Assembly: GCA_001829315.1 (NCBI GenBank)
Contig: MIAY01000036.1
Coordinates: 62,001 to 126,000 of the forward strand
Source of the DNA: Spirochaetes bacterium GWE1_32_154
Lineage (GTDB): Bacteria; Spirochaetota; GWE2-31-10
Direction: 5' to 3'
DNA: 64,000 bases
Shown: positions 1 through 64,000 of the stretch, in pieces
Layout of the letters: the number at the start of each line of letters is the position of its first letter
Position numbering within the stretch: position 1 is the stretch's first letter
Made by a program: the position numbers and the translations under genes
The notes under the pieces: generated by a model
The model's input: the letters and a program-made list of their open reading frames with translations, nothing else
Told to the model about the DNA's origin: nothing
Database searches by the model: none

Positions 1-10
1 GGAATAAACA

Positions 11-664
11 ATGATTATTTGCGTTGTAGACAGTGGAATTGATGAACAGAAAGCATTTGATACATCGATGTGTATTAAATCATATACTGAAATAATAAAC
101 GGGTTTGACGGTGACTGTTCGTGTCTTTCAGTAACAGAGTATCACTATAAGGATATAATTAAAGGTGCATTGTATCCCGGTGTTGAGAAAGTTTTACGTG
201 ATTTTCACGGACACGGAACGATGGTAACGGAAATTATACATTCGATATATCCGCATAATGAATATCATATCATCAATATTCTTGATGAGAATAAATCAGG
301 GTATGAGGAATGTTTTATTGAAGCGTTAAAAAAATGTATTACAATAAAACCGGATGTTATCAATCTAAGTCTTGGTTCATTTTCAGAATATTATAAAGAA
401 CAACTGTTTCAATTAACTTTAGATGCAGTTAATCAGGGAATTCTGGTTGTTTCATCCGCGTCATCAATTCCATCGTATCCGGCGTATTTTGATCATGTTG
501 TTACTATCGCCAATGAGAAGTTTAAAAATGTAAATGGAAGTGATTTTGAATCTGTCAATTGTTATATGCCAAACAGTTATTTTCCGTGGCCCGGTGAAAT
601 TGAAGATACTTCATCGGCTGCTGCGGTTTTTACCGGCAGAGTGAGTTTGTATCATGGTGGATAA
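11..664 (+). CDS. Compact subtilisin-like (S8) serine protease, cytoplasmic
   Basis: A 217-residue S8-family peptidase without signal peptide or propeptide. The catalytic Asp is D7 (VVDSGID), the His is H68 (HGHGTMV) and the Ser is about S201 (DTSSAAAV, replacing the usual GTSxAxP). The family is normally 270 residues or more, so this is a minimal catalytic domain. The segment that usually carries the oxyanion-hole Asn (AAGN) reads VVSSASS, so that Asn appears to be Ser; activity may be low or unusual. Its stop overlaps the ABC exporter start by 11 bases, so the two are co-translated. Inference: it trims or matures a peptide exported by the neighbouring transporter. The fold is secure; the substrate is unknown. 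The gene starts 11 bases into the window, so upstream partners are not visible. Confidence 0.8.
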   Translation: MIICVVDSGIDEQKAFDTSMCIKSYTEIINGFDGDCSCLSVTEYHYKDIIKGALYPGVEKVLRDFHGHGTMVTEIIHSIYPHNEYHIINILDENKSGYEECFIEALKKCITIKPDVINLSLGSFSEYYKEQLFQLTLDAVNQGILVVSSASSIPSYPAYFDHVVTIANEKFKNVNGSDFESVNCYMPNSYFPWPGEIEDTSSAAAVFTGRVSLYHGG

Positions 665-2390
665 ATTATTTCATTATCAGCCATACAAACAGTTACTCAA
701 ACAGAATTATCCCGGAACCAGGAAAATTGTTTTTGTTACTCTATTGTTTTCCGCTGTAACAATAACCGGTTTGTTACCGGTTATGTTGCAGAGAAGAATA
801 TTTGATAAAGCCGTCCCTTCAGGTGATATCAGGTATCTTTTTGTTTTACTCGCGGGGGTAATAGTGTCAAATCTTATTATCCTCGTCCTTAGTATTGTTC
901 AGGACTTTTTCGCCGGTCTTATCAGTGAAGGCACTCTTTATAATCTAAGACAATGGTTTACAAAGAGTGTCCTGAAAATGGAACAAAAGAAGATCGACGC
1001 TAAAAGTTCCGGTGAGGTAAATAGAATTTATGACGATTGTCTTGCTGTGAATGAAACATTAAAATCGATGTATCTCGATATAATAAAGAATTCAGTCGTC
1101 ATAACTATTTACCTCCCGCTTATGTTTATATTGAGCTGGAAACTTTCACTGGTGCGGTTTTTACCGTTTCCGGTTTTATATTGTATCAGTAAAAAATTTG
1201 CTGTTGTAGACAGATTTCTTGAGAAAAAAGTATGGAATGATAATTCTGCAATTACAACAGTGTTTTCAGAAATAATTAATAGTTTCAGGATAATTAAATC
1301 CTATTCTGCTGAGTCGCGTTTTTTTAGAAGAATAAACGCAGGTTTTATGAGAGTAAAGAAGAACTCTATCATACGGAAAACAATTCAATATGTCTGGGGA
1401 ATTATAAGCAGTCAGATACAAGCGATTAATAATAGTGTGATTTTTTTTATTGCCGCATTTGAAATTATAAACGGAAGATTTACAATTGGCAGTTTTATCA
1501 TGTTTAATGCGGTATCCGAAATATCAATCGGCAGTTTATCGGCGATTTTAAATATACAGCGGCTCCTGTTACAAACGCTTAATCCGTTAGCCCGGTATAA
1601 TGAAATTGTAACGGACTACTCGAATGTTCATGAAGTGAAACATTGTGAGTCTATTGCCAGAGTCCCCGGAAATATCAGGCTGGATGGCGTGCGTTTTTCA
1701 TATAATGACCGTGTGATTTTACAGAATGTGTATCTTGAAATAAATCAGGGTGAACGCATTGCAGTTGTCGGCAGAAGCGGGTCGGGGAAAAGTACCCTTG
1801 CAAATATTCTACTCTCTTTTTATAAACCCGATAGTGGAACTGTCAAACTCAATGGCGTTGATTATCATGATATTCCAAACCGGGTATTACGCAAAAATAT
1901 CGGAATTGTGCCACAGGATAATACATTTTTCTCCGGTACAATTCGCGAGAACTTATTACCAGGGTATTTAAATGTAACCGATGAAGAAATTTATGAGGCG
2001 TTAAAACAGGCAAATGCACTGGAATTTGTCTATAAATTACCGGGGAAACTACTTACTGAATATGGAAGTAAAGGAATCAATTTATCCGGGGGGCAGAAAC
2101 AACGACTGGCACTGGCACGAATTTTTCTTTTAAATCCGTCTGTAATAATACTCGATGAGGCGACAAGTGCGCTGGACCCTGAGAATGAACGGAATATTCA
2201 GTCGGTTATTGAAAAAATCGATAGAAAATTCACTGTTATCAGTATCACCCATAAACTTTCAAATGTTATAAAATCAGACCGCATTATTGTTATGGAAAAC
2301 GGCTGCATCGTTGAAGATGGAAATCATGATCAATTAGTTGATTACAGGGGGAATTATTATGGATTATATAAAAACATGGAACTCCGGTAG
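654..2390 (+). CDS. ABC exporter, fused membrane and ATPase domains
   Basis: A 578-residue half-transporter of the bacteriocin/peptide or lipid exporter type. Residues 1-310 form the membrane domain with several hydrophobic helices (for example LFSAVTITGLLPVM and VLLAGVIVSNLIILVLSI). The nucleotide-binding domain follows: Walker A GRSGSGKST near residue 373, the ABC signature LSGGQKQR near 476, Walker B IILDEATSALD near 495 and a switch His in SITHK. It has no N-terminal C39 peptidase domain, so leader cleavage, if any, would need a separate enzyme such as the S8 protease just upstream. It is followed by an adaptor and an outer-membrane channel gene, giving a type I secretion-like set. The substrate cannot be read from the sequence. 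Confidence 0.9.
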   Translation: MVDKLFHYQPYKQLLKQNYPGTRKIVFVTLLFSAVTITGLLPVMLQRRIFDKAVPSGDIRYLFVLLAGVIVSNLIILVLSIVQDFFAGLISEGTLYNLRQWFTKSVLKMEQKKIDAKSSGEVNRIYDDCLAVNETLKSMYLDIIKNSVVITIYLPLMFILSWKLSLVRFLPFPVLYCISKKFAVVDRFLEKKVWNDNSAITTVFSEIINSFRIIKSYSAESRFFRRINAGFMRVKKNSIIRKTIQYVWGIISSQIQAINNSVIFFIAAFEIINGRFTIGSFIMFNAVSEISIGSLSAILNIQRLLLQTLNPLARYNEIVTDYSNVHEVKHCESIARVPGNIRLDGVRFSYNDRVILQNVYLEINQGERIAVVGRSGSGKSTLANILLSFYKPDSGTVKLNGVDYHDIPNRVLRKNIGIVPQDNTFFSGTIRENLLPGYLNVTDEEIYEALKQANALEFVYKLPGKLLTEYGSKGINLSGGQKQRLALARIFLLNPSVIILDEATSALDPENERNIQSVIEKIDRKFTVISITHKLSNVIKSDRIIVMENGCIVEDGNHDQLVDYRGNYYGLYKNMELR

Positions 2391-3426
2391 TGACTTCTCT
2401 GATATTGCTTCATCATTCTTAAAAAAAGGTCAGAGGCGAATGAAGGAAATACTTGTTGTCTTGTATTGCCTTATTATTGCAGTAATTGCGGGAACCGGTG
2501 TCATTTTGCTGTTTCCCGAATACATAGAGGCAAGCGGGGTGATTATACCTGAAGAGTATCGGGCAGTTTTCAGTAACTCATCGGGACGGATTGAAAACAT
2601 AGCGGTTTCAGACGGTGGCACGGTTAAAAATAACGCAACTATTTTAACCCTTGATTTGTCAGATGAAAAAAATAAGTTTACTCATGTTTCAGAAGAAATT
2701 ACATTGAATGAAAAACTAATTAATGTGCTCCAAACAGATATTAATATTCTAAAAAAACAGTATGAAAACGGCTATGATTATCATACCAATAGATTTGAAA
2801 CAACTGAACTGGCAAAGAATCGTGGAACGGTAAGCGGATCGAAACTGGAAGATGAACGGTTTTATCGTAATGAATTTATAAGTAATTATAAGATCAATAC
2901 CAATCGTCTTGAGAAAAATATAATTGAAATACAATTAAAAAATAATTCACTGCAGTATGAGAAAAATCATTTAATGACGCTGATTAATGAGGCCGAAGTT
3001 ACATCACCAGTGGCTGGTATATTTTCGATTAACTCGTTATTGAATGAAAATGAAAGGTTTAAATTTCAGCTGATTCCCGATTATCAGCCGGGCAGATTTA
3101 TCAGTAAAGGTGAATGTCTCGGGTTTGTATATTCACCGGGAAATTATGTTGCGCGAGTTGAAGTTGGCGAAAATAAAATAAATAAACTGAAAACCGGAAG
3201 TCTTTGCACAATAAAATTAAACTCCAGTGCGTCTTTTGAGGCCGGAATTATTAAAGGAATTATTGTGAATATTGCACCGGTAGCGATTAATAGATCTTTT
3301 ATAACCACGATAAAGATTAAAGAAATTGACTCTGCAAAAATAGAAACGATTGTCGGAATTGGTGTTCGGGTGACCATTAAATCAGCCCGAAGCACATTTT
3401 TAAAAAGAATAACCGGTGGTGAATAA
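2359..3426 (+). CDS. HlyD-type periplasmic adaptor (membrane fusion protein)
   Basis: A periplasmic adaptor that links the inner-membrane ABC exporter to the outer-membrane channel. It has one N-terminal membrane helix (EILVVLYCLIIAVIAGTGVI), then a lipoyl-like half-motif (SNSSGRIENIAVSDGGTVKN), a long charged coiled-coil hairpin (about residues 105-205), the second lipoyl half (EVTSPVAGIFSI) and a beta-barrel region. I prefer the ATG at 2359 because a strong ribosome site (CAGGGGGA, 2345-2352) lies at the right distance; an in-frame TTG at 2338 is possible. The gene overlaps the end of the ABC gene and its stop overlaps the next start (TAATG), so the operon is tightly coupled. Confidence 0.85.
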   Translation: MDYIKTWNSGSDFSDIASSFLKKGQRRMKEILVVLYCLIIAVIAGTGVILLFPEYIEASGVIIPEEYRAVFSNSSGRIENIAVSDGGTVKNNATILTLDLSDEKNKFTHVSEEITLNEKLINVLQTDINILKKQYENGYDYHTNRFETTELAKNRGTVSGSKLEDERFYRNEFISNYKINTNRLEKNIIEIQLKNNSLQYEKNHLMTLINEAEVTSPVAGIFSINSLLNENERFKFQLIPDYQPGRFISKGECLGFVYSPGNYVARVEVGENKINKLKTGSLCTIKLNSSASFEAGIIKGIIVNIAPVAINRSFITTIKIKEIDSAKIETIVGIGVRVTIKSARSTFLKRITGGE

Positions 3427-4844
3427 TGAAAATACACGTATGTCTATTTTTTGTGCTGTCATTTTTTTATGTTTATCCATTAACGGTTAAAGAAATAATT
3501 GATTCATCGTTTCATAAAAGCATTTATTTCAAAGTTGGTAATGAGAAAATAAAACAGTCACATAATCAAAATGTTTTATCAAAATTTCATCCTGTTTTCA
3601 GCAGTACCTTTGGTTGTTCGTCTGACATAAATCTTCAGGTTAATAACTCTTCAAATAGTGAATGGTATGATTCTGTTGGTATTGGTATGAGCGGGGACTT
3701 TTCAATTCTCCAGCAATTTCCAACGGGCGGATTTATCAGAAGTTCAATTACATCGCAAACCGGCATCAGTCAGTTCTCAGAAGATTATGCGTATAATACA
3801 AATTTAAATAATATAGTACGTTTTGAATATGGAAGAAAGTTTTTATCCGGGAGTTTAGCTGATTATCACAGGTTGAAAGAATATAATGCTGCAATACAAT
3901 CGTATGGCATGGAAAATGCCTTGTTTTTCAAAAACAGTTTTACGGTATTACTCATGACGCTTTTTCTTAAACATTCATCATTATCACAAAAATTAGCATT
4001 ACTTGAAAATGTTGTTGAATCAAAAAAGTTTATTATTGAAGATTCGTTACATAACAGAAACAAATATGAGCAGATGATTGAAAAAATTGAAATGATACAA
4101 TCACAAAAAGAAATTGGCATTATTTATCAGCAATTGAATGAAATCAATAGACAGATTAATAGTTTTATCACTGTTCCGCTACCACATCCCGAAGAAGTGA
4201 AGTCTGCTGTTTTAGATGCGGGAAATACAATATCGAATGAGCATACTATACAACCGGTTATCACTATTGAAAAAATAAACTATCTGAATAAACTTATTTC
4301 TGAATATAATCAGGTTTCATTAATAACTCCCGGTTTTACCGGACAGTTTAGTATTACGCCGGTCACTCCATTTTCTTTTAAAAAAAATAACTTTAGTGAA
4401 AGCGTTTCGAATTTATTTGGTGAAAAAGCTTCGTTTGATTTACAATTATCGATTACCATTGAGATACCATCTTTTAGCTTTATCGATATTGTCTCAAAAA
4501 AGCGAAAGTTGGAAAGTGAAATTACAGGCGGAAAACTTGAGATAAAAATCTTTGAGTCAGAACGAAGAAATGCTGCTGAAAACATAAAAAATGAGATTTC
4601 TACTATCATTAAAGAAATAAATGATACTGAACTGAAAATTGAATATTCAGCTGAAAAATATAGAAGTGCTGAGAAAAACTATGCAGCAGAAATAATCAGC
4701 CGGTTTGATCTGAAAATAGAAGAAACCGAGCTGTTATATTACAAATCTGAAAAAGAGGAAAACACATTGTTACTCATGAATCTTATTAACGAATACACTA
4801 AAATTACCGGTAAAGACTTGAACGCCTTTTTATTCAATGAGTAA
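3426..4844 (+). CDS. TolC-like outer-membrane efflux protein
   Basis: A 472-residue protein with an N-terminal signal peptide (KIHVCLFFVLSFFYVYPL) followed by long amphipathic helices and alternating beta segments, as in the TolC/OEP family. Paired helical regions are visible around residues 175-240 and 355-450 (rich in Glu, Lys, Ile and Leu, with few prolines). The family normally has two such repeats and 420-480 residues, which fits. Identification rests on length, architecture and position directly after the HlyD adaptor rather than on a sharp motif. It should form the outer-membrane duct of the exporter. It ends 12 bases before the convergent antiporter gene. Confidence 0.7.
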   Translation: MKIHVCLFFVLSFFYVYPLTVKEIIDSSFHKSIYFKVGNEKIKQSHNQNVLSKFHPVFSSTFGCSSDINLQVNNSSNSEWYDSVGIGMSGDFSILQQFPTGGFIRSSITSQTGISQFSEDYAYNTNLNNIVRFEYGRKFLSGSLADYHRLKEYNAAIQSYGMENALFFKNSFTVLLMTLFLKHSSLSQKLALLENVVESKKFIIEDSLHNRNKYEQMIEKIEMIQSQKEIGIIYQQLNEINRQINSFITVPLPHPEEVKSAVLDAGNTISNEHTIQPVITIEKINYLNKLISEYNQVSLITPGFTGQFSITPVTPFSFKKNNFSESVSNLFGEKASFDLQLSITIEIPSFSFIDIVSKKRKLESEITGGKLEIKIFESERRNAAENIKNEISTIIKEINDTELKIEYSAEKYRSAEKNYAAEIISRFDLKIEETELLYYKSEKEENTLLLMNLINEYTKITGKDLNAFLFNE

Positions 4845-4856
4845 ACGGCCTTTTTA

Positions 4857-7013
4857 TCACTTTGAGTTACCTTTATGATATTCATTAAGCACATCCCAGA
4901 TTTCTTCCGCAGAGTTTGACGATAGAATTTTCTCTCTGGCATCCTCAAAATTGAGAATTGAACTTATAGCGGAAAGAAATTGTATGTGAGGATTAGCATT
5001 TGATTTATTTGATATTAATAACACAAAGATTTTTGATGGTTCTCCGTCGAGCGAGTCGAAATCAATGCCTTTCTTTTTAACTCCGAGGGCTGCAACCATT
5101 TGAGAAACCCCGGTATGGGTTTTTCCATGAGGAAGTGCAATACCAAATTGCATTCCGGTACTCATGGCATTTTCTCTTTCCATTACTGAATCATACACTT
5201 CAATTTGATCTTCTATCAGATTCTGATCTGCAAGAATTTGAATTAGTTCTCTGATAATTTCATCTTTTGTTTCACCGGTTAAATTCGTTTTAATAGTGTC
5301 TTTAGTAATAACTTTAAAGACATTAAACTCAATTCTTGAATTATCAGACACAAGATCTTTTCTCATATCATCGGGTTTTGCAAGAGATTTTAATTTATTA
5401 ATAACATCATGAATCGATAGAATTGATTCATACACAACCGTTTTTATAAAAGAAACATCCGATTTATCAGAATTAAAATAAATTTTTTGTTCATCATAAT
5501 TCATTGAAAAAAACACCGCATCTTTACGCATATGAAAAACAGGTTGATCCATTTCAACTTTATTAACAAAAAAACCTTCATTTTCAATAGATGAAAGAAT
5601 TTTAGAAACAATCAGTTCTCTTACTTCTCCGGAAGGAAAGCTATATTCAATTATTGTTGAATCAAACCCTTTAACATCTTTTTTAGTTCCTTTTTTCGGG
5701 TTTTTTATTAATAAACTAATTAATGGTGGAGGCAATAATGTAGTGAGCAAAGTCATGAAAATACTAATGCTAAACATTGTCGGGTTCAATCTTCCGGATG
5801 ATAACCCGATTCCGGCAATAATAAGTGCAACCTCTCCTCGTGGAACCATACCCATACCTATTCGGAGGGAGCCAAGAAAATTAAAATTGAGAAATAATGC
5901 AGGGGTGCCACATCCTATTAATTTTGCAATAATAGCAAGAGCGGAAAATAATGAACCAAAAATGAGAACTTCAAATGAAAATAAATTATGTAAGTTAACC
6001 ATCATTCCCATTACGCAAAAGAAAACCGGAACAAAAAAATTATATATTGAGTGAATTTCATCTTGAATTACAAAAGCGATATCTGTTTTAGAAAGTGTTA
6101 ACCCCATTACATACGCACCAATGATCATAGCCAAACCTTCTTTTTCAAAAAGACCCGCCAGTAAAAAACCCAATGCAAGTGCAATCATAGAAAATGCTGA
6201 AACTGATTTGAAGATTTTTAGAAAACGACTTATTCTTGATGCAAGTAACATTCCTATTATTGTTGCTCCAAGCCAAACGCTAATCGCCTTTATTCCAATC
6301 ATCAGTATTACTTTCCAATCGATCGATGCTCCTTCTATACTGCTGGAAACACCGGTTATACCGATAACAATAGCAAGTAAGATGATACCGATAACATCAT
6401 CTATAACAGCAGCAGATAAAATTGTTACACCCTCAGGAGTGTCCATTTTTTTGTGATCTGAAAAAATCCTTGCAGTAATACCAACAGAAGTTGCAGTTGA
6501 CAGTACACCCATAAATAAACACGTCGGATCCATAAAGGGTTTTCCAAACCATACAGCAGTTGTTATCGCACCAAGGGCAAAAGAAGCAATGACCCCTGAA
6601 ACACCAATAATTGAGCCTTTAATAGAAAATTTTAAAAATAATGCAAGGTCTGTTTCCATGCCGGCAACAAATAATAATAAAATGGATGCAATTGTCGCAA
6701 TAGCATATAATTCTGAAGAAACAGGCAGATTGCCATGAGTTATGAGAGGAAACAAGCCGTGTTGAAAACCCGGAAATGAAATAGAACCCAGGAAGTGCGG
6801 CCCGATTATTACACCGGCAATTAATTCACCGAGAACGGCAGGCATTTTTAAGCGGGTAAAAATAATTCCTGATATTTTAGCTATTATAATAATAAAACCT
6901 ATTTGAATCACAAGATCAGCCATTTCAGTTGGTACTCCGACTGTCGAGCTGAATAATGGAATCGATAGTAAAGTAAGTAAAATTAGTATTAGAGTTATTT
7001 TTTTAGATTTCAT
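4857..7013 (-). CDS. Cation/proton antiporter (KefB/NapA-like) fused to a PTS EIIA domain
   Basis: A 718-residue protein. A possible cleaved or membrane-embedded N-terminal segment is followed by a CPA2-type exchanger domain (about residues 30-425) with typical runs such as PAVLGELIAGVIIGPHFLG, LFVAGMETDL and GMVPRGEVALIIAG. A linker (430-570) leads to a C-terminal mannitol/fructose-type EIIA domain with the phospho-acceptor motif GIALPHGKT; the His is residue 629. Role: sodium or potassium/proton exchange at the inner membrane, probably gated by the phosphorylation state of the EIIA domain. Such fusions are known in several phyla. No other PTS gene is in the window, so the phosphate donor is unknown. 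It is transcribed alone, preceded by the ribosome site AAGGAAA. Confidence 0.88.
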   Translation of the reverse strand: MKSKKITLILILLTLLSIPLFSSTVGVPTEMADLVIQIGFIIIIAKISGIIFTRLKMPAVLGELIAGVIIGPHFLGSISFPGFQHGLFPLITHGNLPVSSELYAIATIASILLLFVAGMETDLALFLKFSIKGSIIGVSGVIASFALGAITTAVWFGKPFMDPTCLFMGVLSTATSVGITARIFSDHKKMDTPEGVTILSAAVIDDVIGIILLAIVIGITGVSSSIEGASIDWKVILMIGIKAISVWLGATIIGMLLASRISRFLKIFKSVSAFSMIALALGFLLAGLFEKEGLAMIIGAYVMGLTLSKTDIAFVIQDEIHSIYNFFVPVFFCVMGMMVNLHNLFSFEVLIFGSLFSALAIIAKLIGCGTPALFLNFNFLGSLRIGMGMVPRGEVALIIAGIGLSSGRLNPTMFSISIFMTLLTTLLPPPLISLLIKNPKKGTKKDVKGFDSTIIEYSFPSGEVRELIVSKILSSIENEGFFVNKVEMDQPVFHMRKDAVFFSMNYDEQKIYFNSDKSDVSFIKTVVYESILSIHDVINKLKSLAKPDDMRKDLVSDNSRIEFNVFKVITKDTIKTNLTGETKDEIIRELIQILADQNLIEDQIEVYDSVMERENAMSTGMQFGIALPHGKTHTGVSQMVAALGVKKKGIDFDSLDGEPSKIFVLLISNKSNANPHIQFLSAISSILNFEDAREKILSSNSAEEIWDVLNEYHKGNSK

Positions 7014-7071
7014 TTAATTTCCTTAGGAAAGAAGATATTTTAAATACTAATCTAAAAATATAAATTTATCA

Positions 7072-7104
7072 ATAAAAAAAAAGCAGTACAATTAAGTACT
7101 GCTT
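7072..7104 (-). terminator. Rho-independent terminator of the SPOR-protein gene
   Basis: On the minus strand a 9-bp stem AAGCAGTAC / GTACTGCTT with a 6-base loop is followed by a run of nine T. It lies about 90 bases past the stop of the 7192-8193 gene and before the antiporter gene, so it separates the two units. Confidence 0.8.
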
Positions 7105-7191
7105 ATAAGTTAGATTAGAAAATGAAAGGAGACACATCGATCAGTATAACAAATATTTATTGTTTTATCAACCGCATTTTAACCTTAAATT

Positions 7192-8193
7192 TTATTTAAG
7201 CCTTTTTTTAATAAATGCGCCTGCATTTATTTCTTCTTTCACTCTTCTATGATTTAATTCCATATCAGTCTGACCTTCAATCAGTACTTTATAAAGGCTG
7301 TCAGCATCTTCATATACAATTGCCTGATAACCTCGTGCAAGTAAATCGCTGCAAACCCGTAACGCATTGTTTTTTATAACAAATGACCCGGCTTGAATAT
7401 AGTAATAATTTGTATTGAGAACAGAAAGTTCTTTAACATTTGTGATGGTTTTAATTTGTTTAGGAGTCTCTTTTGGTTTTTCAATTGGTTTTTCAATTGG
7501 TTTTTCAATTGTAATCGTTTCTGTCACCGGTTCTTTTTCAACAGTTACAACTTCGGTTGTTTTTACTGTTTCTGTCACCGTTTTTGTAGTCGTTTGAACT
7601 TCTCTATCGATATTTGACTCGGTTAATTTGTAGAGAAAGTCGTTTTTATCGGCGCTTGCAATTTCATAGATATACATTTCATTCGGACCGATATTCTTTT
7701 TGAATATGTTATAACCTGAAAATAAGTCGGTATTGGATATATACTCCACCCGTATTTCAGTATCATTCATTTCTGTGATGATAAATGTTGTGTCATTGCT
7801 AATCCAGTTATAATCTGTATTTGCAGACTCCGGCAGTAACCTTTTTATTACGTAATTACCGGTTTCTGATTTTTCGTATTTACATATAAATCCTTCGAAA
7901 TTTATAAAATAGAATACTTCGTTCGTTGGCTGAACATTAACTTTATAACCGACAACAGCGTTTAAATTATTTTCTGAATCAGTTATTGATTCGGCAGCTG
8001 ATATAACCCAGTTCGTGATTGTTTCAGTATTTTTTGTTTTAACAGAGTAAACCCATTTTTGTCCGATAACAAGCGGAAAGTATGGATTCGTTTCATCGCT
8101 TTTTATCTCATTAATAGTATCAAATTTTGGTTCAGCAAATAATGAACCTGCAATAAACAGTAATGTTAATAATGTAATAATTTTTTGCACCAT
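7192..8193 (-). CDS. Exported SPOR-domain protein
   Basis: A secreted protein of 333 residues. I take the ATG at 8193 (ribosome site GAGGTG just upstream); two in-frame codons further up give the same protein plus two residues. It has a signal peptide (IITLLTLLFIAGSLFA), a beta-rich N-terminal domain (about 30-190, beginning PYFPLVIGQKWVYSV), a Thr/Lys/Pro-rich linker with the repeat PIEK three times, and a C-terminal SPOR domain (about 260-330: YYYIQAGSFVIKNNALRVC). SPOR domains bind denuded peptidoglycan glycan strands, usually at division sites. The N-terminal domain is not one I recognise. The repeat is encoded by three exact 12-bp units (7475-7510) that could vary in number without breaking the frame. 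Confidence 0.75.
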   Translation of the reverse strand: MVQKIITLLTLLFIAGSLFAEPKFDTINEIKSDETNPYFPLVIGQKWVYSVKTKNTETITNWVISAAESITDSENNLNAVVGYKVNVQPTNEVFYFINFEGFICKYEKSETGNYVIKRLLPESANTDYNWISNDTTFIITEMNDTEIRVEYISNTDLFSGYNIFKKNIGPNEMYIYEIASADKNDFLYKLTESNIDREVQTTTKTVTETVKTTEVVTVEKEPVTETITIEKPIEKPIEKPKETPKQIKTITNVKELSVLNTNYYYIQAGSFVIKNNALRVCSDLLARGYQAIVYEDADSLYKVLIEGQTDMELNHRRVKEEINAGAFIKKRLK

Positions 8194-8258
8194 GACCACC
8201 TCATTTTAATAATCCACTCTTTAGTTATTCGGAAAAATATAAAAAATCTTAATAAAAA

Positions 8259-8843
8259 TCAGTCAATTCTTATTGAATTCCAGAATCCTTCACTTTCCGG
8301 ACGATTTAAAAAATCCTTATATAATGTAGATAATGAAATAATATGAACTGTATTTTCTGATTTAATATACACTGATCTTTGATACACTTTCATTTTCTGC
8401 ATGGTATAATAAAACTGAAAACTTTCATGTTCAATATTTTTATCTTCAAGAGCAGTCGGTTTCCATTCGTTTTCGTAATATGGAGTAACCGATTTTTTTA
8501 AATTACTCTGATCCATTATGCTGAAATCATTTAGTTTTTCGTAACTGTTAAGATCATAATGTCGAATCGCAATAACTATGGTGCTTGAAAAATAATCTGC
8601 ACCACGATCTAATAAAAGATTATCATATTTATACCGGTATGCATCTGCGGGAGACTCAGTCATGCCTTCAGGAACTTTATACCGGAAACCCTGTCTTCGA
8701 TACGCCTGAATCGGTGATAAAAAATCAATTTTGTATTTTTCTATATAATTTGTGGCACCAGTTTTTCCGTCAAGTAAAACGACCCGGTCTGATTTACACC
8801 CGAAAAATAGTAGAAACGCTAATGCAGGATAAAAATAACGCAT
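8259..8843 (-). CDS. Small lipoprotein of unknown function
   Basis: A 194-residue lipoprotein with a short signal peptide ending in LLFFGC (Cys16 as the lipid anchor). The rest is a compact alpha/beta-looking domain with no motif I can name (segments YKIDFLSPIQAYRRQGF, STIVIAIRHYDLNSY, SVYIKSENTVHIISLS). The alternation of strands at the end (FQFYYTMQKMKVYQRSVYIK) would fit a PsbP/Mog1-like fold, but this is only a guess. It follows the same direction as the SPOR gene 60 bases downstream and may share its transcript. No function is assigned. Confidence 0.65.
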   Translation of the reverse strand: MRYFYPALAFLLFFGCKSDRVVLLDGKTGATNYIEKYKIDFLSPIQAYRRQGFRYKVPEGMTESPADAYRYKYDNLLLDRGADYFSSTIVIAIRHYDLNSYEKLNDFSIMDQSNLKKSVTPYYENEWKPTALEDKNIEHESFQFYYTMQKMKVYQRSVYIKSENTVHIISLSTLYKDFLNRPESEGFWNSIRID

Positions 8844-8962
8844 GATAAAACCTTTGATTTAATTTTTATTTAATTTTCGGAACTTATTGATAAGAGTTTA
8901 AACAATAATGCAAAGCCATTGATTATTTTGCAATTTATTCTAAAAATTAGTAGTATAACAAA

Positions 8963-9706
8963 ATGGAAAAAGAAAAAATTACATTATTACCATATTCGTT
9001 TAGCACAATTATTCTTGTTTTCCTATTTTTTATAACGGGATGCAAAGATGAATATGTCACAATTAATGTAGGTGAGAACGCACAAACAGAAATTATTTAC
9101 AATAATCATAGAGTTTTATTGGATATCTGGAATCCGAAAGTTATCAGCAAAAAGAAATTTGAAAAAGAATATGTAATTGCAAGTCATCTCCATGAAGATC
9201 ATTATGAAAAAAACTTTTATGAAAAATGTACAAGTGACAAACTTCTTATGACACCGGGTACATTTAAAGATGAATATTTTTCAATTGATACAATTGGCAG
9301 TTCACATACTTCGTACTATAAAGATGGAATTACACCGTCAAATTGCATAACACTCATACAGGTGCATGATATAAAAATCGGTCATTTTGGCGATTTTGGT
9401 CAGGAATTTCTTACTAATGAACAAATAGCAACTTTTGGGAAAATAGATATTGCAATACTACCGGTACTATATACTTTTAATGATGCAAAGAATTTAAATG
9501 ATGTTATTGTGAAATTGAAACCTTCAATAATTATTCCAACACATTATGACCTTGAGAATTTGGAGATTCTATTGAATGGCAGGTCTGCTTTATTTACCGG
9601 GAAAACCCGTTTTAAATTTTCAAAAAAGGATATTAATCCGCTTGAACAAAAAGTTATTATTTATGGTGAATTATCATCAGGGTATAGAAAAATCTTACAG
9701 AGATAG
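8963..9706 (+). CDS. Metallo-beta-lactamase-fold lipoprotein
   Basis: A 247-residue protein with a lipoprotein signal (TIILVFLFFITGC). The mature part matches the UlaG-like branch of the metallo-beta-lactamase superfamily: metal-binding motif SHLHEDH (HxHxDH), a further His in KIGHFGDFGQ, and IPTHYD near the C-terminus. Members hydrolyse phospholactones, esters or phosphodiesters, and some are nucleases; the substrate here is not predictable. Family members are usually 230-350 residues and cytoplasmic, so membrane anchoring in the periplasm or on the surface is less usual. It stands alone, divergent from the lipoprotein gene at 8259-8843. Confidence 0.78.
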   Translation: MEKEKITLLPYSFSTIILVFLFFITGCKDEYVTINVGENAQTEIIYNNHRVLLDIWNPKVISKKKFEKEYVIASHLHEDHYEKNFYEKCTSDKLLMTPGTFKDEYFSIDTIGSSHTSYYKDGITPSNCITLIQVHDIKIGHFGDFGQEFLTNEQIATFGKIDIAILPVLYTFNDAKNLNDVIVKLKPSIIIPTHYDLENLEILLNGRSALFTGKTRFKFSKKDINPLEQKVIIYGELSSGYRKILQR

Positions 9707-9908
9707 AGATTAAAAGAGTATTGTGCAAGAGATTTAGAAAATTATGAAATAAAGAATTTTCAACTTCTGAAAATTGATTATACCAAAGTGTTTTAGAAAT
9801 TAAATATTAATTTCCACCATCAAATTACTTCATTATAAACAATAAAATGATTGAAAAATAATCAGAAATTGATTAGATTAATTTAAAATTACTATTGAGG
9901 AATAAAAA
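9707..9908. other. Intergenic stretch, no gene seen
   Basis: About 200 AT-rich bases between the metallo-hydrolase and the Rpn gene. I see no open frame, tRNA or strong hairpin; the last part carries the ribosome site (TTGAGGAAT) of the next gene. Confidence 0.5.
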
Positions 9909-10802
9909 ATGTCAAAATATATAAATCCCTACACAGACTTTGGATTTAAAAAATTATTCGGAACAGAAGCAAATAAAGATTTATTAATAGATTTTCTTAA
10001 TGAACTTGTTGATAAAAAGCATAAAATAACTGATTTAACATTTAAAAATAATGAAAATCCCGGTGAACTTTCAGAAGATAGAAAGGCAATTTTTGATATC
10101 TACTGCGAAACAGTAAGTGGTGAAAAAATAATTATTGAAATGCAAAAGGCAAAAATCAATTTTTTCAAGGATCGAGCTGTATTCTACACAACCTTTCCAA
10201 TCAGAGAGCAAGCTGAAAAAGGAGAATGGAATTTCAAATTAAAACCTGTATACTGCATCGCAATCCTTGATTTTGAATTTGATAAGGATTTAAAGAATAA
10301 GGATTATAAAAATATAGTAACTTTAAAGAATCAGTATTGTGAAGAATTTTATGATAAATTAAAATATATTTTTATAGAAATGCCTCGATTTAACAAGAAA
10401 GAAAATGAATTAGATACTCACTTTGAAAAATGGCTTTATTTCTTAAAGAATTTAATTGAGTTTGAAAATGTTCCGGGAATATTGAAAGAAGCTGTTTTTG
10501 AAAAAGGTTTTAAAGTAGCAGAAATTGCGGCATTAAATAAAGAACAGCACGAAGCCTATGAAAAAAGTTTGCTTCAATATTGGGATATAAAAAGTGCTGT
10601 TGATACAGCGTTTGATGATGGAAAAGCAGAAGGAATAGAGCAGGGAATAGAGCAAGGTATAGAGCAAGGTATAGAGAAGGGAATTGAGCAAGGAAAAATT
10701 GAAGTAATCGAAACAATGATTTCAGAGGGTTTTGATTTTGAGACTATCAGTCGTTTAACTAAACTGCCAATTGAAGAAATAAAAAAATTGCAGAAGAATT
10801 AA
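9909..10802 (+). CDS. Rpn-family PD-(D/E)XK nuclease / putative transposase
   Basis: A 297-residue member of the Rpn/PDDEXK_2 family (recombination-promoting nucleases, often annotated as putative transposases). The N-terminus NPYTDFGFKKLFG is the family hallmark. The nuclease core includes FDIYCETVSGEKIIIEMQ, where the Asp and the E-x-Q provide the metal site. The tail carries the family's tandem E-G-I-E-Q-G repeats (10631-10690, near-identical 12-bp units), followed by a short helical C-terminus (FDFETISRLTKLPIEEIKKL). Family members make DNA breaks and promote recA-independent recombination. It is a stand-alone gene, typical of mobile accessory DNA. Repeat number is likely to vary between strains. 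Confidence 0.88.
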   Translation: MSKYINPYTDFGFKKLFGTEANKDLLIDFLNELVDKKHKITDLTFKNNENPGELSEDRKAIFDIYCETVSGEKIIIEMQKAKINFFKDRAVFYTTFPIREQAEKGEWNFKLKPVYCIAILDFEFDKDLKNKDYKNIVTLKNQYCEEFYDKLKYIFIEMPRFNKKENELDTHFEKWLYFLKNLIEFENVPGILKEAVFEKGFKVAEIAALNKEQHEAYEKSLLQYWDIKSAVDTAFDDGKAEGIEQGIEQGIEQGIEKGIEQGKIEVIETMISEGFDFETISRLTKLPIEEIKKLQKN

Positions 10803-11015
10803 ATTGAATTTTTTATTTTTGAAATTTTTTGTCCTTAATGCTGGTTTTAGTTGGAAATCTGAACTTGATCCCTATCGGGCGGGAAGCAGAATTTACAAAT
10901 GGTAATCTATAAAATAAATGAGTCAGAAATACATTTTATAGAAAAAAATAATTCAAATAAGAAAAAGAGTTTTATAATATTGGTAAAATTTACGATTATT
11001 GTTCATGCATATTGC

Positions 11016-11043
11016 TTGTATCTTCATGAAGTAATGCTATAAT
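11016..11043 (+). promoter_or_regulatory. Promoter and operator of the FitA/VapC-type module
   Basis: A -35 box TTGTAT (11016-11021) and a perfect -10 box TATAAT (11038-11043) are separated by 16 bases. The spacer contains the perfect palindrome CTTCATGAAG (11022-11031), well placed for the antitoxin's ribbon-helix-helix domain to repress its own promoter. The ribosome site AGGAG precedes the start at 11062. Confidence 0.6.
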
Positions 11044-11061
11044 AAAAAATAGGAGTTAATC

Positions 11062-11340
11062 ATGGCAACGCTACAAGTTCGTGATATAGATGATAGATTG
11101 TATAGTTTTTTAAAAACTTCAGCTAAAATGCAAAACCGTTCAATAAGTCAGGAGGTAATTACTATTCTGGAAAATTACCTGAATTCGAATCAAAAGCAAT
11201 TAAAAAATACAACTCTTGAGTTTCTGGCATTAACTGGTGCCTGGATTGATGATAATGATGCAGAAGTTATAATAAAAGATATCAGACAAGGAAGAAATCA
11301 ATCAACCCGGTTTGGAGCAAATAATGGCATTTTTGATTGA
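11062..11340 (+). CDS. FitA-like ribbon-helix-helix antitoxin
   Basis: A 92-residue antitoxin. The N-terminal part (ATLQVRDIDDRLYSFL, then NRSISQEVITILENYL) is a ribbon-helix-helix DNA-binding domain of the FitA/plasmid-stability type. The C-terminal half should wrap and inhibit the PIN toxin encoded next. Its stop lies 17 bases inside the toxin gene, so the two are translationally coupled, as is usual for type II modules. It probably autoregulates through the palindrome in its promoter spacer. Confidence 0.85.
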   Translation: MATLQVRDIDDRLYSFLKTSAKMQNRSISQEVITILENYLNSNQKQLKNTTLEFLALTGAWIDDNDAEVIIKDIRQGRNQSTRFGANNGIFD

Positions 11341-11731
11341 TACAGATATTTTAATTTACAGTTTAAAAGGAAATCGACAAATAAATAATTGGATGTATGA
11401 AAATCAAAATATACCAAAATTTATTTCTGTAATTACTTTTGGAGAGTTAATGTATGGTGCGAGAAAATCGCAACATCCGGAAAAAAATTTAGCAACTGCA
11501 ATTAGAATTTCTGAATTATTCCCTATTATCGATGTAAACAGGGGAGTTATAGAAGTATTTGGAGAATTAAAGGCAAAACTGGAAAAAGATGGTAATAGAA
11601 TTGATGATATGGATTTATTAATTGCTTCAACTGCAATTTATATGAACATGTCTCTTGTAACTAATAATAAAAATCATTTTTCCATAATTCCTGATTTAGT
11701 TCTTGAAAAATGGGAAGAAATAAAAAGCTAA
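11324..11731 (+). CDS. PIN-domain toxin (VapC/FitB type)
   Basis: A 135-residue PIN-domain ribonuclease toxin. I choose the ATG at 11324 because the ribosome site GGAG lies six bases upstream and the product then begins MAFLIDTDILIY, the normal start of the family; an ATG twelve bases earlier is possible. Metal-binding acidic residues are visible in FLIDTDIL, in GELMYGA and in IDDMDLLIAS. The full PIN length is present, so the toxin looks intact. It should cleave RNA in the cytoplasm unless bound by the antitoxin encoded just upstream. Confidence 0.87.
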   Translation: MAFLIDTDILIYSLKGNRQINNWMYENQNIPKFISVITFGELMYGARKSQHPEKNLATAIRISELFPIIDVNRGVIEVFGELKAKLEKDGNRIDDMDLLIASTAIYMNMSLVTNNKNHFSIIPDLVLEKWEEIKS

Positions 11732-11783
11732 CAACCGAAATGTAATGAAACATATTCACGCCGGATACAAAACGACGGTGTGA

Positions 11784-11903
11784 GGTAAATATTCAAAAAA
11801 GCATCCATGGAAAGCATTTGAAAGAAGTTTGTCAGAATTTCCGGACGATTTTATGGAAAATGGCAGAAATCAACCGGAAATGCAGATACGCCCTGGTTTG
11901 TAA
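11784..11903 (+). pseudogene. VapB-type (AbrB-like) antitoxin remnant, C-terminal end only
   Basis: In this frame the sequence reads PWKAFERSLSEFPDDF and then MENGRNQPEMQ before a stop. This is the typical toxin-binding tail of VapB antitoxins of the SpoVT/AbrB type. The DNA-binding N-terminal half is missing: a stop (11781) lies directly upstream and I find no matching sequence before it. It is directly followed by the remnant of a matching VapC gene, so a whole module has decayed here. Confidence 0.65.
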
Positions 11904-11904
11904 T

Positions 11905-12120
11905 ATATATCTGCTTGATACAAATAATTGCATTTATATCATAAATAAGAAACTTGTTCAGGTTGTTCATAGGATAACTCAATTAGAAGTTCAACAAGTT
12001 AAACTTTCAGCTATTTCTCTCGGCGAACTTGAGTATGGAGTTTCTAAAAGTAAGTATCCGCAGAAAAACAAATTGGCACTTCTAAAATATTACCGCTGTA
12101 TACTTTCGGGATCAAAATAG
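11905..12120 (+). pseudogene. Truncated VapC PIN-domain toxin remnant
   Basis: The frame encodes YLLDTNNCIYIINKK at its start and LSAISLGELEYGVSKS later, the first half of a VapC toxin. Where the family has its start Met, the codon is ATA (11905), directly after the antitoxin-remnant stop, so the start appears lost. Homology stops near 12088 (after LALLKYY), where the sequence runs into the end of the convergent HipB gene. The second half of the PIN domain, with its remaining acidic residues, is absent. A longer open frame beginning at 11818 reads the antitoxin remnant in the wrong frame. Confidence 0.75.
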
Positions 12121-12332
12121 TAAAAAGGTTTTTTTTCCTCTATGTGCAGCTGATACTCAAGTGCATCAAGCAGTTTAACAAAGACCTGAAGTGATATTTT
12201 ATCTATACTTCCTTTTTCGAGTTTTGCTAAAGTCTGTCTTGAAATATTTGCCTTTCCTGCAAGTTCTGATTGGGTAAGTTTTTTTGTCAGTCTGACCTTT
12301 TTTATTGTCTCACCAATTTCATAAAATTCCAT
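12090..12332 (-). CDS. HipB-like XRE-family antitoxin/regulator
   Basis: An 80-residue helix-turn-helix protein starting MEFYEIGETIKKVR. The HTH is clear: KLTQSELAGKANISRQTLAK followed by LEKGSIDKISLQVFVKLLDAL. I prefer the ATG at 12332, which gives the standard HipB N-terminus; an upstream start would add a 17-residue hydrophobic stretch that is out-of-frame HipA sequence. It overlaps the end of hipA by 14 bases and comes after it, the reverse of the usual hipB-hipA order. It should bind HipA and repress the operon. Confidence 0.8.
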   Translation of the reverse strand: MEFYEIGETIKKVRLTKKLTQSELAGKANISRQTLAKLEKGSIDKISLQVFVKLLDALEYQLHIEEKKPFYYFDPESIQR

Positions 12333-13515
12333 CAGGCAATTCCTTAAACGTGGTATTGAGGTTTTCAGAAAGAGAAAAATCAATTATTCGTATCATTTTT
12401 TCACCCGTTTTTTTAAATGCAACATTATCAAGGATATATTGAGTTATTTCGCGTTTTATAAGAAGAACCGCCTCAACACATTCATCAAATAGTGTTAAAG
12501 CACAAGCCGTATCGAGCAGACAATATTCCACTCCGAATCTTATAAGTGTCTGCTTTTTTACCCAAATTTTTCCCCCATACAGTGTCAAAGCAGGTTTGTC
12601 ATGAGGAAGGTATACGGTAGTGCAAACTACATCGTATGCCGGAGCTAGAAATCTTTTTTTCTTATCAGCAGTATAGAGTATACCGAAATTCTTGAGATGT
12701 GCATCCCCATTTTTCAGGAGAAAATTCATAATAATCATCTTAAAAAATATTTTCAAGTCATTTTCTTTTGATGTTGATATTTTATAAATAGCTTTTGCAA
12801 GCTGCTCATAACTTCCATTATATTTTTGTTCTTTATTGAAATCAAATAGAACGCAGAATTCTTCAAATCCATAAAATGAGTTATTTGATGAGTTATATGT
12901 AAATTTCTGCGTTACAAAGAGTTTTTTATTATCTGATATTTTGAATATAGGTACAGGGATGCCGGCATATTTCATGGCATTCATACAGAAAAATTCATTC
13001 TCAGCAAGATCAGGATACTCATCTGTAAAACTTTTTACTATATATTCTTTACAGGATAGTGCTGCTTTATCAAAAAATGAAGTGAGTACCTTTGGTTGAA
13101 CTCCAGAAACAGCTGATCTGTTAAGAAAAAGTTTTACAAGTTGATTAAAAAGATTTTCATCAGTGCTTTTTAAAACATCCTCGAGATACGGGTATTGATT
13201 TTCTTCAGAAGGCAATTGATTTTCATACGTCAGATACCCGTCAATGGATTTTGAAAGATGGGTAAAAAGTATATAGTCATTTATCTCGCCGTACTCTTTG
13301 GTCAGGAGGTTTTTAAATAATGAAAACAGGTACCCTTCGGGCATGTTCATATCAAAAATAGGGTGAATATGAAAACGGGATACATAACTTTTTACACTGA
13401 AAGGCATTCGTAGTGAGACCGGGTTATCACACGAATAATTATAAATATATTCCCGTTCATCCGGAAGATATTCCAGTGTGCCGGCTTCCTTTTTGTCAGC
13501 AAAAACTGTTATCAT
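12319..13515 (-). CDS. HipA-type serine/threonine kinase toxin
   Basis: A 398-residue HipA-family kinase. The N-terminal HipA_N-like part (MITVFADKKEAGTLEYL through MPEGYL) is followed by the kinase core: SGVQPKVL, KEYIVKSF as the ATP-binding Lys region, the catalytic loop NGDAHLKNFG and the metal site APAYDVV. These match HipA, which phosphorylates glutamyl-tRNA synthetase in E. coli and induces dormancy; the target of this variant is unknown. All catalytic residues appear present and the length is normal. It forms an operon with the HTH gene just downstream. Confidence 0.88.
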   Translation of the reverse strand: MITVFADKKEAGTLEYLPDEREYIYNYSCDNPVSLRMPFSVKSYVSRFHIHPIFDMNMPEGYLFSLFKNLLTKEYGEINDYILFTHLSKSIDGYLTYENQLPSEENQYPYLEDVLKSTDENLFNQLVKLFLNRSAVSGVQPKVLTSFFDKAALSCKEYIVKSFTDEYPDLAENEFFCMNAMKYAGIPVPIFKISDNKKLFVTQKFTYNSSNNSFYGFEEFCVLFDFNKEQKYNGSYEQLAKAIYKISTSKENDLKIFFKMIIMNFLLKNGDAHLKNFGILYTADKKKRFLAPAYDVVCTTVYLPHDKPALTLYGGKIWVKKQTLIRFGVEYCLLDTACALTLFDECVEAVLLIKREITQYILDNVAFKKTGEKMIRIIDFSLSENLNTTFKELPDGIL

Positions 13516-13897
13516 ATTTGACTCCTTTTTGCAGTTCTGAGTTAACTATGGTTTACATTATAAGATATATTTTAATAAATGTAAACTGATTTTAACATTA
13601 TTAAGAGATTACACGTACAGAATACAAAATAGAGAGGAAAAGGAGTGTTTCACGCGGAGGCACCGGAGATCGCGGGTGGTAGGAGTTTCACATAAAGGTA
13701 GGAGAGATATTTGATGTGAGTTTGTTTTAGATGCCCTTGATATTGGTAGTCAACCAGTGCGTTCCTCGAATAACGCATACATTATGTATTGCGTCATTCT
13801 TTGTGTTTTGTAACTAAAAGTAAGTTTTTTCCCTTGTAAAACATTCCATTTTAAGTTCATTAAACATGTTAATTTTTTGTACGCTATCTATTTTATT
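13516..13897. other. Intergenic stretch upstream of the giant-protein remnant
   Basis: No open frame of note. A patch at 13650-13680 (CACGCGGAGGCACCGGAGAT) is much more GC-rich than its surroundings and resembles the short filler sequences scattered in many genomes. An imperfect inverted repeat occurs at about 13774-13796 (ACGCATACAT / ATGTATTGCGT). Neither has a function I can support. Confidence 0.4.
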
Positions 13898-13931
13898 TTG
13901 TATTAAACCGATTAATGAAGTATAATTTAAT
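13898..13931 (+). promoter_or_regulatory. Promoter shared with the giant gene (copy 1)
   Basis: TTGTAT (13898-13903), a 17-base spacer and a perfect TATAAT (13921-13926) precede the decayed paralogue. The 30 bases 13902-13931 match 17909-17938, upstream of the giant gene, with one mismatch, so both genes share an ancestral promoter. Confidence 0.6.
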
Positions 13932-13958
13932 GTATATCCCATTCATGGAGCATATTTT

Positions 13959-14275
13959 ATGAAGTTGATGATAAAAGTTTTATTTTTTATTCTTGCGGTG
14001 AATTTTGGGTGGGGGGCGGATTATGTGTGGGACGCCACGCCGGTGGGGATATGATAAACTGGAGTGATCCTCTAAATTGGCATCTTGATGCGAATTATCC
14101 ATGTTTTGGGGGGCGGTGACACAGCTGTTATCGGAGCCGGTGGTAATGCCACTGTGAATGTTGGTGTTACAATAGATAGTTTGACAATAAATGGCGGGTC
14201 AGCGGTTACAATTTGTAATTTTACCAGTGCCGGTGCAAATTATCCTGTTATTGATGTCAGTGGAACACTATCATC
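13959..14275 (+). pseudogene. Decayed paralogue of the giant surface protein (5' end only)
   Basis: The start MKLMIKVLFFILAVNFGWG is a signal peptide almost identical in its first residues to that of the 18028 giant (MKLMIK). The next residues match it in pieces from different frames: YVWDATP, then MINWSDPLNWHLDANYP in a second frame, then GGGDTAVIGAGGNATVNVGV and DSLTINGGS in a third. At least two frameshifts and a stop therefore break the gene, and homology ends near 14275. About 100 residues' worth of the giant's N-terminal module remain. A ribosome site (GGAG, 13947) is still present. It is a dead paralogue, not an alternative start of the giant. Confidence 0.75.
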
Positions 14276-14347
14276 TAACATATTTATTGCTGTACTTTTT
14301 TTTATTCTCTTTTCCCAAATTCTCTCAAAATTAGTGACATAAGCCAT
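14273..14347 (-). pseudogene. Possible Rpn-family fragment
   Basis: On the minus strand, after a good ribosome site (GGAGGGT), a short frame begins MAYVTNFERIWEKR. This resembles the region just before the tandem repeats of Rpn-family proteins. It breaks off where the giant-gene remnant ends, suggesting that an insertion and later deletion trimmed that remnant. The match is too short to be certain. Confidence 0.3.
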
Positions 14348-14445
14348 AGGTTTACCCTCCATTTTCTATGTTTATATTGTATTCTGTCATTGTTATTAGT
14401 AAAACGGCACTTTTTGTGTTTTTTTGCGGTTTTTAGTTTTTTTTA

Positions 14446-14474
14446 TTGACATGAGTTATTATTATTCATACCAT
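14446..14474 (+). promoter_or_regulatory. Promoter of the FGE/lectin-fold lipoprotein gene
   Basis: A perfect -35 TTGACA (14446-14451), a 17-base spacer and a -10 TACCAT (14469-14474). The ribosome site AAGGAG follows at 14501, six bases before the ATG at 14512. Confidence 0.6.
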
Positions 14475-14511
14475 AAAAATAATAATTTGGTTTAAGCAAA
14501 AAGGAGTTTTC

Positions 14512-16635
14512 ATGAATAAGTTAAAAATGTTATTTTCGGCAATCTTAATGCTGCTTCTCGTAATTACAGGGTGCCAACAACCTCCTGTAATTGATCCCCA
14601 AAAACAGGAAGGGGAAATGATTGTTTCTATTACTGACAGCGTTAGCCGTTCTATACTACCCGGTATCAGTATGGAGCCTGCCAGTTATGACCTCACCGGA
14701 TCCGGTCCAAATGGAGCTAGTTTTACCCAGTCTATTAGTTCTGGTAATACTGCAGTCATAAAAAGTCTTGCTTTTGGCCAATGGACTGTAAGTGTCACAG
14801 CAAAAAATAATGACGGTAAAGCCATAGGTAGTGGTAATGGCAGTGTATTAGTTAAGTCTAATGATACTGTCAGCTTGAATATTATCGTACGACCTTTTGA
14901 TGGAATCGGTTCTCTTGCATTATCTGTAGGATGGCCTCACGAACAGATACAAACTCCGCAGATTGATTCTACACTTACACCATTGAATGGTGCAGCCCGT
15001 GTTCTTGATTTTACTATTGACGGTACTAACGGAAGTGCAAATTACTCAGCGAATGATGTTCCTGCCGGTTATCATACATTGATTGTAAAACTGATGGATA
15101 ATGGATATATGACAATCGGTGCCGTTGAAGTCGTTAGAATCGTAGCTGATGAAACAACAGATGGTTCTATCGTATTTGATAATGTTAATCAGGCTACAGG
15201 TGATATCAATATCGGCATAACTCCTGAAATGAACGATCCTCTTGATGTTACAATAATCGGTGCTGAAGTTACTAAACCTCAAAATCAGAGCATGTCATTA
15301 AGTGCTTCTGTTTCAAACTATACAGATAATTTAGTCTATGTCTGGTATATAAATGCATCAGCTGTTGCAACCGGACAGGCATTTACCATGGGTAATACCT
15401 ATGCAAAAGGATATTACAGAATCGATGTGACCGCATTTACCCCCGACGGAAAACGGGCAGGAAGCGATACCGCTACAGTTCAAGTGACAGATGCCGTATA
15501 CGGTTCAAATGCCACATTATCCGGTCTGACTTCGGATATCAGCACCCTCACACCGGTTTTTGACTCTACTATTAACAATTACGCAATAGAAGTTGATAAC
15601 AGTGCTGACAGTATAATTCTCACAGGAGTTACCTCTGACCCGGAAGCCACGATAAGTGCAAATAACGGTGTGGCGCAATCATTAAATGTCGGAGTAAATA
15701 TAATAGTAGTAACTGTTACCGCAGCAGACTCAACTACTATGCAGAATTACACAGTTTCAGTAACCCGTAAGACATCACCGGTAACCGGCACCTTAACAAC
15801 CACAACGCTGACAAATACGATACATAGTGTTGGTGTACCTGGTGGGAGTACCGATTTGCAGGGGCGTGAAGTAACTCTAAGCCCTTTTACGATGGGTAAA
15901 TATGAAATAACCTATGCTCAATGGTACGAAGTAAAATCATGGGCAACCACCAACGGCTATAACTTTCAGAATGCCGGACGAGAAGGACATGACGGAACAG
16001 CCGGTGCAGTACCAACTGCCGCAAGCAGTGAGCCTGTAACCATGATAAGCTGGCGAGATGCCATCGTGTGGTGTAATGCACTGTCAGAAAAAGAAAGCTT
16101 AAACCCATGCTATAAGACAGCAGGTGGAGTTGTGATAAAAGACTCCCGTGATGTGAATGTGGCGGTCGTTGATGCAGCAGTACTTACACTTAGTGCAACA
16201 GGGTATCGTTTACCGACAGAAGCAGAGTGGGAGTATGCAGCAAGCTATAAGGATGGGACAAACTGGACACCGGCTACTTGGGCAAGTGGTGCAACTGCAG
16301 ATTATAACAATGCATCAGCAACCGGTACGGTAGCGTGGTACAGTTCAAACTTAGGAAGTAAAACTCAGCCGGTAGGCGGCAAGACAGCAAATCAGCTTGG
16401 ACTCTTTGACATGTCGGGCAATGTTTGGGAATGGTGCAGTGACTGGTATGGCAGTATTACAGCCGGTACTCCGGTATCAAATCCTACGGGAGCTGGTACG
16501 GGCTCTTACCGTGTTGTTCGTGGTGGCAGTTGGAGCATCCCTGCGCTCCTCTTGCAGGTCGGCATCCGCACCAGCAATCCCCCGGGCAGCACGGGCGACG
16601 GCATTGGCTTCCGTCTTTCCAGGACTTCTTATTAG
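14512..16635 (+). CDS. Surface lipoprotein with cadherin-like and FGE/C-type-lectin domains; DGR-type variable C-terminus
   Basis: A 707-residue lipoprotein (signal MLLLVITGC, lipid Cys21). Several beta domains follow (25-330), then a cadherin-like beta-sandwich domain (about 338-425: ATLSGLTSDISTLTPVFDST to MQNYTVSVTR), then an FGE-sulfatase/C-type-lectin fold (about 440-707) with TMGKYEITYAQWYEV, YRLPTEAEWEYAA and MSGNVWEWCSDWYG. In place of the usual ending VRGGSW-NNN-A-NN-RVANRN, the C-terminus reads VRGGSWSIPALLLQVGIR and then a Pro/Gly/Ser-rich run before GIGFRLSR. The framework residues stay but the exposed ones are replaced. This is what a diversity-generating retroelement does, as in treponemal TvpA. 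It is likely a surface ligand-binding protein, not a sulfatase activator. It has its own promoter. Confidence 0.85.
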   Translation: MNKLKMLFSAILMLLLVITGCQQPPVIDPQKQEGEMIVSITDSVSRSILPGISMEPASYDLTGSGPNGASFTQSISSGNTAVIKSLAFGQWTVSVTAKNNDGKAIGSGNGSVLVKSNDTVSLNIIVRPFDGIGSLALSVGWPHEQIQTPQIDSTLTPLNGAARVLDFTIDGTNGSANYSANDVPAGYHTLIVKLMDNGYMTIGAVEVVRIVADETTDGSIVFDNVNQATGDINIGITPEMNDPLDVTIIGAEVTKPQNQSMSLSASVSNYTDNLVYVWYINASAVATGQAFTMGNTYAKGYYRIDVTAFTPDGKRAGSDTATVQVTDAVYGSNATLSGLTSDISTLTPVFDSTINNYAIEVDNSADSIILTGVTSDPEATISANNGVAQSLNVGVNIIVVTVTAADSTTMQNYTVSVTRKTSPVTGTLTTTTLTNTIHSVGVPGGSTDLQGREVTLSPFTMGKYEITYAQWYEVKSWATTNGYNFQNAGREGHDGTAGAVPTAASSEPVTMISWRDAIVWCNALSEKESLNPCYKTAGGVVIKDSRDVNVAVVDAAVLTLSATGYRLPTEAEWEYAASYKDGTNWTPATWASGATADYNNASATGTVAWYSSNLGSKTQPVGGKTANQLGLFDMSGNVWEWCSDWYGSITAGTPVSNPTGAGTGSYRVVRGGSWSIPALLLQVGIRTSNPPGSTGDGIGFRLSRTSY
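16516..16620 (+). other. Putative diversity-generating-retroelement variable region (VR)
   Basis: The last ~100 coding bases of the lipoprotein differ sharply in composition from everything around: 41 of the 60 bases 16561-16620 are G or C. At positions where the conserved fold has Asn, the codons are AGC, ATC, CTC, CTC, ATC, ACC, AGC, CCC, GGC, GAC, which is what adenine-specific mutagenesis of AAC codons yields (NNC). Framework codons (GGC AGT TGG, and GGC ATT GGC TTC CGT) are kept. No reverse transcriptase, Avd gene or template repeat is seen in the window, so the mutagenesis machinery would act from elsewhere or be lost. Confidence 0.7.
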
Positions 16636-16698
16636 TTTTTAGGTTTTTTACATTTTTACTTTTTATGGGTGAAAAAAGGATTTTATGACCCTCGATTA

Positions 16699-16756
16699 GC
16701 AGTTTCATCAATCACCGCCGGCGAATGCCGGATTAAACGGTGATTGTTGAAACTGC
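16699..16756. repeat. 58-base near-perfect hairpin downstream of the VR gene
   Basis: Outer arms GCAGTTTCATCAATCACCG (16699-16717) and CGGTGATTGTTGAAACTGC (16738-16756) pair at 18 of 19 positions. Inside lies a second perfect hairpin CCGGC-GAAT-GCCGG (16718-16731). There is no T-run, so it is not a plain terminator. DGR targets often carry a hairpin just 3' of the variable region, which makes that role possible; its distance from the VR (about 80 bases) is on the long side. Confidence 0.6.
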
Positions 16757-16809
16757 GTCGTTGTGGAGGAAGAAAATTTAGATTAGAGTGGTAATAAAGT
16801 TTCTTTTTG

Positions 16810-16837
16810 TTACTTTTTCTTTACAAAGAAAAAGTAA
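16810..16837. repeat. Perfect palindrome at the left side of the IS element
   Basis: TTACTTTTTCTTT and AAAGAAAAAGTAA form a 13-bp stem around two bases, five bases from the transposase stop. No T-run follows on either strand. It may be a transcription stop for the transposase or belong to the flank. Confidence 0.4.
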
Positions 16838-16841
16838 ATTC

Positions 16842-17777
16842 TTAAAAAAAGGACAGACAGTAAAGATGATAGAGGTAGTAAATATTAAAACATAAGCATT
16901 TTGCATCTTCCTTTGTTTCTGCAATATTTCTAAAAAAATACGCAAGAATGGCGTAGAAATAATGCCGGAATAAACCTATCATCGAGCGAGCTAAAGAGGT
17001 TACTATTCCTAACCTGTCCTTTAAAATATCCCAGGTTGTTTCTACCATTTCTCTTTTCTTTAATATTTGATGTTGTCGCTTTGTCATAATTTTTTTCATA
17101 TTATTCCTTACTGACGAAAAAATAAAAATATTATCTTTTAGAAAATCTTCAATAATTGCCTGATTCATTACATAGCCTGCATCAAATAATCCCATTCCCT
17201 GTAAGCCCGATACTATATTATCTAAAGGTTTCCTATCATCTATATTTCCAGCAGTTATACAAACATTGAGTAAATTTCCACTTAAATCGACTGTTCCATG
17301 TAATTTAAAACCATAAAACCATCCTTTAGTTGTTTTTCCCCTTTGTGCATAATTTTTTGCAACTTTATGCCTATTTATTCTCCTGTTTGAGCAAACTGGC
17401 AAAGGCGTTGAATCTCCTGCAAAAATAATAGGATGACCAGCTTTATTAAATGCCAATAAATATTGAAGCAGTAATAACAAATATGGAAGAGACTGGTTAG
17501 TGGCTTTTAGAAAGTTTTCATAATTTGGTAGCTTAGGAAAATCTTTTTTTAAATAAAAAAATGCATTTTTATAGAATGACTTTAAATCCATCTGATGATG
17601 TATAAACTTTACAACATTTAAAGTAACGACCTCTGATATCGACAACTCCTTTTTCTTTCCTCTTTTATTGGGATTCCACTTTCTTAGAAGATCAGAAAAC
17701 TCTGTTTTTTCTAAATATTTGAAAAAATCATCAACAAAAATAAACAATTCTGTAATATAATTAGTATTGTAATGCAT
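16842..17777 (-). CDS. IS982-family transposase
   Basis: A 311-residue DDE transposase of the IS982 family. Recognisable blocks are KLPNYENFLK, IFAGDSTPLPVC with the first catalytic Asp, NRRINRHKVAKNYAQRGK, GWFYGFKLHGTVD, NVCITAGNIDDRKPL with the second Asp, GLFDAGYVMN and KKREMVETTWDILK with the catalytic Glu. The length is near the family norm (about 290-300), with a slightly long C-terminus that may run into flanking DNA. A ribosome site GGAGG precedes the ATG but is buried in a 12-bp inverted repeat (17785-17796 with 17827-17838), which could damp translation of transcripts reading in from outside. The transposase looks intact. Confidence 0.87.
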   Translation of the reverse strand: MHYNTNYITELFIFVDDFFKYLEKTEFSDLLRKWNPNKRGKKKELSISEVVTLNVVKFIHHQMDLKSFYKNAFFYLKKDFPKLPNYENFLKATNQSLPYLLLLLQYLLAFNKAGHPIIFAGDSTPLPVCSNRRINRHKVAKNYAQRGKTTKGWFYGFKLHGTVDLSGNLLNVCITAGNIDDRKPLDNIVSGLQGMGLFDAGYVMNQAIIEDFLKDNIFIFSSVRNNMKKIMTKRQHQILKKREMVETTWDILKDRLGIVTSLARSMIGLFRHYFYAILAYFFRNIAETKEDAKCLCFNIYYLYHLYCLSFF

Positions 17778-17784
17778 TTTGTTG

Positions 17785-17838
17785 CCTCCTTTTTTGATGT
17801 AAGTATTCCTACAAATAATTATAATCCAAAAAAGGAGG
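17785..17838 (-). promoter_or_regulatory. Inverted repeat sequestering the transposase ribosome site
   Basis: CCTCCTTTTTTG (17785-17796) and CAAAAAAGGAGG (17827-17838) are perfect 12-bp inverted repeats. In a transcript entering the element from its outer end, the transposase Shine-Dalgarno sequence would be paired in this stem. Confidence 0.55.
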
Positions 17839-17908
17839 TTTTTAAATTCTATAATTTAACTCGAAATTCGGGTTAATAAATAGTTTTAAATAGTCCATTT
17901 TTTTATGA

Positions 17909-17938
17909 ATTAAACCGATTAATGAAGTATAATTAAAT
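17909..17938 (+). promoter_or_regulatory. Promoter block of the giant gene (copy 2)
   Basis: ATTAAACCGATTAATGAAG followed by TATAAT (17928-17933) repeats 13902-13931 with one mismatch. The -10 box is perfect; no good -35 is evident. The IS end lies only about 35 bases upstream (17873), so the insertion may have changed expression of the giant. Confidence 0.5.
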
Positions 17939-18027
17939 ATGCGATTCGTGAATAATAATAGTTTAGGGGTTAGTTATGCCCTAAAAAAGCTTGTTTATTC
18001 AAATACTTAATCTACGGGGTATTTACA

Positions 18028-21000
18028 ATGAAATTGATGATTAAAATAATATGTATATTTCTTACCATTTCAGGATATGGACAGACAGTTACCTGGGATG
18101 GTAATACTGATTTAGATGGTGCTGATGGTGTTTCATGGAGTGATCCATTAAACTGGGATCTAAATATTGTGCCTCTTGCTACGGATGATGTTATTATCGG
18201 GGCAGGTGCTAATGTTATACAGAATGTTGTGGGCCTTACAATTAATGCATTAACGGTAACCGGGGGAACAGTTAATATTCAGAATGATACTTCCTGCACC
18301 GGTGCAATTACAATAAATGGTGGTGGTACAATTAATTTATCGGGGAATCTTTCGACTTCCGTTGCAGATCAACAGTATGCGATAAGAGTTGAAAATGGTG
18401 CACTTCATGTCAATACCTATTCGTTGTCAGCAAACAATTCATCAGGAGTATATGTTGATCCTACCGGCACTTTGACTTCCGGTCCTCTTGGTGGCACAAT
18501 TATTTCAACTCGGTCATTCAGAAATTTAGGGACTTTTAACCATGGAAATGGAACTATTATTCTCAGCGGTACTACAAATGATACATTGCCATACGCTATC
18601 AGGTCTGCAAATCCTCTGTATAATCTTACAATTAACCGTGCGATAGCAACATCACACACTGATATAGTTGATCTTCCTCTCATTGTCGAAAATGATCTTA
18701 CTAATACTAGCGGTGATCTCCGTTTAAACGGTCAGGATCTTACAATTTACGGAAATCTAATAAATTCCGATGCAATTATAGCCTCAGGTACAGAGCAAAT
18801 TGAAGTTCGAGGTAATGTAGATTTTACGGGTGGCACATTTACACCGGTGGCATCGACATTGCTCCTGACCGGGAACGCTAATACATCATTTAACCCGGTC
18901 GGGAATTCAATTTACAATATAACAATGAATAAAAATACTGATATTGAACAAGTAACATTAAACAGCGATTTTGTACTTGCAAATAACGGTACTATTTCAG
19001 CTACACAGGGAATTCTTGATATCAATAATTACAACATTACCGGAACTGCTACAGGTACTTTACTTTCAGTTGGTGCGAATGGAACGCTTGAACTTGAGGC
19101 AAATGGTCAAACTATAAATGTCGCATCGGTATCTGCAGCTGGAATGATTCGGTATGACGGCATTGCAGGGGGGACTGTATTTAATGTAAGTTATACTAAT
19201 ATTGAAGTTGCAGGAGGAGCATACACATTTGCCGGAGGAGGAAGTCTTACGGTAAATGGTGCTCTTACTGTTACATCAGGGAGTATAGCTATCGGTAATA
19301 ACGGAGTATCGGTTAGCGGAATTACTGATATTGATGGAATCCTGACAATAGGAAATCAGATGGCATTATTCACAGGCGGACTCACTGGCACAGGTTCTCT
19401 TACCGGAGGTGCAGGGGATATTGATATAAACGGTAATGCAACAATTTCTACTTTTATAGAGGGAGCTGGTAATACTAATATTGCAGGGGATTTTACCGTT
19501 ACAACTTTTACAAATGCTGGCGGGACATTAATTTTTGATGGAGCCGGGGCTATAACATCCAATGGTCAAAATCTTGGTGATATGGAGATTGCAACCGATA
19601 GAAGCCTTGGCGGTGCTTTGGATTGTGGTTCTTTAACCATTAATGCAGGAACAACTCTCAGTTCATCAGGCAATAACCTTACTGCAACCGCCTTAGTATG
19701 TAATGGAACATTCAACGCCTTAGTCGGAGGGGATATTCAGATAAATGGTGATGTTACAAACGGCGGTGCCGGTGCAAGAACTATCACAGGCGGAGTTGGA
19801 ACGTTTAATGTAACCGGCAATGTCAGTGCAGAGATATTTACTTCAGCCGGGGGGAATGTTGATATTGACGGAACTCTTACCTGTACTACTTTTAACCAGG
19901 GGGCAGGAAGTGTAAGTGTTGGTAACGCGTTTACCGTGGGAACATTTACCGATGATGTCGGAGAGCTTTTTTTAGACGGGGTTGCAGGAACTGCAATTAC
20001 TTGTGCAAATAATCTTGGAAATGTAACAATAAATGCAAACAAGACGGCAGGTTCGAATTTACAATTCGCTAACTTAACTGTTTCCGGGGGCAGTACGCTC
20101 TCAACCGGTGCAAATGCTCTTAATGTTATGGGCAATGCCTTCGGTGCTGGAGATCTGAATTGCGGTGGGGGAGTGCTTGATGTTAATGGAGATTTTACCG
20201 TTACAGGTAACACAACATTCTCCTCAGCCACTTCAAATATTGGTGGCAATTTCACTGCTACTGGTGCTACTTTTGATGCGAATGGCGGCACATTAATTTT
20301 TGATGGTGCCGGAACGATTAATGGTAACGGGAAAAATCTTGTTAAAGTTCAGATTGCAACCGATAGAAGTCTCGTCGGAGCTTTGATTTGTGAGAATCTA
20401 AATATTAATGAATCAACATTAACTACGGGAAATAATAGTTTAACAGTCAATGCCAATATTACTCAAACCGGAGCAGGTAATCTTGTTTCAGGTAATCAAC
20501 CGGTAACTGTCACTGGCAATGTTGATGTAACCACATTCACCGGCGGGGCTGGTGCGATTGATATTGGCGGTTTTATTCAGACGGGTAATTTTACCGCTTC
20601 AAGTACTACGACTACTGTTGGGGGCGATTTTACTGTTGTCGGTGTTTTTACTCACAGTGGTGCAACGGTGATATTTGATAACACAGGAGTCATAAGTCAG
20701 ACGACAATGTTTAATAATCTGACTATAACAGGCGGCACAAGAACATTAATCGGAATTTTAACTGTTGCTAATGATTTAATTATCAATGGAGTTGGGGCTG
20801 TTTTAGATGTGGTAGCAACAGCTGTTGATGTAAACCGCGATATTGATATTCAAGCAGGAAATTTAACTTCATCTGGTGCTATAACTGTTGAAAGAAATTG
20901 GAGTAATGTTGTTGGTGCTGGAGGTTTTACAGGTGCAGGCTCTACGGTTACTTTTGATACTATAACAACAGCAACAATATCCGGGGACACTACATTTAAT

Positions 21001-24000
21001 AATCTTACATGTACTTCACCGGGTAAAACTATTAATATTACAGCAGGAACTAATCAACAAGTCACCGGTACTATGACATTAACAGGAAGTCCAGGTAATC
21101 TTGTAACTTTGACATCAACAGGAAATTGGACTTTGACAAATCAAGGCTCAGTTGATGCCGATTTTGTTGCTGTAAAGTACTCCCAGGCATCAGCTTCGAT
21201 TGCTCCTGTCAGTTGTCAAGATCTCGGTTTTAACAATGCTAACTGGGCATTCAGTGCAAATCCTAATAATTTTGAATGGCTTGCTACTGCATCTAGTAAT
21301 GATTGGAATACTGCTTCAAATTGGAATCTCGGTTTTGTTCCGAATAGTGGTGACAATATTACAATTTTGGCAAACGCTATTTACCCTGAATTACCGGCTT
21401 TAGGATATACTGCTAATAATTTAAATATAAGTGTTGCTGGTGCCAGTCTTGATACAATGGGCGAAAATCTTATCGTTAATGGCGCATATTCAAATTCCGG
21501 AACATTAAGGGTTAGAGGTACAGAAGCGTTAATGACTAATGTTGATTTTTCTCAGGGAACATTTAATTATTATCACACGGCTGATGCACCGCTTCAGGCA
21601 CTGGTATATAATAATCTGGTTATTTCGGGAACAGCAACATATTCAACAGCAGGAGTTACTACTATAAACGGCAGTCTTACAATTTCAGGCACCGGCAAAT
21701 TGTCTATGGGATATAATGTAACAGTAACAGGTACATTGACAATGAGTAACGGCTTTATTGATGTTGATGCATATGCACTTGATATTAATGGAACAAGAAC
21801 ATTAACAGGTGGTGTAATTAATATATCAACGGGTACTCTTGATTTACAGGGAAATCCAACAGTCTTAAATGGAACTAATATAACTTTATTATCAAATGGG
21901 GTGATTGATTCGACAGGAGAGGACTTTACTTTATCTAATGGTTCAATTGATGCAGGAAGTAATACCGATGCACTAAATTGTAGTGCGTTAGCAATATCCG
22001 GCGGAATTTTTACTGCAAGTTCATCAATTATTACATGTGCTACTTTTAGTCAAACCAATGGAATTTTTAACGGTAATACATCAAATATAATTTGTACAGG
22101 TGCAACTTTCTCTACAAGTTCCGGAACATTTAATGCAGGAACATCAAAAGTGATATTTAATGGAACTTTGGCTCAGGCGTTTAATCCGGGTGTTTCAACA
22201 TATTATGATATAGAAATTAATAATGGCGTTGGTGGTTCGGTAACTCTTTCTAATGATTTGAATATTGCACACGATTTTATTAATACAACAAGCAGTTTTA
22301 CTCATGGAAGTCGCTTAATTACATTCAATGGCACTTCGACACAAATATTTACACCCGGCACATCTAATTTTTATGATATTATAATTAATAATGGCGGTGG
22401 TGGTTCGGTAAGTTTATCGCAAGATTTAAATATAACACATAATTTAAACATTACATCTGCTACATTTACTCATAACAGTAATAAAGTAATATTTAACGGT
22501 TCAACGGCTCAGACAATAACAACCGGTGGAACCGGGGCAGGTAGAACATTCTATGATATTGAAGTTAATTCGACTGACATTGTAAGTCTTTCTGCTTTAA
22601 ATGATTTAAAGATGGATACCGGCGGAACATTAACATTAACAAACGGAACATTAGCATTAAACAATAAGACTTTGAGCCTTGGTAATCCCTTTACACTTTC
22701 TTCTGCAACCTCAACTTTAGCAATCGGCACAGGCACATTTAATGGATATGATGGTACAAGCTATTACAATATAACACAAAATAGCGGAACAATATCACAT
22801 GATAGCGGAACACTGGTCGGTAATGACGTTTCAATTAATGGTGTAACATACATTCTTACAAATACCGGTGCAATTTTCAGTGTGTATGGTAATTTTACTA
22901 TCGCCGGGGCAGCTACATGGACTGCCAATAGTGGTGATGTTACTATGTACACAGCCGGTTCAACTGTAAATATCAATAAAGGTTTAGGTGCATCAATACT
23001 AAATTTAACTGCAAATAGTGCCGGAGCGGTGTCGATTGTTACCAATCCATTATTCATGTCCGGAGATTTCTATCTTCAAACAGGTACATTTACTCAAAAT
23101 GGTCTTGATATGACTGTCGGCGGGACATTTACAATAGATGATACTACCACGTACACCGCTTCTACACTTAATGTAGCCGGTGATTTTACATTAAATGCAA
23201 CTTCTACTTTTACAAAAGGCGGAACTTTATCATTTACGGCAAGTGGAGATATTAAAGATGGTAATGCAGTATTAAAGGATCTGGGCGATGTTGTAATAAC
23301 TGCAGGAACAAGAACTCAAACAAGTGATTTATCTATGACAAACCTTACAATAAATGGAGAAAATATAACAGGTGATTACAACTTAACAGTAGCAAGTAAT
23401 GTAGATTCATCAGCAGGAACTATTACTGCAAGCGGACAGACTGCCGGTAAAAATATAAATATCGGTGGTAATTTTACAAGCGGAATTTTTACAGCCGGAG
23501 CAGGAGCCGGGACGCTTAATTTTAATGGAAGTGGAGCTACACAGGTATTCACTCCAAATTCAGGTACATTCGGCATTGCACAAACTTCCGGAGTTGCTGT
23601 GGTGCAGATTAATGGCACATCAACATTCAGTTCATTTACTACAAGTGCAGGAAATTCTTTACGACTTGACGGAAGCAGTGCAGCTTGTACGGTAAATATT
23701 GCATCAGGAGGAACATTTACTAATGATGGAAGTCTTGTTGTGAATGATTCGGGAAATCCAGTTACTTTAAAAAGTGCAGCAGGTACAGCGATATTTACCG
23801 GTACTGATATAAATTATAATGGTAAAAAGATTTTTCTAAGCGGTATTGACTATCAAACAGATGTGACTTTAGAAGCAGATGAAACAATACAATTATCTGG
23901 AGATTGTTCATTTACAAACATTAACATTAATAATGCAACTGCTTCATTTATAGATGGTGCACAGACTTTCAATATCACCGGGGACTGGTCAAATGCCGGA

Positions 24001-27000
24001 ACCTGTACAATGACAGGAACTGCAAACTTTAACGGAGTTGCAGCTCAGGATATAATAAGCGGTGGAACAGCGGTGGCAAAACAGTTTAATATTCTAAATC
24101 ATAATGGTACAGGAACTTTAAGAATTGTTACAAACGATATTTACATAAAAAGTACTTTTACAAACTCCTCAGATATATTTAATCTTAACGGTTTAAATAT
24201 GACAGTAGTTGGGGCTTTAACTATTTCAGGAGGAACTTTTGATGCATCTATAGGTACTCCTACTATTTATGTCGGTAGTAACTGGGAAAAAAACGGAGCA
24301 GGTTTATTTACTGCAGGAATTTCAACCGTTAATTTTACAGGAAATGGAAGTATTGTAAATGCTGAGACATTTTATAATATGACTGTCAGTTCAGGAACGA
24401 GAACTTTAGGCGCTGCAATAAATCCGACAATTACACATGATCTTTCTATAACGGGCGGGATTTTTCAAGCCGGAGCAAGAATTGTTTTTGTAGGGCATGA
24501 TTGGAATAGAAGCGGAGTAGGTTTATTTACAGCAGGAAGTTCGACTGTTAATTTCAACGGAACTGGCGTTATTGTAAATGATGAAACTTTCTTCAACCTG
24601 ACCGTCAGTGCGGGAACCAGAACTCAGACACTCGATATAACAGTAACTAATGATGTTTTAATAACTGGAACAGGAAATTATTCTCCCGGACTACTAAAAA
24701 CATCAGTTGGAAGACATTGGACAAACTCAAATACTTTTACACCTGGAAGTTCAAGAGTTATTTTCAATGGAACAGTAAATCAGACTTTTATTCCGGGAGT
24801 TTCTAATTATTACAGCATGCAGGTAAATAATACCGGTGGTGCTGGTTCTAACACAGTCCAGTTATCAACTAACGATCTGACATTAAATGCCGGGGGAATT
24901 TTAACATTGACTGCCGGAGTATTAAATTTAAACAGTCAAAATCTAACTATAAATACTTCTCCAACACTAACTGGCGGAGTTATTGATCTGAATTCAAATA
25001 TAATAACGGCTATAGGCGTTGCAATAGATGTAAATGGAACGTCTATAAATAATGCAAATAATTCAGGAACTATTAACTGCGGAAATTTTAAATTAAGTTC
25101 CGGTTCTGTTAATAATACATTAAATCCCGTAACTTTAATCTGTGGGGATTTTACTATCGCTGGAGGTACATATAAAGCCTTTGGTTCTCCCATAACAGCA
25201 AGTGGTAATGTTGATTTAACTGGTGGTACTTTTGATGTCTCTGGAGGTGTGTCTACTCTTACTATGACAGGATTATTAAAGATATTAAAATCAAATAATC
25301 AGAGTATTGATAATCTTAGAATTAACGGTGGAACTGTTACGATAAATACAAACGATCTTACAATGAACAATGATTTAACAATTGAAACTGCAAGTTCCCT
25401 AACTACAGGAAGCAATTCACTCTTTGTAACAGGAAATGTTGTATTGAATGGAACTGGATTGCTAGATGCAGGCGGACAGGGAGTCGGTAAATCGGTTTCT
25501 GTAACTGGCAGTATTACTGATGATGTGGCTAATCAGGGGCAATACAAGGCTTCACCTCAGAATACTACCGTAAGCGGAGTAAATTTTGATGTTACAAATT
25601 TTAATCATAATAGCGGCATCTTAACATTTTCAGGTGCAGCTGCACAAAATTTTTATCCAAGATCTTCTGTTTTTTATAGTGTTATTGTTAATAAAACAAA
25701 TACAGTATTGTTACTTTTAAATAATTTGACAGCAGTAGGTAATATTCTAATATCAAACGGAACTCTGGATACAGGTTTAGTTGATATATATGCACATGGC
25801 AATATTACCAATTTTGGTACATTTACGGCCAGGTCACAGACTGTCAACATAACGGGAGCAACAGATACTCAGACGCTTGATTTAGGCAGTTCAAATCTCA
25901 ATAATCTTGAGGTGAATAAAACTGCTTCAATAAACACTGTGACCATTCTAAACACTGCTTCAGACCTCACCATCTCCGGCACTCTCACTATCACCCAGGG
26001 CATCCTCGTCCAGAACCGTAATCTCACGGTAAACGGCACAGCCACCATCGTCGCAACTGGTGAATGGCGAAACATCACTGACACAGCAAATGCCAACATC
26101 ACCTTCGGCAACACTCTCGGTGTCGGTTGTACACTCAATGTTGAAGCCGGCGGAAAATGGACAGTCACCGCACCAACCAATCTCAAAACGGTAACCATTG
26201 CAAATACAGTAACCAATGCCGGAACAATCACCTTCAACGGCGGAGCAAGCGATAACATTTCCATTGTGTCGTCAAACCCGGGCGTAGATCAGAAGGACTG
26301 GGCTGGCACTGGAGTCGCTCCAATATTCACCATGAACGACGTAACAGTCCGTGATCAGACCTGCACGAGCGGAACACCGGCACGGATCAGCCACGACGGA
26401 TCACATCCGGGAACGGACAATGGTAATAATATCAACTGGTTTATCGGAGATAAAACGATAAGCGGAACACTCTATACGGATAAAGGTGTTACCGCAGCAG
26501 GTGCAGGTGTTAACCTCACGCTCTATGTGTACCTTAACGGAGTAACAAGAAGAAACCGAGGAACAGTCACCACAGCTCCTGATGGATCATTCTCCATAAC
26601 ACAAGTAAGTTACACAGCCGGTGACATCATACTGATTACCGACATAGACGGTTCAATTTTTACCATGCCACCGGCTGCAGGTAATATTACCGGGTGCGAC
26701 CTCTATCGAAGCCATGTCATCGTGCGTAATGACAATCTCGGTTTAACTACAACGGCAAATATGGGCACTATTACAAACTTTGCACCTGAGATCATCCCGG
26801 CCAATGCAGAATTCGATGTTACCGGTGCAAATCTCGTCCTTGAAGCTAACCGTGAACTCCTCGTCTGGACCGGCATGACATATACACCAGGCGGTACTAT
26901 TACCACTTCCGGCACAGGCGGACTCGACATTCGGGGAACACTAACCGCTGGCGGTGTCATTGATATAACCGGTAATGGCGGTATAACTGTAAGCGGTTTA

Positions 27001-30000
27001 TTAACAACTTCAGGAAATGTGACCTGCACAGGCACCGGCGGGGTAACAATTACCGCAACAGGAAAATTAACGGCATCATTAACAGACACTCTAAGTTTCG
27101 GCGGTAGCTGGGGTCGTGCAACAGGCGGAGTTTGGACACCAAACAGCTCAACGGTGAATATAACCGGTACACCCGCTTCAACACTAACAGCCGGTGAAAC
27201 ATTTCATAATCTTACTATTAATAAAACATCTTCAACAAACATGGTAACCTCAATTGGGGCACTTACTGTAAATAATGACCTGACCGTTACGTCAGGTACT
27301 TTTGACTCACAAGCGGGCAACCTTACTGTTAAGCGGGATATAACAATGAACGGAGTGAATGCAGTATTCTCACCGGGAGCAACAGACGTATTTATTGCAC
27401 GCAACTGGATACTGACTTCCGATGCTACATTCACAGCAGGTCTTTCTTCAGTTATTTTTAACTCAGACCTTGCTACGGTAATCAGCGGAGACACAATATT
27501 CTATAAACTCATATTCTCAAAAGGTACGGGAACCGTATCAATAGGATGTACAATTATCGCAAGTTACTTCGGAGCATATCGTGGAGCAGTTTCATTCTCA
27601 GGAAATTATAACCTCACTGTCAATGGCGACGTAGCTCTACTTGGAGCCGGAAACATAGATTCATTGGCTTCAGATAATTGGGCAGGTCCTTTAGGGTACA
27701 TATCAGACAATGTACATCATCCGGCATCATACACTGCGTCTTTTGACTTTTCAGGTCAGGTTATTCATATGACCGTGACCGGTGACTTTTATGTCAATGG
27801 TGCAAACATGATTTCTACGGCACCATGGTTTCTTCATATACCTGAAAACGATGATGATATACGAAAAGCCCGTGCTTACGGTGAAATGAACGTACGCTAT
27901 TCTCAAGCCGACTATTGGGTTGCCGCTTCCGGGGGTACATTATATGAAGACGGAACTTTAAACGATGATAAAATCCCTGTTGATCTTTTTGATAATGTTA
28001 AATGGGACTTTGGACGGCTGGTTATTTCAGGAGTTGAGACACGCTCTGACTCGGTATTGTACATTGGGTTTGGAACCGGTGTTGAAAATGATAATAATGA
28101 AATAAACACAGTATTCTCTGGTGGTACGATTAAATATAATGACAATTCAATCCCATTTTCAGGAACATACACCGATTTTGCATGTACTGTATCAACAAAC
28201 GGTCAAGGCGACATGACGGGTTTTTATATAAAAGCACCAACTACCTGGAATACGGATGCAACGGGATTGTCCGCCGGAACTGCTACTTCAACTGACCGGG
28301 ACGGGGTTCATAAAACAGTAAAAACAAATATCAGATTTAATGAAGCAACTATACTTCGTCGAAATACCAAAACCCGTATGCCTGCAATCTCGGTAGATGC
28401 AGTTGATTTGTGTCCGCCGGTTTTAATATCATCAGTTCTGGATAATACACTGCAAAGAACAAACGGGGCTGCAAAATATACATTTAATTCAGTAAAACTA
28501 ACATTCTCTGAACCGATACAAAATAATTCATTCCCAACAACGGCTGATGTTGTCAGTGATAATGATGGTGATGTTTCAGATGGTGGTGCCGGTGCTGCAA
28601 TTAACACAGCCGGTGTTATTTCGGGATGGGGAAATTTTGCGGTAACCGGAAATGTTGTTACTCATTCTGACAGTACAACAAATGGCGGGACTTCCGACTC
28701 AAATGTAATATTCACAAATACAGATAGAACAAATTTTACAATACTTTTAGGCGGTAATTATAATGACGGGGGATGTATCAGATCTGTTGATGGAACCGCA
28801 CTTGTTCAACCTTCAGGCATTTATACTCCTCTGGCAACAATTCGTGATAATTCACTCTCACATAATCTTATTGATACGGCAGTTACTAGAACGACATCGG
28901 GAAATTGGGCGCTTACTAATATACCACAGTTTACTGAAACAAAAACTGATGAGAGAACTGCACATATTAATGGAAGAATTGATAATTATATTCTCAAATT
29001 TAATGAAGATATTCAAATGTATGATGGAAACGGTAGTGTAAACGGACAGGGAACACATACCATTGTTGCAGAAAATTTCACTCACAGTTATATCGCCGAA
29101 GTTGCTGATTTAAATCTGGTAGAATTAAAGAAAGACGCCCCATTTAATTTGAATCTAATAGAAATCTCGATGTCCTATAATTTTGGTGATACCGGTGAAC
29201 TTCCTTTACTTTCATATTTAAACAGTTCAGTTGTAAAGTTCATTTCAACAAATTACCGGCTTGAAATGGGAAATGGACATACCAATTCCGCTGTTCGTGT
29301 TGACGGGGCTGAACCGGTTGTTTATGGTGTTGATCTTTCAATTGATGACCCTGATGAACATTATGTACCATCAGATTTTAATTCATCGCCGTACTATAAT
29401 CACTTGACCGATACCTATCAAGACCCCGGTGCTGCACCTGAATTTAATATGCACAGGTCAAACCCGGCTCCATATTCAGGCACAACGGTTCCTTTTACTG
29501 ACAGGTCATATCGAAATAAAATACGATTTACATTCTCAGAAGATTTAGACCTTGCTTCAATAGGAATTCCTCTTAATACAAGAGCGTCCGGTTATACGTA
29601 TACAAATCAGCAGAAAAGTGAGTTTACCAATAGTAATTTCGGGAATTCAACAGTGACTGCAAACGGTTTGTATTTCTCAGGATTAGGAACATTAAAAGGA
29701 TGTAACTTGAGTTCAGATGCAGGAACTAATTTTGTACAATTTGAAACTGAAAGAGAATTGTTTGTTCATCTTACGGGATGGTATGATTTGTCAACGCAAT
29801 CATTTCCCGGGGCGATTAATTCAGTAACAACCGTGCCGCGAATCGAGGGAACAGATTATTTTGATACCAATGATGGAGCATTAAATCTTTTAGTAAAAGA
29901 TACATCAGGAAATTCAATACAGGCGAAAGACACAACGAATTCAGATGTTGAGATAACAGTCACTAAAGACTGGGATATTTCAAAACCGGTTTTCAGATAT

Positions 30001-31476
30001 ATTGCTAAAACTGCAAGTTTTTCAGGTGATCCGTTAGCAGGCGGTTCTGATCTGACATCGGGTGTCAGTGGCGGAAATCCTGTTGATACTATTGAATTTA
30101 TAATGAACGAAGCGATTTTCGATTTAAAAGAAAATGTAAATTTAACCGGCGTTTTTACATTGAATTTTATTGATAATGATGCAGAACCATTGTCTCCTCC
30201 TTTATTTACAACGGGTATCGTAAAACTGGGCAGATGGACTAATAATATGATGGTTCAATCAGATACTGATTCAAATGATCAGGCTTTCTCTATTAAATTC
30301 ACTTCAAATAAACCTGATTATAAACGAATCAGATGGTCATACTTACCAAAACCCGATATTTACATTACCGATTTACGGGGAAATAGACTGAGTCAGATTG
30401 TTGATAAAATTACTATTGAAACAGCTCCTCCATTTATTGTTGATACAAGAGCGGTTGTCGGTTCTAATTCAATATATGTAGAATTTAATGAAGATGTTTC
30501 TACAATGTCAGGCGGAGATATTGATCCTTCAAATTTTCAGGTGTTGACATCAAATGGCATTGCGATTACGAGTATAAAACCGTTTGACTCGAAAACAATT
30601 AGAAAAGATCAGTTTTTATTCACTTTTAATATGCCTTTATCAGATGATATTATTGCAACTGATTTGTTTAGTGCAAACCCCGGTGCAGTAAAAGATACAC
30701 TTGATAATGTCATGAGAGAAGATATCAATTACAAATTGTCATCGATTGGTATTAACTTTTTCCTCAATACGCTTATGGAAGATTATTATAGAAAAGGGGA
30801 TGCTTGGGTTGTTAAAAACTTTGACGGCAGTGAAAAAATCACACCGGACAGTTTGAAAATAACGACAAATGTTGATGTTGAAAAATATAGAGGAATGCTT
30901 CCGTTATTATATTACGATATTTTTGATACCAGAGAAGACGCTGCTTTCTGGTTCCCGAATAAAAATAAATCTGCAAGACAGATTGTAGGACGGAATATCG
31001 GTGATACACGATGGGAATTTTTATTACCCGCTAATGATCCGAAGATTAAAATCGGTAGTTACATGGCGATGGTATTTAAAATCGGTGATTTTTATTCATA
31101 CCGGTCAATATATCCTATAGATTCCGATTCATTTACGCCGAAAGAAGCAGAATCATATTTGGTGAAGATAGAACGGTTTAAAGAACAAAGAGATGGCGTA
31201 ACAATTTTAAATAACCTCATTAATCCGACAAAAAATGAGATTGTTAAAGTGTCATACAAACTTGAAAAAGCCGGTCCGGTCAGTATTATTGTCTATGATT
31301 TAGCCGGTAACGTCGTTAAAGATTTAACTACAGAGTTCAGAGCTGCCGGTCAGCATCTTGTTGAATGGAATGGTAAAAATACTAATGGAAAAATTGTTGC
31401 AAGAGGGGTATATTTAGTAAGGGTGAGAGCACCGGGGATTTTTAATCAGATTAGAAAGGTATTGGTGGTGAAATGA
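18028..31476 (+). CDS. Giant exported beta-repeat surface protein (4,482 residues)
   Basis: A single open frame of 13.4 kb. It has a signal peptide (KLMIKIICIFLTISGYGQ) and an N-terminal module (TWDGNTDLDGADGVSWSDPLNW) of a kind often found before beta-helix domains; a second such module lies near residue 1090 (FEWLATASSNDWNTASNW). Residues about 50-2650 are imperfect short repeats rich in Gly, Thr, Asn and Ser, with recurring motifs (GTLIFDGAG, NLTISGG, GNFTV), consistent with a long right-handed beta-helix as in adhesins. A carboxypeptidase-regulatory-like domain lies at about 2807-2890, Ig-like domains with F(S/N)E(D/P) motifs from about 3480 onward, and a FlgD-like domain at the C-terminus (about 4395-4482). 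It is likely a secreted or surface filament. The export route is not evident; no autotransporter barrel is present. It is translationally coupled to the next lipoprotein gene. Confidence 0.85.
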   Translation: MKLMIKIICIFLTISGYGQTVTWDGNTDLDGADGVSWSDPLNWDLNIVPLATDDVIIGAGANVIQNVVGLTINALTVTGGTVNIQNDTSCTGAITINGGGTINLSGNLSTSVADQQYAIRVENGALHVNTYSLSANNSSGVYVDPTGTLTSGPLGGTIISTRSFRNLGTFNHGNGTIILSGTTNDTLPYAIRSANPLYNLTINRAIATSHTDIVDLPLIVENDLTNTSGDLRLNGQDLTIYGNLINSDAIIASGTEQIEVRGNVDFTGGTFTPVASTLLLTGNANTSFNPVGNSIYNITMNKNTDIEQVTLNSDFVLANNGTISATQGILDINNYNITGTATGTLLSVGANGTLELEANGQTINVASVSAAGMIRYDGIAGGTVFNVSYTNIEVAGGAYTFAGGGSLTVNGALTVTSGSIAIGNNGVSVSGITDIDGILTIGNQMALFTGGLTGTGSLTGGAGDIDINGNATISTFIEGAGNTNIAGDFTVTTFTNAGGTLIFDGAGAITSNGQNLGDMEIATDRSLGGALDCGSLTINAGTTLSSSGNNLTATALVCNGTFNALVGGDIQINGDVTNGGAGARTITGGVGTFNVTGNVSAEIFTSAGGNVDIDGTLTCTTFNQGAGSVSVGNAFTVGTFTDDVGELFLDGVAGTAITCANNLGNVTINANKTAGSNLQFANLTVSGGSTLSTGANALNVMGNAFGAGDLNCGGGVLDVNGDFTVTGNTTFSSATSNIGGNFTATGATFDANGGTLIFDGAGTINGNGKNLVKVQIATDRSLVGALICENLNINESTLTTGNNSLTVNANITQTGAGNLVSGNQPVTVTGNVDVTTFTGGAGAIDIGGFIQTGNFTASSTTTTVGGDFTVVGVFTHSGATVIFDNTGVISQTTMFNNLTITGGTRTLIGILTVANDLIINGVGAVLDVVATAVDVNRDIDIQAGNLTSSGAITVERNWSNVVGAGGFTGAGSTVTFDTITTATISGDTTFNNLTCTSPGKTINITAGTNQQVTGTMTLTGSPGNLVTLTSTGNWTLTNQGSVDADFVAVKYSQASASIAPVSCQDLGFNNANWAFSANPNNFEWLATASSNDWNTASNWNLGFVPNSGDNITILANAIYPELPALGYTANNLNISVAGASLDTMGENLIVNGAYSNSGTLRVRGTEALMTNVDFSQGTFNYYHTADAPLQALVYNNLVISGTATYSTAGVTTINGSLTISGTGKLSMGYNVTVTGTLTMSNGFIDVDAYALDINGTRTLTGGVINISTGTLDLQGNPTVLNGTNITLLSNGVIDSTGEDFTLSNGSIDAGSNTDALNCSALAISGGIFTASSSIITCATFSQTNGIFNGNTSNIICTGATFSTSSGTFNAGTSKVIFNGTLAQAFNPGVSTYYDIEINNGVGGSVTLSNDLNIAHDFINTTSSFTHGSRLITFNGTSTQIFTPGTSNFYDIIINNGGGGSVSLSQDLNITHNLNITSATFTHNSNKVIFNGSTAQTITTGGTGAGRTFYDIEVNSTDIVSLSALNDLKMDTGGTLTLTNGTLALNNKTLSLGNPFTLSSATSTLAIGTGTFNGYDGTSYYNITQNSGTISHDSGTLVGNDVSINGVTYILTNTGAIFSVYGNFTIAGAATWTANSGDVTMYTAGSTVNINKGLGASILNLTANSAGAVSIVTNPLFMSGDFYLQTGTFTQNGLDMTVGGTFTIDDTTTYTASTLNVAGDFTLNATSTFTKGGTLSFTASGDIKDGNAVLKDLGDVVITAGTRTQTSDLSMTNLTINGENITGDYNLTVASNVDSSAGTITASGQTAGKNINIGGNFTSGIFTAGAGAGTLNFNGSGATQVFTPNSGTFGIAQTSGVAVVQINGTSTFSSFTTSAGNSLRLDGSSAACTVNIASGGTFTNDGSLVVNDSGNPVTLKSAAGTAIFTGTDINYNGKKIFLSGIDYQTDVTLEADETIQLSGDCSFTNININNATASFIDGAQTFNITGDWSNAGTCTMTGTANFNGVAAQDIISGGTAVAKQFNILNHNGTGTLRIVTNDIYIKSTFTNSSDIFNLNGLNMTVVGALTISGGTFDASIGTPTIYVGSNWEKNGAGLFTAGISTVNFTGNGSIVNAETFYNMTVSSGTRTLGAAINPTITHDLSITGGIFQAGARIVFVGHDWNRSGVGLFTAGSSTVNFNGTGVIVNDETFFNLTVSAGTRTQTLDITVTNDVLITGTGNYSPGLLKTSVGRHWTNSNTFTPGSSRVIFNGTVNQTFIPGVSNYYSMQVNNTGGAGSNTVQLSTNDLTLNAGGILTLTAGVLNLNSQNLTINTSPTLTGGVIDLNSNIITAIGVAIDVNGTSINNANNSGTINCGNFKLSSGSVNNTLNPVTLICGDFTIAGGTYKAFGSPITASGNVDLTGGTFDVSGGVSTLTMTGLLKILKSNNQSIDNLRINGGTVTINTNDLTMNNDLTIETASSLTTGSNSLFVTGNVVLNGTGLLDAGGQGVGKSVSVTGSITDDVANQGQYKASPQNTTVSGVNFDVTNFNHNSGILTFSGAAAQNFYPRSSVFYSVIVNKTNTVLLLLNNLTAVGNILISNGTLDTGLVDIYAHGNITNFGTFTARSQTVNITGATDTQTLDLGSSNLNNLEVNKTASINTVTILNTASDLTISGTLTITQGILVQNRNLTVNGTATIVATGEWRNITDTANANITFGNTLGVGCTLNVEAGGKWTVTAPTNLKTVTIANTVTNAGTITFNGGASDNISIVSSNPGVDQKDWAGTGVAPIFTMNDVTVRDQTCTSGTPARISHDGSHPGTDNGNNINWFIGDKTISGTLYTDKGVTAAGAGVNLTLYVYLNGVTRRNRGTVTTAPDGSFSITQVSYTAGDIILITDIDGSIFTMPPAAGNITGCDLYRSHVIVRNDNLGLTTTANMGTITNFAPEIIPANAEFDVTGANLVLEANRELLVWTGMTYTPGGTITTSGTGGLDIRGTLTAGGVIDITGNGGITVSGLLTTSGNVTCTGTGGVTITATGKLTASLTDTLSFGGSWGRATGGVWTPNSSTVNITGTPASTLTAGETFHNLTINKTSSTNMVTSIGALTVNNDLTVTSGTFDSQAGNLTVKRDITMNGVNAVFSPGATDVFIARNWILTSDATFTAGLSSVIFNSDLATVISGDTIFYKLIFSKGTGTVSIGCTIIASYFGAYRGAVSFSGNYNLTVNGDVALLGAGNIDSLASDNWAGPLGYISDNVHHPASYTASFDFSGQVIHMTVTGDFYVNGANMISTAPWFLHIPENDDDIRKARAYGEMNVRYSQADYWVAASGGTLYEDGTLNDDKIPVDLFDNVKWDFGRLVISGVETRSDSVLYIGFGTGVENDNNEINTVFSGGTIKYNDNSIPFSGTYTDFACTVSTNGQGDMTGFYIKAPTTWNTDATGLSAGTATSTDRDGVHKTVKTNIRFNEATILRRNTKTRMPAISVDAVDLCPPVLISSVLDNTLQRTNGAAKYTFNSVKLTFSEPIQNNSFPTTADVVSDNDGDVSDGGAGAAINTAGVISGWGNFAVTGNVVTHSDSTTNGGTSDSNVIFTNTDRTNFTILLGGNYNDGGCIRSVDGTALVQPSGIYTPLATIRDNSLSHNLIDTAVTRTTSGNWALTNIPQFTETKTDERTAHINGRIDNYILKFNEDIQMYDGNGSVNGQGTHTIVAENFTHSYIAEVADLNLVELKKDAPFNLNLIEISMSYNFGDTGELPLLSYLNSSVVKFISTNYRLEMGNGHTNSAVRVDGAEPVVYGVDLSIDDPDEHYVPSDFNSSPYYNHLTDTYQDPGAAPEFNMHRSNPAPYSGTTVPFTDRSYRNKIRFTFSEDLDLASIGIPLNTRASGYTYTNQQKSEFTNSNFGNSTVTANGLYFSGLGTLKGCNLSSDAGTNFVQFETERELFVHLTGWYDLSTQSFPGAINSVTTVPRIEGTDYFDTNDGALNLLVKDTSGNSIQAKDTTNSDVEITVTKDWDISKPVFRYIAKTASFSGDPLAGGSDLTSGVSGGNPVDTIEFIMNEAIFDLKENVNLTGVFTLNFIDNDAEPLSPPLFTTGIVKLGRWTNNMMVQSDTDSNDQAFSIKFTSNKPDYKRIRWSYLPKPDIYITDLRGNRLSQIVDKITIETAPPFIVDTRAVVGSNSIYVEFNEDVSTMSGGDIDPSNFQVLTSNGIAITSIKPFDSKTIRKDQFLFTFNMPLSDDIIATDLFSANPGAVKDTLDNVMREDINYKLSSIGINFFLNTLMEDYYRKGDAWVVKNFDGSEKITPDSLKITTNVDVEKYRGMLPLLYYDIFDTREDAAFWFPNKNKSARQIVGRNIGDTRWEFLLPANDPKIKIGSYMAMVFKIGDFYSYRSIYPIDSDSFTPKEAESYLVKIERFKEQRDGVTILNNLINPTKNEIVKVSYKLEKAGPVSIIVYDLAGNVVKDLTTEFRAAGQHLVEWNGKNTNGKIVARGVYLVRVRAPGIFNQIRKVLVVK

Positions 31477-32423
31477 GATTTTTAACTGTCCTTTTAGTTT
31501 TATCCTTTATTTCGTGTGAATATAAACCGCCTTATTCGGGAGTTGTTCCGATTAGTTTAGACGAAAACCTTTCTTTATGGGATGTTGATAGCGGTATTTC
31601 ACTAGTAGAAACAACTTCAGATGCAGGAACTGTGGTGTATTCACTTGGGCTTATTAATATACTTTCTGATGACACAACCAATTATTCTTCAGGATCAACC
31701 GGTGAATGGATTGCATCATCTCCTGTAGCGGATAAAATTAAGGCTCCGTCCATATTTCAAGCGGTTACTGACCCGATAAATCCTGATAACAGGCTTCTTC
31801 TTCTTGAACTGAAAAGAGAACCGCTTGCCGAGTATATTTATTATCCGCTCAATGTTGATTATGAGATGTCAAGTTACATTTTCAGGTATGATTATCGTGA
31901 TCTATCAAAAGTGCCGGGACCGATTTATCTTAGCATCGGTAGAAATGACGGAAGCGATGATGTGTGTTTTACCCGTGATGTACAGCAAAAAGAGTCAGGA
32001 ACGGCAGTTGAAACGCTTAATTTTATTGACATTGGTACCTATCATATACGATTTGGAAATGCTGATATATTAAATATCATACCGACTTTTTCAATCTATC
32101 TTGATAATGTATATCTCTTTAAAAATAGTAATCATGCAATTTCTCAACGGGTAACAATTAAAGAAGCCGGTATTTATAGAATTGCAATTAATGCAAAAGC
32201 ATTATCCTCATCAATATTTACACTTAAAATTTCAGGATATTCCGGTACATTTCCCTTAACTGATACATTTGCTGAATATTCATATTATATCCGTTTAGAC
32301 AGAGGTGATACAACGATTGAAATAATGCCTGTTGATGCTATTATAAGTAATCGTATTCCCGGTGCTATTGAGATTTCATCTATAGTTCTTGAGTTTCACC
32401 CTGATAAAAGCAGTATTGATTAG
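31473..32423 (+). CDS. Lipoprotein coupled to the giant protein
   Basis: A 316-residue lipoprotein with signal LLVLSFISC (lipid Cys15). Its start overlaps the giant's stop (ATGA), so the two are translated together and probably work together, for example with this protein anchoring or presenting the giant at the cell surface (inference). The mature part is beta-rich, with segments such as YIYYPLNVDYEMSSYIFRYD and GIYRIAINAKALSSSIFTLK, and could be one or two jelly-roll domains. I recognise no catalytic motif or named family. Confidence 0.7.
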   Translation: MRFLTVLLVLSFISCEYKPPYSGVVPISLDENLSLWDVDSGISLVETTSDAGTVVYSLGLINILSDDTTNYSSGSTGEWIASSPVADKIKAPSIFQAVTDPINPDNRLLLLELKREPLAEYIYYPLNVDYEMSSYIFRYDYRDLSKVPGPIYLSIGRNDGSDDVCFTRDVQQKESGTAVETLNFIDIGTYHIRFGNADILNIIPTFSIYLDNVYLFKNSNHAISQRVTIKEAGIYRIAINAKALSSSIFTLKISGYSGTFPLTDTFAEYSYYIRLDRGDTTIEIMPVDAIISNRIPGAIEISSIVLEFHPDKSSID

Positions 32424-32503
32424 GGTGAATCGGTATTTGCGTTTATCAAGCGAAATAATTCAATAATTTATACCCCTGAAAAGAGATTATCTTTCAATTT
32501 TAC

Positions 32504-32532
32504 ATGAGGCTCTGTATTGAGCCATTTGCAAA
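32504..32532. repeat. Remnant ends of the multi-hairpin repeat
   Basis: ATGAGGCTC followed shortly by GAGCCATTTGCAA. The first block matches the right end of the copy at 33435 and the second the reverse complement of the right end of the copy at 37673, so two repeat ends meet here. GGCTC/GAGCC also forms a small hairpin between two convergent genes. Confidence 0.45.
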
Positions 32533-32535
32533 TAA

Positions 32536-33384
32536 TCACTTCAATTGATCCCAGCGATAGCCACTATTTACATAAAACCCCGCTTCACCAAGCAGGTTAA
32601 AATTTTTCCAGATACCTTCACTGTTTACACCGGTATCATAATATATATCAGTAAACCACACCGTGCCTATTCTAAGTTCAGGGCCAATGAAAAAATTTTT
32701 TGTCATTTTGTCATCTTTTATAACGGGGAAAAAATCAAGCCCGCCGGCAAGTGAAAAACCTATCGGGAACCCGTCAATAAATCCTCCATAAATTAATGTT
32801 CCGATAAACGGTTCAAAATTATAAGAATCGCCCAAATCAAAATGATAATTAACTCCAAGTTCAAGTGAAGGCATAATAAAATTAGTTAGATTAAATGAAA
32901 AATCAAGAGATACATTCTCCTTAAATCTATATCCCCACGCAAAACAAAAATCAATATTCACTTTAGTTTTCGGGTTAAAAACACGGGGAAAACGATGAGG
33001 CATCGGTGTTCCATGATCGTCAATTCCTGAAGGAATCTCATTATTGTTATTATATTTTAACAATATCCCTCTTGCTATTTTTGTTGAAACATCATTACTT
33101 ATTAAAAGATATGAATCATCAACTTTTTCATAACAGTTTTCAAATGCTTTTTTATCATTTTCATGAGTGATTGTGTTTACTAAACTATCAAAATCTTCGG
33201 ATGTTAGTATTTTAGGTACTTCGTCTTCTCCGGGGCCTTTTTTAATCGGGTAGTTTTTTTTTAGACCTGATTTAATATCTGTTTTTACAAGTATACCGCT
33301 TCTTCCTTTCAGATAAAATCCATCTGAAGCATTTAAAAGAACAATATTTACCAAATAGAGTGTTAAAATAAACTGTTTAGTCAT
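32536..33384 (-). CDS. Outer-membrane beta-barrel-like protein, unknown role
   Basis: A 282-residue exported protein with a signal peptide (QFILTLYLVNIVLLNAS). A charged region of about 110 residues with Lys/Glu/Asp-rich stretches is followed by a C-terminal half (about 140-282) of alternating hydrophobic and polar residues with aromatic girdles (VSLDFSFNLTNF, LELGVNYHFDLG, FEPFIGTLIYGGF, NFFIGPELRIGTVW). This is the look of an eight-strand outer-membrane barrel. It has no neighbour in the same direction close upstream. The family is not recognised. Confidence 0.6.
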   Translation of the reverse strand: MTKQFILTLYLVNIVLLNASDGFYLKGRSGILVKTDIKSGLKKNYPIKKGPGEDEVPKILTSEDFDSLVNTITHENDKKAFENCYEKVDDSYLLISNDVSTKIARGILLKYNNNNEIPSGIDDHGTPMPHRFPRVFNPKTKVNIDFCFAWGYRFKENVSLDFSFNLTNFIMPSLELGVNYHFDLGDSYNFEPFIGTLIYGGFIDGFPIGFSLAGGLDFFPVIKDDKMTKNFFIGPELRIGTVWFTDIYYDTGVNSEGIWKNFNLLGEAGFYVNSGYRWDQLK

Positions 33385-33434
33385 CTGCCTCCCTCCTGAT
33401 ATGAGTATAGTTGATAAAGAGATATTAATCTACA

Positions 33435-33484
33435 GGGCATCTTGCAGAAAATCGAGATAAAAAGAGTATTTTTGCATGAGGCTC
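33435..33484. repeat. Multi-hairpin repeat, partial copy (third hairpin only)
   Basis: GCATCTTGCAGAAAA and TTTTTGCATGAGGC flank the loop TCGAGATAAAAAGAGTA, which is conserved in other copies. The stem has three mismatches and the first two hairpins are missing. It lies about 50 bases past the stop of the BadF-type gene. Confidence 0.65.
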
Positions 33485-33530
33485 TTTCGTCATTATATTT
33501 ACCTTCTGCAAAAGCACACTGTAAATATTT

Positions 33531-34496
33531 CTAAGTGGTCTCATACGAATTTTCCCATTTACCGCATCGTCCGCCACTTCGTCCGATAACTTCATTACTA
33601 TCAAGGATTTCAATGACCTCACATAGATTCGAACAATCTTTACATTTAAAACTGCCCGTTGCAATCGAGTGATCGGCAATGTCAAAACCCCTAAAACGGG
33701 TTTGTTTAATTGTAGCATTTTTAGCAATAAGAGCAGCACCAAATGCACCCATAACCATATTATATTGTGGTATCGTAATATCGGCCTTTAAGGCTTCGCT
33801 AAAAGCTCTTCCGATTCCTTTATTTGCGCTAATACCGCCTTGAAGGAGAATCGGTGTTTTTATTTCTTTACCACGGCATACATTACTTAAATAATTACGA
33901 ACCATTGCGTGACAAAGACCCATAAGAATATCTTCCTGTTTATGACCGACTTGTTGTTTATGAATCATATCAGATTCTGCAAATACGGTACATCGCCCGG
34001 CAATATCAGTCGGGTTTTCTGATAAAACAGATTTATTACTTAACTCATCAATTGAAATATCAAGTCTTTTTGCCTGTGAGTCAAGAAAACTGCCCGTTCC
34101 CGCAGCACAAACAAGATTCATGGCAAAATCAACAACAACGCCATCCCGTATAATGGTAACTTTACTGTCCTGACCGCCGATCTCGAGAATCGTCTGAACA
34201 TCAGGGTGTAAATGAATAGCAGCCCGTGCATGTGCCATAATTTCATTCTTTATTATATCCGCACCGACAACGGCACCGATTAATGATCTTCCGCTTCCGG
34301 TGACACAAACCCCACTGATTTCAACATCATCAGGAATATTTTGTTCAAGTTCCTTTAATCCCTTTTGTACCGCAGCAATCGGGTTTCCCTGCCCGCGAAT
34401 ATATGAATCAAATAAAACAGTATCGTTACTATCAATAACTAAAAGATTTATACTAATAGAACCTACATCAACACCTAAGTAAACTTTTTTTTTCAT
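33531..34496 (-). CDS. BadF/HgdC-type ATPase (acyl-CoA dehydratase activase)
   Basis: A 321-residue ASKHA-fold ATPase of the BadF/BadG/BcrA/HgdC family. Motifs seen are YLGVDVGSISINLLVID (phosphate 1), the cluster-binding CAAGTGSFLD, ILEIGGQDSKVTII, and LLQGGISANKGIG (adenosine site). A Cys-rich tail (CKDCSNLCEV, RSGGRCGKW) is present. The family binds one [4Fe-4S] cluster per dimer and uses ATP to push low-potential electrons into 2-hydroxyacyl-CoA dehydratases or related double-cubane reductases. Its start overlaps the previous gene's stop by four bases. It forms a three-gene unit with the two genes upstream. The final electron acceptor is unknown; no dehydratase subunit pair follows. Confidence 0.88.
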   Translation of the reverse strand: MKKKVYLGVDVGSISINLLVIDSNDTVLFDSYIRGQGNPIAAVQKGLKELEQNIPDDVEISGVCVTGSGRSLIGAVVGADIIKNEIMAHARAAIHLHPDVQTILEIGGQDSKVTIIRDGVVVDFAMNLVCAAGTGSFLDSQAKRLDISIDELSNKSVLSENPTDIAGRCTVFAESDMIHKQQVGHKQEDILMGLCHAMVRNYLSNVCRGKEIKTPILLQGGISANKGIGRAFSEALKADITIPQYNMVMGAFGAALIAKNATIKQTRFRGFDIADHSIATGSFKCKDCSNLCEVIEILDSNEVIGRSGGRCGKWENSYETT

Positions 34497-35575
34497 GTAT
34501 TGTGCTCCTTACCGTTCTTTTTTCTTCTATCATACAGCATATCAATATACGCTTCAAGTCTTGTAACCAGACCAACATGACTTGTGTGTTCATCAAATGA
34601 ACATTCTAATACAGGTAAATCATAATCACTGCTCACTTTTCTTAAAATCGGTCGGATACTGATTTCAGGCATGCAGCCGGATGGACAAAGATGTATTACA
34701 CCGTCATACGAATCTTCTCCACAGATAATTGAATGTGCAATAGAGTCAAGGGCGTGACCGCCTACTTTCGTTTGCAAATAAGGTTTTGCAATTTCAAGCA
34801 TGTGCTTTTTTGAATGTTTACCTGATAAATGCGGGAAAAAAATATTTTTGAGTTCGACCCCGAGAAGAAAATAATTAACGACTTCAACGCCAAGACCGCC
34901 TAATAATTCTTCCATACTATGGTTTAAATATTTATCACGTAAAACGCTTGCTTCTCCGACTAATGCAACTTTCAGCACCTTTTTATCGGTATTGATATTA
35001 ATTGCTGTAAATCGTTCAAATATTTTACTTTTTAAAATCGAGATTTCTATTCCGGTCTTAGCAGCTTCCAATTCCAGTAAACATTGATTAGTAACCGTTG
35101 AAGTCTCACCTTTTTTAATTTCACGTGGTCGGGTTTTCCAAGCTAACTTCTCAATTTCATCAATGAGAAACATTTTTTGTAAAGCCCATAAAGCTCCTCT
35201 CCAGAATTTAAAAAAAGGCGGGTCATAATGTTTTATAATTGGTGGTTTTATCCCGGTGTCACCAAGACCGAAAATGTGCATTTTCAAACCGCGTTCATCC
35301 AGTATTTTTTGTAATAATTGCCGGTAGTATGTTAATCGGCAAGGACCGTTTCCATTAACCATAACTGCATACTCAACACCTTCTTCTGCTGCTTTTATAA
35401 AATGGCCGATAAAAATTTTGAATGGTAAACAAAGAGAATCAGGTGATACTTCATAACCGAGTTTGACTATCTCAGGGGTTGTCGGGCTGATCCATGGTGT
35501 TGCCCCCATCGCATCGGCAATTGCAGCAAATGCTATGGAATAGTTTCCCATATTAGGAATTGCAATTTTGTTCAT
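34493..35575 (-). CDS. HgdB-like / CoA-dehydratase-related Fe-S protein
   Basis: A 360-residue protein related to the D-component (HgdB/DUF2229-associated) part of large activase proteins. Conserved Cys-containing blocks are SPDSLCLPFKIFIGHFI, NGNGPCRLTYYRQLL and LCPSGCMPEISIRPIL, probable iron-sulfur ligands. It also has ECSFDEHTSHVGLVTRLEA, the family's C-terminal signature shared with the next gene's SIDEHSA-type block. It is likely a redox partner of the ATPase gene downstream. The substrate is not predictable. In Firmicutes the same parts are usually fused in one protein of about 1,400 residues; here they are separate. Confidence 0.75.
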   Translation of the reverse strand: MNKIAIPNMGNYSIAFAAIADAMGATPWISPTTPEIVKLGYEVSPDSLCLPFKIFIGHFIKAAEEGVEYAVMVNGNGPCRLTYYRQLLQKILDERGLKMHIFGLGDTGIKPPIIKHYDPPFFKFWRGALWALQKMFLIDEIEKLAWKTRPREIKKGETSTVTNQCLLELEAAKTGIEISILKSKIFERFTAININTDKKVLKVALVGEASVLRDKYLNHSMEELLGGLGVEVVNYFLLGVELKNIFFPHLSGKHSKKHMLEIAKPYLQTKVGGHALDSIAHSIICGEDSYDGVIHLCPSGCMPEISIRPILRKVSSDYDLPVLECSFDEHTSHVGLVTRLEAYIDMLYDRRKKNGKEHNT

Positions 35576-36458
35576 TTTTCCACCTCACAGAATCTATAAA
35601 AGCCTCAAGTCTCGTGTCAACTCCGGCTAATGCAGAGTGTTCATCAATAATCAAAACGATAAACGGGATGCTTTTCTCTTTCAAAACAGATCGTGATGTT
35701 TCTAACATTACCGAGTCACATCCGCAATTAAATGAACTGATTTGGATAACACCTTTGCATTTTTCAGGATCAAGTTGAAATAGATTATCATTCATTTCGC
35801 CGCATGTGTCCCAGCGGATTGCGTCTTTTTTTCTTTTTTCTTTTTTGAACTCAATTATTTCATAGCTGATATTCATTTTTTTCAGTTTTTTTATAACCGG
35901 CCCGGTAATATAGTCGTCATATAAATTATATGGGTGACTTACGATGAAAAAAGAAGCTTCAGTTTTTTTAGATTGTTCTTTTTCTTCGGTATGTTTTTTC
36001 GTGGCGTTAACAGCACGATTTGCTGCTTTTTTTGCAATTGAATTTGAAAAACCAAGTTCCTGTGCAAATTTCTGCAGTGACGATATAAGTTTTATTTTAT
36101 TTTCATTTATTTCAAAAGTAATTACTTTACCCGGTGCGAGAATTCGTGCAACATCGGGAAGTACGCTTAATTTGGGACATGAACAATGTTTTTTTATAGT
36201 GGATATAATTCGCGGCACGAACAAAACATCAACTTTATCAATAAGTTCAAGAATATGTGCGTCAAATAATTTGATGGGCAGGCAATTTTCTGATTCGGCT
36301 ACTGAACTTGCTAATTCTATAGTTTTACGGGATGTTGATTCTGATAAAATTACTTCAATTTCTAATGTTTCAAAAAATGTTTTCCATAAATCAGGATAAA
36401 AAAAATAATATAAAGACTTTGGAATTCCTACTTTTTTGATTGTCATTTTTTGAGCCAA
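35553..36458 (-). CDS. DUF2229-type acyl-CoA dehydratase activase partner
   Basis: A protein of about 300 residues carrying the DUF2229 signature: VGIPKSLYYFFYPDLWKTFF, the Cys in SENCLPIKLFDAHI, the region KKHCSCPKLSVLPD, and the terminal FNCGCDSVMLE and DEHSALAGVDTRLEAFID. I take the TTG at 36458 as likely start because AAGGAG lies six bases upstream; an ATG at 36446 or a longer form from 36515 is possible. It is the first gene of the three-gene unit and overlaps the next by 23 bases. Several conserved Cys suggest Fe-S binding. The role is inferred from family and context. Confidence 0.78.
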   Translation of the reverse strand: MAQKMTIKKVGIPKSLYYFFYPDLWKTFFETLEIEVILSESTSRKTIELASSVAESENCLPIKLFDAHILELIDKVDVLFVPRIISTIKKHCSCPKLSVLPDVARILAPGKVITFEINENKIKLISSLQKFAQELGFSNSIAKKAANRAVNATKKHTEEKEQSKKTEASFFIVSHPYNLYDDYITGPVIKKLKKMNISYEIIEFKKEKRKKDAIRWDTCGEMNDNLFQLDPEKCKGVIQISSFNCGCDSVMLETSRSVLKEKSIPFIVLIIDEHSALAGVDTRLEAFIDSVRWKNEQNCNS

Positions 36459-36515
36459 ATCATACTCCTTATATGAATTATTTTGGTTATAAACGTTAAT
36501 TTTTTTTAAGTTCAT

Positions 36516-36938
36516 TGGTGATAAAAAAATAATATTTACATTAATACTCTGTTTTAAAGTACTTCATATATCACTTTTATAAATTTTGCAAGTTCTAAAT
36601 TTTGTTCAAGCGCCTACCGGAATAATTTAGAATTTTTGATGTTGTGATGGTATTCTATTGAGAGATTGCGGAGTATTTTTGAATGAGGCTTTGTACAAAT
36701 ACGAGTTTAATGGTATAGTAAGTATAAGCGGAGGATTTGCGGAATCAAATGTATACTATAAAAAAATTGACTCAAAAACTACTACGGTGGAAATTCAGGA
36801 AATAAGCAAAGTTTTACTTCAAACTATAATAGATAAAGAAAAAGTTGTACTTGAAAAGAAAATACCACTAAAATCGGCAAGGCATTTCTTGATTACAGTC
36901 AGATTATCGTATTGTCACATTTTAAGGGGCATATGCTG
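36516..36938. other. Patchwork region without an intact gene
   Basis: An open frame from 36658 to 36972 looks like a mosaic. Its start (GVFLNEAL) comes from a repeat fragment (36670-36694: GAGTATTTTTGAATGAGGCT), its middle (FNGIVSISGGFAESN, then helix-like charged text) matches nothing I know, and its end runs out of frame into the IS3 remnant. I do not treat it as a gene. Confidence 0.5.
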
Positions 36939-37016
36939 TTTTATAATAGAAAAAGGATTCATTCATATTTAGGTTCTATGAGTCCGTTGGAGTTTGAAAA
37001 TAAACATTCGGCTTAA
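36939..37016 (+). pseudogene. IS3-family transposase remnant (C-terminus of OrfB)
   Basis: In this frame the text reads FYNRKRIHSYLGSMSPLEFE before NKHSA and a stop. This is the classic end of IS3-family OrfB transposases (YN..R.H..LG..SP..F). Only the last 25 codons survive; the catalytic core is gone. The neighbouring HTH gene reads antisense into it. Confidence 0.8.
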
Positions 37017-37206
37017 CAAATTGTTGACAAAAGTCATTGACAATCACAAGTACCTGATTAACTTTATCCATTCGTAATGTTTTTTTGCCCTGTTCCATTT
37101 CACGGATAAATCTTAAACCAACTCCTGATTTCTCAGATAGTTCAATTTGATTAAGTTTGAGATATTTTCTTTTCTGTTTTATAAATACTGATAATTTTGA
37201 ACTCAT
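36976..37206 (-). CDS. XRE-family (HipB/y4mF-like) regulator, end altered by IS remnant
   Basis: A 76-residue HTH protein beginning MSSKLSVFIKQKRKYL. The HTH is KLNQIELSEKSGVGLRFIRE, then MEQGKKTLRMDKVNQVL, as in the HipB-like regulators of type II modules. The start at 37206 gives the usual N-terminus. The last 13 residues (VKPNVYFQTPTDS) are read antisense through the IS3 remnant, so the natural C-terminus was probably replaced. No HipA gene follows, so the partner seems lost. Three similar operator sites lie just upstream, showing that it was, and may still be, an autoregulator. Confidence 0.7.
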   Translation of the reverse strand: MSSKLSVFIKQKRKYLKLNQIELSEKSGVGLRFIREMEQGKKTLRMDKVNQVLVIVNDFCQQFVKPNVYFQTPTDS

Positions 37207-37218
37207 GGTTAATATAAT

Positions 37219-37315
37219 ACACCCTATATGGTATAATGTCAAAATAGAATTGTGATTTTATATCATATAGGGTATAAAATATTTGGTTTTTTATAAATCA
37301 TACCTTAAAGGGTGT
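37219..37315. promoter_or_regulatory. Triple operator for the XRE regulator
   Basis: Three related 16-base sites: ACACCCTATATGGTAT (37219-37234, inverted), ATATCATATAGGGTAT (37260-37275) and ATACCTTAAAGGGTGT (37300-37315). The common core is ATACC-NNNN-AGGGTGT. Their starts are 41 and 40 bases apart, close to four helical turns, so bound dimers would face the same side of the DNA. They sit between the regulator and a small divergent frame. Confidence 0.65.
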
Positions 37316-37325
37316 AGTTTGTGAG

Positions 37326-37478
37326 ATGAAAATGACTTCAAGCTATAAAGTGAGTACAGAATCAGCAAGATCAGAAAGAATATTAAAAACCAAAACTCTT
37401 GTTCCTGTGATAATCGGTTTACCGTTGCATATATTAGGATTAATTGTTAATTTATATGTCAAGGTAAGCTCCTCATGA
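37326..37478 (+). CDS. Small membrane-protein frame (50 residues), divergent from the regulator
   Basis: An ATG 11 bases after the third operator opens a 50-codon frame. It has a polar start (MKMTSSYKVSTESARSERIL) followed by one hydrophobic segment (LVPVIIGLPLHILGLIVNLYV) long enough to span a membrane. Position next to the operators suggests that it is controlled by the XRE protein. The ribosome site is weak. It could be a true small membrane protein, a toxin, or the truncated start of a longer gene. I do not recognise it. Confidence 0.4.
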   Translation: MKMTSSYKVSTESARSERILKTKTLVPVIIGLPLHILGLIVNLYVKVSSS

Positions 37479-37551
37479 TAAACATACAAAAAATAGATAA
37501 TTTTTTCAATGTGATTTTTTTTAAGGTGCTTTAACTAACAAATGATATAAT

Positions 37552-37672
37552 ATGAAATGTAGTCCCCTTGATTCTTTTTCTGAACAATCACCGCGAGGTA
37601 TTGGAGTTTATGAGAATTATTTATTCTATATATCAGATGACGGAAATAAACGGCTTAATATATATAATAATG
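37552..37672 (+). pseudogene. NHL-repeat (beta-propeller) fragment
   Basis: The text SPRGIGVYENYLFYISDDGN followed by KRLNIYNND is one NHL repeat, a blade of a beta-propeller. Upstream and downstream blades are absent; the frame then runs straight into a multi-hairpin repeat copy. It is a gene fragment cut by that repeat or by rearrangement. Confidence 0.55.
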
Positions 37673-37790
37673 ATCTCTTGCAAAAATCAAGATTACTTGC
37701 TTTTTACTGGAGCGATAAGCAATTTAATTGCGTTATGGGATACCATTTGCAAAAATTCGAGATAAAAAGAGTATTTTTGCAAATGGCTCA
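37673..37790 (+). repeat. Multi-hairpin repeat, full copy (37.7 kb)
   Basis: Begins ATCTCTTGCA and ends TGCAAATGGCTCA. Hairpin 1 is AATCAAG-ATTA-CTTGCTT (near perfect). Hairpin 2 is GCAAT-TTA-ATTGC (37719-37731). Hairpin 3 is CCATTTGCAAAAA / TTTTTGCAAATGG, perfect over 13 bp (37743-37755, 37774-37786), around the conserved loop TCGAGATAAAAAGAGTA. The frame coding LQKFEIKRVFLQ stays open through it. Confidence 0.85.
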
Positions 37791-37827
37791 ATTAATTTAG
37801 ATTTACTCCTAAAAAATATCAGGAAAG

Positions 37828-39486
37828 TTAGTGAACCATCCTTAAGCCGATAATATTTCCCTCACAGTCCTCAAATAATGCAATAAATCCCATTTGTTTA
37901 CCGAGATTAACCTTTTTAAGAGTTACTTTACCTCCATTTTCTTCGACCATGCTTAGAGTTTCATCAATATTATCCACATTAAAGTAAATAACTGTTCCTT
38001 CTTTTGAAGGTTTATTATTTGGAGTTTGAATAATTGATCCTGAAACACCGGTAGATTCTTTTGAAATTGGAAACATTGCTAATTTTATAAAGGGAGTATC
38101 AATTAGAGTCATTTTAAATTTAAATACAGATTCATAAAAATTCTTTGCTCTTTTAATATCTGTTACAGGAATATCAAACCAACTCACAGGATTATTTTGT
38201 TTTAATTTAGTTTCTTTTAAATCTTTTCCAAATACAATTGAACCATTTTTTAAAACTGTATCAATTTTATTAAGTTGTGATATATCAAGAAGAGGATTCC
38301 CATTTATTAAAATTAGATCTGCATTTTTACCAACCTCAACAGTTCCAATAATTGTATCTAATCCTAAGTGTTCAGCAGCATTTTTGGTAATAAAAGAGAT
38401 TATTTTTTCAGCTGTAAATCCGGCTTTTGATAGAATATCAATCTCCTCTAACTGTGTAACCCCCGGTGCTTGAAAACCGCAATTCATGTCGGTTCCAAAT
38501 GCGATTTTTACGTTTTTATCATCCATTTTTTTTAGATTAGTAAGTCCAATTTCAAGAGTTGTCTGGTCTTTAGCCAATTTTAAAATCTGTAAAGTAGGGA
38601 CAAAATATGCATTTTTTTCTTTAAATAGATTGATGGTTCTGTCATTTCTGATTGGTAAACCAACAACCCCATGCTCTATTCCATCTATACCTGATTCTAT
38701 AAGCTCAATTACGTCATTTTCGTAATTTGTATGAGCTGTAATTCTTAAATGATTTAGATGTGCTTCATCAATAATAGCTTTCATTATGGGACTTGATATT
38801 TTATTGATATTTATTTTTTTATTAAAGTAATCAACCATACCACCTTGATAAACAAGTTTAATCATATCAACTTTTGAGTCTGATAGTTTCTTTACTGCAT
38901 CTCTTGCATCTTCAACACTTTCTACCTCAATTGAAAATTCTTTTCTAAGCCAAGGATCTTCACCTCCAACAGTTACTGCAGGATGACCATTTATTGCCGT
39001 AATATTTGGGCCAACAACTAAAAGTCGTGGTCCGGGGATTTCTCCATTTTTTATTTGATTTTTTAATTTAAGTATTAGATCTAACGGATCACCTAAAGAT
39101 TTTACTGTGGTAATACCGCTTTTTAGAAAACCAGACATTAAGTTTTGAACTTCATTTTGCAATATATTAGTGTATTCTTCTTCACCTGTTTTGAAAGAAC
39201 CAAAAATATGAATATGTGTATCAATTAAACCAGGCATTAAAGACTTTCCGGTTCCATCAACTGCTTTTGCATCTTTAGAATTAATTTCTCCATTGGTAAT
39301 TTTATCTATTTTACCGTCAGATATTAAAACATTATAATTTTCAAAAACACTCCCATCTCCTACAATTACTCTTACATTATTAATAACAATTTTGTTTGAT
39401 TGAGTAATAGGATTTTTATTCTGGGATTTACATCCAGAAACGCTAAAAATAATTACCACTAAAATTAATATTAACATCTTATTCAT
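37828..39486 (-). CDS. Amidohydrolase lipoprotein fused to a VOC (glyoxalase-fold) domain
   Basis: A 552-residue lipoprotein (signal LVVIIFSVSGC). Residues about 35-420 are an amidohydrolase of the imidazolonepropionase/prolidase-like branch: DGTGKSLMPGLIDTHIH (metal His pair near residue 90), DMIKLVYQGG (likely metal-bridging Lys), RITAHTNYENDVIELI, GIDGIEHGVVG, and FGTDMNCGF with the catalytic Asp. Residues about 425-552 form a VOC/glyoxalase domain (WFDIPVTDIKRAKNFYESVF to FEDCEGNIIGLRMV). Each family is common, but the fusion is unusual. It probably hydrolyses a cyclic amide or a dipeptide outside the inner membrane, with the VOC part binding a product or resistance substrate. It heads a small minus-strand group. 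Confidence 0.83.
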   Translation of the reverse strand: MNKMLILILVVIIFSVSGCKSQNKNPITQSNKIVINNVRVIVGDGSVFENYNVLISDGKIDKITNGEINSKDAKAVDGTGKSLMPGLIDTHIHIFGSFKTGEEEYTNILQNEVQNLMSGFLKSGITTVKSLGDPLDLILKLKNQIKNGEIPGPRLLVVGPNITAINGHPAVTVGGEDPWLRKEFSIEVESVEDARDAVKKLSDSKVDMIKLVYQGGMVDYFNKKININKISSPIMKAIIDEAHLNHLRITAHTNYENDVIELIESGIDGIEHGVVGLPIRNDRTINLFKEKNAYFVPTLQILKLAKDQTTLEIGLTNLKKMDDKNVKIAFGTDMNCGFQAPGVTQLEEIDILSKAGFTAEKIISFITKNAAEHLGLDTIIGTVEVGKNADLILINGNPLLDISQLNKIDTVLKNGSIVFGKDLKETKLKQNNPVSWFDIPVTDIKRAKNFYESVFKFKMTLIDTPFIKLAMFPISKESTGVSGSIIQTPNNKPSKEGTVIYFNVDNIDETLSMVEENGGKVTLKKVNLGKQMGFIALFEDCEGNIIGLRMVH

Positions 39487-39515
39487 AAAATTCTCCTTTT
39501 TTTTAAAACATAATT

Positions 39516-39818
39516 TTATTTTCTTTTAATAATACTTTCAAGTTCGTTCAGATAATTTTCAAACTCAGCTCTTCCATTTTTCGTTATATTTATAAATGTT
39601 TTTGGTTTTTTATTTAAAAACTCTTTTTTGATTTGAATAAATTCAGCCGCCTCAAGTTTTTGGAGATGAATGCTTAGATTACCCTCAGTTAGGGATAATT
39701 CATCTAAAAGAAATTTAAAATCTACGAAAATCTCTTCTTCAAGGCTCGATAAGAGAGCCATAATTTTTAAACGGGTTGGTTGATGTATTAATTCATTTAT
39801 ATTGTTATCTTGTTTCAT
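39516..39818 (-). CDS. Winged-helix transcriptional regulator (ArsR/HTH_34-like)
   Basis: A 100-residue winged-helix protein (INELIHQPTRLKIMALLSSL, LTEGNLSIHLQKLEAAEFIQ as recognition helix, then a KKEFLNKKPKTFINITKNG wing). This matches the HTH_34/PadR-ArsR-like regulators commonly paired with a short membrane protein. Its start overlaps the end of the membrane-protein gene by 14 bases, so they share a transcript. The palindromic pair in front of the operon (40380-40406) is the likely operator. The signal is unknown. Confidence 0.8.
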   Translation of the reverse strand: MKQDNNINELIHQPTRLKIMALLSSLEEEIFVDFKFLLDELSLTEGNLSIHLQKLEAAEFIQIKKEFLNKKPKTFINITKNGRAEFENYLNELESIIKRK

Positions 39819-40368
39819 TTTTATTTAATATTAATACTCCTGTTAAAATTAAAGAGCTACCACAGGAAACTCCTGCAAATAAATATAAATATTTAATAAA
39901 AAAAATGTACCCGATAATACAAAAAAAAACTAAAAGTATAGCAAGAATAATTAATAGATTGTTATTAAAAACTCCAATAATAAAATAACATAATGCTGTT
40001 GATAGGATAATCAAAAGAGTGATATTTTGAATAGTTTTTAAATTAAACATCCAGATAATAATAATATCAAAGATAATAACCCCGACAGAAATTAAGAATA
40101 TTTTAAATAATATTTTCGGAAAAATAAATTTATTATTTTTTCCGTATAAAACTTTACTAAGAAATATACTGGTAATAATTCCAAAAATATTTAAGATAGA
40201 CCAAACGATATTAAAATTATTGAAAAATTGACCAACTGAAAATCCGATTATCCATATTGAACCCCATAATATAAAAAACCACCCTGAAGATTTCATCGCC
40301 TTATTTGAAGTCGATTTCATAATTTTTTTTAAGTCATTTAATTCTTCCATTGCATTAGATTTATCCAT
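39805..40368 (-). CDS. Four- to six-helix membrane protein paired with the regulator
   Basis: A 187-residue protein with a short charged N-terminus (MDKSNAMEELNDLKKIM) and about five hydrophobic helices (WFFILWGSIWIIGFSVG, ILNIFGIITSIFLS, FLISVGVIIFDIIIIW, ITLLIILSTALCYFIIGVF, ILLVFFCIIGYIFFI). A perfect ribosome site (AAGGAGG) precedes the ATG. Small membrane proteins of this type occur next to HTH_34 regulators in many genomes; their role is unknown. It is the first gene of the operon. Confidence 0.7.
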   Translation of the reverse strand: MDKSNAMEELNDLKKIMKSTSNKAMKSSGWFFILWGSIWIIGFSVGQFFNNFNIVWSILNIFGIITSIFLSKVLYGKNNKFIFPKILFKIFLISVGVIIFDIIIIWMFNLKTIQNITLLIILSTALCYFIIGVFNNNLLIILAILLVFFCIIGYIFFIKYLYLFAGVSCGSSLILTGVLILNKNETR

Positions 40369-40379
40369 AAATCCTCCTT

Positions 40380-40406
40380 AAAGTACTTTGCGTTGTAAAG
40401 TACTTT
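40380..40406 (-). promoter_or_regulatory. Twin palindromic operator
   Basis: Two exact copies of the palindrome AAAGTACTTT (40380-40389 and 40397-40406) separated by seven bases, with outer TT/AA extensions that make the whole block symmetrical. It lies just upstream of the ribosome site of the membrane protein/regulator operon, the expected binding site for the encoded winged-helix dimer. Confidence 0.7.
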
Positions 40407-40458
40407 AAGGTAATTGTTATGAGAAGTCAATATATTTTTTCCGAAAAAGTTAATATTC

Positions 40459-40570
40459 TGAGCTTCTTGCAAAAATACTCTTTTTATCTCGATTTTTTGC
40501 AAGAAGCTACCTATAATGCGATTATATCGCATGTGGCGGAAGCGAAATCAAGTAATCTCGAATTTTTGAT
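40459..40570 (-). repeat. Multi-hairpin repeat, full copy in reverse orientation (40.5 kb)
   Basis: Hairpin 3 is AGCTTCTTGCAAAAA / TTTTTGCAAGAAGCT (40461-40475, 40494-40508), a perfect 15-bp stem. Hairpin 2 is ATGCGAT-TAT-ATCGCAT (40516-40532). Hairpin 1 (40540-40565) is less regular. On the minus strand it encodes MRYNRI-GS-LQKIEIKRVFLQEA, the same residues as the copies at 37.7 and 62.6 kb. Confidence 0.85.
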
Positions 40571-40879
40571 GAATATACAGAATACTGGGAAAATGAGCAT
40601 AAAGGCAATGAATAGCTTTGCTGATGAGGATATTGTTATGATTCAACCAAATGTAGTAAAGCATCTTGAGTCCGGGGTAAAGAGGGGGATTTGGGATATT
40701 AAAATTTTATGCAATTTGTCTCAGTATAAATAATTTTAGTTTTTAAATTATCAATTCTTATAACTCATGATTTTTGCGAAAGTCTAAAAATATAATAAAA
40801 ATAATTAATGGTAAAAAAAAGTTGTGTTTCCAGATTATATTTACTATAATTTATGAAAATAATATTAAAGGAGAATTTA
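40571..40879. other. Short frame fragment and leader region
   Basis: A plus-strand frame continues out of the repeat to 40733 (MNIQNTGKMSIKAMNSFADE then DIVMIQPNVVKHLESG). It looks like a piece of a coding region but has no start of its own and no family I recognise. The rest to 40879 is AT-rich and holds the ribosome site (AAAGGAG) of the next gene. Confidence 0.4.
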
Positions 40880-41833
40880 ATGAAGAAGATAGTATTAATA
40901 ACACTTTCAATACTAATTTTAATCTTTGTTTCAAGCTGTAAAAAAACAGAAAAGGAAGTTGTTAACTCGGTTGATGGAATTATTATTAGAGGTGGTCTTG
41001 GATTATTTGAAAAAATTCAGGAAGGGGAAAATTCTACTCCTACAGCCAAATATAAAGATTCGGTTACAATTGGTGAAAAAGTAAAAATTAACGGAACATC
41101 TGAAAAAATCACTTATGACAAAAACGAATTGGATTTTGTTAAAATTACAACAGAAAGTAAAACTAGCGGATATGTATCTTCAGCTTATGCGATTGCTGAT
41201 TCAGAACTTGGTGTAATCATAGAAGACGATGTTGTTGTTTTTACTGAACCTGTATTAACAAAACCTTCAGTTGACTCTATAAAAAAAATGAATCTTGTGG
41301 CTGTACATAATAACAGCCGAAATGGCGATTTTATTAAAATTTCAGCAAATGCTTTATTAACAAATAATAAATATAAACTTTTTAGTGAGGTATATATAAA
41401 AGCAAGCTCAATCTCTATGACAGAAGACGATACTCAGTCAATCAGATTCTACAATATGGCTATAAGCGAAAAGAACGCGACTAAAAAGAAAGTCTTTTCT
41501 GAAACAGCTTTAAAATTCAAGAATTCTGTATTTATTGATGAAATAAATAGTAAATTAGGAAATACTCCTACAAAAGATAACGTTATAAATGATGAAGAAA
41601 TTGAAACAGAAGATTTTGATGGCGGGATCTTTATTGTAAATAATGACAAAATTAATATCAGAGACCTACCATCACAAAATGGTAATGTTGTCGCTCAGTT
41701 AAATACAGGCGATGAAGTTAAAGTAATTGCAAAAACAAAAAAGACTTATACAATTGATAACTACGATTCTGCATGGTTTAAAATTGAAGAACCAAAAGCT
41801 TGGGTTTTTGGTGCATTTATTGATCAAAAATAA
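40880..41833 (+). CDS. SH3-domain lipoprotein
   Basis: A 317-residue lipoprotein. The ATG at 40880 follows AAAGGAG and gives a clean signal (LITLSILILIFVSSC, lipid Cys). An upstream ATG would add nine residues before the signal. The N-terminal half contains an SH3-like segment (KDSVTIGEKVKINGTSEK to KTSGYVSSAYAI) and the C-terminus a typical bacterial SH3 domain (IFIVNNDKINIRDLPSQNGN through AWVFGAFID). SH3b domains bind peptidoglycan or proteins in the envelope. A broken relative lies at 49981-50212, so the family is amplified in this genome. Confidence 0.78.
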   Translation: MKKIVLITLSILILIFVSSCKKTEKEVVNSVDGIIIRGGLGLFEKIQEGENSTPTAKYKDSVTIGEKVKINGTSEKITYDKNELDFVKITTESKTSGYVSSAYAIADSELGVIIEDDVVVFTEPVLTKPSVDSIKKMNLVAVHNNSRNGDFIKISANALLTNNKYKLFSEVYIKASSISMTEDDTQSIRFYNMAISEKNATKKKVFSETALKFKNSVFIDEINSKLGNTPTKDNVINDEEIETEDFDGGIFIVNNDKINIRDLPSQNGNVVAQLNTGDEVKVIAKTKKTYTIDNYDSAWFKIEEPKAWVFGAFIDQK

Positions 41834-41838
41834 TTAAA

Positions 41839-41870
41839 AAAAGGCTGACTCAAAAAAGTCAGCCTTTTTT
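41839..41870. terminator. Bidirectional terminator
   Basis: AAGGCTGACT-CAAAAA-AGTCAGCCTT with A-run before and T-run after: a 10-bp stem flanked on both sides, so it can stop transcripts from the SH3 lipoprotein and from the convergent pbpC operon. Confidence 0.9.
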
Positions 41871-44199
41871 ATCTTACCTCAAAATATACAGGGTCACTTT
41901 GAACCCCATTATTTGACACGATCACATTGTGATTTCCTTTTCTCAGAATATATGATGCGCTATATGGAAATGGTGCTTTGGTTAAAGAAATACCGTCAAT
42001 TATCCATTCAATACTATCTACGGGAGGATATATTAAGGCTTGCAATTCCAGAGATTGTTTACTAGTGTCATAACCTGGTTCAATTATATACACATCATTA
42101 TGCTTTGGTTTTATTATTTCCAGTTTTCTATCTACTGCCGGATGATTAAGTTTATCTAATTCTTTTGAATAAATTGGAATATTCATATTACTTTGCCATT
42201 TATGATAAACTGACGGCAAATAAAGAAATTCTTTATTCTGAGTAAATTTTTCAGGGCAATTATCTTTTGCAATTCCTCCTGTACGGGAGTCAATTTTCAC
42301 TGATATATGAAAATTGCAAAACTCTGTTATAGGAATGTCTTTATTAATATAAATTGTTGAATATTCGTTACAATATTTATTTGGTAATAATCCTGATTTA
42401 CTGCATACCACTTCTTTTATTAAGCCATCAGGAGGAGACGGGATTTGAGGGTAGAATTCTTTGTAATAGTTTTTAATAATCATATATGCTATTTTATGAA
42501 AAAGCGGACCGGCCCCGGAAGTACCTGATAACTGATTCATAGGAGCTCCTTCAAAATCGCCAACCCAGATGCCTATGGTAAATTTATCTGTAAAACCTAT
42601 AACCCAGTTATCTCTCCAGTTATTACTTGTTCCTGTTTTTACAGCTATTGGAAAATCAAATAAAAGAGGATTTGTAATACCAAAAGCTGCGATTCTAATA
42701 TTATCATCCATTAAAATATTTTTTATTAGAAAACATGTTTCTTTCGAGAAATATATTTTTTCATCTGCATCATCTTTTCTTTTATCGTTTGACTTAATTG
42801 AAACTATTTTCTTCTTTATTCCATTATTTGCAAAAACAGAATAAGCATTTACCAATTCCATTAATGTCACTTCACCATTTCCAAGTACAAGCCCGAGTCC
42901 ATAATGATCTATGTTTTGATTTAGTGAATTAAAACCAACTTCTTTGAGTTTTTTTAGAAAAACATCAATTCCTAAGCTGTTTGTTAATCTTATTGCAGGA
43001 ACATTTAAACTTCTTCCTAATGCGTCTTTTAATAAAACCGGCCCATTAAATGTCCCTGTAAAATTCTGAGGAATGTATAATCTATCATCGTAACCGGTAT
43101 ATTCAATTTCAACATCCGGAATAACCGATCCCTGAGTATATCCGTTTTCAAGAGCTAAAGCATAAATAAACGGTTTTAGTGTTGAACCGGGTTGTCTTTT
43201 GGAAAGTACTCCATTTACAGCTCCGGACTCACCTTTATAATATCCCGATGATCCAACCATTCCAAGTATTTCACCATTCTCATTATCAATAACTATACAA
43301 GAAGCATTTGTTAAACCTTGTTTAGAATTAACAAACACATAATCTTCTATAATTTCAGTTATATTGCTATTTAAGTTATAATCTAATGTTGTTGTAATTT
43401 TTCCTGGTTTTGGGTTTTCTGATAATATATATTCAGTAAAATGCATTGATTGATATTTTGCTTCTTTAGTACTTAATGTTATTTTTTCATTAAGAGCAGT
43501 TTGATATTCTAAATCGGTTATTTTTTTTGCTTTCAATAATGCAGCTAAAATAACTTCCTGTCTTTTTTTTAAAGCATCAAAATTTTTATAAGGATTTAAT
43601 TTAACAGGTGCGTTAGGTAAACCTGCAAGAAAAGTAGCTTCTGCTAAACTTAAATGAGAATTAGTTTTTTCAAAATAAATTTTACTTGCAGTTTCAATTC
43701 CAATTATAGCAGGTCCAAATGGTGCTCTATTTAAATATTGTGCTATTATCTGCTTTTTACCTAATGTCAGTTCGATGATAAAAGCATCTAAACACTGTGC
43801 AATCTTGCCAAAAAACCTATGAGAATGATTATGTAACAATCTTGCTAACTGCATTGTAATAGTTGATGCACCTGAAACAATTTCATCCTCTTTACTGTTA
43901 TGAAAAGAAGCTCTAGCCACTGCAATAAAATCGACTCCAATATGGTAATAAAATCTTTTATCTTCGAATTGAATTATAGATTTTATTATTTCACTAGAGA
44001 TATTTTTATAGTCTACCCATGAAGCCTTTTCTCCATTTTGATTTACAGCCTCTCTTAAAAGAATGCCATTTCGATCATAGATTTTATATGATTCATTATA
44101 TCCTTTCAGCAATTTATATTTATAAACTTGTAATAAAGAAACAACTGAAATAATAGAAATAACAATGATGTATAATATAATATTTTTCTTATTAATCAT
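41869..44199 (-). CDS. pbpC: Penicillin-binding protein 1C
   Basis: A 776-residue bifunctional class A PBP. It has one N-terminal membrane helix (IILYIIVISIISVVSLLQVY), a glycosyltransferase domain (about 60-230; EDKRFYYHIGVDF with the catalytic Glu near 78, SGASTITMQLARLL, KKQIIAQYLNRAPFG), a transpeptidase domain (about 285-560; active-site GSTLKPF near 338, KTGTSNNWRDNWVIGF) and the C-terminal BiPBP_C domain (about 690-776). It polymerises glycan, probably for wall repair. Its start overlaps the stop of the alpha-2-macroglobulin gene by four bases; the two genes are a known conserved pair in Gram-negative bacteria. Confidence 0.93.
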   Translation of the reverse strand: MINKKNIILYIIVISIISVVSLLQVYKYKLLKGYNESYKIYDRNGILLREAVNQNGEKASWVDYKNISSEIIKSIIQFEDKRFYYHIGVDFIAVARASFHNSKEDEIVSGASTITMQLARLLHNHSHRFFGKIAQCLDAFIIELTLGKKQIIAQYLNRAPFGPAIIGIETASKIYFEKTNSHLSLAEATFLAGLPNAPVKLNPYKNFDALKKRQEVILAALLKAKKITDLEYQTALNEKITLSTKEAKYQSMHFTEYILSENPKPGKITTTLDYNLNSNITEIIEDYVFVNSKQGLTNASCIVIDNENGEILGMVGSSGYYKGESGAVNGVLSKRQPGSTLKPFIYALALENGYTQGSVIPDVEIEYTGYDDRLYIPQNFTGTFNGPVLLKDALGRSLNVPAIRLTNSLGIDVFLKKLKEVGFNSLNQNIDHYGLGLVLGNGEVTLMELVNAYSVFANNGIKKKIVSIKSNDKRKDDADEKIYFSKETCFLIKNILMDDNIRIAAFGITNPLLFDFPIAVKTGTSNNWRDNWVIGFTDKFTIGIWVGDFEGAPMNQLSGTSGAGPLFHKIAYMIIKNYYKEFYPQIPSPPDGLIKEVVCSKSGLLPNKYCNEYSTIYINKDIPITEFCNFHISVKIDSRTGGIAKDNCPEKFTQNKEFLYLPSVYHKWQSNMNIPIYSKELDKLNHPAVDRKLEIIKPKHNDVYIIEPGYDTSKQSLELQALIYPPVDSIEWIIDGISLTKAPFPYSASYILRKGNHNVIVSNNGVQSDPVYFEVR

Positions 44200-47100
44200 T
44201 TAACATCAATATAATCAACTGAAGTTTGACCAAATATATCCGGCTGATACATAGCCTCTGCTCTTCCCGCCGGTCTTATGTAAGTTCCAGGAGTTGTTGC
44301 TCTTGCATAATAGACAAATTCATACTCTCCGGGCAACATTTCATCAACATAAAAAGCCACTCTATGATCTCTGATTTCCTGATATGACAAAACAGATTTT
44401 GTCTTTTGAACTATTGCAGATAAAACTCCTTGTTCAATTGTTTCTGTTGTACTAAGTTTTGTATTTAAAGGCTCAAGACCTGCAGGCAATTTATCATCAA
44501 TTGCACAATAATTAAGTTGGTGCTTTGTTTTAACAATCACTCTTACTTTCACTATTTCCCCAAGAGGAATTGTGTTTGTATACGTTTTTCCGCTTAGGTT
44601 TTCATATATTCTACTAATTTCAAATCCGTTATTTTGAGAACGTTTGTTATCATCACTTATTTCTTCTTCATAAGTTAATCGGCTTGTAAAAATGACAGGT
44701 TTAAAAAAAGAATTATTCATCATGCAATCCAAATTCTTATTTCCTGATGTAAAGTTAAGTATTTCTGTTTCATTAAATTTTTGTCTTAAAACTCGCTTTG
44801 ATGGTCTTTCCATTTTTTTTGTATCAATTGAATTATTGTTAATAGAGATATTAATTTCAGGTTCTTCCCCAACCTTCTGATTTAATACTGATTGATAGAC
44901 TCCCATGATTCCAAAAACATTTTCCTGGGTATTCCCCCAAAGACCATTACTTTTTCTATTAAGTAGACCTGTTAAGAATTTCCCGGAAAGTTCAGGATCA
45001 TAACTTCCATCTGAGTATGCTAACAATGCAGACGCGTGAGTTCTTAATGGAGAATCAAAAGACCAGCCACCTTTTGGTTTTCCGGAAAAATAAGCCTCAC
45101 GGGATTCAACTTCTGCTCTGATTTTTATTTCTTTCAAAATATTATTTAAGAGAGCTTGATTGGAAGCAGACTCTTTAACTGCTACAGCCAGGAATGATAA
45201 TCCAAAAGCACTGAGTTTATCATTATTTTTCCATAATGTAGAGATATAAGCCGGCTGAGGTCTATTCAGTCTACCTAAAGTCATAACAAATAATGCTCTT
45301 GTGTCAGCATCTGCTATATTTCCGTGTGGAATGCTCTCTGTAATATTACCTTTTCTTAATGATTCTTCAAGATAATCCGCCATTTTTGACAATGATTCAT
45401 CAGGAATATCATAACCTTGTTTTTTAGCCTCAATAAGAGCCGTTAAACCAAATGCAGTAGCAAAAGCATGTGGTTCATTTGATCCCGGCCAATAAGACAA
45501 ACCACCATTTTTTGTTTGGAATGATAGTATTCTCTTAATTCCTGCTTCAGAAAATTTCTTTAAATCAGCCATATTTACTTCAATACCTATTTCGGGAAGA
45601 AGATTTTTAAGTACAATCAGAGGATATGCCGTACTCGTTGTTTGTTCAATACATCCGTTAGGATATTGCATTAAATATTGAACTGCATCTTTTAGTTCTG
45701 TTAATGCAGATGTAGAAGCAACAATCTCTAATTCCATAGTATTTTTTATATAATTATTCGGAATATGAAAATTAAGTGAACCGGATTTTGTTATTGTATC
45801 ACTTTTTACAATGATTTGTTTAGTTCCGGGGTTTAGAATCGGTAATTCAAATTCTGCATTATCATAAAATTTTCCTGCACTGGCCTTGAATAAAATTTTT
45901 GCTTTTTTTGCTCTAATCGATTTTACGGTAAAACTGAATTTCTCAGATTCACCTGTTTTGATAGTCTGACTTTTTGAAGAAGTCTTTTCCAGTAAATCGA
46001 AACCTTCAAGAATTGTTTCAAGATTTACCTTTTGATCCTGCTCTGTATTATTAAATACTATTGCTTCAATAGAAAATCTATCATCAGGGTAAACAAAACG
46101 AGGAATTACAGGTTGAATCATTAATTGTTTCTTACTGATAATTTTTTGTTCTCCTGCTCCCATTTTACCGGATTTATCCACTGCAATAGCCATTATTCTA
46201 TAGGTTGTTATATTATCAGGAAGTTTAATATCTATGCTAGCCTGTCCATTTTCATCAATTTTTACAGATGGATTCCAATAGGCAGTGCTTTTAAAAAGAC
46301 TTCTAATATCAAGCATGGCATTAACCATAGCATCAGCCGAATCTCCACCACCACTTGGAAATACTGATTCCCGTCGTGATCTTCTTGAATGAATCATATC
46401 TAAAATAGATGTCCCCGTTTTAATGGAAAGAGGAACGCTATTATATACTTGATTTAAAGGATTAGGCGTTTTATAGTTTGTTAAACTTAATACTGATTCA
46501 TCAACAACCATAACAGTGGCAAGTGCTTCTTTTTTTAATAATTTATAATCTGAAACATCTAATTTTATATGTATTGTTTCACCTGGTTCTGCGATATTAG
46601 ATTTTAAGCCGATAGAAACATTTAAACTTTTTGGAGTATTATCAACTGCTATATTTTTATATCCTATTTTAAATCCCGGAGCTCCGGTTTCGTAATTAGT
46701 TGCATCTGTATTATAATGTTCTCTTCCTCTTAATAAAACAACTGAGGCATAAACATTTGGAATATATTCTTCTTTAATCTCAAACTCTATATTCGGGGTA
46801 TTGTTAGTAATTTTATATAATTTATAATCATGTATTTTATCATTTTCAATTGTTAACAAACAATATGCATTTTTATAAGGAGATTGAACTACAAGTTTGG
46901 CAGTTTCTCCTGCATAATAATTCCCTTTGTCCGACACTACTTCGATTTGCTCTTTATCAAATCGTGGCCATGCAATTGTATTATCACCTGATACAGTTAC
47001 CTTAAAACCAGCCAGACGTTTTAAGTTGTTTTTATCAAAAGCCTCAGCGGTTATTTCATAATATCCGGCTTTATTTAATGTAAAAGAAGATATTACAGGT

Positions 47101-49769
47101 GTATTTGATGATTTAATTGTTTGCTCAAATTTATCAAGACTAACTTCTCTATTAGTCATTTGAACATCACCTCTATCCGACATTCTTGACGTTGTATGAT
47201 GTTCTATTTGATTGACTTTAATAGTAACTTTTATGCCGGAAATAGCGTTTCCATTCTTATCAACAACAACAACAGGCAAGTTGATTTTTTCCCCTTGATT
47301 AAGTATTGATTCTGCAGGAGGTTTAATACCGACATAAATATCTGAGGGATGAACAAGTTTTGAATATCTATTTGAATATGTCTGTCTGTCAATATCTGTC
47401 ACACTCGCTTCAATAGTATATTTAAGTAATCCATATTCGCTTTGATGATTAATGTCAAAATCAAAATTTAAATCACCTTTTTCATCAAGCAAACCTTCAG
47501 ACTGTTTTACAACACTTCTATAAGATGGGGTTGTATCATACTGAAAAATATATTGATTGAATAAATCCGAAGTAAACTCTTCTTTATTTCTATAAACTTT
47601 ACACTTCACCTCTCTGTCGGGCATTAGACCACCATGAGCATAAATAGCATTTATTTTTGCATGTATAGATTTACCATTCTCCCAGTTATCTGACCCGGAA
47701 GATACTCCAACAAAAAATGTGGGAACCCTATATTCTTCTACGAGAAAATCGAATGTTTTATATGATATTTCTGAATTGATTTGCACTAAATATTTTCCAA
47801 CTGGAGCATTCTCTTTTAAAAGTAATTCATATTCAGTTGTTAAATAATTATCTAACTTTAGATCTGCATCAGTAAGAATCTGTCCCCTTGGATCTTTTAT
47901 AATTAACTCAATAGATTTGTTAGACATATTTATGTCATCATGCTTAAGCATGAATTTTAACAATACTTTATCTTCTGGTCTATAAACACCTCTATCTGAA
48001 AAAATAGATGCTTTTAACTCTGTAACACCTTTTACTGCTTGAGGAATACCAAATTGCCACCCTTCAGAAAGATCATCGTTTTTTATGTAGTATATAGCTT
48101 TTTCATTGTTTATTTCAGCAACTATGAATATGAAACCTGACAATCCAAACACCGAAGATTCATTAATGTTTTCAAGAATTGCTACTCCGCTTGAATTACT
48201 TAATTTTGTTTCTAAAAGTTTACCATTTGAAGAGTATGCAGTTAATTTAACACCATCTAATGGTTTGGGAGTCATTAAATCAGTAAGCCAGCAAAATAAA
48301 CTATTGTTCATTGTTTTAACAGTAAAAGCAATATTACTTATTTGAATAGGTATAGATTTATTAATAATTCCATCGGATTCATTTCCTTCTCCAACAGATT
48401 CCAGATCAACAATAAGAATCCCTTCAATTCCTTCTATAGAAATCATATCTTCAATAACACTGTTCATTTCAAAATTTTTTATTGAATAATCAAATGTTTT
48501 TACTATTTCCCCGGCATTCTTTAAATCCCGATCATTTTTAAATGCTTTTATATATTCAGTTTGGTCTGAAACCTTTCTTACATTTACTTTTATATTCTTT
48601 ATATTTCTTGTTTTAATAGGAATGTAAGCGTGTTGTTTTTCCATTGTTAATGGATATATCGGTTTTAATAAATAGGGAGGCATGTCTTGACTTATAAAAT
48701 TTATATCCAGTTTATTTTCCAGTTCATTACCGAGCGCATCATAAATTGGTTTTAATGAATACAATCTATAATTAACACCGGAATTTAACTCCAGTTGAAT
48801 GTTAATAGATTGAAGACCATACCCTCTAATTTGATATGATTTTGGTTCCGGGTAGATTTTTATATATTTTTTTAAATACTCCAAATCAAATATATTGCTA
48901 AAATTAATTGTCACACTTGAATTTAAGGCAATATTACCTTTTTTTGTTTTATTTTGAAAGTTATGAGTAAAGTTAAATGATTTTCTTACTTCTAATAACC
49001 TTTCTGTATATTTTACAGAAGAGAGACTTTCCCAATATGGGATTTTAAGATTTATTTTTTCTCCATCTTCAGGAAGATTCTTAATTTTTAAAGCTATTAC
49101 ATATTGCGGATCAATCACAGAATTATAATCATTTTCAATCTTTTCAGGAATGTATAACTCTATGATAAAATTTTCTTCATTTTTTTTATTAAAGATTTTA
49201 ATTCTATTTTTGAATTGTGCCAGATTAACAGGTTGATCGTATAGTAAAAGTATTGGTCCTTTACCGACTTGATTAGTATGCCAATTTAATATTTCAACAA
49301 ATTTCGGAACTCCTTTTTCGATTTTCCAATTTGCAACTTTACCTGCCATTTGAAAATATTGAACTCTAAATGAATCAATCCATGTTTTTTCCAGTTTATA
49401 TTCTTTACCAATTAAAGGAACAGCATCAGTTATACTTACTGAAATATATTCTCCCGGTTCCAGACTTCCTTTCTCCGGTGAAAATGTCAATTCACTTTGA
49501 TCTTTCCATTTAAAAGTTCCCTTTAAATCGGGTTTAAATTTTATTGTTGGAAAATTTTTTGTATTTAATTGATTTTCTTTTACCATAGGTAAATTAAATT
49601 TAAATCTTATTTCATCATCCGGATAAACTCCAGGTATCATTGAAATTTGTAATTTAATTTTATTTGGTTCTTTTAACTCATCCTGATCAAATACAACTTT
49701 ATTTGCATGAAGCTGTAAAATTGAAGTTATAAATAATATACAAATTGTAATTTGAAATTTTAATTTCAT
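44196..49769 (-). CDS. Bacterial alpha-2-macroglobulin with thioester
   Basis: A 1,857-residue periplasmic protease trap. It has a signal peptide (FQITICILFITSILQLHA) without a lipobox Cys, unlike the lipoprotein YfhM/ECAM. MG-type beta domains occupy most of the first 1,100 residues (for example FSDRGVYRPEDKVLLKFML). An A2M-family block lies near 1,150 (AYWNPSVKIDENGQASIDIK, LPDNITTYRIMAIAV). The thioester motif PNGCIEQTTS is near residue 1,370, followed by the thioester-domain helices (GGLSYWPGSNEPHAFATAFG). Cleavage of the bait region exposes the thioester and traps attacking proteases; paired PbpC then repairs the wall. Length is normal for the long bacterial form. Confidence 0.92.
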   Translation of the reverse strand: MKLKFQITICILFITSILQLHANKVVFDQDELKEPNKIKLQISMIPGVYPDDEIRFKFNLPMVKENQLNTKNFPTIKFKPDLKGTFKWKDQSELTFSPEKGSLEPGEYISVSITDAVPLIGKEYKLEKTWIDSFRVQYFQMAGKVANWKIEKGVPKFVEILNWHTNQVGKGPILLLYDQPVNLAQFKNRIKIFNKKNEENFIIELYIPEKIENDYNSVIDPQYVIALKIKNLPEDGEKINLKIPYWESLSSVKYTERLLEVRKSFNFTHNFQNKTKKGNIALNSSVTINFSNIFDLEYLKKYIKIYPEPKSYQIRGYGLQSINIQLELNSGVNYRLYSLKPIYDALGNELENKLDINFISQDMPPYLLKPIYPLTMEKQHAYIPIKTRNIKNIKVNVRKVSDQTEYIKAFKNDRDLKNAGEIVKTFDYSIKNFEMNSVIEDMISIEGIEGILIVDLESVGEGNESDGIINKSIPIQISNIAFTVKTMNNSLFCWLTDLMTPKPLDGVKLTAYSSNGKLLETKLSNSSGVAILENINESSVFGLSGFIFIVAEINNEKAIYYIKNDDLSEGWQFGIPQAVKGVTELKASIFSDRGVYRPEDKVLLKFMLKHDDINMSNKSIELIIKDPRGQILTDADLKLDNYLTTEYELLLKENAPVGKYLVQINSEISYKTFDFLVEEYRVPTFFVGVSSGSDNWENGKSIHAKINAIYAHGGLMPDREVKCKVYRNKEEFTSDLFNQYIFQYDTTPSYRSVVKQSEGLLDEKGDLNFDFDINHQSEYGLLKYTIEASVTDIDRQTYSNRYSKLVHPSDIYVGIKPPAESILNQGEKINLPVVVVDKNGNAISGIKVTIKVNQIEHHTTSRMSDRGDVQMTNREVSLDKFEQTIKSSNTPVISSFTLNKAGYYEITAEAFDKNNLKRLAGFKVTVSGDNTIAWPRFDKEQIEVVSDKGNYYAGETAKLVVQSPYKNAYCLLTIENDKIHDYKLYKITNNTPNIEFEIKEEYIPNVYASVVLLRGREHYNTDATNYETGAPGFKIGYKNIAVDNTPKSLNVSIGLKSNIAEPGETIHIKLDVSDYKLLKKEALATVMVVDESVLSLTNYKTPNPLNQVYNSVPLSIKTGTSILDMIHSRRSRRESVFPSGGGDSADAMVNAMLDIRSLFKSTAYWNPSVKIDENGQASIDIKLPDNITTYRIMAIAVDKSGKMGAGEQKIISKKQLMIQPVIPRFVYPDDRFSIEAIVFNNTEQDQKVNLETILEGFDLLEKTSSKSQTIKTGESEKFSFTVKSIRAKKAKILFKASAGKFYDNAEFELPILNPGTKQIIVKSDTITKSGSLNFHIPNNYIKNTMELEIVASTSALTELKDAVQYLMQYPNGCIEQTTSTAYPLIVLKNLLPEIGIEVNMADLKKFSEAGIKRILSFQTKNGGLSYWPGSNEPHAFATAFGLTALIEAKKQGYDIPDESLSKMADYLEESLRKGNITESIPHGNIADADTRALFVMTLGRLNRPQPAYISTLWKNNDKLSAFGLSFLAVAVKESASNQALLNNILKEIKIRAEVESREAYFSGKPKGGWSFDSPLRTHASALLAYSDGSYDPELSGKFLTGLLNRKSNGLWGNTQENVFGIMGVYQSVLNQKVGEEPEINISINNNSIDTKKMERPSKRVLRQKFNETEILNFTSGNKNLDCMMNNSFFKPVIFTSRLTYEEEISDDNKRSQNNGFEISRIYENLSGKTYTNTIPLGEIVKVRVIVKTKHQLNYCAIDDKLPAGLEPLNTKLSTTETIEQGVLSAIVQKTKSVLSYQEIRDHRVAFYVDEMLPGEYEFVYYARATTPGTYIRPAGRAEAMYQPDIFGQTSVDYIDVK

Positions 49770-49980
49770 AGTTAATCCTTAGAGTTATTATTTTTTATTA
49801 TCACAATGAATGATTTTCACAATGTTAATTATTAACGTATGATATGATAAAAGCATTTTTATTTCAATATAATTAATCTATAAGTTTATATTTTATCTTT
49901 ATTCTCAATCGTTTTCATTCATATGCTGATTGAAAATAAATATAAAATCGTAAAAGCAGTAAAATTATATTATAATTAAT
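49770..49980. other. Upstream region of the alpha-2-macroglobulin operon
   Basis: About 210 very AT-rich bases. Promoters for the operon must lie here, but several candidate -10 boxes exist and none stands out. No gene or strong hairpin is seen. Confidence 0.4.
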
Positions 49981-50212
49981 GTAGCTTTTTCTCATTTAGA
50001 TGACAAAGTTAACGTTTGTCTCAAATCAGGCACAACATCCGAAAAAATCACTCAGCTTTCAAAAGACGAAGCAGTTGAAATCCTTGATAAAACAGATATT
50101 AAACTGAAAGTCGGTACAACAGAGAACTTCTGGTATAAGGTTAAAAACAGCTGATGGTAAAATGGGCTGGGTTTATGGGTGTTTTTTTGCAGCGGAGAAG
50201 CTTGAATTATAA
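49981..50212 (+). pseudogene. SH3-domain protein remnant with a frameshift
   Basis: The frame from 49993 reads HLDDKVNVCLKSGTTSEKIT and ends FWYKVKNS-stop. Removing one A from the run at 50142-50146 restores KTADGKMGWVYGCFFAAEKL up to a proper stop at 50210. It is the C-terminal SH3 domain of a lipoprotein like the one at 40880; the N-terminal half is absent. A one-base frameshift in an A-run plus truncation marks it as a pseudogene. Confidence 0.75.
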
Positions 50213-50314
50213 TTCAAATAAAAAAACAATTATGGGTAATTAATAATAATTTCTTGCAAAGAAACTTATTTGTTATATAATTAAAAAAACTTATTATCAA
50301 GGGAGACTTGAATT

Positions 50315-51367
50315 ATGAAGAAATTTTTATTCGTTTTATTGGCAATTGCCTGTATTTTTTCCTGTAAAAAGAAAGATGAAGTGCTTACCATAAAAATACC
50401 GCTTGTAACATGGGGTGGTTATGCAGCTTTATTTGCAGCAAACGGGGGTGCGAAGGCTTCAGAAGATTCATTATTTTATAAATATGGTAAATTTAAAGTC
50501 GAGTTAGTTCAGGTTGAAGACCCGTCACTTCATTTGCAGGGTTTTTCAAATGATACTTATAAAATTATATGGTCAACAATGGATATGCTTCCTCTACAGT
50601 ATGATTCGCTTAGTAAAGACCCGAGAACAACTCCTGTTGTAATCGGTGCATTTGATTATTCAGCAGGCGGAGACGGCATAATCGTACGGAATAATATTAA
50701 ATCAGCTCAAGATATGAAGGGTAAAACTGCTGTGGTTCCGCAATATCAACCATCCCATTACTTCTTTTTAAAATATCTTAATACCAATGGTATTGATTTT
50801 AAAGATGTTAAAATCATTTATGCAGAAGATGCAATAAAGGCAAAAGATACATTTATCAATGACTCATCAATAGATATTTGTGTTACCTGGTCACCTTTTA
50901 TTTATGATATAACCGATTCAACCAAATCAACGTATGTCGCAGGTTCTTCGTTATTAGAAACAACCGCACCGGGTTCTGCCTTGCATGGTGCAATTGCCGA
51001 TGTGTATGTAGCTCGAGGTGACCTTGTTAAAGATCATCCTGAAATAATCGCAGCTTTTACAAAAGCAATGATTGAAGGATATGAATTATTTAAGACGAAT
51101 AGAGAAAAAACAGCTCATGATATTGCATCATTATTCGGGATTCCCGGTGGAGCAGCAGAAGTTGAATTGATGTTTGGCGATGTTGTCATTTGTGGTAAAG
51201 AAGAAAACAAAATGTTTTTTGATAAAGAATATCAGTTTTCATCATACAATATTTTTAATTCATCAGCAGAGTTGTATACAATTGACGGAAAATTGGACGC
51301 CGGTTTTAATGTTACGCCTGAGATGGTTATTGAACCGAAGTTTATGATGGAACAAATTAATAAATAG
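50315..51367 (+). CDS. ABC substrate-binding lipoprotein (NMT1/SsuA-like)
   Basis: A 350-residue lipoprotein (signal LLAIACIFSC, lipid Cys17). The mature part is a periplasmic binding fold of the nitrate/sulfonate/thiamine-precursor (NMT1/SsuA) class: IPLVTWGGYAALFAANGG, IIWSTMDMLPLQY, DGIIVRNNIKSAQDMKGK, ICVTWSPFIYDI, VKDHPEIIAAFTKAMIEG. It is the first gene of a seven-gene operon and a paralogue of the next gene's binding domain. Substrate unknown; the permease and ATPase genes follow. Confidence 0.85.
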   Translation: MKKFLFVLLAIACIFSCKKKDEVLTIKIPLVTWGGYAALFAANGGAKASEDSLFYKYGKFKVELVQVEDPSLHLQGFSNDTYKIIWSTMDMLPLQYDSLSKDPRTTPVVIGAFDYSAGGDGIIVRNNIKSAQDMKGKTAVVPQYQPSHYFFLKYLNTNGIDFKDVKIIYAEDAIKAKDTFINDSSIDICVTWSPFIYDITDSTKSTYVAGSSLLETTAPGSALHGAIADVYVARGDLVKDHPEIIAAFTKAMIEGYELFKTNREKTAHDIASLFGIPGGAAEVELMFGDVVICGKEENKMFFDKEYQFSSYNIFNSSAELYTIDGKLDAGFNVTPEMVIEPKFMMEQINK

Positions 51368-51382
51368 TAAAAGGAATATTCT

Positions 51383-53056
51383 ATGGATGGAAAAAAAATA
51401 GCCGGGTTACTGGTTTTATTAGTAATTATCGGGGGCGGTGTTTTTGTAAAATTTAAAATGGATAAAGATAAAAATGTATCTGCTAATACAGGTGCTTTAG
51501 ATGTTGCGTATACTTCAAAACCGGATGATATTAAAATTACCGGAGGAAGCGGATATAAATTAGGCACTATCACTCTTGATGGTGAAATAATTCCTCTTAT
51601 TAAAATACCGCTTGTTACATGGGGCGGGTATGCTGGTTTATTTGCTGCTAATAATGGTATAAAACCAAATAAAGAATCACTTTTTTATAAAAACGGTAAG
51701 TTTGTTGTCGAACTTGTCCGGGATGAGAACTCCAATAATCATTTACAAAATTATGTTAATGGAAATTATCCATTAATCTGGTCAACTATGGATATGATGC
51801 CGCTTTTATATAATTCACTCAAAGCGGATAAACGATTAATGCCTCAGGTTCTCGGCCTTTTTGACTGGTCTTTCGGAGGTGACGGGATAGTTGTCCGGGG
51901 AAATATCAATACGCCAAAAGATTTAAAAGGAAAACGGATTGTCACTTCAGGTAATACACCGTCAAATTTCTTTTTGCTATGGCTTTTAGCTCAATCTGAT
52001 ATTAAACCGAGTGAAGTAATTATTCAATATGTAAAAGATGCGGTTGAAGCAAAAGTTGCGTTTGAAAAAGACAAACGGATTGATGCCTGTGTAAGCTGGT
52101 CACCTTTTATTTATGAACTGACTGATTCTTCTTCAAAATCATTTGTGGATGGTGCAAAATTACTTATTACTTCAAAAGATGCCAACCAGTTAATTGCAGA
52201 CTGTTATCTGGTACGAAGTGATTTTGTTAAAGAAAAACCTGAAATTGTTGAGGCTTTTGTCAAATCAATGATGGAGGGGGCTGATCTGTTACCGAAAGTG
52301 AAAGAATCAGTATTTGCCCAAATGGCGACATTGTTTGAACTTCCCGGCGGTGCAAATGAAGCCTCACTCATGCTTGGTGATGTTCACATTGCAAATTTTC
52401 CTGAAAACCAGATGTTTTTTGATCTGGAAAACTCTATAAGTGCCTATAAAATATTCTTTTTATCGCAGGAATATTATAAAAATTTAGGTTCACTTGGAAC
52501 TGATGTTGACTATGATGCAGAATACATCATTAATAAATCATTTTTAACAAAATTCAAAGAAGCTGGAATGTTTGCAAATCAGCAGAATATGATTAGAAAC
52601 TCATTTAATAAAGGTGGAGCTTTTAATATCGGGGACTTAGAGTCAAGCAGAGTAGTTCTCGCTGATGATTTACAAATAAATTTTGAGTCGCAAAAAATCG
52701 AATTTGATATCAATTCTTCTAAACCTGAAATGAAAATAAACCGTGATTTACTGACAAGAGTTTCTGAACAGATGAATGTTCTTGGAACAACAGTTGTGAA
52801 ATTAATCGGTCATCTTGATACATCAAAAGTTGAAGAGTTTAAAGCACAGGGGATGCAGAGTTTTCTTGAAGCCTCAGCACTTGCAAAATTGAATTCTAAA
52901 AAAAGAGCTGAATATGTTAAAAAAATTCTGATTGAAGCTTATGGCTGCGACAAAGATAGAATTATAACGGAAGGAAAAGGCTGGGATATGCCGGTTGATC
53001 CGACAGATCAAACAAAAAACCGTAGAGTTGAAGTGAAATTTTTCTCTCTGGAGTAA
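51383..53056 (+). CDS. Substrate-binding domain fused to OmpA peptidoglycan-binding domain
   Basis: A 557-residue protein with one N-terminal membrane helix (IAGLLVLLVIIGGGVFVKF) and no lipobox. Residues about 70-395 are a binding domain paralogous to the previous gene (IPLVTWGGYAGLFAANNG, LIWSTMDMMPLLYN, DGIVVRGNINTPKDLKGK). Residues about 430-557 are an OmpA-like domain (INFESQKIEFDINSSKPEM, KLIGHLDTSKVEEF, NSKKRAEYVKKILIEA, DPTDQTKNRRVEVKF). The pieces imply an inner-membrane-tethered sensor or transporter receptor fixed to peptidoglycan. Such fusions are rare and occur with TelA-type genes. It starts 16 bases after the previous gene and ends two bases before the permease gene. Confidence 0.87.
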   Translation: MDGKKIAGLLVLLVIIGGGVFVKFKMDKDKNVSANTGALDVAYTSKPDDIKITGGSGYKLGTITLDGEIIPLIKIPLVTWGGYAGLFAANNGIKPNKESLFYKNGKFVVELVRDENSNNHLQNYVNGNYPLIWSTMDMMPLLYNSLKADKRLMPQVLGLFDWSFGGDGIVVRGNINTPKDLKGKRIVTSGNTPSNFFLLWLLAQSDIKPSEVIIQYVKDAVEAKVAFEKDKRIDACVSWSPFIYELTDSSSKSFVDGAKLLITSKDANQLIADCYLVRSDFVKEKPEIVEAFVKSMMEGADLLPKVKESVFAQMATLFELPGGANEASLMLGDVHIANFPENQMFFDLENSISAYKIFFLSQEYYKNLGSLGTDVDYDAEYIINKSFLTKFKEAGMFANQQNMIRNSFNKGGAFNIGDLESSRVVLADDLQINFESQKIEFDINSSKPEMKINRDLLTRVSEQMNVLGTTVVKLIGHLDTSKVEEFKAQGMQSFLEASALAKLNSKKRAEYVKKILIEAYGCDKDRIITEGKGWDMPVDPTDQTKNRRVEVKFFSLE

Positions 53057-53058
53057 TC

Positions 53059-54111
53059 ATGAATACAATATGGATTCGTAAAGAAATAGATTATCATCAA
53101 CGTTTATTCTATAGTGCCTTATTTATTGTTGCATTATTAATCGTTTGGGTTTCAGTAACCACAATTCGTAAGCCGGTAAAAATAATAAGCGCTACTATTT
53201 TTGAATCGATTATTCAGGAGAAAAAACTTGATGAAGCTGATTTAAAAAAAATTGAGGCTCTCTATATTGTAGATGGTAACCGGTATGTTTTAACCGGAAA
53301 ACAATCAAATATTGATAGTATACAAACTCGTGAAATTTTGAAAAGAACCGGTTATTTTTATACGAACGGTCTGTCAAATCCGGTATTTTCACCTAATGTT
53401 CTACCTCATCCGCTTGATATACTAAAAAGTTATCCGCGACTGATAAAAGGAACATCGTCGGACAAAGAAGGTTTTGTATGGAAAAAATCACTTTTTTATG
53501 CCGTTTGGGTTAGTTTACGGCGAGAATTAGTTGCGTTTTTAATTGTTATACTGCTAGCTCTACCTACCGGCGTTTTAATGAGTGCAAGTTCAAAAATCCG
53601 TAATTTTTTAATGCCGATGCTTGTGACCGGGTCATTTATTCCAATCGCAGCACTCATACCGTTAACGCTGGCTTTTTTTGGTATTGGTGAGTTGCAGAAA
53701 GTTATATTCCTTGTGTTTGGTATGTACTTTGTGTTACTCGGACTGGTTATTAAAGAAATTGATGAGGTTGATGAAATTTATTTATCGACAGCGTATACCC
53801 TTGGTTTTAGTCAGTTTCAAACGATTGTGTTTGTTTTAGTGCCAACGGCCATGTCACGTATCTGGAAACATTTTTCTTCGGTTTTCGGGCTTGGCTGGGG
53901 GTATATAATTTTTGCAGAAATGATAAATGCCGGTGGAGGCGACTCGATTAATGGAATCGGCTGGCTTTTTATTGCACGGCAAAGACGTTTTAAAGTTGAT
54001 GAAATGTATGCTATATTTGTTATAATTATTGTATTTGCATTTGTTTTTTCTTATCTTTTCCAATTAGGACATTATCTCATATTCAAAGAAGAGAGGGATT
54101 ACCGCAAATGA
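53059..54111 (+). CDS. ABC transporter permease (SsuC/NrtB-like)
   Basis: A 350-residue membrane protein. One N-terminal helix (LFYSALFIVALLIVWVSV) is followed by a periplasmic insert of about 110 residues (40-150), longer than in SsuC-type permeases, then five or six helices (LVAFLIVILLALPTGVLM, MLVTGSFIPIAALIPLTLAF, VIFLVFGMYFVLLGLVI, YAIFVIIIVFAFVFSYLF). The EAA-type loop that contacts the ATPase is AYTLGFSQFQTIVFVLVPTA. It is followed immediately by the ATPase gene (4-base overlap). The insert is a good candidate for contact with the OmpA-linked binding protein. Confidence 0.85.
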   Translation: MNTIWIRKEIDYHQRLFYSALFIVALLIVWVSVTTIRKPVKIISATIFESIIQEKKLDEADLKKIEALYIVDGNRYVLTGKQSNIDSIQTREILKRTGYFYTNGLSNPVFSPNVLPHPLDILKSYPRLIKGTSSDKEGFVWKKSLFYAVWVSLRRELVAFLIVILLALPTGVLMSASSKIRNFLMPMLVTGSFIPIAALIPLTLAFFGIGELQKVIFLVFGMYFVLLGLVIKEIDEVDEIYLSTAYTLGFSQFQTIVFVLVPTAMSRIWKHFSSVFGLGWGYIIFAEMINAGGGDSINGIGWLFIARQRRFKVDEMYAIFVIIIVFAFVFSYLFQLGHYLIFKEERDYRK

Positions 54112-54992
54112 AAACAAAAACAATTATAGACATAGAACCGGTAATTGACGCATCGATATTTGATCGTCTGCAAAGACTTGATAAAGAACGGCTTAGCGAA
54201 AGTATCCGGGATGTTAGTATTTTAGAAGCGGTTAATGTAGTTAAGTCATTTGGTTCAAATAAAGTTATTCCTGATTTAAACTTCAAAATTCACGATATAC
54301 AAGGTAAATCGGAAGTTATTTGTATGTTAGGCCCTTCAGGCTGCGGCAAGTCAACCATACTGAATTTAATAGCAGGTTTGATTCAACCGACAAGCGGAAC
54401 TCTACTCTATCAAGGCAAACAAATTGACGGACCGGGAATAGAACGCGGTATGATTTTTCAGAAATATTCATCATTTCCATTTTTGAATGTACTTGATAAT
54501 ATTGCCTATCCGCTTATTAAAATTAAAAAGATTAAAAAGAAAGAAGCATACGAACAGGCTTATTACTGGATAGAGAAATTGTATTTGAAAGGTGCCGAAT
54601 ATAAATATCCCAAACAACTCTCAGGCGGAATGCAGCAGCGGGTTGCAATTGCACGAACGCTCTGTTCAAAAGCAAAAATTATTTTAATGGATGAACCGTT
54701 TGGTGCGTTAGACAGAAAAATCAGATGGGAAATGCAGGATTTAATGGCTGAATTGCTTTTTTTCAACCCTGGCGAAGAGGTGACTGTATTTATTGTTACT
54801 CATGATATACCTGAGGCTGTATTTCTCGGTGATAGAATCTGGACAATTCATAAAGGTGGCATATTTTCATCCGATACTATTGAACGGCCGATTGCTGACT
54901 CAAGGTCAACACACATGCAGCATCAATTCAATGAACTGGTAAGTTTTTTTAATGAAAAGATATTTAATTTAGAGTTAAAAGCTAAATCGTAA
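54108..54992 (+). CDS. ABC transporter ATPase (SsuB/TauB-like)
   Basis: A 294-residue ATPase. An N-terminal extension of about 42 residues is followed by a standard nucleotide-binding domain: Walker A GPSGCGKST near residue 75, Q-loop FQKYSSFPFL, signature LSGGMQQR, Walker B IILMDEPFGALD and H-loop VTHD. It powers the permease encoded just before. The extension, absent from SsuB/TauB, may be an operon-specific docking element. It overlaps the permease stop by four bases and lies 12 bases before the vWA gene. Confidence 0.9.
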   Translation: MKTKTIIDIEPVIDASIFDRLQRLDKERLSESIRDVSILEAVNVVKSFGSNKVIPDLNFKIHDIQGKSEVICMLGPSGCGKSTILNLIAGLIQPTSGTLLYQGKQIDGPGIERGMIFQKYSSFPFLNVLDNIAYPLIKIKKIKKKEAYEQAYYWIEKLYLKGAEYKYPKQLSGGMQQRVAIARTLCSKAKIILMDEPFGALDRKIRWEMQDLMAELLFFNPGEEVTVFIVTHDIPEAVFLGDRIWTIHKGGIFSSDTIERPIADSRSTHMQHQFNELVSFFNEKIFNLELKAKS

Positions 54993-55004
54993 TGAGAGGT
55001 ACAT

Positions 55005-55847
55005 ATGGCAACAAAAAAAAATAATGGCTTAGGAACTGTAGTTTTTATTATGTTTATTCTGATACTGTTTTTTTCTCAGGTTAATAAATGTTCATCAGGA
55101 AATAAAAAAAATACTTCTGCATATTCTAAAGCTAAAAAAGCTCAGAATGAACTTCAATTTTCTGATGATTTCAATATAAGCATTGCAAATCAGGATGATT
55201 TAGGTTTATCACTCGTGCTGGCAGTTGATTGTTCAGGTTCAATGGACGATTACCCGACTGAAGGCGGAAAAAGTAAAAAATTTGAAGCAGCATCAGAGTC
55301 AATTAAAGAAATACTGGTGTTTATTAAAGATTTTTATAAAGAGAATTTAGAAAAAGATTCAATTATTCTGAAATTAAGTATTGTAACATTCAGTGATGTC
55401 GTAAACATTGTCTATCCGCTTACTGAAATTGATGAAAACACTATAAATGCAATGATTGAGTTCGCCAGTCAACCGTCCAATTTTGATCCTGACGGTCAGA
55501 CTGCAATAGGTGACACGATTGCAAAAGGTGCAGAGATTCTGGCCCAATCCGGTACGATTTTTAAAAGTTTAATCATTATTTCTGATGGAGAAAATACAGC
55601 CGGTACTGATCCGGGGCTTGTTCTTGATTCATTAGTTAATAACCGCAACAATAAATCAACAAAAGATTTTCCGGTTTTAACAAACAATATTCTTGTAAGT
55701 TTTGTCGGGTTTGATATTGATACGGGGAAATTTACTGCTTTGGAACAGGGTGGAGCTAAATTAACTCAGGCAGATAATAAAGAACAGTTAAATGAAACCT
55801 TGAAGAATCTTTTTCTTTCTGATATTTCTAAACTCGAAGCTGAATAA
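55005..55847 (+). CDS. Membrane-anchored von Willebrand factor A protein
   Basis: A 280-residue protein with an N-terminal hydrophobic segment (LGTVVFIMFILILFFSQV, next to a Cys that could also be a lipid site), a short linker, then a vWA domain (about 68-275). The metal-ion adhesion site is complete: LAVDCSGSMDD (DxSxS), the Thr in DPDGQTAIGD, and the Asp in IISDGENTAG. vWA domains of this type act as metal-dependent protein-binding modules and often accompany AAA, TelA or Ter-type stress proteins. Here it lies between the ABC set and XpaC/TelA, suggesting a bridge between transport and stress-response parts. Confidence 0.85.
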   Translation: MATKKNNGLGTVVFIMFILILFFSQVNKCSSGNKKNTSAYSKAKKAQNELQFSDDFNISIANQDDLGLSLVLAVDCSGSMDDYPTEGGKSKKFEAASESIKEILVFIKDFYKENLEKDSIILKLSIVTFSDVVNIVYPLTEIDENTINAMIEFASQPSNFDPDGQTAIGDTIAKGAEILAQSGTIFKSLIIISDGENTAGTDPGLVLDSLVNNRNNKSTKDFPVLTNNILVSFVGFDIDTGKFTALEQGGAKLTQADNKEQLNETLKNLFLSDISKLEAE

Positions 55848-55867
55848 AATGGGGTTGGTGAGAACGT

Positions 55868-56479
55868 ATGGCTAATAAACAAATTTTTGGTAATATTTCA
55901 GCCGGTATTATTGGTGGCGGATTATTTCTGTTTTTTTTACTATTTCTTGATTTATCGATTGTTCCGTCAATTATAGCCGGAGCTGCCGGTTATGCTGGGG
56001 GTGCGTTAGCATTTGGCGGGAAGAAAAAAGAGCTTGAGTTTATAGCCGAAGGTGTAACACAGGAAAAACTTGATGAAATATTAAAACAAGGTAACTTGAA
56101 GGTAAAGGTATTAAAAGATTTGGAGGCTAAAATTACCAATAAAGTGGTAACACAAAAAATTGAAGGTATTATTGAAGTTGTTGAAAAAATATTTGATGAT
56201 CTTAAAAAAGACCCGAAAGATGTGAAAACTGCCCGTCAATTTTTAATTTACTATCTTGATGCTACAATAAATATTCTCGAACGATATCACAGCATTTGTT
56301 CAACGAATATCAGTTCTATAGAAATAAAAAAATCGCTTGATAATGTAGAATCATTATTAGATACTATTAAAGACGGTTTTGAAAAGCAACTCATAAAGTT
56401 ATTAAATGATGACATTCTTGATCTTGATACAGAAATAAAACTACTAGATCAAACAATGAAATCTGAAGGTTTAAAATAA
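55868..56479 (+). CDS. XpaC-like membrane protein
   Basis: A 203-residue protein. Two hydrophobic segments at the start (IIGGGLFLFFLLFLDLS, VPSIIAGAAGYAGGALAFGG) are followed by a soluble helical part (about 60-203) rich in Lys/Glu and Leu. This layout and the position directly before a TelA-like gene match the XpaC family, which is commonly encoded next to TelA. The function of XpaC is not established; the old phosphatase-like label is doubtful. It is 20 bases after the vWA gene and 9 before the TelA gene. Confidence 0.6.
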   Translation: MANKQIFGNISAGIIGGGLFLFFLLFLDLSIVPSIIAGAAGYAGGALAFGGKKKELEFIAEGVTQEKLDEILKQGNLKVKVLKDLEAKITNKVVTQKIEGIIEVVEKIFDDLKKDPKDVKTARQFLIYYLDATINILERYHSICSTNISSIEIKKSLDNVESLLDTIKDGFEKQLIKLLNDDILDLDTEIKLLDQTMKSEGLK

Positions 56480-56488
56480 GGGGGATGT

Positions 56489-57571
56489 ATGTCTGACAGT
56501 TTAATTACAAAACAATCCATGGAATTAGTTGATGTTAAAAACTTTTCCGGTGATGAAATGAAAAGAATTCAAGCAATCTCACAAGAGATTAATATTACTG
56601 ACACTCAGGGTGTTATTACATTTGGTATTTCTGCTCAAAAAGATGTTTCAGAATTTGCCGATACGATTCTTCAACAGGTCAGATCAAAAGATTCGGGATA
56701 TGTTGGTGACGTATTAACCGATCTGGTTATTAAAGTAAAAGATTTAAAAGTTGATTCATTAAGCGGAAATGGTTCTTTTCTTGGTTCTATCCCGATTGTG
56801 GGTAATTTTCTTGATGCGGTAAAGCGATTTATTATGCAGTATGAAAAAGTAAGTGTGCAAATTGAGAAAATCGTCGAAGAACTCGATAAAGCCCGCATGA
56901 CTTTATTGCGTGATATTACTCTTTTGGACGGGATGTATGATAAAAATGCCGAGTATTTAAAGAATCTTGACTTTTTCATAGCTGCCGGTCAAATCAGATT
57001 GAAAGAACTTAAAGAAACTATGCTTGTTGATTTAAAGAAAAAAGCAGATGAAACCAATGACCCGGCAGATGCTCAGAGATTACAGGATTTTACGCAAGCC
57101 TTAAACAGATTTGAGAAGAAAATTCACGATTTAAAACTTTCACGAATGATTGCAATTCAAACTTCTCCACAGCTTCGATTAATTCAGAATAACGATCAGG
57201 CACTTGTTGAAAAAATACAGAGTTCTATTTTAAATACGATTCCATTATGGAAAAATCAGATGGTAATCGCAATTACTTTATTCAGACAGAAAAAAGCGGT
57301 TAAATTACAACGCGAAGTGACACAAACAACAAATGATTTGTTGTTAAAAAACTCAGAATTACTGAAAATGAATAGTATTGATGTCGCAAAGGAAATGGAG
57401 CGGGGCATTGTTGATATTGAAACACTCAAAAAAGTTAATAGTGATCTTATTTCGACAATTGAAGAAACATTAAAAATCCAACAGGAAGGAAAAGCTAAAA
57501 GAGCTCAAGCTGAACAGGATTTAATTCAGATGGAAAATGAATTAAAGAGTAAATTGAAATCGGCGATTTAA
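56489..57571 (+). CDS. TelA-like toxic-anion/stress-resistance protein
   Basis: A 360-residue cytoplasmic, mostly helical protein of the TelA family (length 350-400 is typical). Recognisable parts are FADTILQQVRSKDSGYVGDV, NFLDAVKRFIMQYEKV, LLRDITLLDGMYDKNAEYL and the C-terminal KLQREVTQTTNDLLLKNSEL and MNSIDVAKEMERGIVDIETL. TelA is linked to resistance to tellurite, some antibiotics and phage-type stress, by an unknown mechanism. It ends the seven-gene operon; the next gene begins 36 bases later with its own ribosome site. Confidence 0.82.
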   Translation: MSDSLITKQSMELVDVKNFSGDEMKRIQAISQEINITDTQGVITFGISAQKDVSEFADTILQQVRSKDSGYVGDVLTDLVIKVKDLKVDSLSGNGSFLGSIPIVGNFLDAVKRFIMQYEKVSVQIEKIVEELDKARMTLLRDITLLDGMYDKNAEYLKNLDFFIAAGQIRLKELKETMLVDLKKKADETNDPADAQRLQDFTQALNRFEKKIHDLKLSRMIAIQTSPQLRLIQNNDQALVEKIQSSILNTIPLWKNQMVIAITLFRQKKAVKLQREVTQTTNDLLLKNSELLKMNSIDVAKEMERGIVDIETLKKVNSDLISTIEETLKIQQEGKAKRAQAEQDLIQMENELKSKLKSAI

Positions 57572-57607
57572 TGACTTAAAACGAATGAATATCAGGAGTA
57601 AGAGTGC

Positions 57608-59164
57608 ATGAAGAATTTACCAATCGGGATAAGCACATTAAATACAATTATTGAAAATAATATGGTGTATGTTGATAAAACAGAAATTGCCCATAGATTA
57701 GTTATTACACCGGGGAGATACTTTCTCTCTCGTCCCCGTCGATTTGGTAAATCTCTCTTTCTTGATATTCTCAAAGAAATTTTTGAAGGAAATAAAGACC
57801 TTTTTAAAGGTCTTTTTATCTATGATAACTGGAATTGGGATAAGAAATATCCTGTTATCAAGATAGATTTTGCCGGAGGAACTATTCACAATCTGGTTGA
57901 TCTTGAAAATAAACTTAATGCCGTTTTAAGCCGTTATGAATCAAAGTTTGATATTAACCTAAAAAATAATGGTATATCAAACCGTTTAAGTGAATTAATC
58001 AATGTTGTCGCCGATAAATACAATTCAAAAGTTGTTATTCTTGTTGACGAATATGATAAACCTCTTCTTGATAATATCGAAAATATTCCTGCTGCAATGA
58101 TTGTACGGGACGGGCTTAAAAATCTTTATTCAGTCATCAAAGAACAGGATGCAAACATACAATTTGTTTTTCTCACCGGAGTCAGTAAGTTTAGTAAGGT
58201 TAGTATTTTCTCCGGTATAAATAATCTTGAAGACATCACATTAAATTCTGATTATGCGACAATTTGCGGGTACACACAAAAAGATCTTGAAACAAGTTTT
58301 AATCAACATCTTGAAGGTGTTGATATGGTGCAACTGAAAGAATGGTATAACGGATATAATTTTCTGGGCGATAAAGTATATAATCCATTTGATATTCTGC
58401 TTTTTATCAGTAATCAGAAAACATTTAAAAACTATTGGTTTGAAACAGGTACACCGACATTTTTAATAAAACTATTTCAGAAAAACAACTATTTTCTTCC
58501 TGATCTGGATACTATTGAACTTGGTGAAGAATTATTAAGCTCTTTTGAGATAGAAAAAATCGAACCGGCTACCTTACTTTTTCAATCAGGCTATCTAACT
58601 ATTAAGGAAACAAAAACAATGTCCGGGAAACTCGTTTTCTCACTGGTGTTTCCTAACCGGGAAGTAAAAACCTCATTTAACGAATATTTAATAACCGGAT
58701 ACACTGAAATATCCGCCGATAAAATACGGTATGAAGAACCGATATATAATGCATTTATGAACAGTGATATGGATGCCCTCCATAAAGCGTTAGTACGACT
58801 TTTCGCCGGTATTCCCTATCGAAATTTTACCAATAACGATCTGGTTAACTTTGAAGGGTATTACGCATCAGTATTGTATGCTTTTTTCTCTGCCATTAAT
58901 TGCTGTGTTATACCGGAAGATGTTACTAATAAAGGTCAGGCTGATATGACGGTGAAACTTGGTAATACCATTTGTGTTATGGAAATAAAAGTGCTAACCA
59001 GAAAACCGAGAGGAAAAAATGAAGCGTTAGCACAAATAAAGAAGATGAAATATTCAGAAAAATACAAAAATCTGCCGGGTAAACATGTATTTGAATTGGG
59101 GATGGTATTTGATCCTGAAAAGAGAAGTCTTCTTAAGTTTAACTGGAACAAAGTTTCTCATTAA
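57608..59164 (+). CDS. AAA-ATPase-like / PD-(D/E)XK nuclease protein (DUF1703 type)
   Basis: A 518-residue protein of the large AAA_like plus PDDEXK_9 family. The N-terminal hallmark is LPIGISTLNTIIENNMVYVD followed by KT and the P-loop-like SRPRRFGKSLFL; Walker B is VVILVDEYDKPLLD. The C-terminal nuclease fold has ADMTVKLGNTICVMEIKV (E-x-K metal site) near residue 450. These genes are common and often multicopy in spirochaetes and Bacteroidetes; the role is unproven but thought to be in defence or conflict. It is complete and in the same direction as the TelA operon. Confidence 0.87.
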   Translation: MKNLPIGISTLNTIIENNMVYVDKTEIAHRLVITPGRYFLSRPRRFGKSLFLDILKEIFEGNKDLFKGLFIYDNWNWDKKYPVIKIDFAGGTIHNLVDLENKLNAVLSRYESKFDINLKNNGISNRLSELINVVADKYNSKVVILVDEYDKPLLDNIENIPAAMIVRDGLKNLYSVIKEQDANIQFVFLTGVSKFSKVSIFSGINNLEDITLNSDYATICGYTQKDLETSFNQHLEGVDMVQLKEWYNGYNFLGDKVYNPFDILLFISNQKTFKNYWFETGTPTFLIKLFQKNNYFLPDLDTIELGEELLSSFEIEKIEPATLLFQSGYLTIKETKTMSGKLVFSLVFPNREVKTSFNEYLITGYTEISADKIRYEEPIYNAFMNSDMDALHKALVRLFAGIPYRNFTNNDLVNFEGYYASVLYAFFSAINCCVIPEDVTNKGQADMTVKLGNTICVMEIKVLTRKPRGKNEALAQIKKMKYSEKYKNLPGKHVFELGMVFDPEKRSLLKFNWNKVSH

Positions 59165-59193
59165 TAGCAATCATTCGTTGAAGGAGTTTACTG

Positions 59194-60654
59194 GTGAATA
59201 AAATAGTGTTTTTTTTAGTTTTTTTTGTATCTTTACAGGTAGTCTCAGCAAAGACTTATCCTTTTTTATATATCCCGGGAATGTTTGATAATGGCGATTT
59301 ATTTAATGATGAATATGCGGTTGCCAAGACGCTTAATAGTGTTGACGGGTTTTATTATACCACCTATTTTAGTACCGGAAATGTGTATGATAAAGAGCCA
59401 TTAATTATTGGTTCTTCTATTGTTAACACAAAATTTCAGCGGTTATCAGTTGCCAATCTTTTAGGCCCCCGAAGACAGAATATTTCGTTGTATACAATGA
59501 CCGATCGTCTTTTTGCTCATATTCAGGGTAAATCACCCCGTGGAAAGTTGCTTCAATGTATTACAAGGTATAAAGGTAATGATTTTTCCGGTTCGGTTAT
59601 GCGAAATGGAGTCTCAATACAATATCGGGGACTTATTGAAGAATTATGGGTGAAGTACGGGAAAGATGTCAGTTATCAAAAGAAAAATGATGTTTTTAAC
59701 GTTGTTTTATATCCCGTAGCGGAGAAAAAATATCTTTCATATTCAAATGCTGATTTTTATTTTAGTACACCTGATGAAATTAAATTTAATGTTGTTGCAC
59801 ATTCAAGTGGCGGTTTGTCTATACGCAAATATATTGAAATGTGTTTGAACGAAGGAATAAATCATCATGTAAATCAGATAATTAATCTTTCAGTGCCACA
59901 GGAAGGAGCCCGGATGAATTTTCGGTTAAAAACTGCTTTTCCGGTTCTTATTAATGATGCAATTGCTAATATTTTTGCACACAAAGATACGAAAAGTATT
60001 GCTTTACGGGATAAAGTTTATACATACAAAGAATTAATTAATAAATCAAATCTTAGTATGCTGCAGGGTGATTCTTTTTCGGCAAAAAATATGCAAAAAT
60101 TAGTAGGCGATTACATTTTGTATTTCATACCGTTTGACGGGTATCATGGTGTTTTAGGTTTTGACCCGGCATTAAAAGATTTACGACCGGATAGCCGTTT
60201 TGTTCAGAGCATTAAAAATAAAAAGTTGCCTGATGGCATCTCTGTTTACAATTATCGGGTTGAAAAGCCATATTCACCAATGTTTTATAATATTTCACGT
60301 TATCTTGAGCTTGGTTTGAGTGATGGTGTTGTTGATTTTGATGACACATTCACCGGGAATATAATTGATTCAGATAGAACAACCACTATTGTAGTGGATA
60401 AAGCTAATCATATTCCGTTTCCGTATATTAAACCTTTGTATGAGTTGGATAAAACAATTGAACAGTATTATCCGTTTTTAAGCATATTGATTAAGCAACC
60501 GCAAAAAAGAAAAGAAGGAATCGATATTGTCCAGGCGTTGTTTTTATCTATTATGGAAGAATTTAATTTTAATCTTGAGTATTTTCTTGCAAATGAAGAT
60601 TACTCGGTAATAGATTATTTTGCAGATAATCCGGTCACTATTTCTGGAATATAG
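59194..60654 (+). CDS. Exported alpha/beta-hydrolase (lipase/esterase-like)
   Basis: A 486-residue secreted enzyme. The GTG start at 59194 has a ribosome site (AAGGAG) upstream. A signal peptide (NKIVFFLVFFVSLQVVSA) precedes an alpha/beta-hydrolase fold: TYPFLYIPGMFDNGD as the oxyanion strand, the nucleophile elbow VVAHSSGGLSIRKYI with Ser204, NLSVPQEGARM after it, and a late His in DKANHIPFPYI. An Asp in DGVVDFDDTF may complete the triad. The closest general type is the triacylglycerol lipase/PGAP1-like group. Substrate unknown. It lies between the nuclease and kinase genes and seems independent of both. Confidence 0.75.
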   Translation: MNKIVFFLVFFVSLQVVSAKTYPFLYIPGMFDNGDLFNDEYAVAKTLNSVDGFYYTTYFSTGNVYDKEPLIIGSSIVNTKFQRLSVANLLGPRRQNISLYTMTDRLFAHIQGKSPRGKLLQCITRYKGNDFSGSVMRNGVSIQYRGLIEELWVKYGKDVSYQKKNDVFNVVLYPVAEKKYLSYSNADFYFSTPDEIKFNVVAHSSGGLSIRKYIEMCLNEGINHHVNQIINLSVPQEGARMNFRLKTAFPVLINDAIANIFAHKDTKSIALRDKVYTYKELINKSNLSMLQGDSFSAKNMQKLVGDYILYFIPFDGYHGVLGFDPALKDLRPDSRFVQSIKNKKLPDGISVYNYRVEKPYSPMFYNISRYLELGLSDGVVDFDDTFTGNIIDSDRTTTIVVDKANHIPFPYIKPLYELDKTIEQYYPFLSILIKQPQKRKEGIDIVQALFLSIMEEFNFNLEYFLANEDYSVIDYFADNPVTISGI

Positions 60655-60702
60655 TTGAATTTGATCTCATTATAAATTATACTTATTCAAAAGGAATGTA
60701 AT

Positions 60703-63120
60703 GTGGAAAAGAATATGTATAAAGACATACTTCTAAAATCAAATTTAGGTTATGCAAATCATAAAATAATTCTTGATGAAAATAATGTTCCATGTGATTA
60801 TCTCTTCTTAGAAGTTAATAGTGCATTTGAAAAATTAACCGGTTTGGTTGGCAACAATATTGTCGGTAAATTAGTAACTGAAGTAATTCCCGACATAAAA
60901 CAATCACAATTTGACTGGATAGCATATTATGGTGAAGTAGCACAAAATTCCGGTGAGAAAGAATTTGAACAATATTTTGATGTACTGAAAAAGTGGTATA
61001 AAGTTCATGTTTTCTCGCAAAAGAATAATGAATTTATTACAATCTTCACGGATATAACAAAAGAAATGGAAGCATATACCGAACTTGAAAGGTTTTTTTC
61101 AGTAAATCTTGACCTTTTATGTATAGCAGATATGCAGGGTAATTTTATTAAGGTGAATAATTCCTGGAAAGAAACGCTTGGGTATTCACAGGAATATTTA
61201 TTACATAAGAAATTTCTTGATTTTGTTCATCCTGATGATTTGCAAAGTACGCTGGATGCAATTTCTACTTTATCATCGGGAGATAATGTTTTAGATTTTA
61301 CCAACCGTTATCAATGTCAGGATGGAACTTATAAATATATTGAGTGGCGTTCCCACCCGTATGGGAATTTTATTTATGCAGCAGCACGAGATGTAACTCT
61401 CCAGAAAAATATAGAATTTGAATTACGGGATGCTAAAAAAAAGGCGGAATCGGCAAGTCTTGCCAAAAGCAGTTTTCTTGCGAATATGTCACATGAGATA
61501 CGAACTCCGCTCAATGGGGTTATTGGTTTTACTGATCTGTTACTTAAGACTAAGCTCGATGAACTTCAAAGTCAGTATATGCAAAATATCAATAGTTCTG
61601 CCCGAATTCTTATGGATTTGATTAATGATATTCTTGATTTTTCTAAAATTGAAGCAGGAAAACTTGAGCTTGATTTAGATCGGGTTGATATTATAAGTTT
61701 AGCTGAAAAATCAATTGAGGTGGTACAATATTCAGCACACAGTAAAGGACTTGAATTACTTATTGATATAGATCCACGAGTTCCCCGATTTGCTGTTGTC
61801 GATTCTGTTCGTTTAAAACAGGTAATTATTAATATACTGGGGAATGCTGTTAAGTTTTCTGAAAAGGGTGAAGTGAAGTTACTTTTAGAGTATGAAAAAT
61901 CGATTCTTGAAGGATGCGGTATTTTTAAGTTTTCAATTAGCGACACAGGTATCGGCATTTCTATAGAAAATCAGAAAAAACTATTTCAGGCTTTTTCACA
62001 AGCTGATATGTCAACAACCAGAAAATATGGCGGTACAGGGCTTGGTTTAATAATATCAAATAAATTATTAGAAAAAATGAATTCATGGTTGGATATTGAA
62101 AGTTGTGTCAATGTCGGTTCTAAATTTTCTTTTGCAATTGAAACTAAATCAGAACCCGGTGTTGAAGAAATTGGTTCGCTTGAAGGTATAAAACGGGTAT
62201 TAATCGTTGATGATAATTTGAATAATAGAATAATTCTTCAGAAAATGCTGCATTATAAAAATATTGAATCAGATTGCTGTGAGAGCGGGAGTGACGCTTT
62301 AAAGAAGTTGAAAAGTGATAATTGTTATTCAGTCGTAATCATGGATTACAATATGCCATATATGGATGGATTGGAAACAATTAAAGTTATTAGAACTGAA
62401 TTGAATTTAGATTCTCAACCAATTATTTTGTTATACAGTTCTTCAGAAGATAGTTATATTTATAGCGAATGTTTAAAGTATGGTGTTAATGCCCGTTTGA
62501 TGAAACCGGTGAAAATGTCAGATTTTTATGATACATTATCTAAATTAAGTTTAAATAACGGCAAAATTGAAAGTATAGAGAGGCTCTTGCATAAATCAAG
62601 ATTACTTGATTTATGCTTCCGCCATATGCGATATAATCGCATTAGAGGTAGCCTCATACAAAAATTCGAGATAAAAAAAGTATTTTTGCAAGAGGCTCTA
62701 GAGAAAAATAAAAAAACAATACAATGTGCTTATGTTTCTTTTCCTGATAAACGTACTATTCTTGTTGCTGAAGATAATAAGTTGAATATGACCCTCGCTG
62801 TTGCTAACGTCAATTCTTTATTTCCAAATGCGACAATTATTGAAGCTATAAATGGTGAAGACGCTGTTATTTTGTATAAAAAATATAATCCTGACATTAT
62901 TTTAATGGATTGTCAGATGCCGAAAAAAGACGGGTATGAGGCAACAAAGGAAATAAGAGAAATCGAGAAAATACATAAGAAAAAGTGTACGATAATTGCA
63001 CTTACTGCAGGTGCCGTTAAAGGTGAAAAAGAAAAATGTTTTCAATCCGGGATGGATGATTATCTTACTAAACCATTAGATTATGATGTTTTCTGTACAA
63101 TTTTAAAAAAATATAAATGA
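60703..63120 (+). CDS. Hybrid histidine kinase with two receivers, carrying an in-frame repeat
   Basis: An 805-residue cytoplasmic hybrid kinase starting with GTG. Two PAS domains (about 10-120 and 125-245), then HisKA (about 255-320; phospho-His264 in NMSHEIRTPLNG), HATPase (about 365-485; N-box NILGNAVKF, DTGIGI, GGTGLGLIIS), REC1 (about 500-620; phospho-Asp548 in VVIMDYNMP), an inserted stretch of about 41 residues encoded by a multi-hairpin repeat (about 626-666), and REC2 (about 683-803; Asp736 in IILMDCQMP, LTAGA and TKPLDY). No membrane segment is present, so it senses an internal signal. The following HPt protein completes the relay. The insertion falls in the linker between receivers, where it should be tolerated. 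Confidence 0.92.
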   Translation: MEKNMYKDILLKSNLGYANHKIILDENNVPCDYLFLEVNSAFEKLTGLVGNNIVGKLVTEVIPDIKQSQFDWIAYYGEVAQNSGEKEFEQYFDVLKKWYKVHVFSQKNNEFITIFTDITKEMEAYTELERFFSVNLDLLCIADMQGNFIKVNNSWKETLGYSQEYLLHKKFLDFVHPDDLQSTLDAISTLSSGDNVLDFTNRYQCQDGTYKYIEWRSHPYGNFIYAAARDVTLQKNIEFELRDAKKKAESASLAKSSFLANMSHEIRTPLNGVIGFTDLLLKTKLDELQSQYMQNINSSARILMDLINDILDFSKIEAGKLELDLDRVDIISLAEKSIEVVQYSAHSKGLELLIDIDPRVPRFAVVDSVRLKQVIINILGNAVKFSEKGEVKLLLEYEKSILEGCGIFKFSISDTGIGISIENQKKLFQAFSQADMSTTRKYGGTGLGLIISNKLLEKMNSWLDIESCVNVGSKFSFAIETKSEPGVEEIGSLEGIKRVLIVDDNLNNRIILQKMLHYKNIESDCCESGSDALKKLKSDNCYSVVIMDYNMPYMDGLETIKVIRTELNLDSQPIILLYSSSEDSYIYSECLKYGVNARLMKPVKMSDFYDTLSKLSLNNGKIESIERLLHKSRLLDLCFRHMRYNRIRGSLIQKFEIKKVFLQEALEKNKKTIQCAYVSFPDKRTILVAEDNKLNMTLAVANVNSLFPNATIIEAINGEDAVILYKKYNPDIILMDCQMPKKDGYEATKEIREIEKIHKKKCTIIALTAGAVKGEKEKCFQSGMDDYLTKPLDYDVFCTILKKYK
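62578..62698 (+). repeat. Multi-hairpin repeat inserted in frame in the kinase gene
   Basis: Ends AGAGGCTCTTGCA and TGCAAGAGGCTCT are inverted repeats (12 of 13). Hairpin 1 is a perfect 12-bp stem GCATAAATCAAG-ATTA-CTTGATTTATGC (62589-62616). Hairpin 2 is ATGCGAT-ATA-ATCGCAT (62626-62642). Hairpin 3 pairs 62651-62665 with 62682-62696 (two mismatches). Flanking TA on each side (62576-62577, 62699-62700) could be a target duplication; 121 + 2 bases = 41 codons, which keeps the frame. Confidence 0.88.
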
Positions 63121-63136
63121 AAATGAGAGGTTATTT

Positions 63137-63454
63137 ATGGAGCATTTTGATAAAATTGCATTAATAAAAAGGGTAAAAAATAATGATTCACTTCTTTCTA
63201 AATTAATTGAAATAGCAAAGGAAGATATACCGGAAGATATAAAGACTTTGGAAATACAGTTTAAAAATGCTGAATACAGTAAAATGAAAGAAACAGCACA
63301 TTCAATAAAAGGAACCGGTTTAAATATGAGTTTTGATTATTTAGCGGAAATAGCCTTGGAATTAGAAAAAATCAATGAGACAGAATATAATTCTATACCT
63401 GAATTGATTACCAGTTTGAAAAATGAATTTGCACTTCTCTTAAAAGAATTATGA
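63137..63454 (+). CDS. Histidine phosphotransfer (HPt) protein
   Basis: A 105-residue four-helix HPt domain with the phospho-His in ETAHSIKGTGLNMSFDYLAE (His55). It starts 16 bases after the kinase gene stop, with a ribosome site GAGAGG, so it is co-transcribed. It can carry phosphate from the receiver(s) of the hybrid kinase to a further response regulator that is not in the window. Separate rather than fused HPt genes are common. Confidence 0.88.
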   Translation: MEHFDKIALIKRVKNNDSLLSKLIEIAKEDIPEDIKTLEIQFKNAEYSKMKETAHSIKGTGLNMSFDYLAEIALELEKINETEYNSIPELITSLKNEFALLLKEL

Positions 63455-63484
63455 TTCATCTGTTTTATTATAATCGGAGTAACT

Positions 63485-64000
63485 ATGCTTGATGTACAAA
63501 GAAAAGCACCGCGATTTAATTGTGAGTTTGAAATATTATCAAATAATATAAAAGGAATCGGTTTAAATCTCAGTTTAAAAGGTTTCGGGTTCTTAACGAC
63601 AACCGAAATAATAGCAGCTGATGAAATTCCGTTTGTTATTACAATAGTAATAAATGGTATTTCTTCTTATACACTTGAAGGTATCGGAAATATTTTATTT
63701 TCCAATAAAAAAGATGATAATGGATTTTATGGTGGTTTTGAATTTCTTGAATTAACCGGACAGTCAAAAGAAAATCTTTTAACTATTTTAAGTGATACAA
63801 TCAATAATCAAGGCGAGCTTCCTCAGAAAAATTCTAAAGTCTCTATGAATAAGAGTAATAAAAATCTTGATTATTTTAGTTCATCCGCTTATAGTCACAC
63901 AATTGATATACATGGTTTGTTTCATCAACCTTACAATCCTGATAATAAGGATTTCGGAAAGAAGGGTTTGTTATGCAGTACGCCGGATTTTACTCAATCC
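63485..64000 (+). CDS. PilZ-like protein, cut by the window end
   Basis: An open frame of at least 172 codons starts at ATG 63485 and runs off the window. The start QRKAPRFNCEFEIL resembles the R-x-x-x-R motif of PilZ c-di-GMP receptors (RKAPRF), followed by GIGLNLSLKGFGFLTT in the position of the D/N-x-S-x-x-G motif. Strands after it (VITIVINGISSYTLEGIGNI, GFYGGFEFLEL) fit the PilZ barrel. It directly follows the HPt gene and may be the output arm of this signalling cluster. Only the first domain is visible. Confidence 0.65.
   Translation, partial: MLDVQRKAPRFNCEFEILSNNIKGIGLNLSLKGFGFLTTTEIIAADEIPFVITIVINGISSYTLEGIGNILFSNKKDDNGFYGGFEFLELTGQSKENLLTILSDTINNQGELPQKNSKVSMNKSNKNLDYFSSSAYSHTIDIHGLFHQPYNPDNKDFGKKGLLCSTPDFTQS

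Follow-up and report, generated by a model that had tools for sequence, protein, structure and literature searches.

A spirochaetal operon joining SBP-OmpA and ABC genes to vWA, XpaC and TelA, and related gene sets with other partners in Bacteroidota and very large phages

The operon and its products

The window, a stretch of 64,000 nucleotides, belongs to a spirochaete-like genome (4.03 Mb, 43 contigs, 97.6% complete). At positions 50315–57571 it carries an operon of seven co-directional genes, listed here with their Pfam matches:

50315..51367, + strand: SBP1, an NMT1-type substrate-binding protein (SBP), likely a lipoprotein (NMT1, 6e-9)
51383..53056, + strand: SBP-OmpA, an SBP with a C-terminal OmpA domain (NMT1, 2e-9; OmpA, 7e-7)
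53059..54111, + strand: ABC permease, TauC/SsuC type (BPD_transp_1, 1e-16)
54108..54992, + strand: ABC ATPase (ABC_tran, 4e-30)
55005..55847, + strand: vWA protein (VWA_2, 7e-8), with a membrane anchor at residues 5–31 by hydropathy
55868..56479, + strand: XpaC (PF10112, Halogen_Hydrol; 2e-35)
56489..57571, + strand: TelA (PF05816; 8e-117)

The seven ORFs, their common direction and their families are as originally predicted. The gaps between them are, in order, 15, 2, −4, 12, 20 and 9 nt. The overlap that had been described is present, but the upper limit then given for the spacing, 36 nt, is the distance to the next ORF downstream (AAA-ATPase-like/PD-(D/E)XK), which lies outside the set, and the real maximum is 20 nt.

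SBP1 is a paralogue of the SBP part of SBP-OmpA (49% identical over that part) and has no OmpA domain. SBP-OmpA itself consists of an N-terminal membrane anchor (residues 3–27 by hydropathy), an NMT1-type SBP domain and an OmpA/peptidoglycan-binding domain in which D479 and R508 are retained. The permease has five hydrophobic stretches by hydropathy, the first two of which (TM1, 13–40; TM2, 146–180) are separated by a periplasmic loop of ~105 residues. This is close to the extra domain of about 110 residues that had been proposed, although the size of the excess was overstated, as the net gain over TauC is only ~65–75 residues. The ATPase retains intact Walker A, LSGG, Walker B and H-loop motifs; its ABC domain begins near residue 38, so that the N-terminal extension is real, with a length of ~37 rather than 42 residues. 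Neither feature is a hallmark of the system, as had been supposed, since both are variable or absent in relatives: the permease loop differs in length or sequence, or is missing, in relatives other than the spirochaete genome G316 described below, where it is retained, and permeases from the taxonomic order of the window's genome align with the window permease only from residue 106 onward.

The vWA protein is MIDAS-bearing and membrane-anchored, as predicted, with the motif intact (D75-x-S77-x-S79, T166, D194) and the domain predicted to face the periplasm. XpaC is modelled (pLDDT 87) with two N-terminal TM helices, where hydropathy also places a hydrophobic region, and a cytoplasmic helical bundle. 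The TelA model (pLDDT 70) is all-helical, with two long antiparallel helices (104–189 and 192–289) that form a long hairpin; the protein is soluble, having no hydrophobic membrane stretch by hydropathy, and is the only TelA in the 97.6% complete genome. Since anchors or hydrophobic regions occur in SBP-OmpA, the permease, the vWA protein and XpaC and none in TelA, the unit spans peptidoglycan, periplasm, inner membrane and cytoplasm.

The gene set in spirochaetes and on Vibrio plasmids

All seven genes recur in identical order, with 43–68% identity, in G316, a distant spirochaete of another family outside the order of the window's genome (68% for SBP1, 66% for SBP-OmpA, 63% for the ATPase). 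The genes flanking the G316 operon differ on both sides, which indicates that the set ends at TelA; the downstream AAA-ATPase-like/PDDEXK ORF was rejected as a member because it is absent there. These are the only two chromosomes found with the exact seven-gene set. A failure to find the genes together elsewhere had been named beforehand as the outcome that would count against a functional unit. They were found together in G316, other spirochaetes, Vibrio plasmids and phage contigs, and the conservation of seven genes in one order is more than chance would give and upholds the claim of a coherent envelope-spanning unit.

Other spirochaetes have rearranged versions. In five genomes (G188, G194, G169, G076 and G218), an SBP, a permease and an ATPase (the last not seen in the G076 stretch) are followed by SBP-OmpA, vWA and a PstS-like/OmpA gene; XpaC mostly lies nearby on the opposite strand, and the TelA matches are on contigs other than that of the SBP-OmpA locus. 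Two families (f31 and f38) have SBP-OmpA-vWA without adjoining ABC genes, in f31 also with an XpaC-like gene, and in three genomes that hold SBP-OmpA-vWA(-XpaC) (G379, G332 and G344, 95–99% complete) no related permease was found at E<=1e-20. Within the order of the window's genome, a single locus of G006 and G008 combines permease, ATPase, an ORF for a 2-TM helical protein and vWA, with the SBPs at separate loci; TelA was not found in these two genomes (86–87% complete). G005 has only permease-ATPase and SBP1. SBP genes are isolated loci in some relatives, and in the spirochaete G004 the XpaC-TelA pair stands by itself, not joined to ABC, SBP or vWA genes in the same run.

Six records of Vibrio plasmids match SBP-OmpA. 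In the two that were read, a single run comprises ATPase, SBP-OmpA, vWA, PstS-like/OmpA, a membrane helical hypothetical ORF, TelA, SBP and permease.

A sister branch with coiled-coil partners

Scanning 84,980 species genomes for SBP-OmpA yielded 285 relatives. Among the best 80 of these 285 loci, mostly from Bacteroidota, the commonest gene orders were c228-c339-SBP-OmpA-permease-ATPase (23) and c228-c339-SBP-OmpA (20). Of the two coiled-coil partners, c228 is soluble and c339 (339 aa) has two N-terminal TM helices ahead of a long coiled coil. Twelve loci include, in addition, an AAA+ ATPase of ~630 aa. Besides Bacteroidota, some spirochaetes and a scatter of species from other phyla have this version of the core. 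The window operon is one branch of a larger SBP-OmpA/permease/ATPase family with differing partners.

A tree of SBP-OmpA (104 rows) has 85 tips with a labelled partner, 72 of the coiled-coil class and 13 of the XpaC/TelA/vWA class, and a single change of partner class is needed across them, albeit on a quick, midpoint-rooted tree with long branches and open forks; the two rows from Planctomycetota fall close to the TelA clade. As XpaC/TelA accompany the core in one branch and the 2-TM and soluble coiled-coil proteins in the other, and as the kind of partner follows receptor phylogeny with only one change, receptor and partner appear to co-evolve.

No profile similarity was found between the two partner classes. 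Profile comparisons of XpaC and TelA as distant homologues of PspA/ESCRT-III or of c339/c228 gave probabilities of about 0–5% (under 1% against PspA profiles), and Foldseek searches of the PDB returned no significant match for either protein (best E ~0.1; for TelA with a model of pLDDT 70 only). Any functional parallel is therefore positional rather than homologous, and position is the sole argument for the notion that different partners do the same job. Nor could c339 be accepted as a true PspA: hits to PF04012 were sub-threshold (13 of 22 members, best 6e-5), and profile-profile comparison with spirochaete PspA gave no confirmation of a PspA-like nature. No PspA (PF04012) was found at 1e-10 in the genome of the window.

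Copies on phages

The IMG/VR collection contains 18 relatives of SBP-OmpA. Most of the loci L213–L227 have the complete coiled-coil version, while L210–L212 have XpaC-TelA-SBP-OmpA-vWA; the L210 contig encodes a portal and a major head protein and that of L212 a tail sheath, so that both are phages, of the myophage type. Among named phages, SBP-OmpA matches that cover 80% or more of the query occur in 15 Lak records, two of a 735-kb phage and two of Bacillus phage G, all with genomes of 497–735 kb (540 kb for Lak phages). Lak-A1, Lak-C1 and the 735-kb phage have the order c228-c339-SBP-OmpA-permease-ATPase, in Lak with two small extra ORFs. In phage G, whose family phrog_25518 is matched by the window's SBP-OmpA at 3e-27, a permease (gp243), an ATPase (gp245), gp246, a TM coiled-coil protein (gp247) and two SBP-OmpA proteins (gp249/gp250) lie together. 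This phage is probably a carrier of the coiled-coil branch; gp246 and gp247 gave no significant match to the c228/c339 families and resemble them in position and build only. On the SBP-OmpA tree at least six changes between viral and cellular state are needed.

In Lak, in-frame TAG is absent from the five core genes and from TelA, while neighbouring genes use it heavily: the numbers of TAG vs CAA/CAG codons are 18 vs 19 in a 717-aa ORF and 0 vs 60 in the five core genes. The core genes and TelA can therefore be read with the standard code of the host. In recoded phages, readability in the standard code fits expression before the late genes. Many other Lak genes nearby also lack TAG.

These copies raise the question of a device for defence or superinfection exclusion, in which a wall-anchored ABC complex would sense or block genome entry, TelA/XpaC would form a sub-membrane barrier, and phages would turn the system against competitors. 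PMC7824862 proposes that TelA forms sub-membrane structures against superinfection, as a Ter-type barrier in jumbo phages, and the complete core on Lak and the 735-kb phage, together with the presence of the TelA version on plasmids and other myophages, would agree with such a role. We nevertheless consider it distinctly unlikely, as the window operon sits among ordinary-looking chromosomal genes and the system is widespread on Bacteroidota chromosomes, where the loci seen have no evident defence genes around them. The terms “OmpA” and “ABC transporter” do not occur in PMC7824862, and the SBP-OmpA system is not mentioned in the Lak taxonomy paper or in a 2026 jumbo-phage review.

Comparison with known systems

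With the SsuABC/TauABC/NrtABC importers the operon shares the families to which its SBP, permease and ATPase belong by fold, as well as catalytic motifs, and its ABC core is complete and resembles a type-I importer. The operon differs from them in the fusion of an SBP to an anchor and OmpA, the second SBP, the permease loop and the downstream vWA-XpaC-TelA genes. The locus might accordingly encode an importer of the sulfonate/taurine/nitrate class with a receptor fixed to the wall, the wall-stress genes being independent and merely sharing the promoter. The best NCBIfam-type matches of the ABC parts are indeed the SsuA/TauA, TauC/SaoP and SaoA/TauB-like families, all ABC motifs are intact, and SBP genes stand alone in some relatives. 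All scores, however, are far below the equivalog/subfamily cut-offs (SsuA_fam, 62.5 vs 163.5; TauC, 75.9 vs 342; SaoA, 189 vs 360), the type of partner tracks SBP-OmpA phylogeny, SBP-OmpA-vWA-XpaC is kept in some genomes where no related permease was found, and no substrate or catabolic enzyme is encoded among the operon genes. An importer of this kind is thus unlikely in our judgement. Solute uptake is possible given intact SBP domains and an ABC core of ordinary catalytic appearance, and import of a ligand may belong to the cycle even if its purpose is envelope maintenance. The original view that the role is other than nutrient uptake has become likelier through the tracking of partner and phylogeny, the occurrence of SBP-OmpA-vWA without ABC genes and the core on huge phages; its further part, that the ABC core acts mechanically or in signalling, is what we infer.

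In Firmicutes XpaC adjoins TelA in the same order as in the window (PF10112 beside PF05816), a pair represented by lmo1966-1967 and by B. subtilis yaaN. Unlike in the window, no ABC, SBP or vWA gene shares a run with the pair in the one Firmicutes plasmid locus that was read.

Ter stress-response systems have TelA and a vWA protein in common with the window, whereas TerB/C/D/F, PRTase and HAD genes are not among its operon genes. An operon for sensing and detoxifying toxic, tellurite-like oxyanions, with the SBP binding the oxyanion and TelA conferring resistance, would suit the name of the TelA family and the nitrate/sulfonate type of the SBPs. In a result cited by PMC12791056, mutation of telA raises the sensitivity of Listeria to nisin 4-fold and to tellurite 2-fold. 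The tellurite effect, though in favour, is mild and smaller than that on nisin; moreover, TelA does not adjoin the coiled-coil branch and the operon has no reductase or Ter genes, all of which makes this explanation highly improbable.

The nearest description is in PMC11237479 (Ravi et al. 2024), an in silico study, one passage of which describes operons that combine TM-bearing PspA/Snf7 with AAA+, an ABC ATPase, a permease and PBPB-OmpA, and suggests that membrane remodelling and transport are linked. What these operons share with the window is the SBP-OmpA fusion, the permease and the ABC ATPase, along with a helical partner associated with the membrane; where they have PspA/Snf7 and AAA+, the window has SBP1, vWA, XpaC and TelA. 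No AAA+ ATPase is among the operon genes, the downstream AAA-ATPase_like/PDDEXK ORF being of a different family. The Bacteroidota coiled-coil branch, in which several loci have an AAA+ ATPase following, probably belongs to the published type. The statement in the original prediction that no characterised system has this set must therefore be narrowed, as the combination of ABC genes with PBPB-OmpA is not wholly new; for the XpaC-TelA-vWA branch and the phage copies, no description was found in the searchable literature.

A possible mechanism and its implications

We tentatively favour, with confidence a little short of even, a reading in which the operon encodes an ATP-driven envelope sensor or brace that bridges peptidoglycan, inner membrane and a helical scaffold below the membrane. 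Several lines of evidence point this way: the exact seven-gene order in G316; the Vibrio plasmids and myophage contigs that carry core parts with TelA; the single change of partner class among 85 labelled tips; the other 2-TM helical ORF between ATPase and vWA in genomes of the window's order where no TelA was found; the persistence of SBP-OmpA-vWA(-XpaC) without a related permease in three near-complete genomes; and the lack of substrate enzymes in the operon. The sensitivity of the Listeria telA mutant to nisin and tellurite (cited in PMC12791056) and the sub-membrane structures proposed for TelA (PMC7824862) are further reasons.

In such a device, SBP-OmpA would report the state of the gap between wall and membrane, or bind an envelope-derived ligand, and its docking on the permease would drive the ATPase. 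The conformational cycle of the ABC core would then regulate assembly of an XpaC-TelA scaffold on the cytoplasmic face, by which the membrane may be stabilised or remodelled under envelope stress, with the vWA protein as a periplasmic adaptor. The phage version might keep the envelope of a long-infected cell intact, or alter it against rivals.

On a wider view, we regard as possible, though rather doubtful, a class of ABC machines not recognised before, anchored to peptidoglycan and serving to power or gate scaffolds below the membrane. It would have two branches (XpaC-TelA-vWA and membrane coiled-coil), and several of the largest phages known (Lak, the 735-kb phage and probably phage G) would have captured it as a means of managing the host envelope while they infect. 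The idea is testable, since phage G is in culture and its permease, ATPase, two SBP-OmpA and membrane coiled-coil ORF appear to form a related set. A concrete, testable model for TelA (PF05816), a mobile and widespread protein so far unexplained, comes from tying it and XpaC to a wall-anchored ABC machine whose receptor follows the scaffold partner. If true, TelA and XpaC, a pair long without explanation, would be placed in an energised envelope complex, and a new coupling of energy to envelope integrity would stand beside Psp, Lia and Tol-Pal.

Flanking gene and permease loop

Downstream of the window's telA lies a further reading frame, which is not conserved together with the operon:

57608-59164, AAA-ATPase-like/PD-(D/E)XK ORF, starting 36 nt past telA

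In the permeases of loci L110, L182 and L179, the loop between TM1 and TM2 carries extra sequence that differs between lineages, as though unrelated domains were tolerated at this insertion site.

Relatives on plasmids and phages

The window's branch recurs as XpaC-TelA-SBP-OmpA-vWA on myophage contigs from IMG/VR (L210-L212), where adjoining ABC genes are absent. The TelA version on the large PRTRC-bearing Vibrio plasmids pIFO15642 and pSEA1 (L038, L039) is accompanied by an extra PstS-like/OmpA protein. In several spirochaetes (L190, L187, L189) a second fusion type, a PstS-like SBP joined to OmpA, adjoins vWA. An SPFH protein precedes XpaC and TelA in the 469-kb Sinorhizobium phage Phosso (350201-367175; L239), and a Paracoccus plasmid (L042) also has SPFH, there located after TelA.

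The ABC/SBP-OmpA core is also present in huge phages:

L236, Lak-A1, 351570-372886: complete coiled-coil version
L238, Lak-C1: complete coiled-coil version
L237, LR756501, a 735 kb phage: complete coiled-coil version
L235, Bacillus phage G, gp243-gp250: a permease, an ATPase and a pair of SBP-OmpA proteins

In the Lak phages (L236, L238, L242) the core operon and TelA contain zero in-frame TAG codons, and some neighbouring genes are heavily TAG-recoded; from this absence of TAG, the core operon and TelA are candidates for an early-class gene set.

Follow-up and report, generated by a model that had tools for sequence, protein, structure and literature searches.

A copy of a MITE-like palindromic repeat inserted in frame between two receiver domains of a hybrid histidine kinase

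The Rickettsia palindromic elements (RPEs) occupy in-frame sites within protein genes (Ogata et al. 2000, 2002, summarised in PMC10969869 and PMC2229807), and nearly half of those in Rickettsia conorii are located in ORFs (PMC10969869). In-frame intragenic fusions have also been described for the 107-bp Correia element of Neisseria, the 127-bp ERIC and the Yersinia YPAL (reviewed in PMC2229807 and PMC10969869). The QMITE1 and QMITE2 elements of Coxiella are MITEs of a single species, and in some cases they lengthen an ORF or enter it in frame (PMC5896051). Here we describe a palindromic repeat of Spirochaetes bacterium GWE1_32_154, of which one copy is located in a kinase gene. All positions refer to the window, i.e. 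the whole stretch of 64,000 nucleotides that was analysed, unless a locus handle is given.

The kinase gene and its insert

The gene at 60703-63120 (+) encodes a hybrid sensor histidine kinase of 805 aa with PAS, HisKA, HATPase_c and two receiver domains. The Pfam model Response_reg matches two stretches of the protein, and the insert lies between receiver domain 1 (62191-62538, +, approximate limits) and receiver domain 2 (62758-63102, +, Pfam residues 686-800). The insert is a 119-bp MITE-like repeat copy (62580-62698, +) flanked by the left and right copies of the target duplication (TSD) TAGA at 62576-62579 and 62699-62702, respectively, which are identified from the sequence and from the TSD statistics given below. 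The repeat and its 4-bp duplication together add 123 bp, exactly 41 codons, without a stop, and hence the reading frame survives the insertion; the added residues are aa 627-667, RLLHKSRLLDLCFRHMRYNRIRGSLIQKFEIKKVFLQEAL plus E. The preliminary description of this locus proposed that about 41 codons had been added in frame between the receivers of an unbroken gene, and the length of the addition, the continuous ORF and the duplication on both sides confirm it. Our data thus support a gene-preserving, in-frame insertion by a mobile palindromic repeat.

The repeat family

The aligned copies of the family have the common ends GAGGCTCTTGCAAAAAT...ATTTTTGCAAGAGSCTC, the end sequence also being given as GAGGCTCTTGCAAAA. 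The kinase copy carries the left terminal inverted repeat (TIR) GAGGCTCTTGCATAAAT at 62580-62596 (+), for which the family consensus is GAGGCTCTTGCAAAAAT, and the right one, ATTTTTGCAAGAGGCTC, at 62682-62698 (-). The repeat folds into three hairpins, with z of -5.1 as RNA and -7.8 as DNA. In the kinase copy these are hairpin 1 (GCATAAATCAAG / CTTGATTTATGC, 62589-62616, +, from sequence and folding), hairpin 2 (ATGCGAT / ATCGCAT, 62626-62642, +) and hairpin 3 (62650-62697, +, with arms 62650-62665 and 62682-62697). Paired changes on both sides of hairpin 2 were observed at two pairs, in 19 and 22 of 56 copies, respectively; they form essentially two haplotypes, so that few events may underlie them. 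In the copy L027 (C11:104179-104304) the left arm is rewritten into a perfect complement of the inner arm (TTGCGGGAGCAAAAATC / GATTTTTGCTCCCGCAA), which a template switch within the hairpin would produce.

We collected copies by searches and from about 860 kb of stretches, which is a partial census. The right arm, allowing at most 3 mismatches, has 148 matches in the genome while its reversed control has none, and a 19-base end pattern has 343 matches with none for the control. Extrapolation from 783 kb of contiguous sequence gives an estimate of about 185 elements for the genome of 4.03 Mb. A perfect 4-bp duplication flanks 60 of 92 copies, where 2.8 would be expected with shuffled flanks, and 103 of 154 copies in the full set. 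The duplications are AT-rich with a weak tendency to TATA.

The copy lengths cluster at 49-51, 118-120, 138-139 and ~150-210 bp. The modal full-length size is 119 bp (31 of 54 copies), with 117, 118 and 120 bp also frequent. A 50-bp single-hairpin form with 4-bp duplications of its own is common in the genome (L139, L136, L102 and L100), and this form plus its duplication makes 54 bp, or 18 codons. Longer versions of 180-237 bp (L105:880-1090, L127:8249-8453 and L133:18313-18484) have an inner block of about TTCGGGGTACCGAAAACTGTACCTGGTCG...GCTCGGGCATGCAACC that is missing from the 119-bp form, and the longer form of the element may be ancestral to the 119-bp form. Elsewhere in the window we found a diverged copy (37670-37789, +), a copy with a diverged left end (40460-40566, -) and a short copy of ~51 bp with a single hairpin and no convincing TSD (33433-33484, +). 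The window also has unrelated direct repeats of 71-74% identity, at 19518-19653 / 20283-20418 and 50819-50919 / 52028-52128.

Being short and multicopy, with terminal inverted repeats, a fixed 4-bp TSD and no transposase gene, the repeat is a MITE, and it represents a previously undescribed family of an already known type. Its ends and duplications suggest mobilisation by a transposase that would act on the 17-bp inverted ends and cut with a 4-bp stagger. No autonomous element with the ends of the repeat was found through PF01609, PF13751 and PF13701 searches, the latter two profiles having no match in the genome. Pairs of TIRs with a TSD enclosing an ORF gave nothing convincing in the DNA examined. 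The sole PF01609 match of the genome is an IS982-like DDE transposase ORF in the window (16844-17855, -), which we rejected as the mobiliser since no repeat-like ends were found around it. Rfam gave nothing significant for the repeat, and a literature text search with the end repeat and the right arm gave no match.

The repeat is known so far from one genome. No comparable element was found in the 40 relatives searched, nor among the plasmids, phages and viral contigs searched, and 391 other genomes sampled from the phylum gave short fragments only. A perfect 17-base left end without a right partner (L234, C450:2343-2370) occurs in one genome, G001, of a different genus in the same family; it is either a remnant or a related element.

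Genic copies and the origin of the kinase insert

The copies avoid genes. Sixteen of 120 confident copies (~13%) lie within called genes compared with 89% of random positions, and ORFs of at least 200 aa hold 16 of 126 sites compared with 84% of random positions, many of these sites falling at the extreme end of the ORF. The gene limits were set by a simple ORF finder trained on this genome. Among kinds of intergenic space the copies show no preference, the proportions matching the null. In L125:3799-3917 a paralogous hybrid kinase has its TAG stop within the TAGA duplication of another element copy.

We examined the fate of the ORF for the 15 copies that lie at least 5 codons from the ORF start and at least 15 from its end. 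The frame is open in five of them, or ~4% of the 126 copies, and broken in ten, where some of the broken cases near a start may reflect wrong starts. Further copies inside genes, which the preliminary description suggested as a check, thus do include protein-compatible ones: at the FAD-binding domain of a ferric-reductase-like oxidoreductase (L004), in the ATPase domain of a second histidine kinase (L172) and in the signal peptide of a 7TMR-DISM cyclase (L002), while L119 is an open 50-bp copy near the ORF start. The three deepest insertions, i.e. the kinase, L004 and L172, are all open. The ORFs broken by a frameshift or stop include acetyltransferase-, methyltransferase-, AraC-type regulator- and serine acetyltransferase-like genes, as judged by reading their sequences.

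Two of the six frames of the repeat consensus are open. Of 54 full-length copies, 10 have no stop in the frame that is read in the kinase, and 31 have none in the best frame, the reverse frame r2. When each copy is counted in all six frames, 12% of the cases combine an in-phase length with the absence of stops; the chance that a randomly inserted full-length copy is in frame and free of stops is about 12%, rising to about 25% when the count is restricted to in-phase 119-bp copies. It was previously suggested that residues shared among copies reflect one kept open frame. The peptide LQKFEIKRVFLQ does recur, but it does so because the DNA of the right arm is conserved and not through a protected reading frame, and the small share of copies open in the kinase frame speaks against the suggestion. 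Four consensus stops are absent from L172; we rejected selection for an open frame there, since members of its subfamily located between genes, L028 among them, have this frame open as well.

The kinase copy and three others form a subfamily with GCATAAATCAAGATTACTTGATTTATGC in common and 97-98% similarity. Three of the four copies are read through in ORFs (the kinase, the ferric-reductase-like gene and the cyclase signal peptide), and the fourth, C34:515, is intergenic. Recent copies in genes and old ones between genes are what random insertion followed by purging predicts, four copies being a small sample. The kinase copy appears to be young and to have been inserted precisely.

We propose that a non-autonomous, transposase-mobilised MITE copy entered the hybrid histidine kinase gene at TAGA, and that the protein would have gained 41 residues in its inter-receiver linker as the entered frame was stop-free. 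The element would insert genome-wide regardless of frame, and selection would then clear most of the genic copies, the few in-frame ones being survivors, some of them young. We hold this whole account, i.e. a MITE insertion tolerated in frame, with random insertion and purging of harmful copies, to be very probable.

The alternatives concern both the kinase and the repeat. The insert is missing from all seven aligned kinase homologues. The linker from the KP motif of receiver 1 to the start of receiver 2 has 82 aa here versus 35-42 aa in the four homologues with a measurable linker, which come from Mucilaginibacter, two Lunatimonas genomes and one Bacteroidales genome. In the alignment, two phylum relatives and the paralogue in the same genome likewise have a gap at the insert; one of them (L032) aligns there over a short stretch. 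Comparison with insert-free orthologous kinases was proposed in the preliminary description, and these homologues bear the insertion out. The homologues do differ among themselves in linker length, as they might if the insert were a long-standing linker merely resembling the repeat, but this reading has practically no probability left: it is refuted by copies up to 98% identical to the insert elsewhere in the genome, found by a genome search, by the TSD and by homologues that are ~41 aa shorter. We predicted the structure of kinase residues 236-805 using AlphaFold2 with the seven homologues (mean pLDDT 77.9). The pLDDT is 31-48 in the insert region and mostly 82-95 in the flanking receiver domains, which is compatible with a disordered linker extension, the model being silent on function. 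The insert is probably a tolerated, unstructured extension of the linker. A site between two receiver domains could influence phosphotransfer, and the kinase is otherwise complete with an Hpt gene next after it, so one might speculate that the insert has been exapted and adaptively alters signalling between the two receivers. We find this highly improbable, given that the copy is apparently young with no conservation evidence, that the insert is predicted to be unstructured and that linkers tolerate changes in length. It is also unlikely, although less so, that the read-through is inconsequential because the kinase is non-functional or unexpressed: a paralogue encoded in the genome shares 54% identity across the kinase core, but the 805-aa protein has every domain and the motifs SHEIRTP, DTGIGI and GGTGLGL intact.

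The remaining alternative is that the element has been selected as protein-compatible, its length and sequence maintaining an open frame that allows it to reside in genes, as proposed for RPEs; selection of this kind was also suggested in the preliminary description. The modal 119 bp with its 4-bp TSD is divisible by three (31 of 54 full-length copies), the 50-bp form with its TSD is also a multiple of three, and three open deepest insertions would arise by chance with a probability of ~0.016 at 0.25 each. Most copies are extragenic, however, ten of the 15 examined ORF insertions are broken, lengths of 117, 118 and 120 bp occur commonly, and the kinase frame is open in only 10 of 54 copies. 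Survivorship explains the deep open cases. Our data run against the suggestion, and we consider such selection very unlikely; it is not required, as the loss of harmful copies after insertion suffices. Similarly, we regard it as very doubtful that the 119-bp and 50-bp forms have been moulded towards frequent protein compatibility of new insertions and that the insert in the kinase has become part of the phosphorelay linker.

Comparison with described elements

The preliminary description drew a parallel with the Rickettsia elements, which holds in part. Compared by description, the repeat is like RPEs in being palindromic, ~100-150 bp long and found in frame in protein genes, where it preserves the gene in the kinase. 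Unlike RPEs, it has ~13% of its copies in genes and ~4% in an intact frame, versus nearly half in ORFs in R. conorii. Two hallmarks of RPEs are thus missing here: a common in-frame genic location (5 of 126 copies are open) and an open frame conserved among copies. The case shows that an in-frame repeat within a protein need not imply selection for protein compatibility. With the repeat, the known MITEs gain a high-copy family whose 4-bp duplications are clean and whose genic copies form a graded series (open, broken and at gene ends), and this natural sample can be used to measure how frequently random small insertions keep a protein readable.

The REP/BIME elements with their RAYT transposases are likewise palindromic, intergenic and high in copy number, but the inverted ends and target duplication of the repeat argue against its membership in that group. 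QMITE1 and QMITE2 resemble the repeat as MITEs that are sometimes in frame in ORFs, while they are larger (150-400 bp) and have different ends and duplications. Like Correia, ERIC and YPAL, the repeat is small and mostly intergenic, with inverted ends, target duplication, hairpins and some in-frame fusions; unlike them, it has 17-bp ends and a 4-bp AT-rich duplication rather than TA-type termini, and a sequence of its own. Overall, the repeat behaves like the MITEs with in-frame fusions, and the insertion in the kinase gene is an already described type of event.
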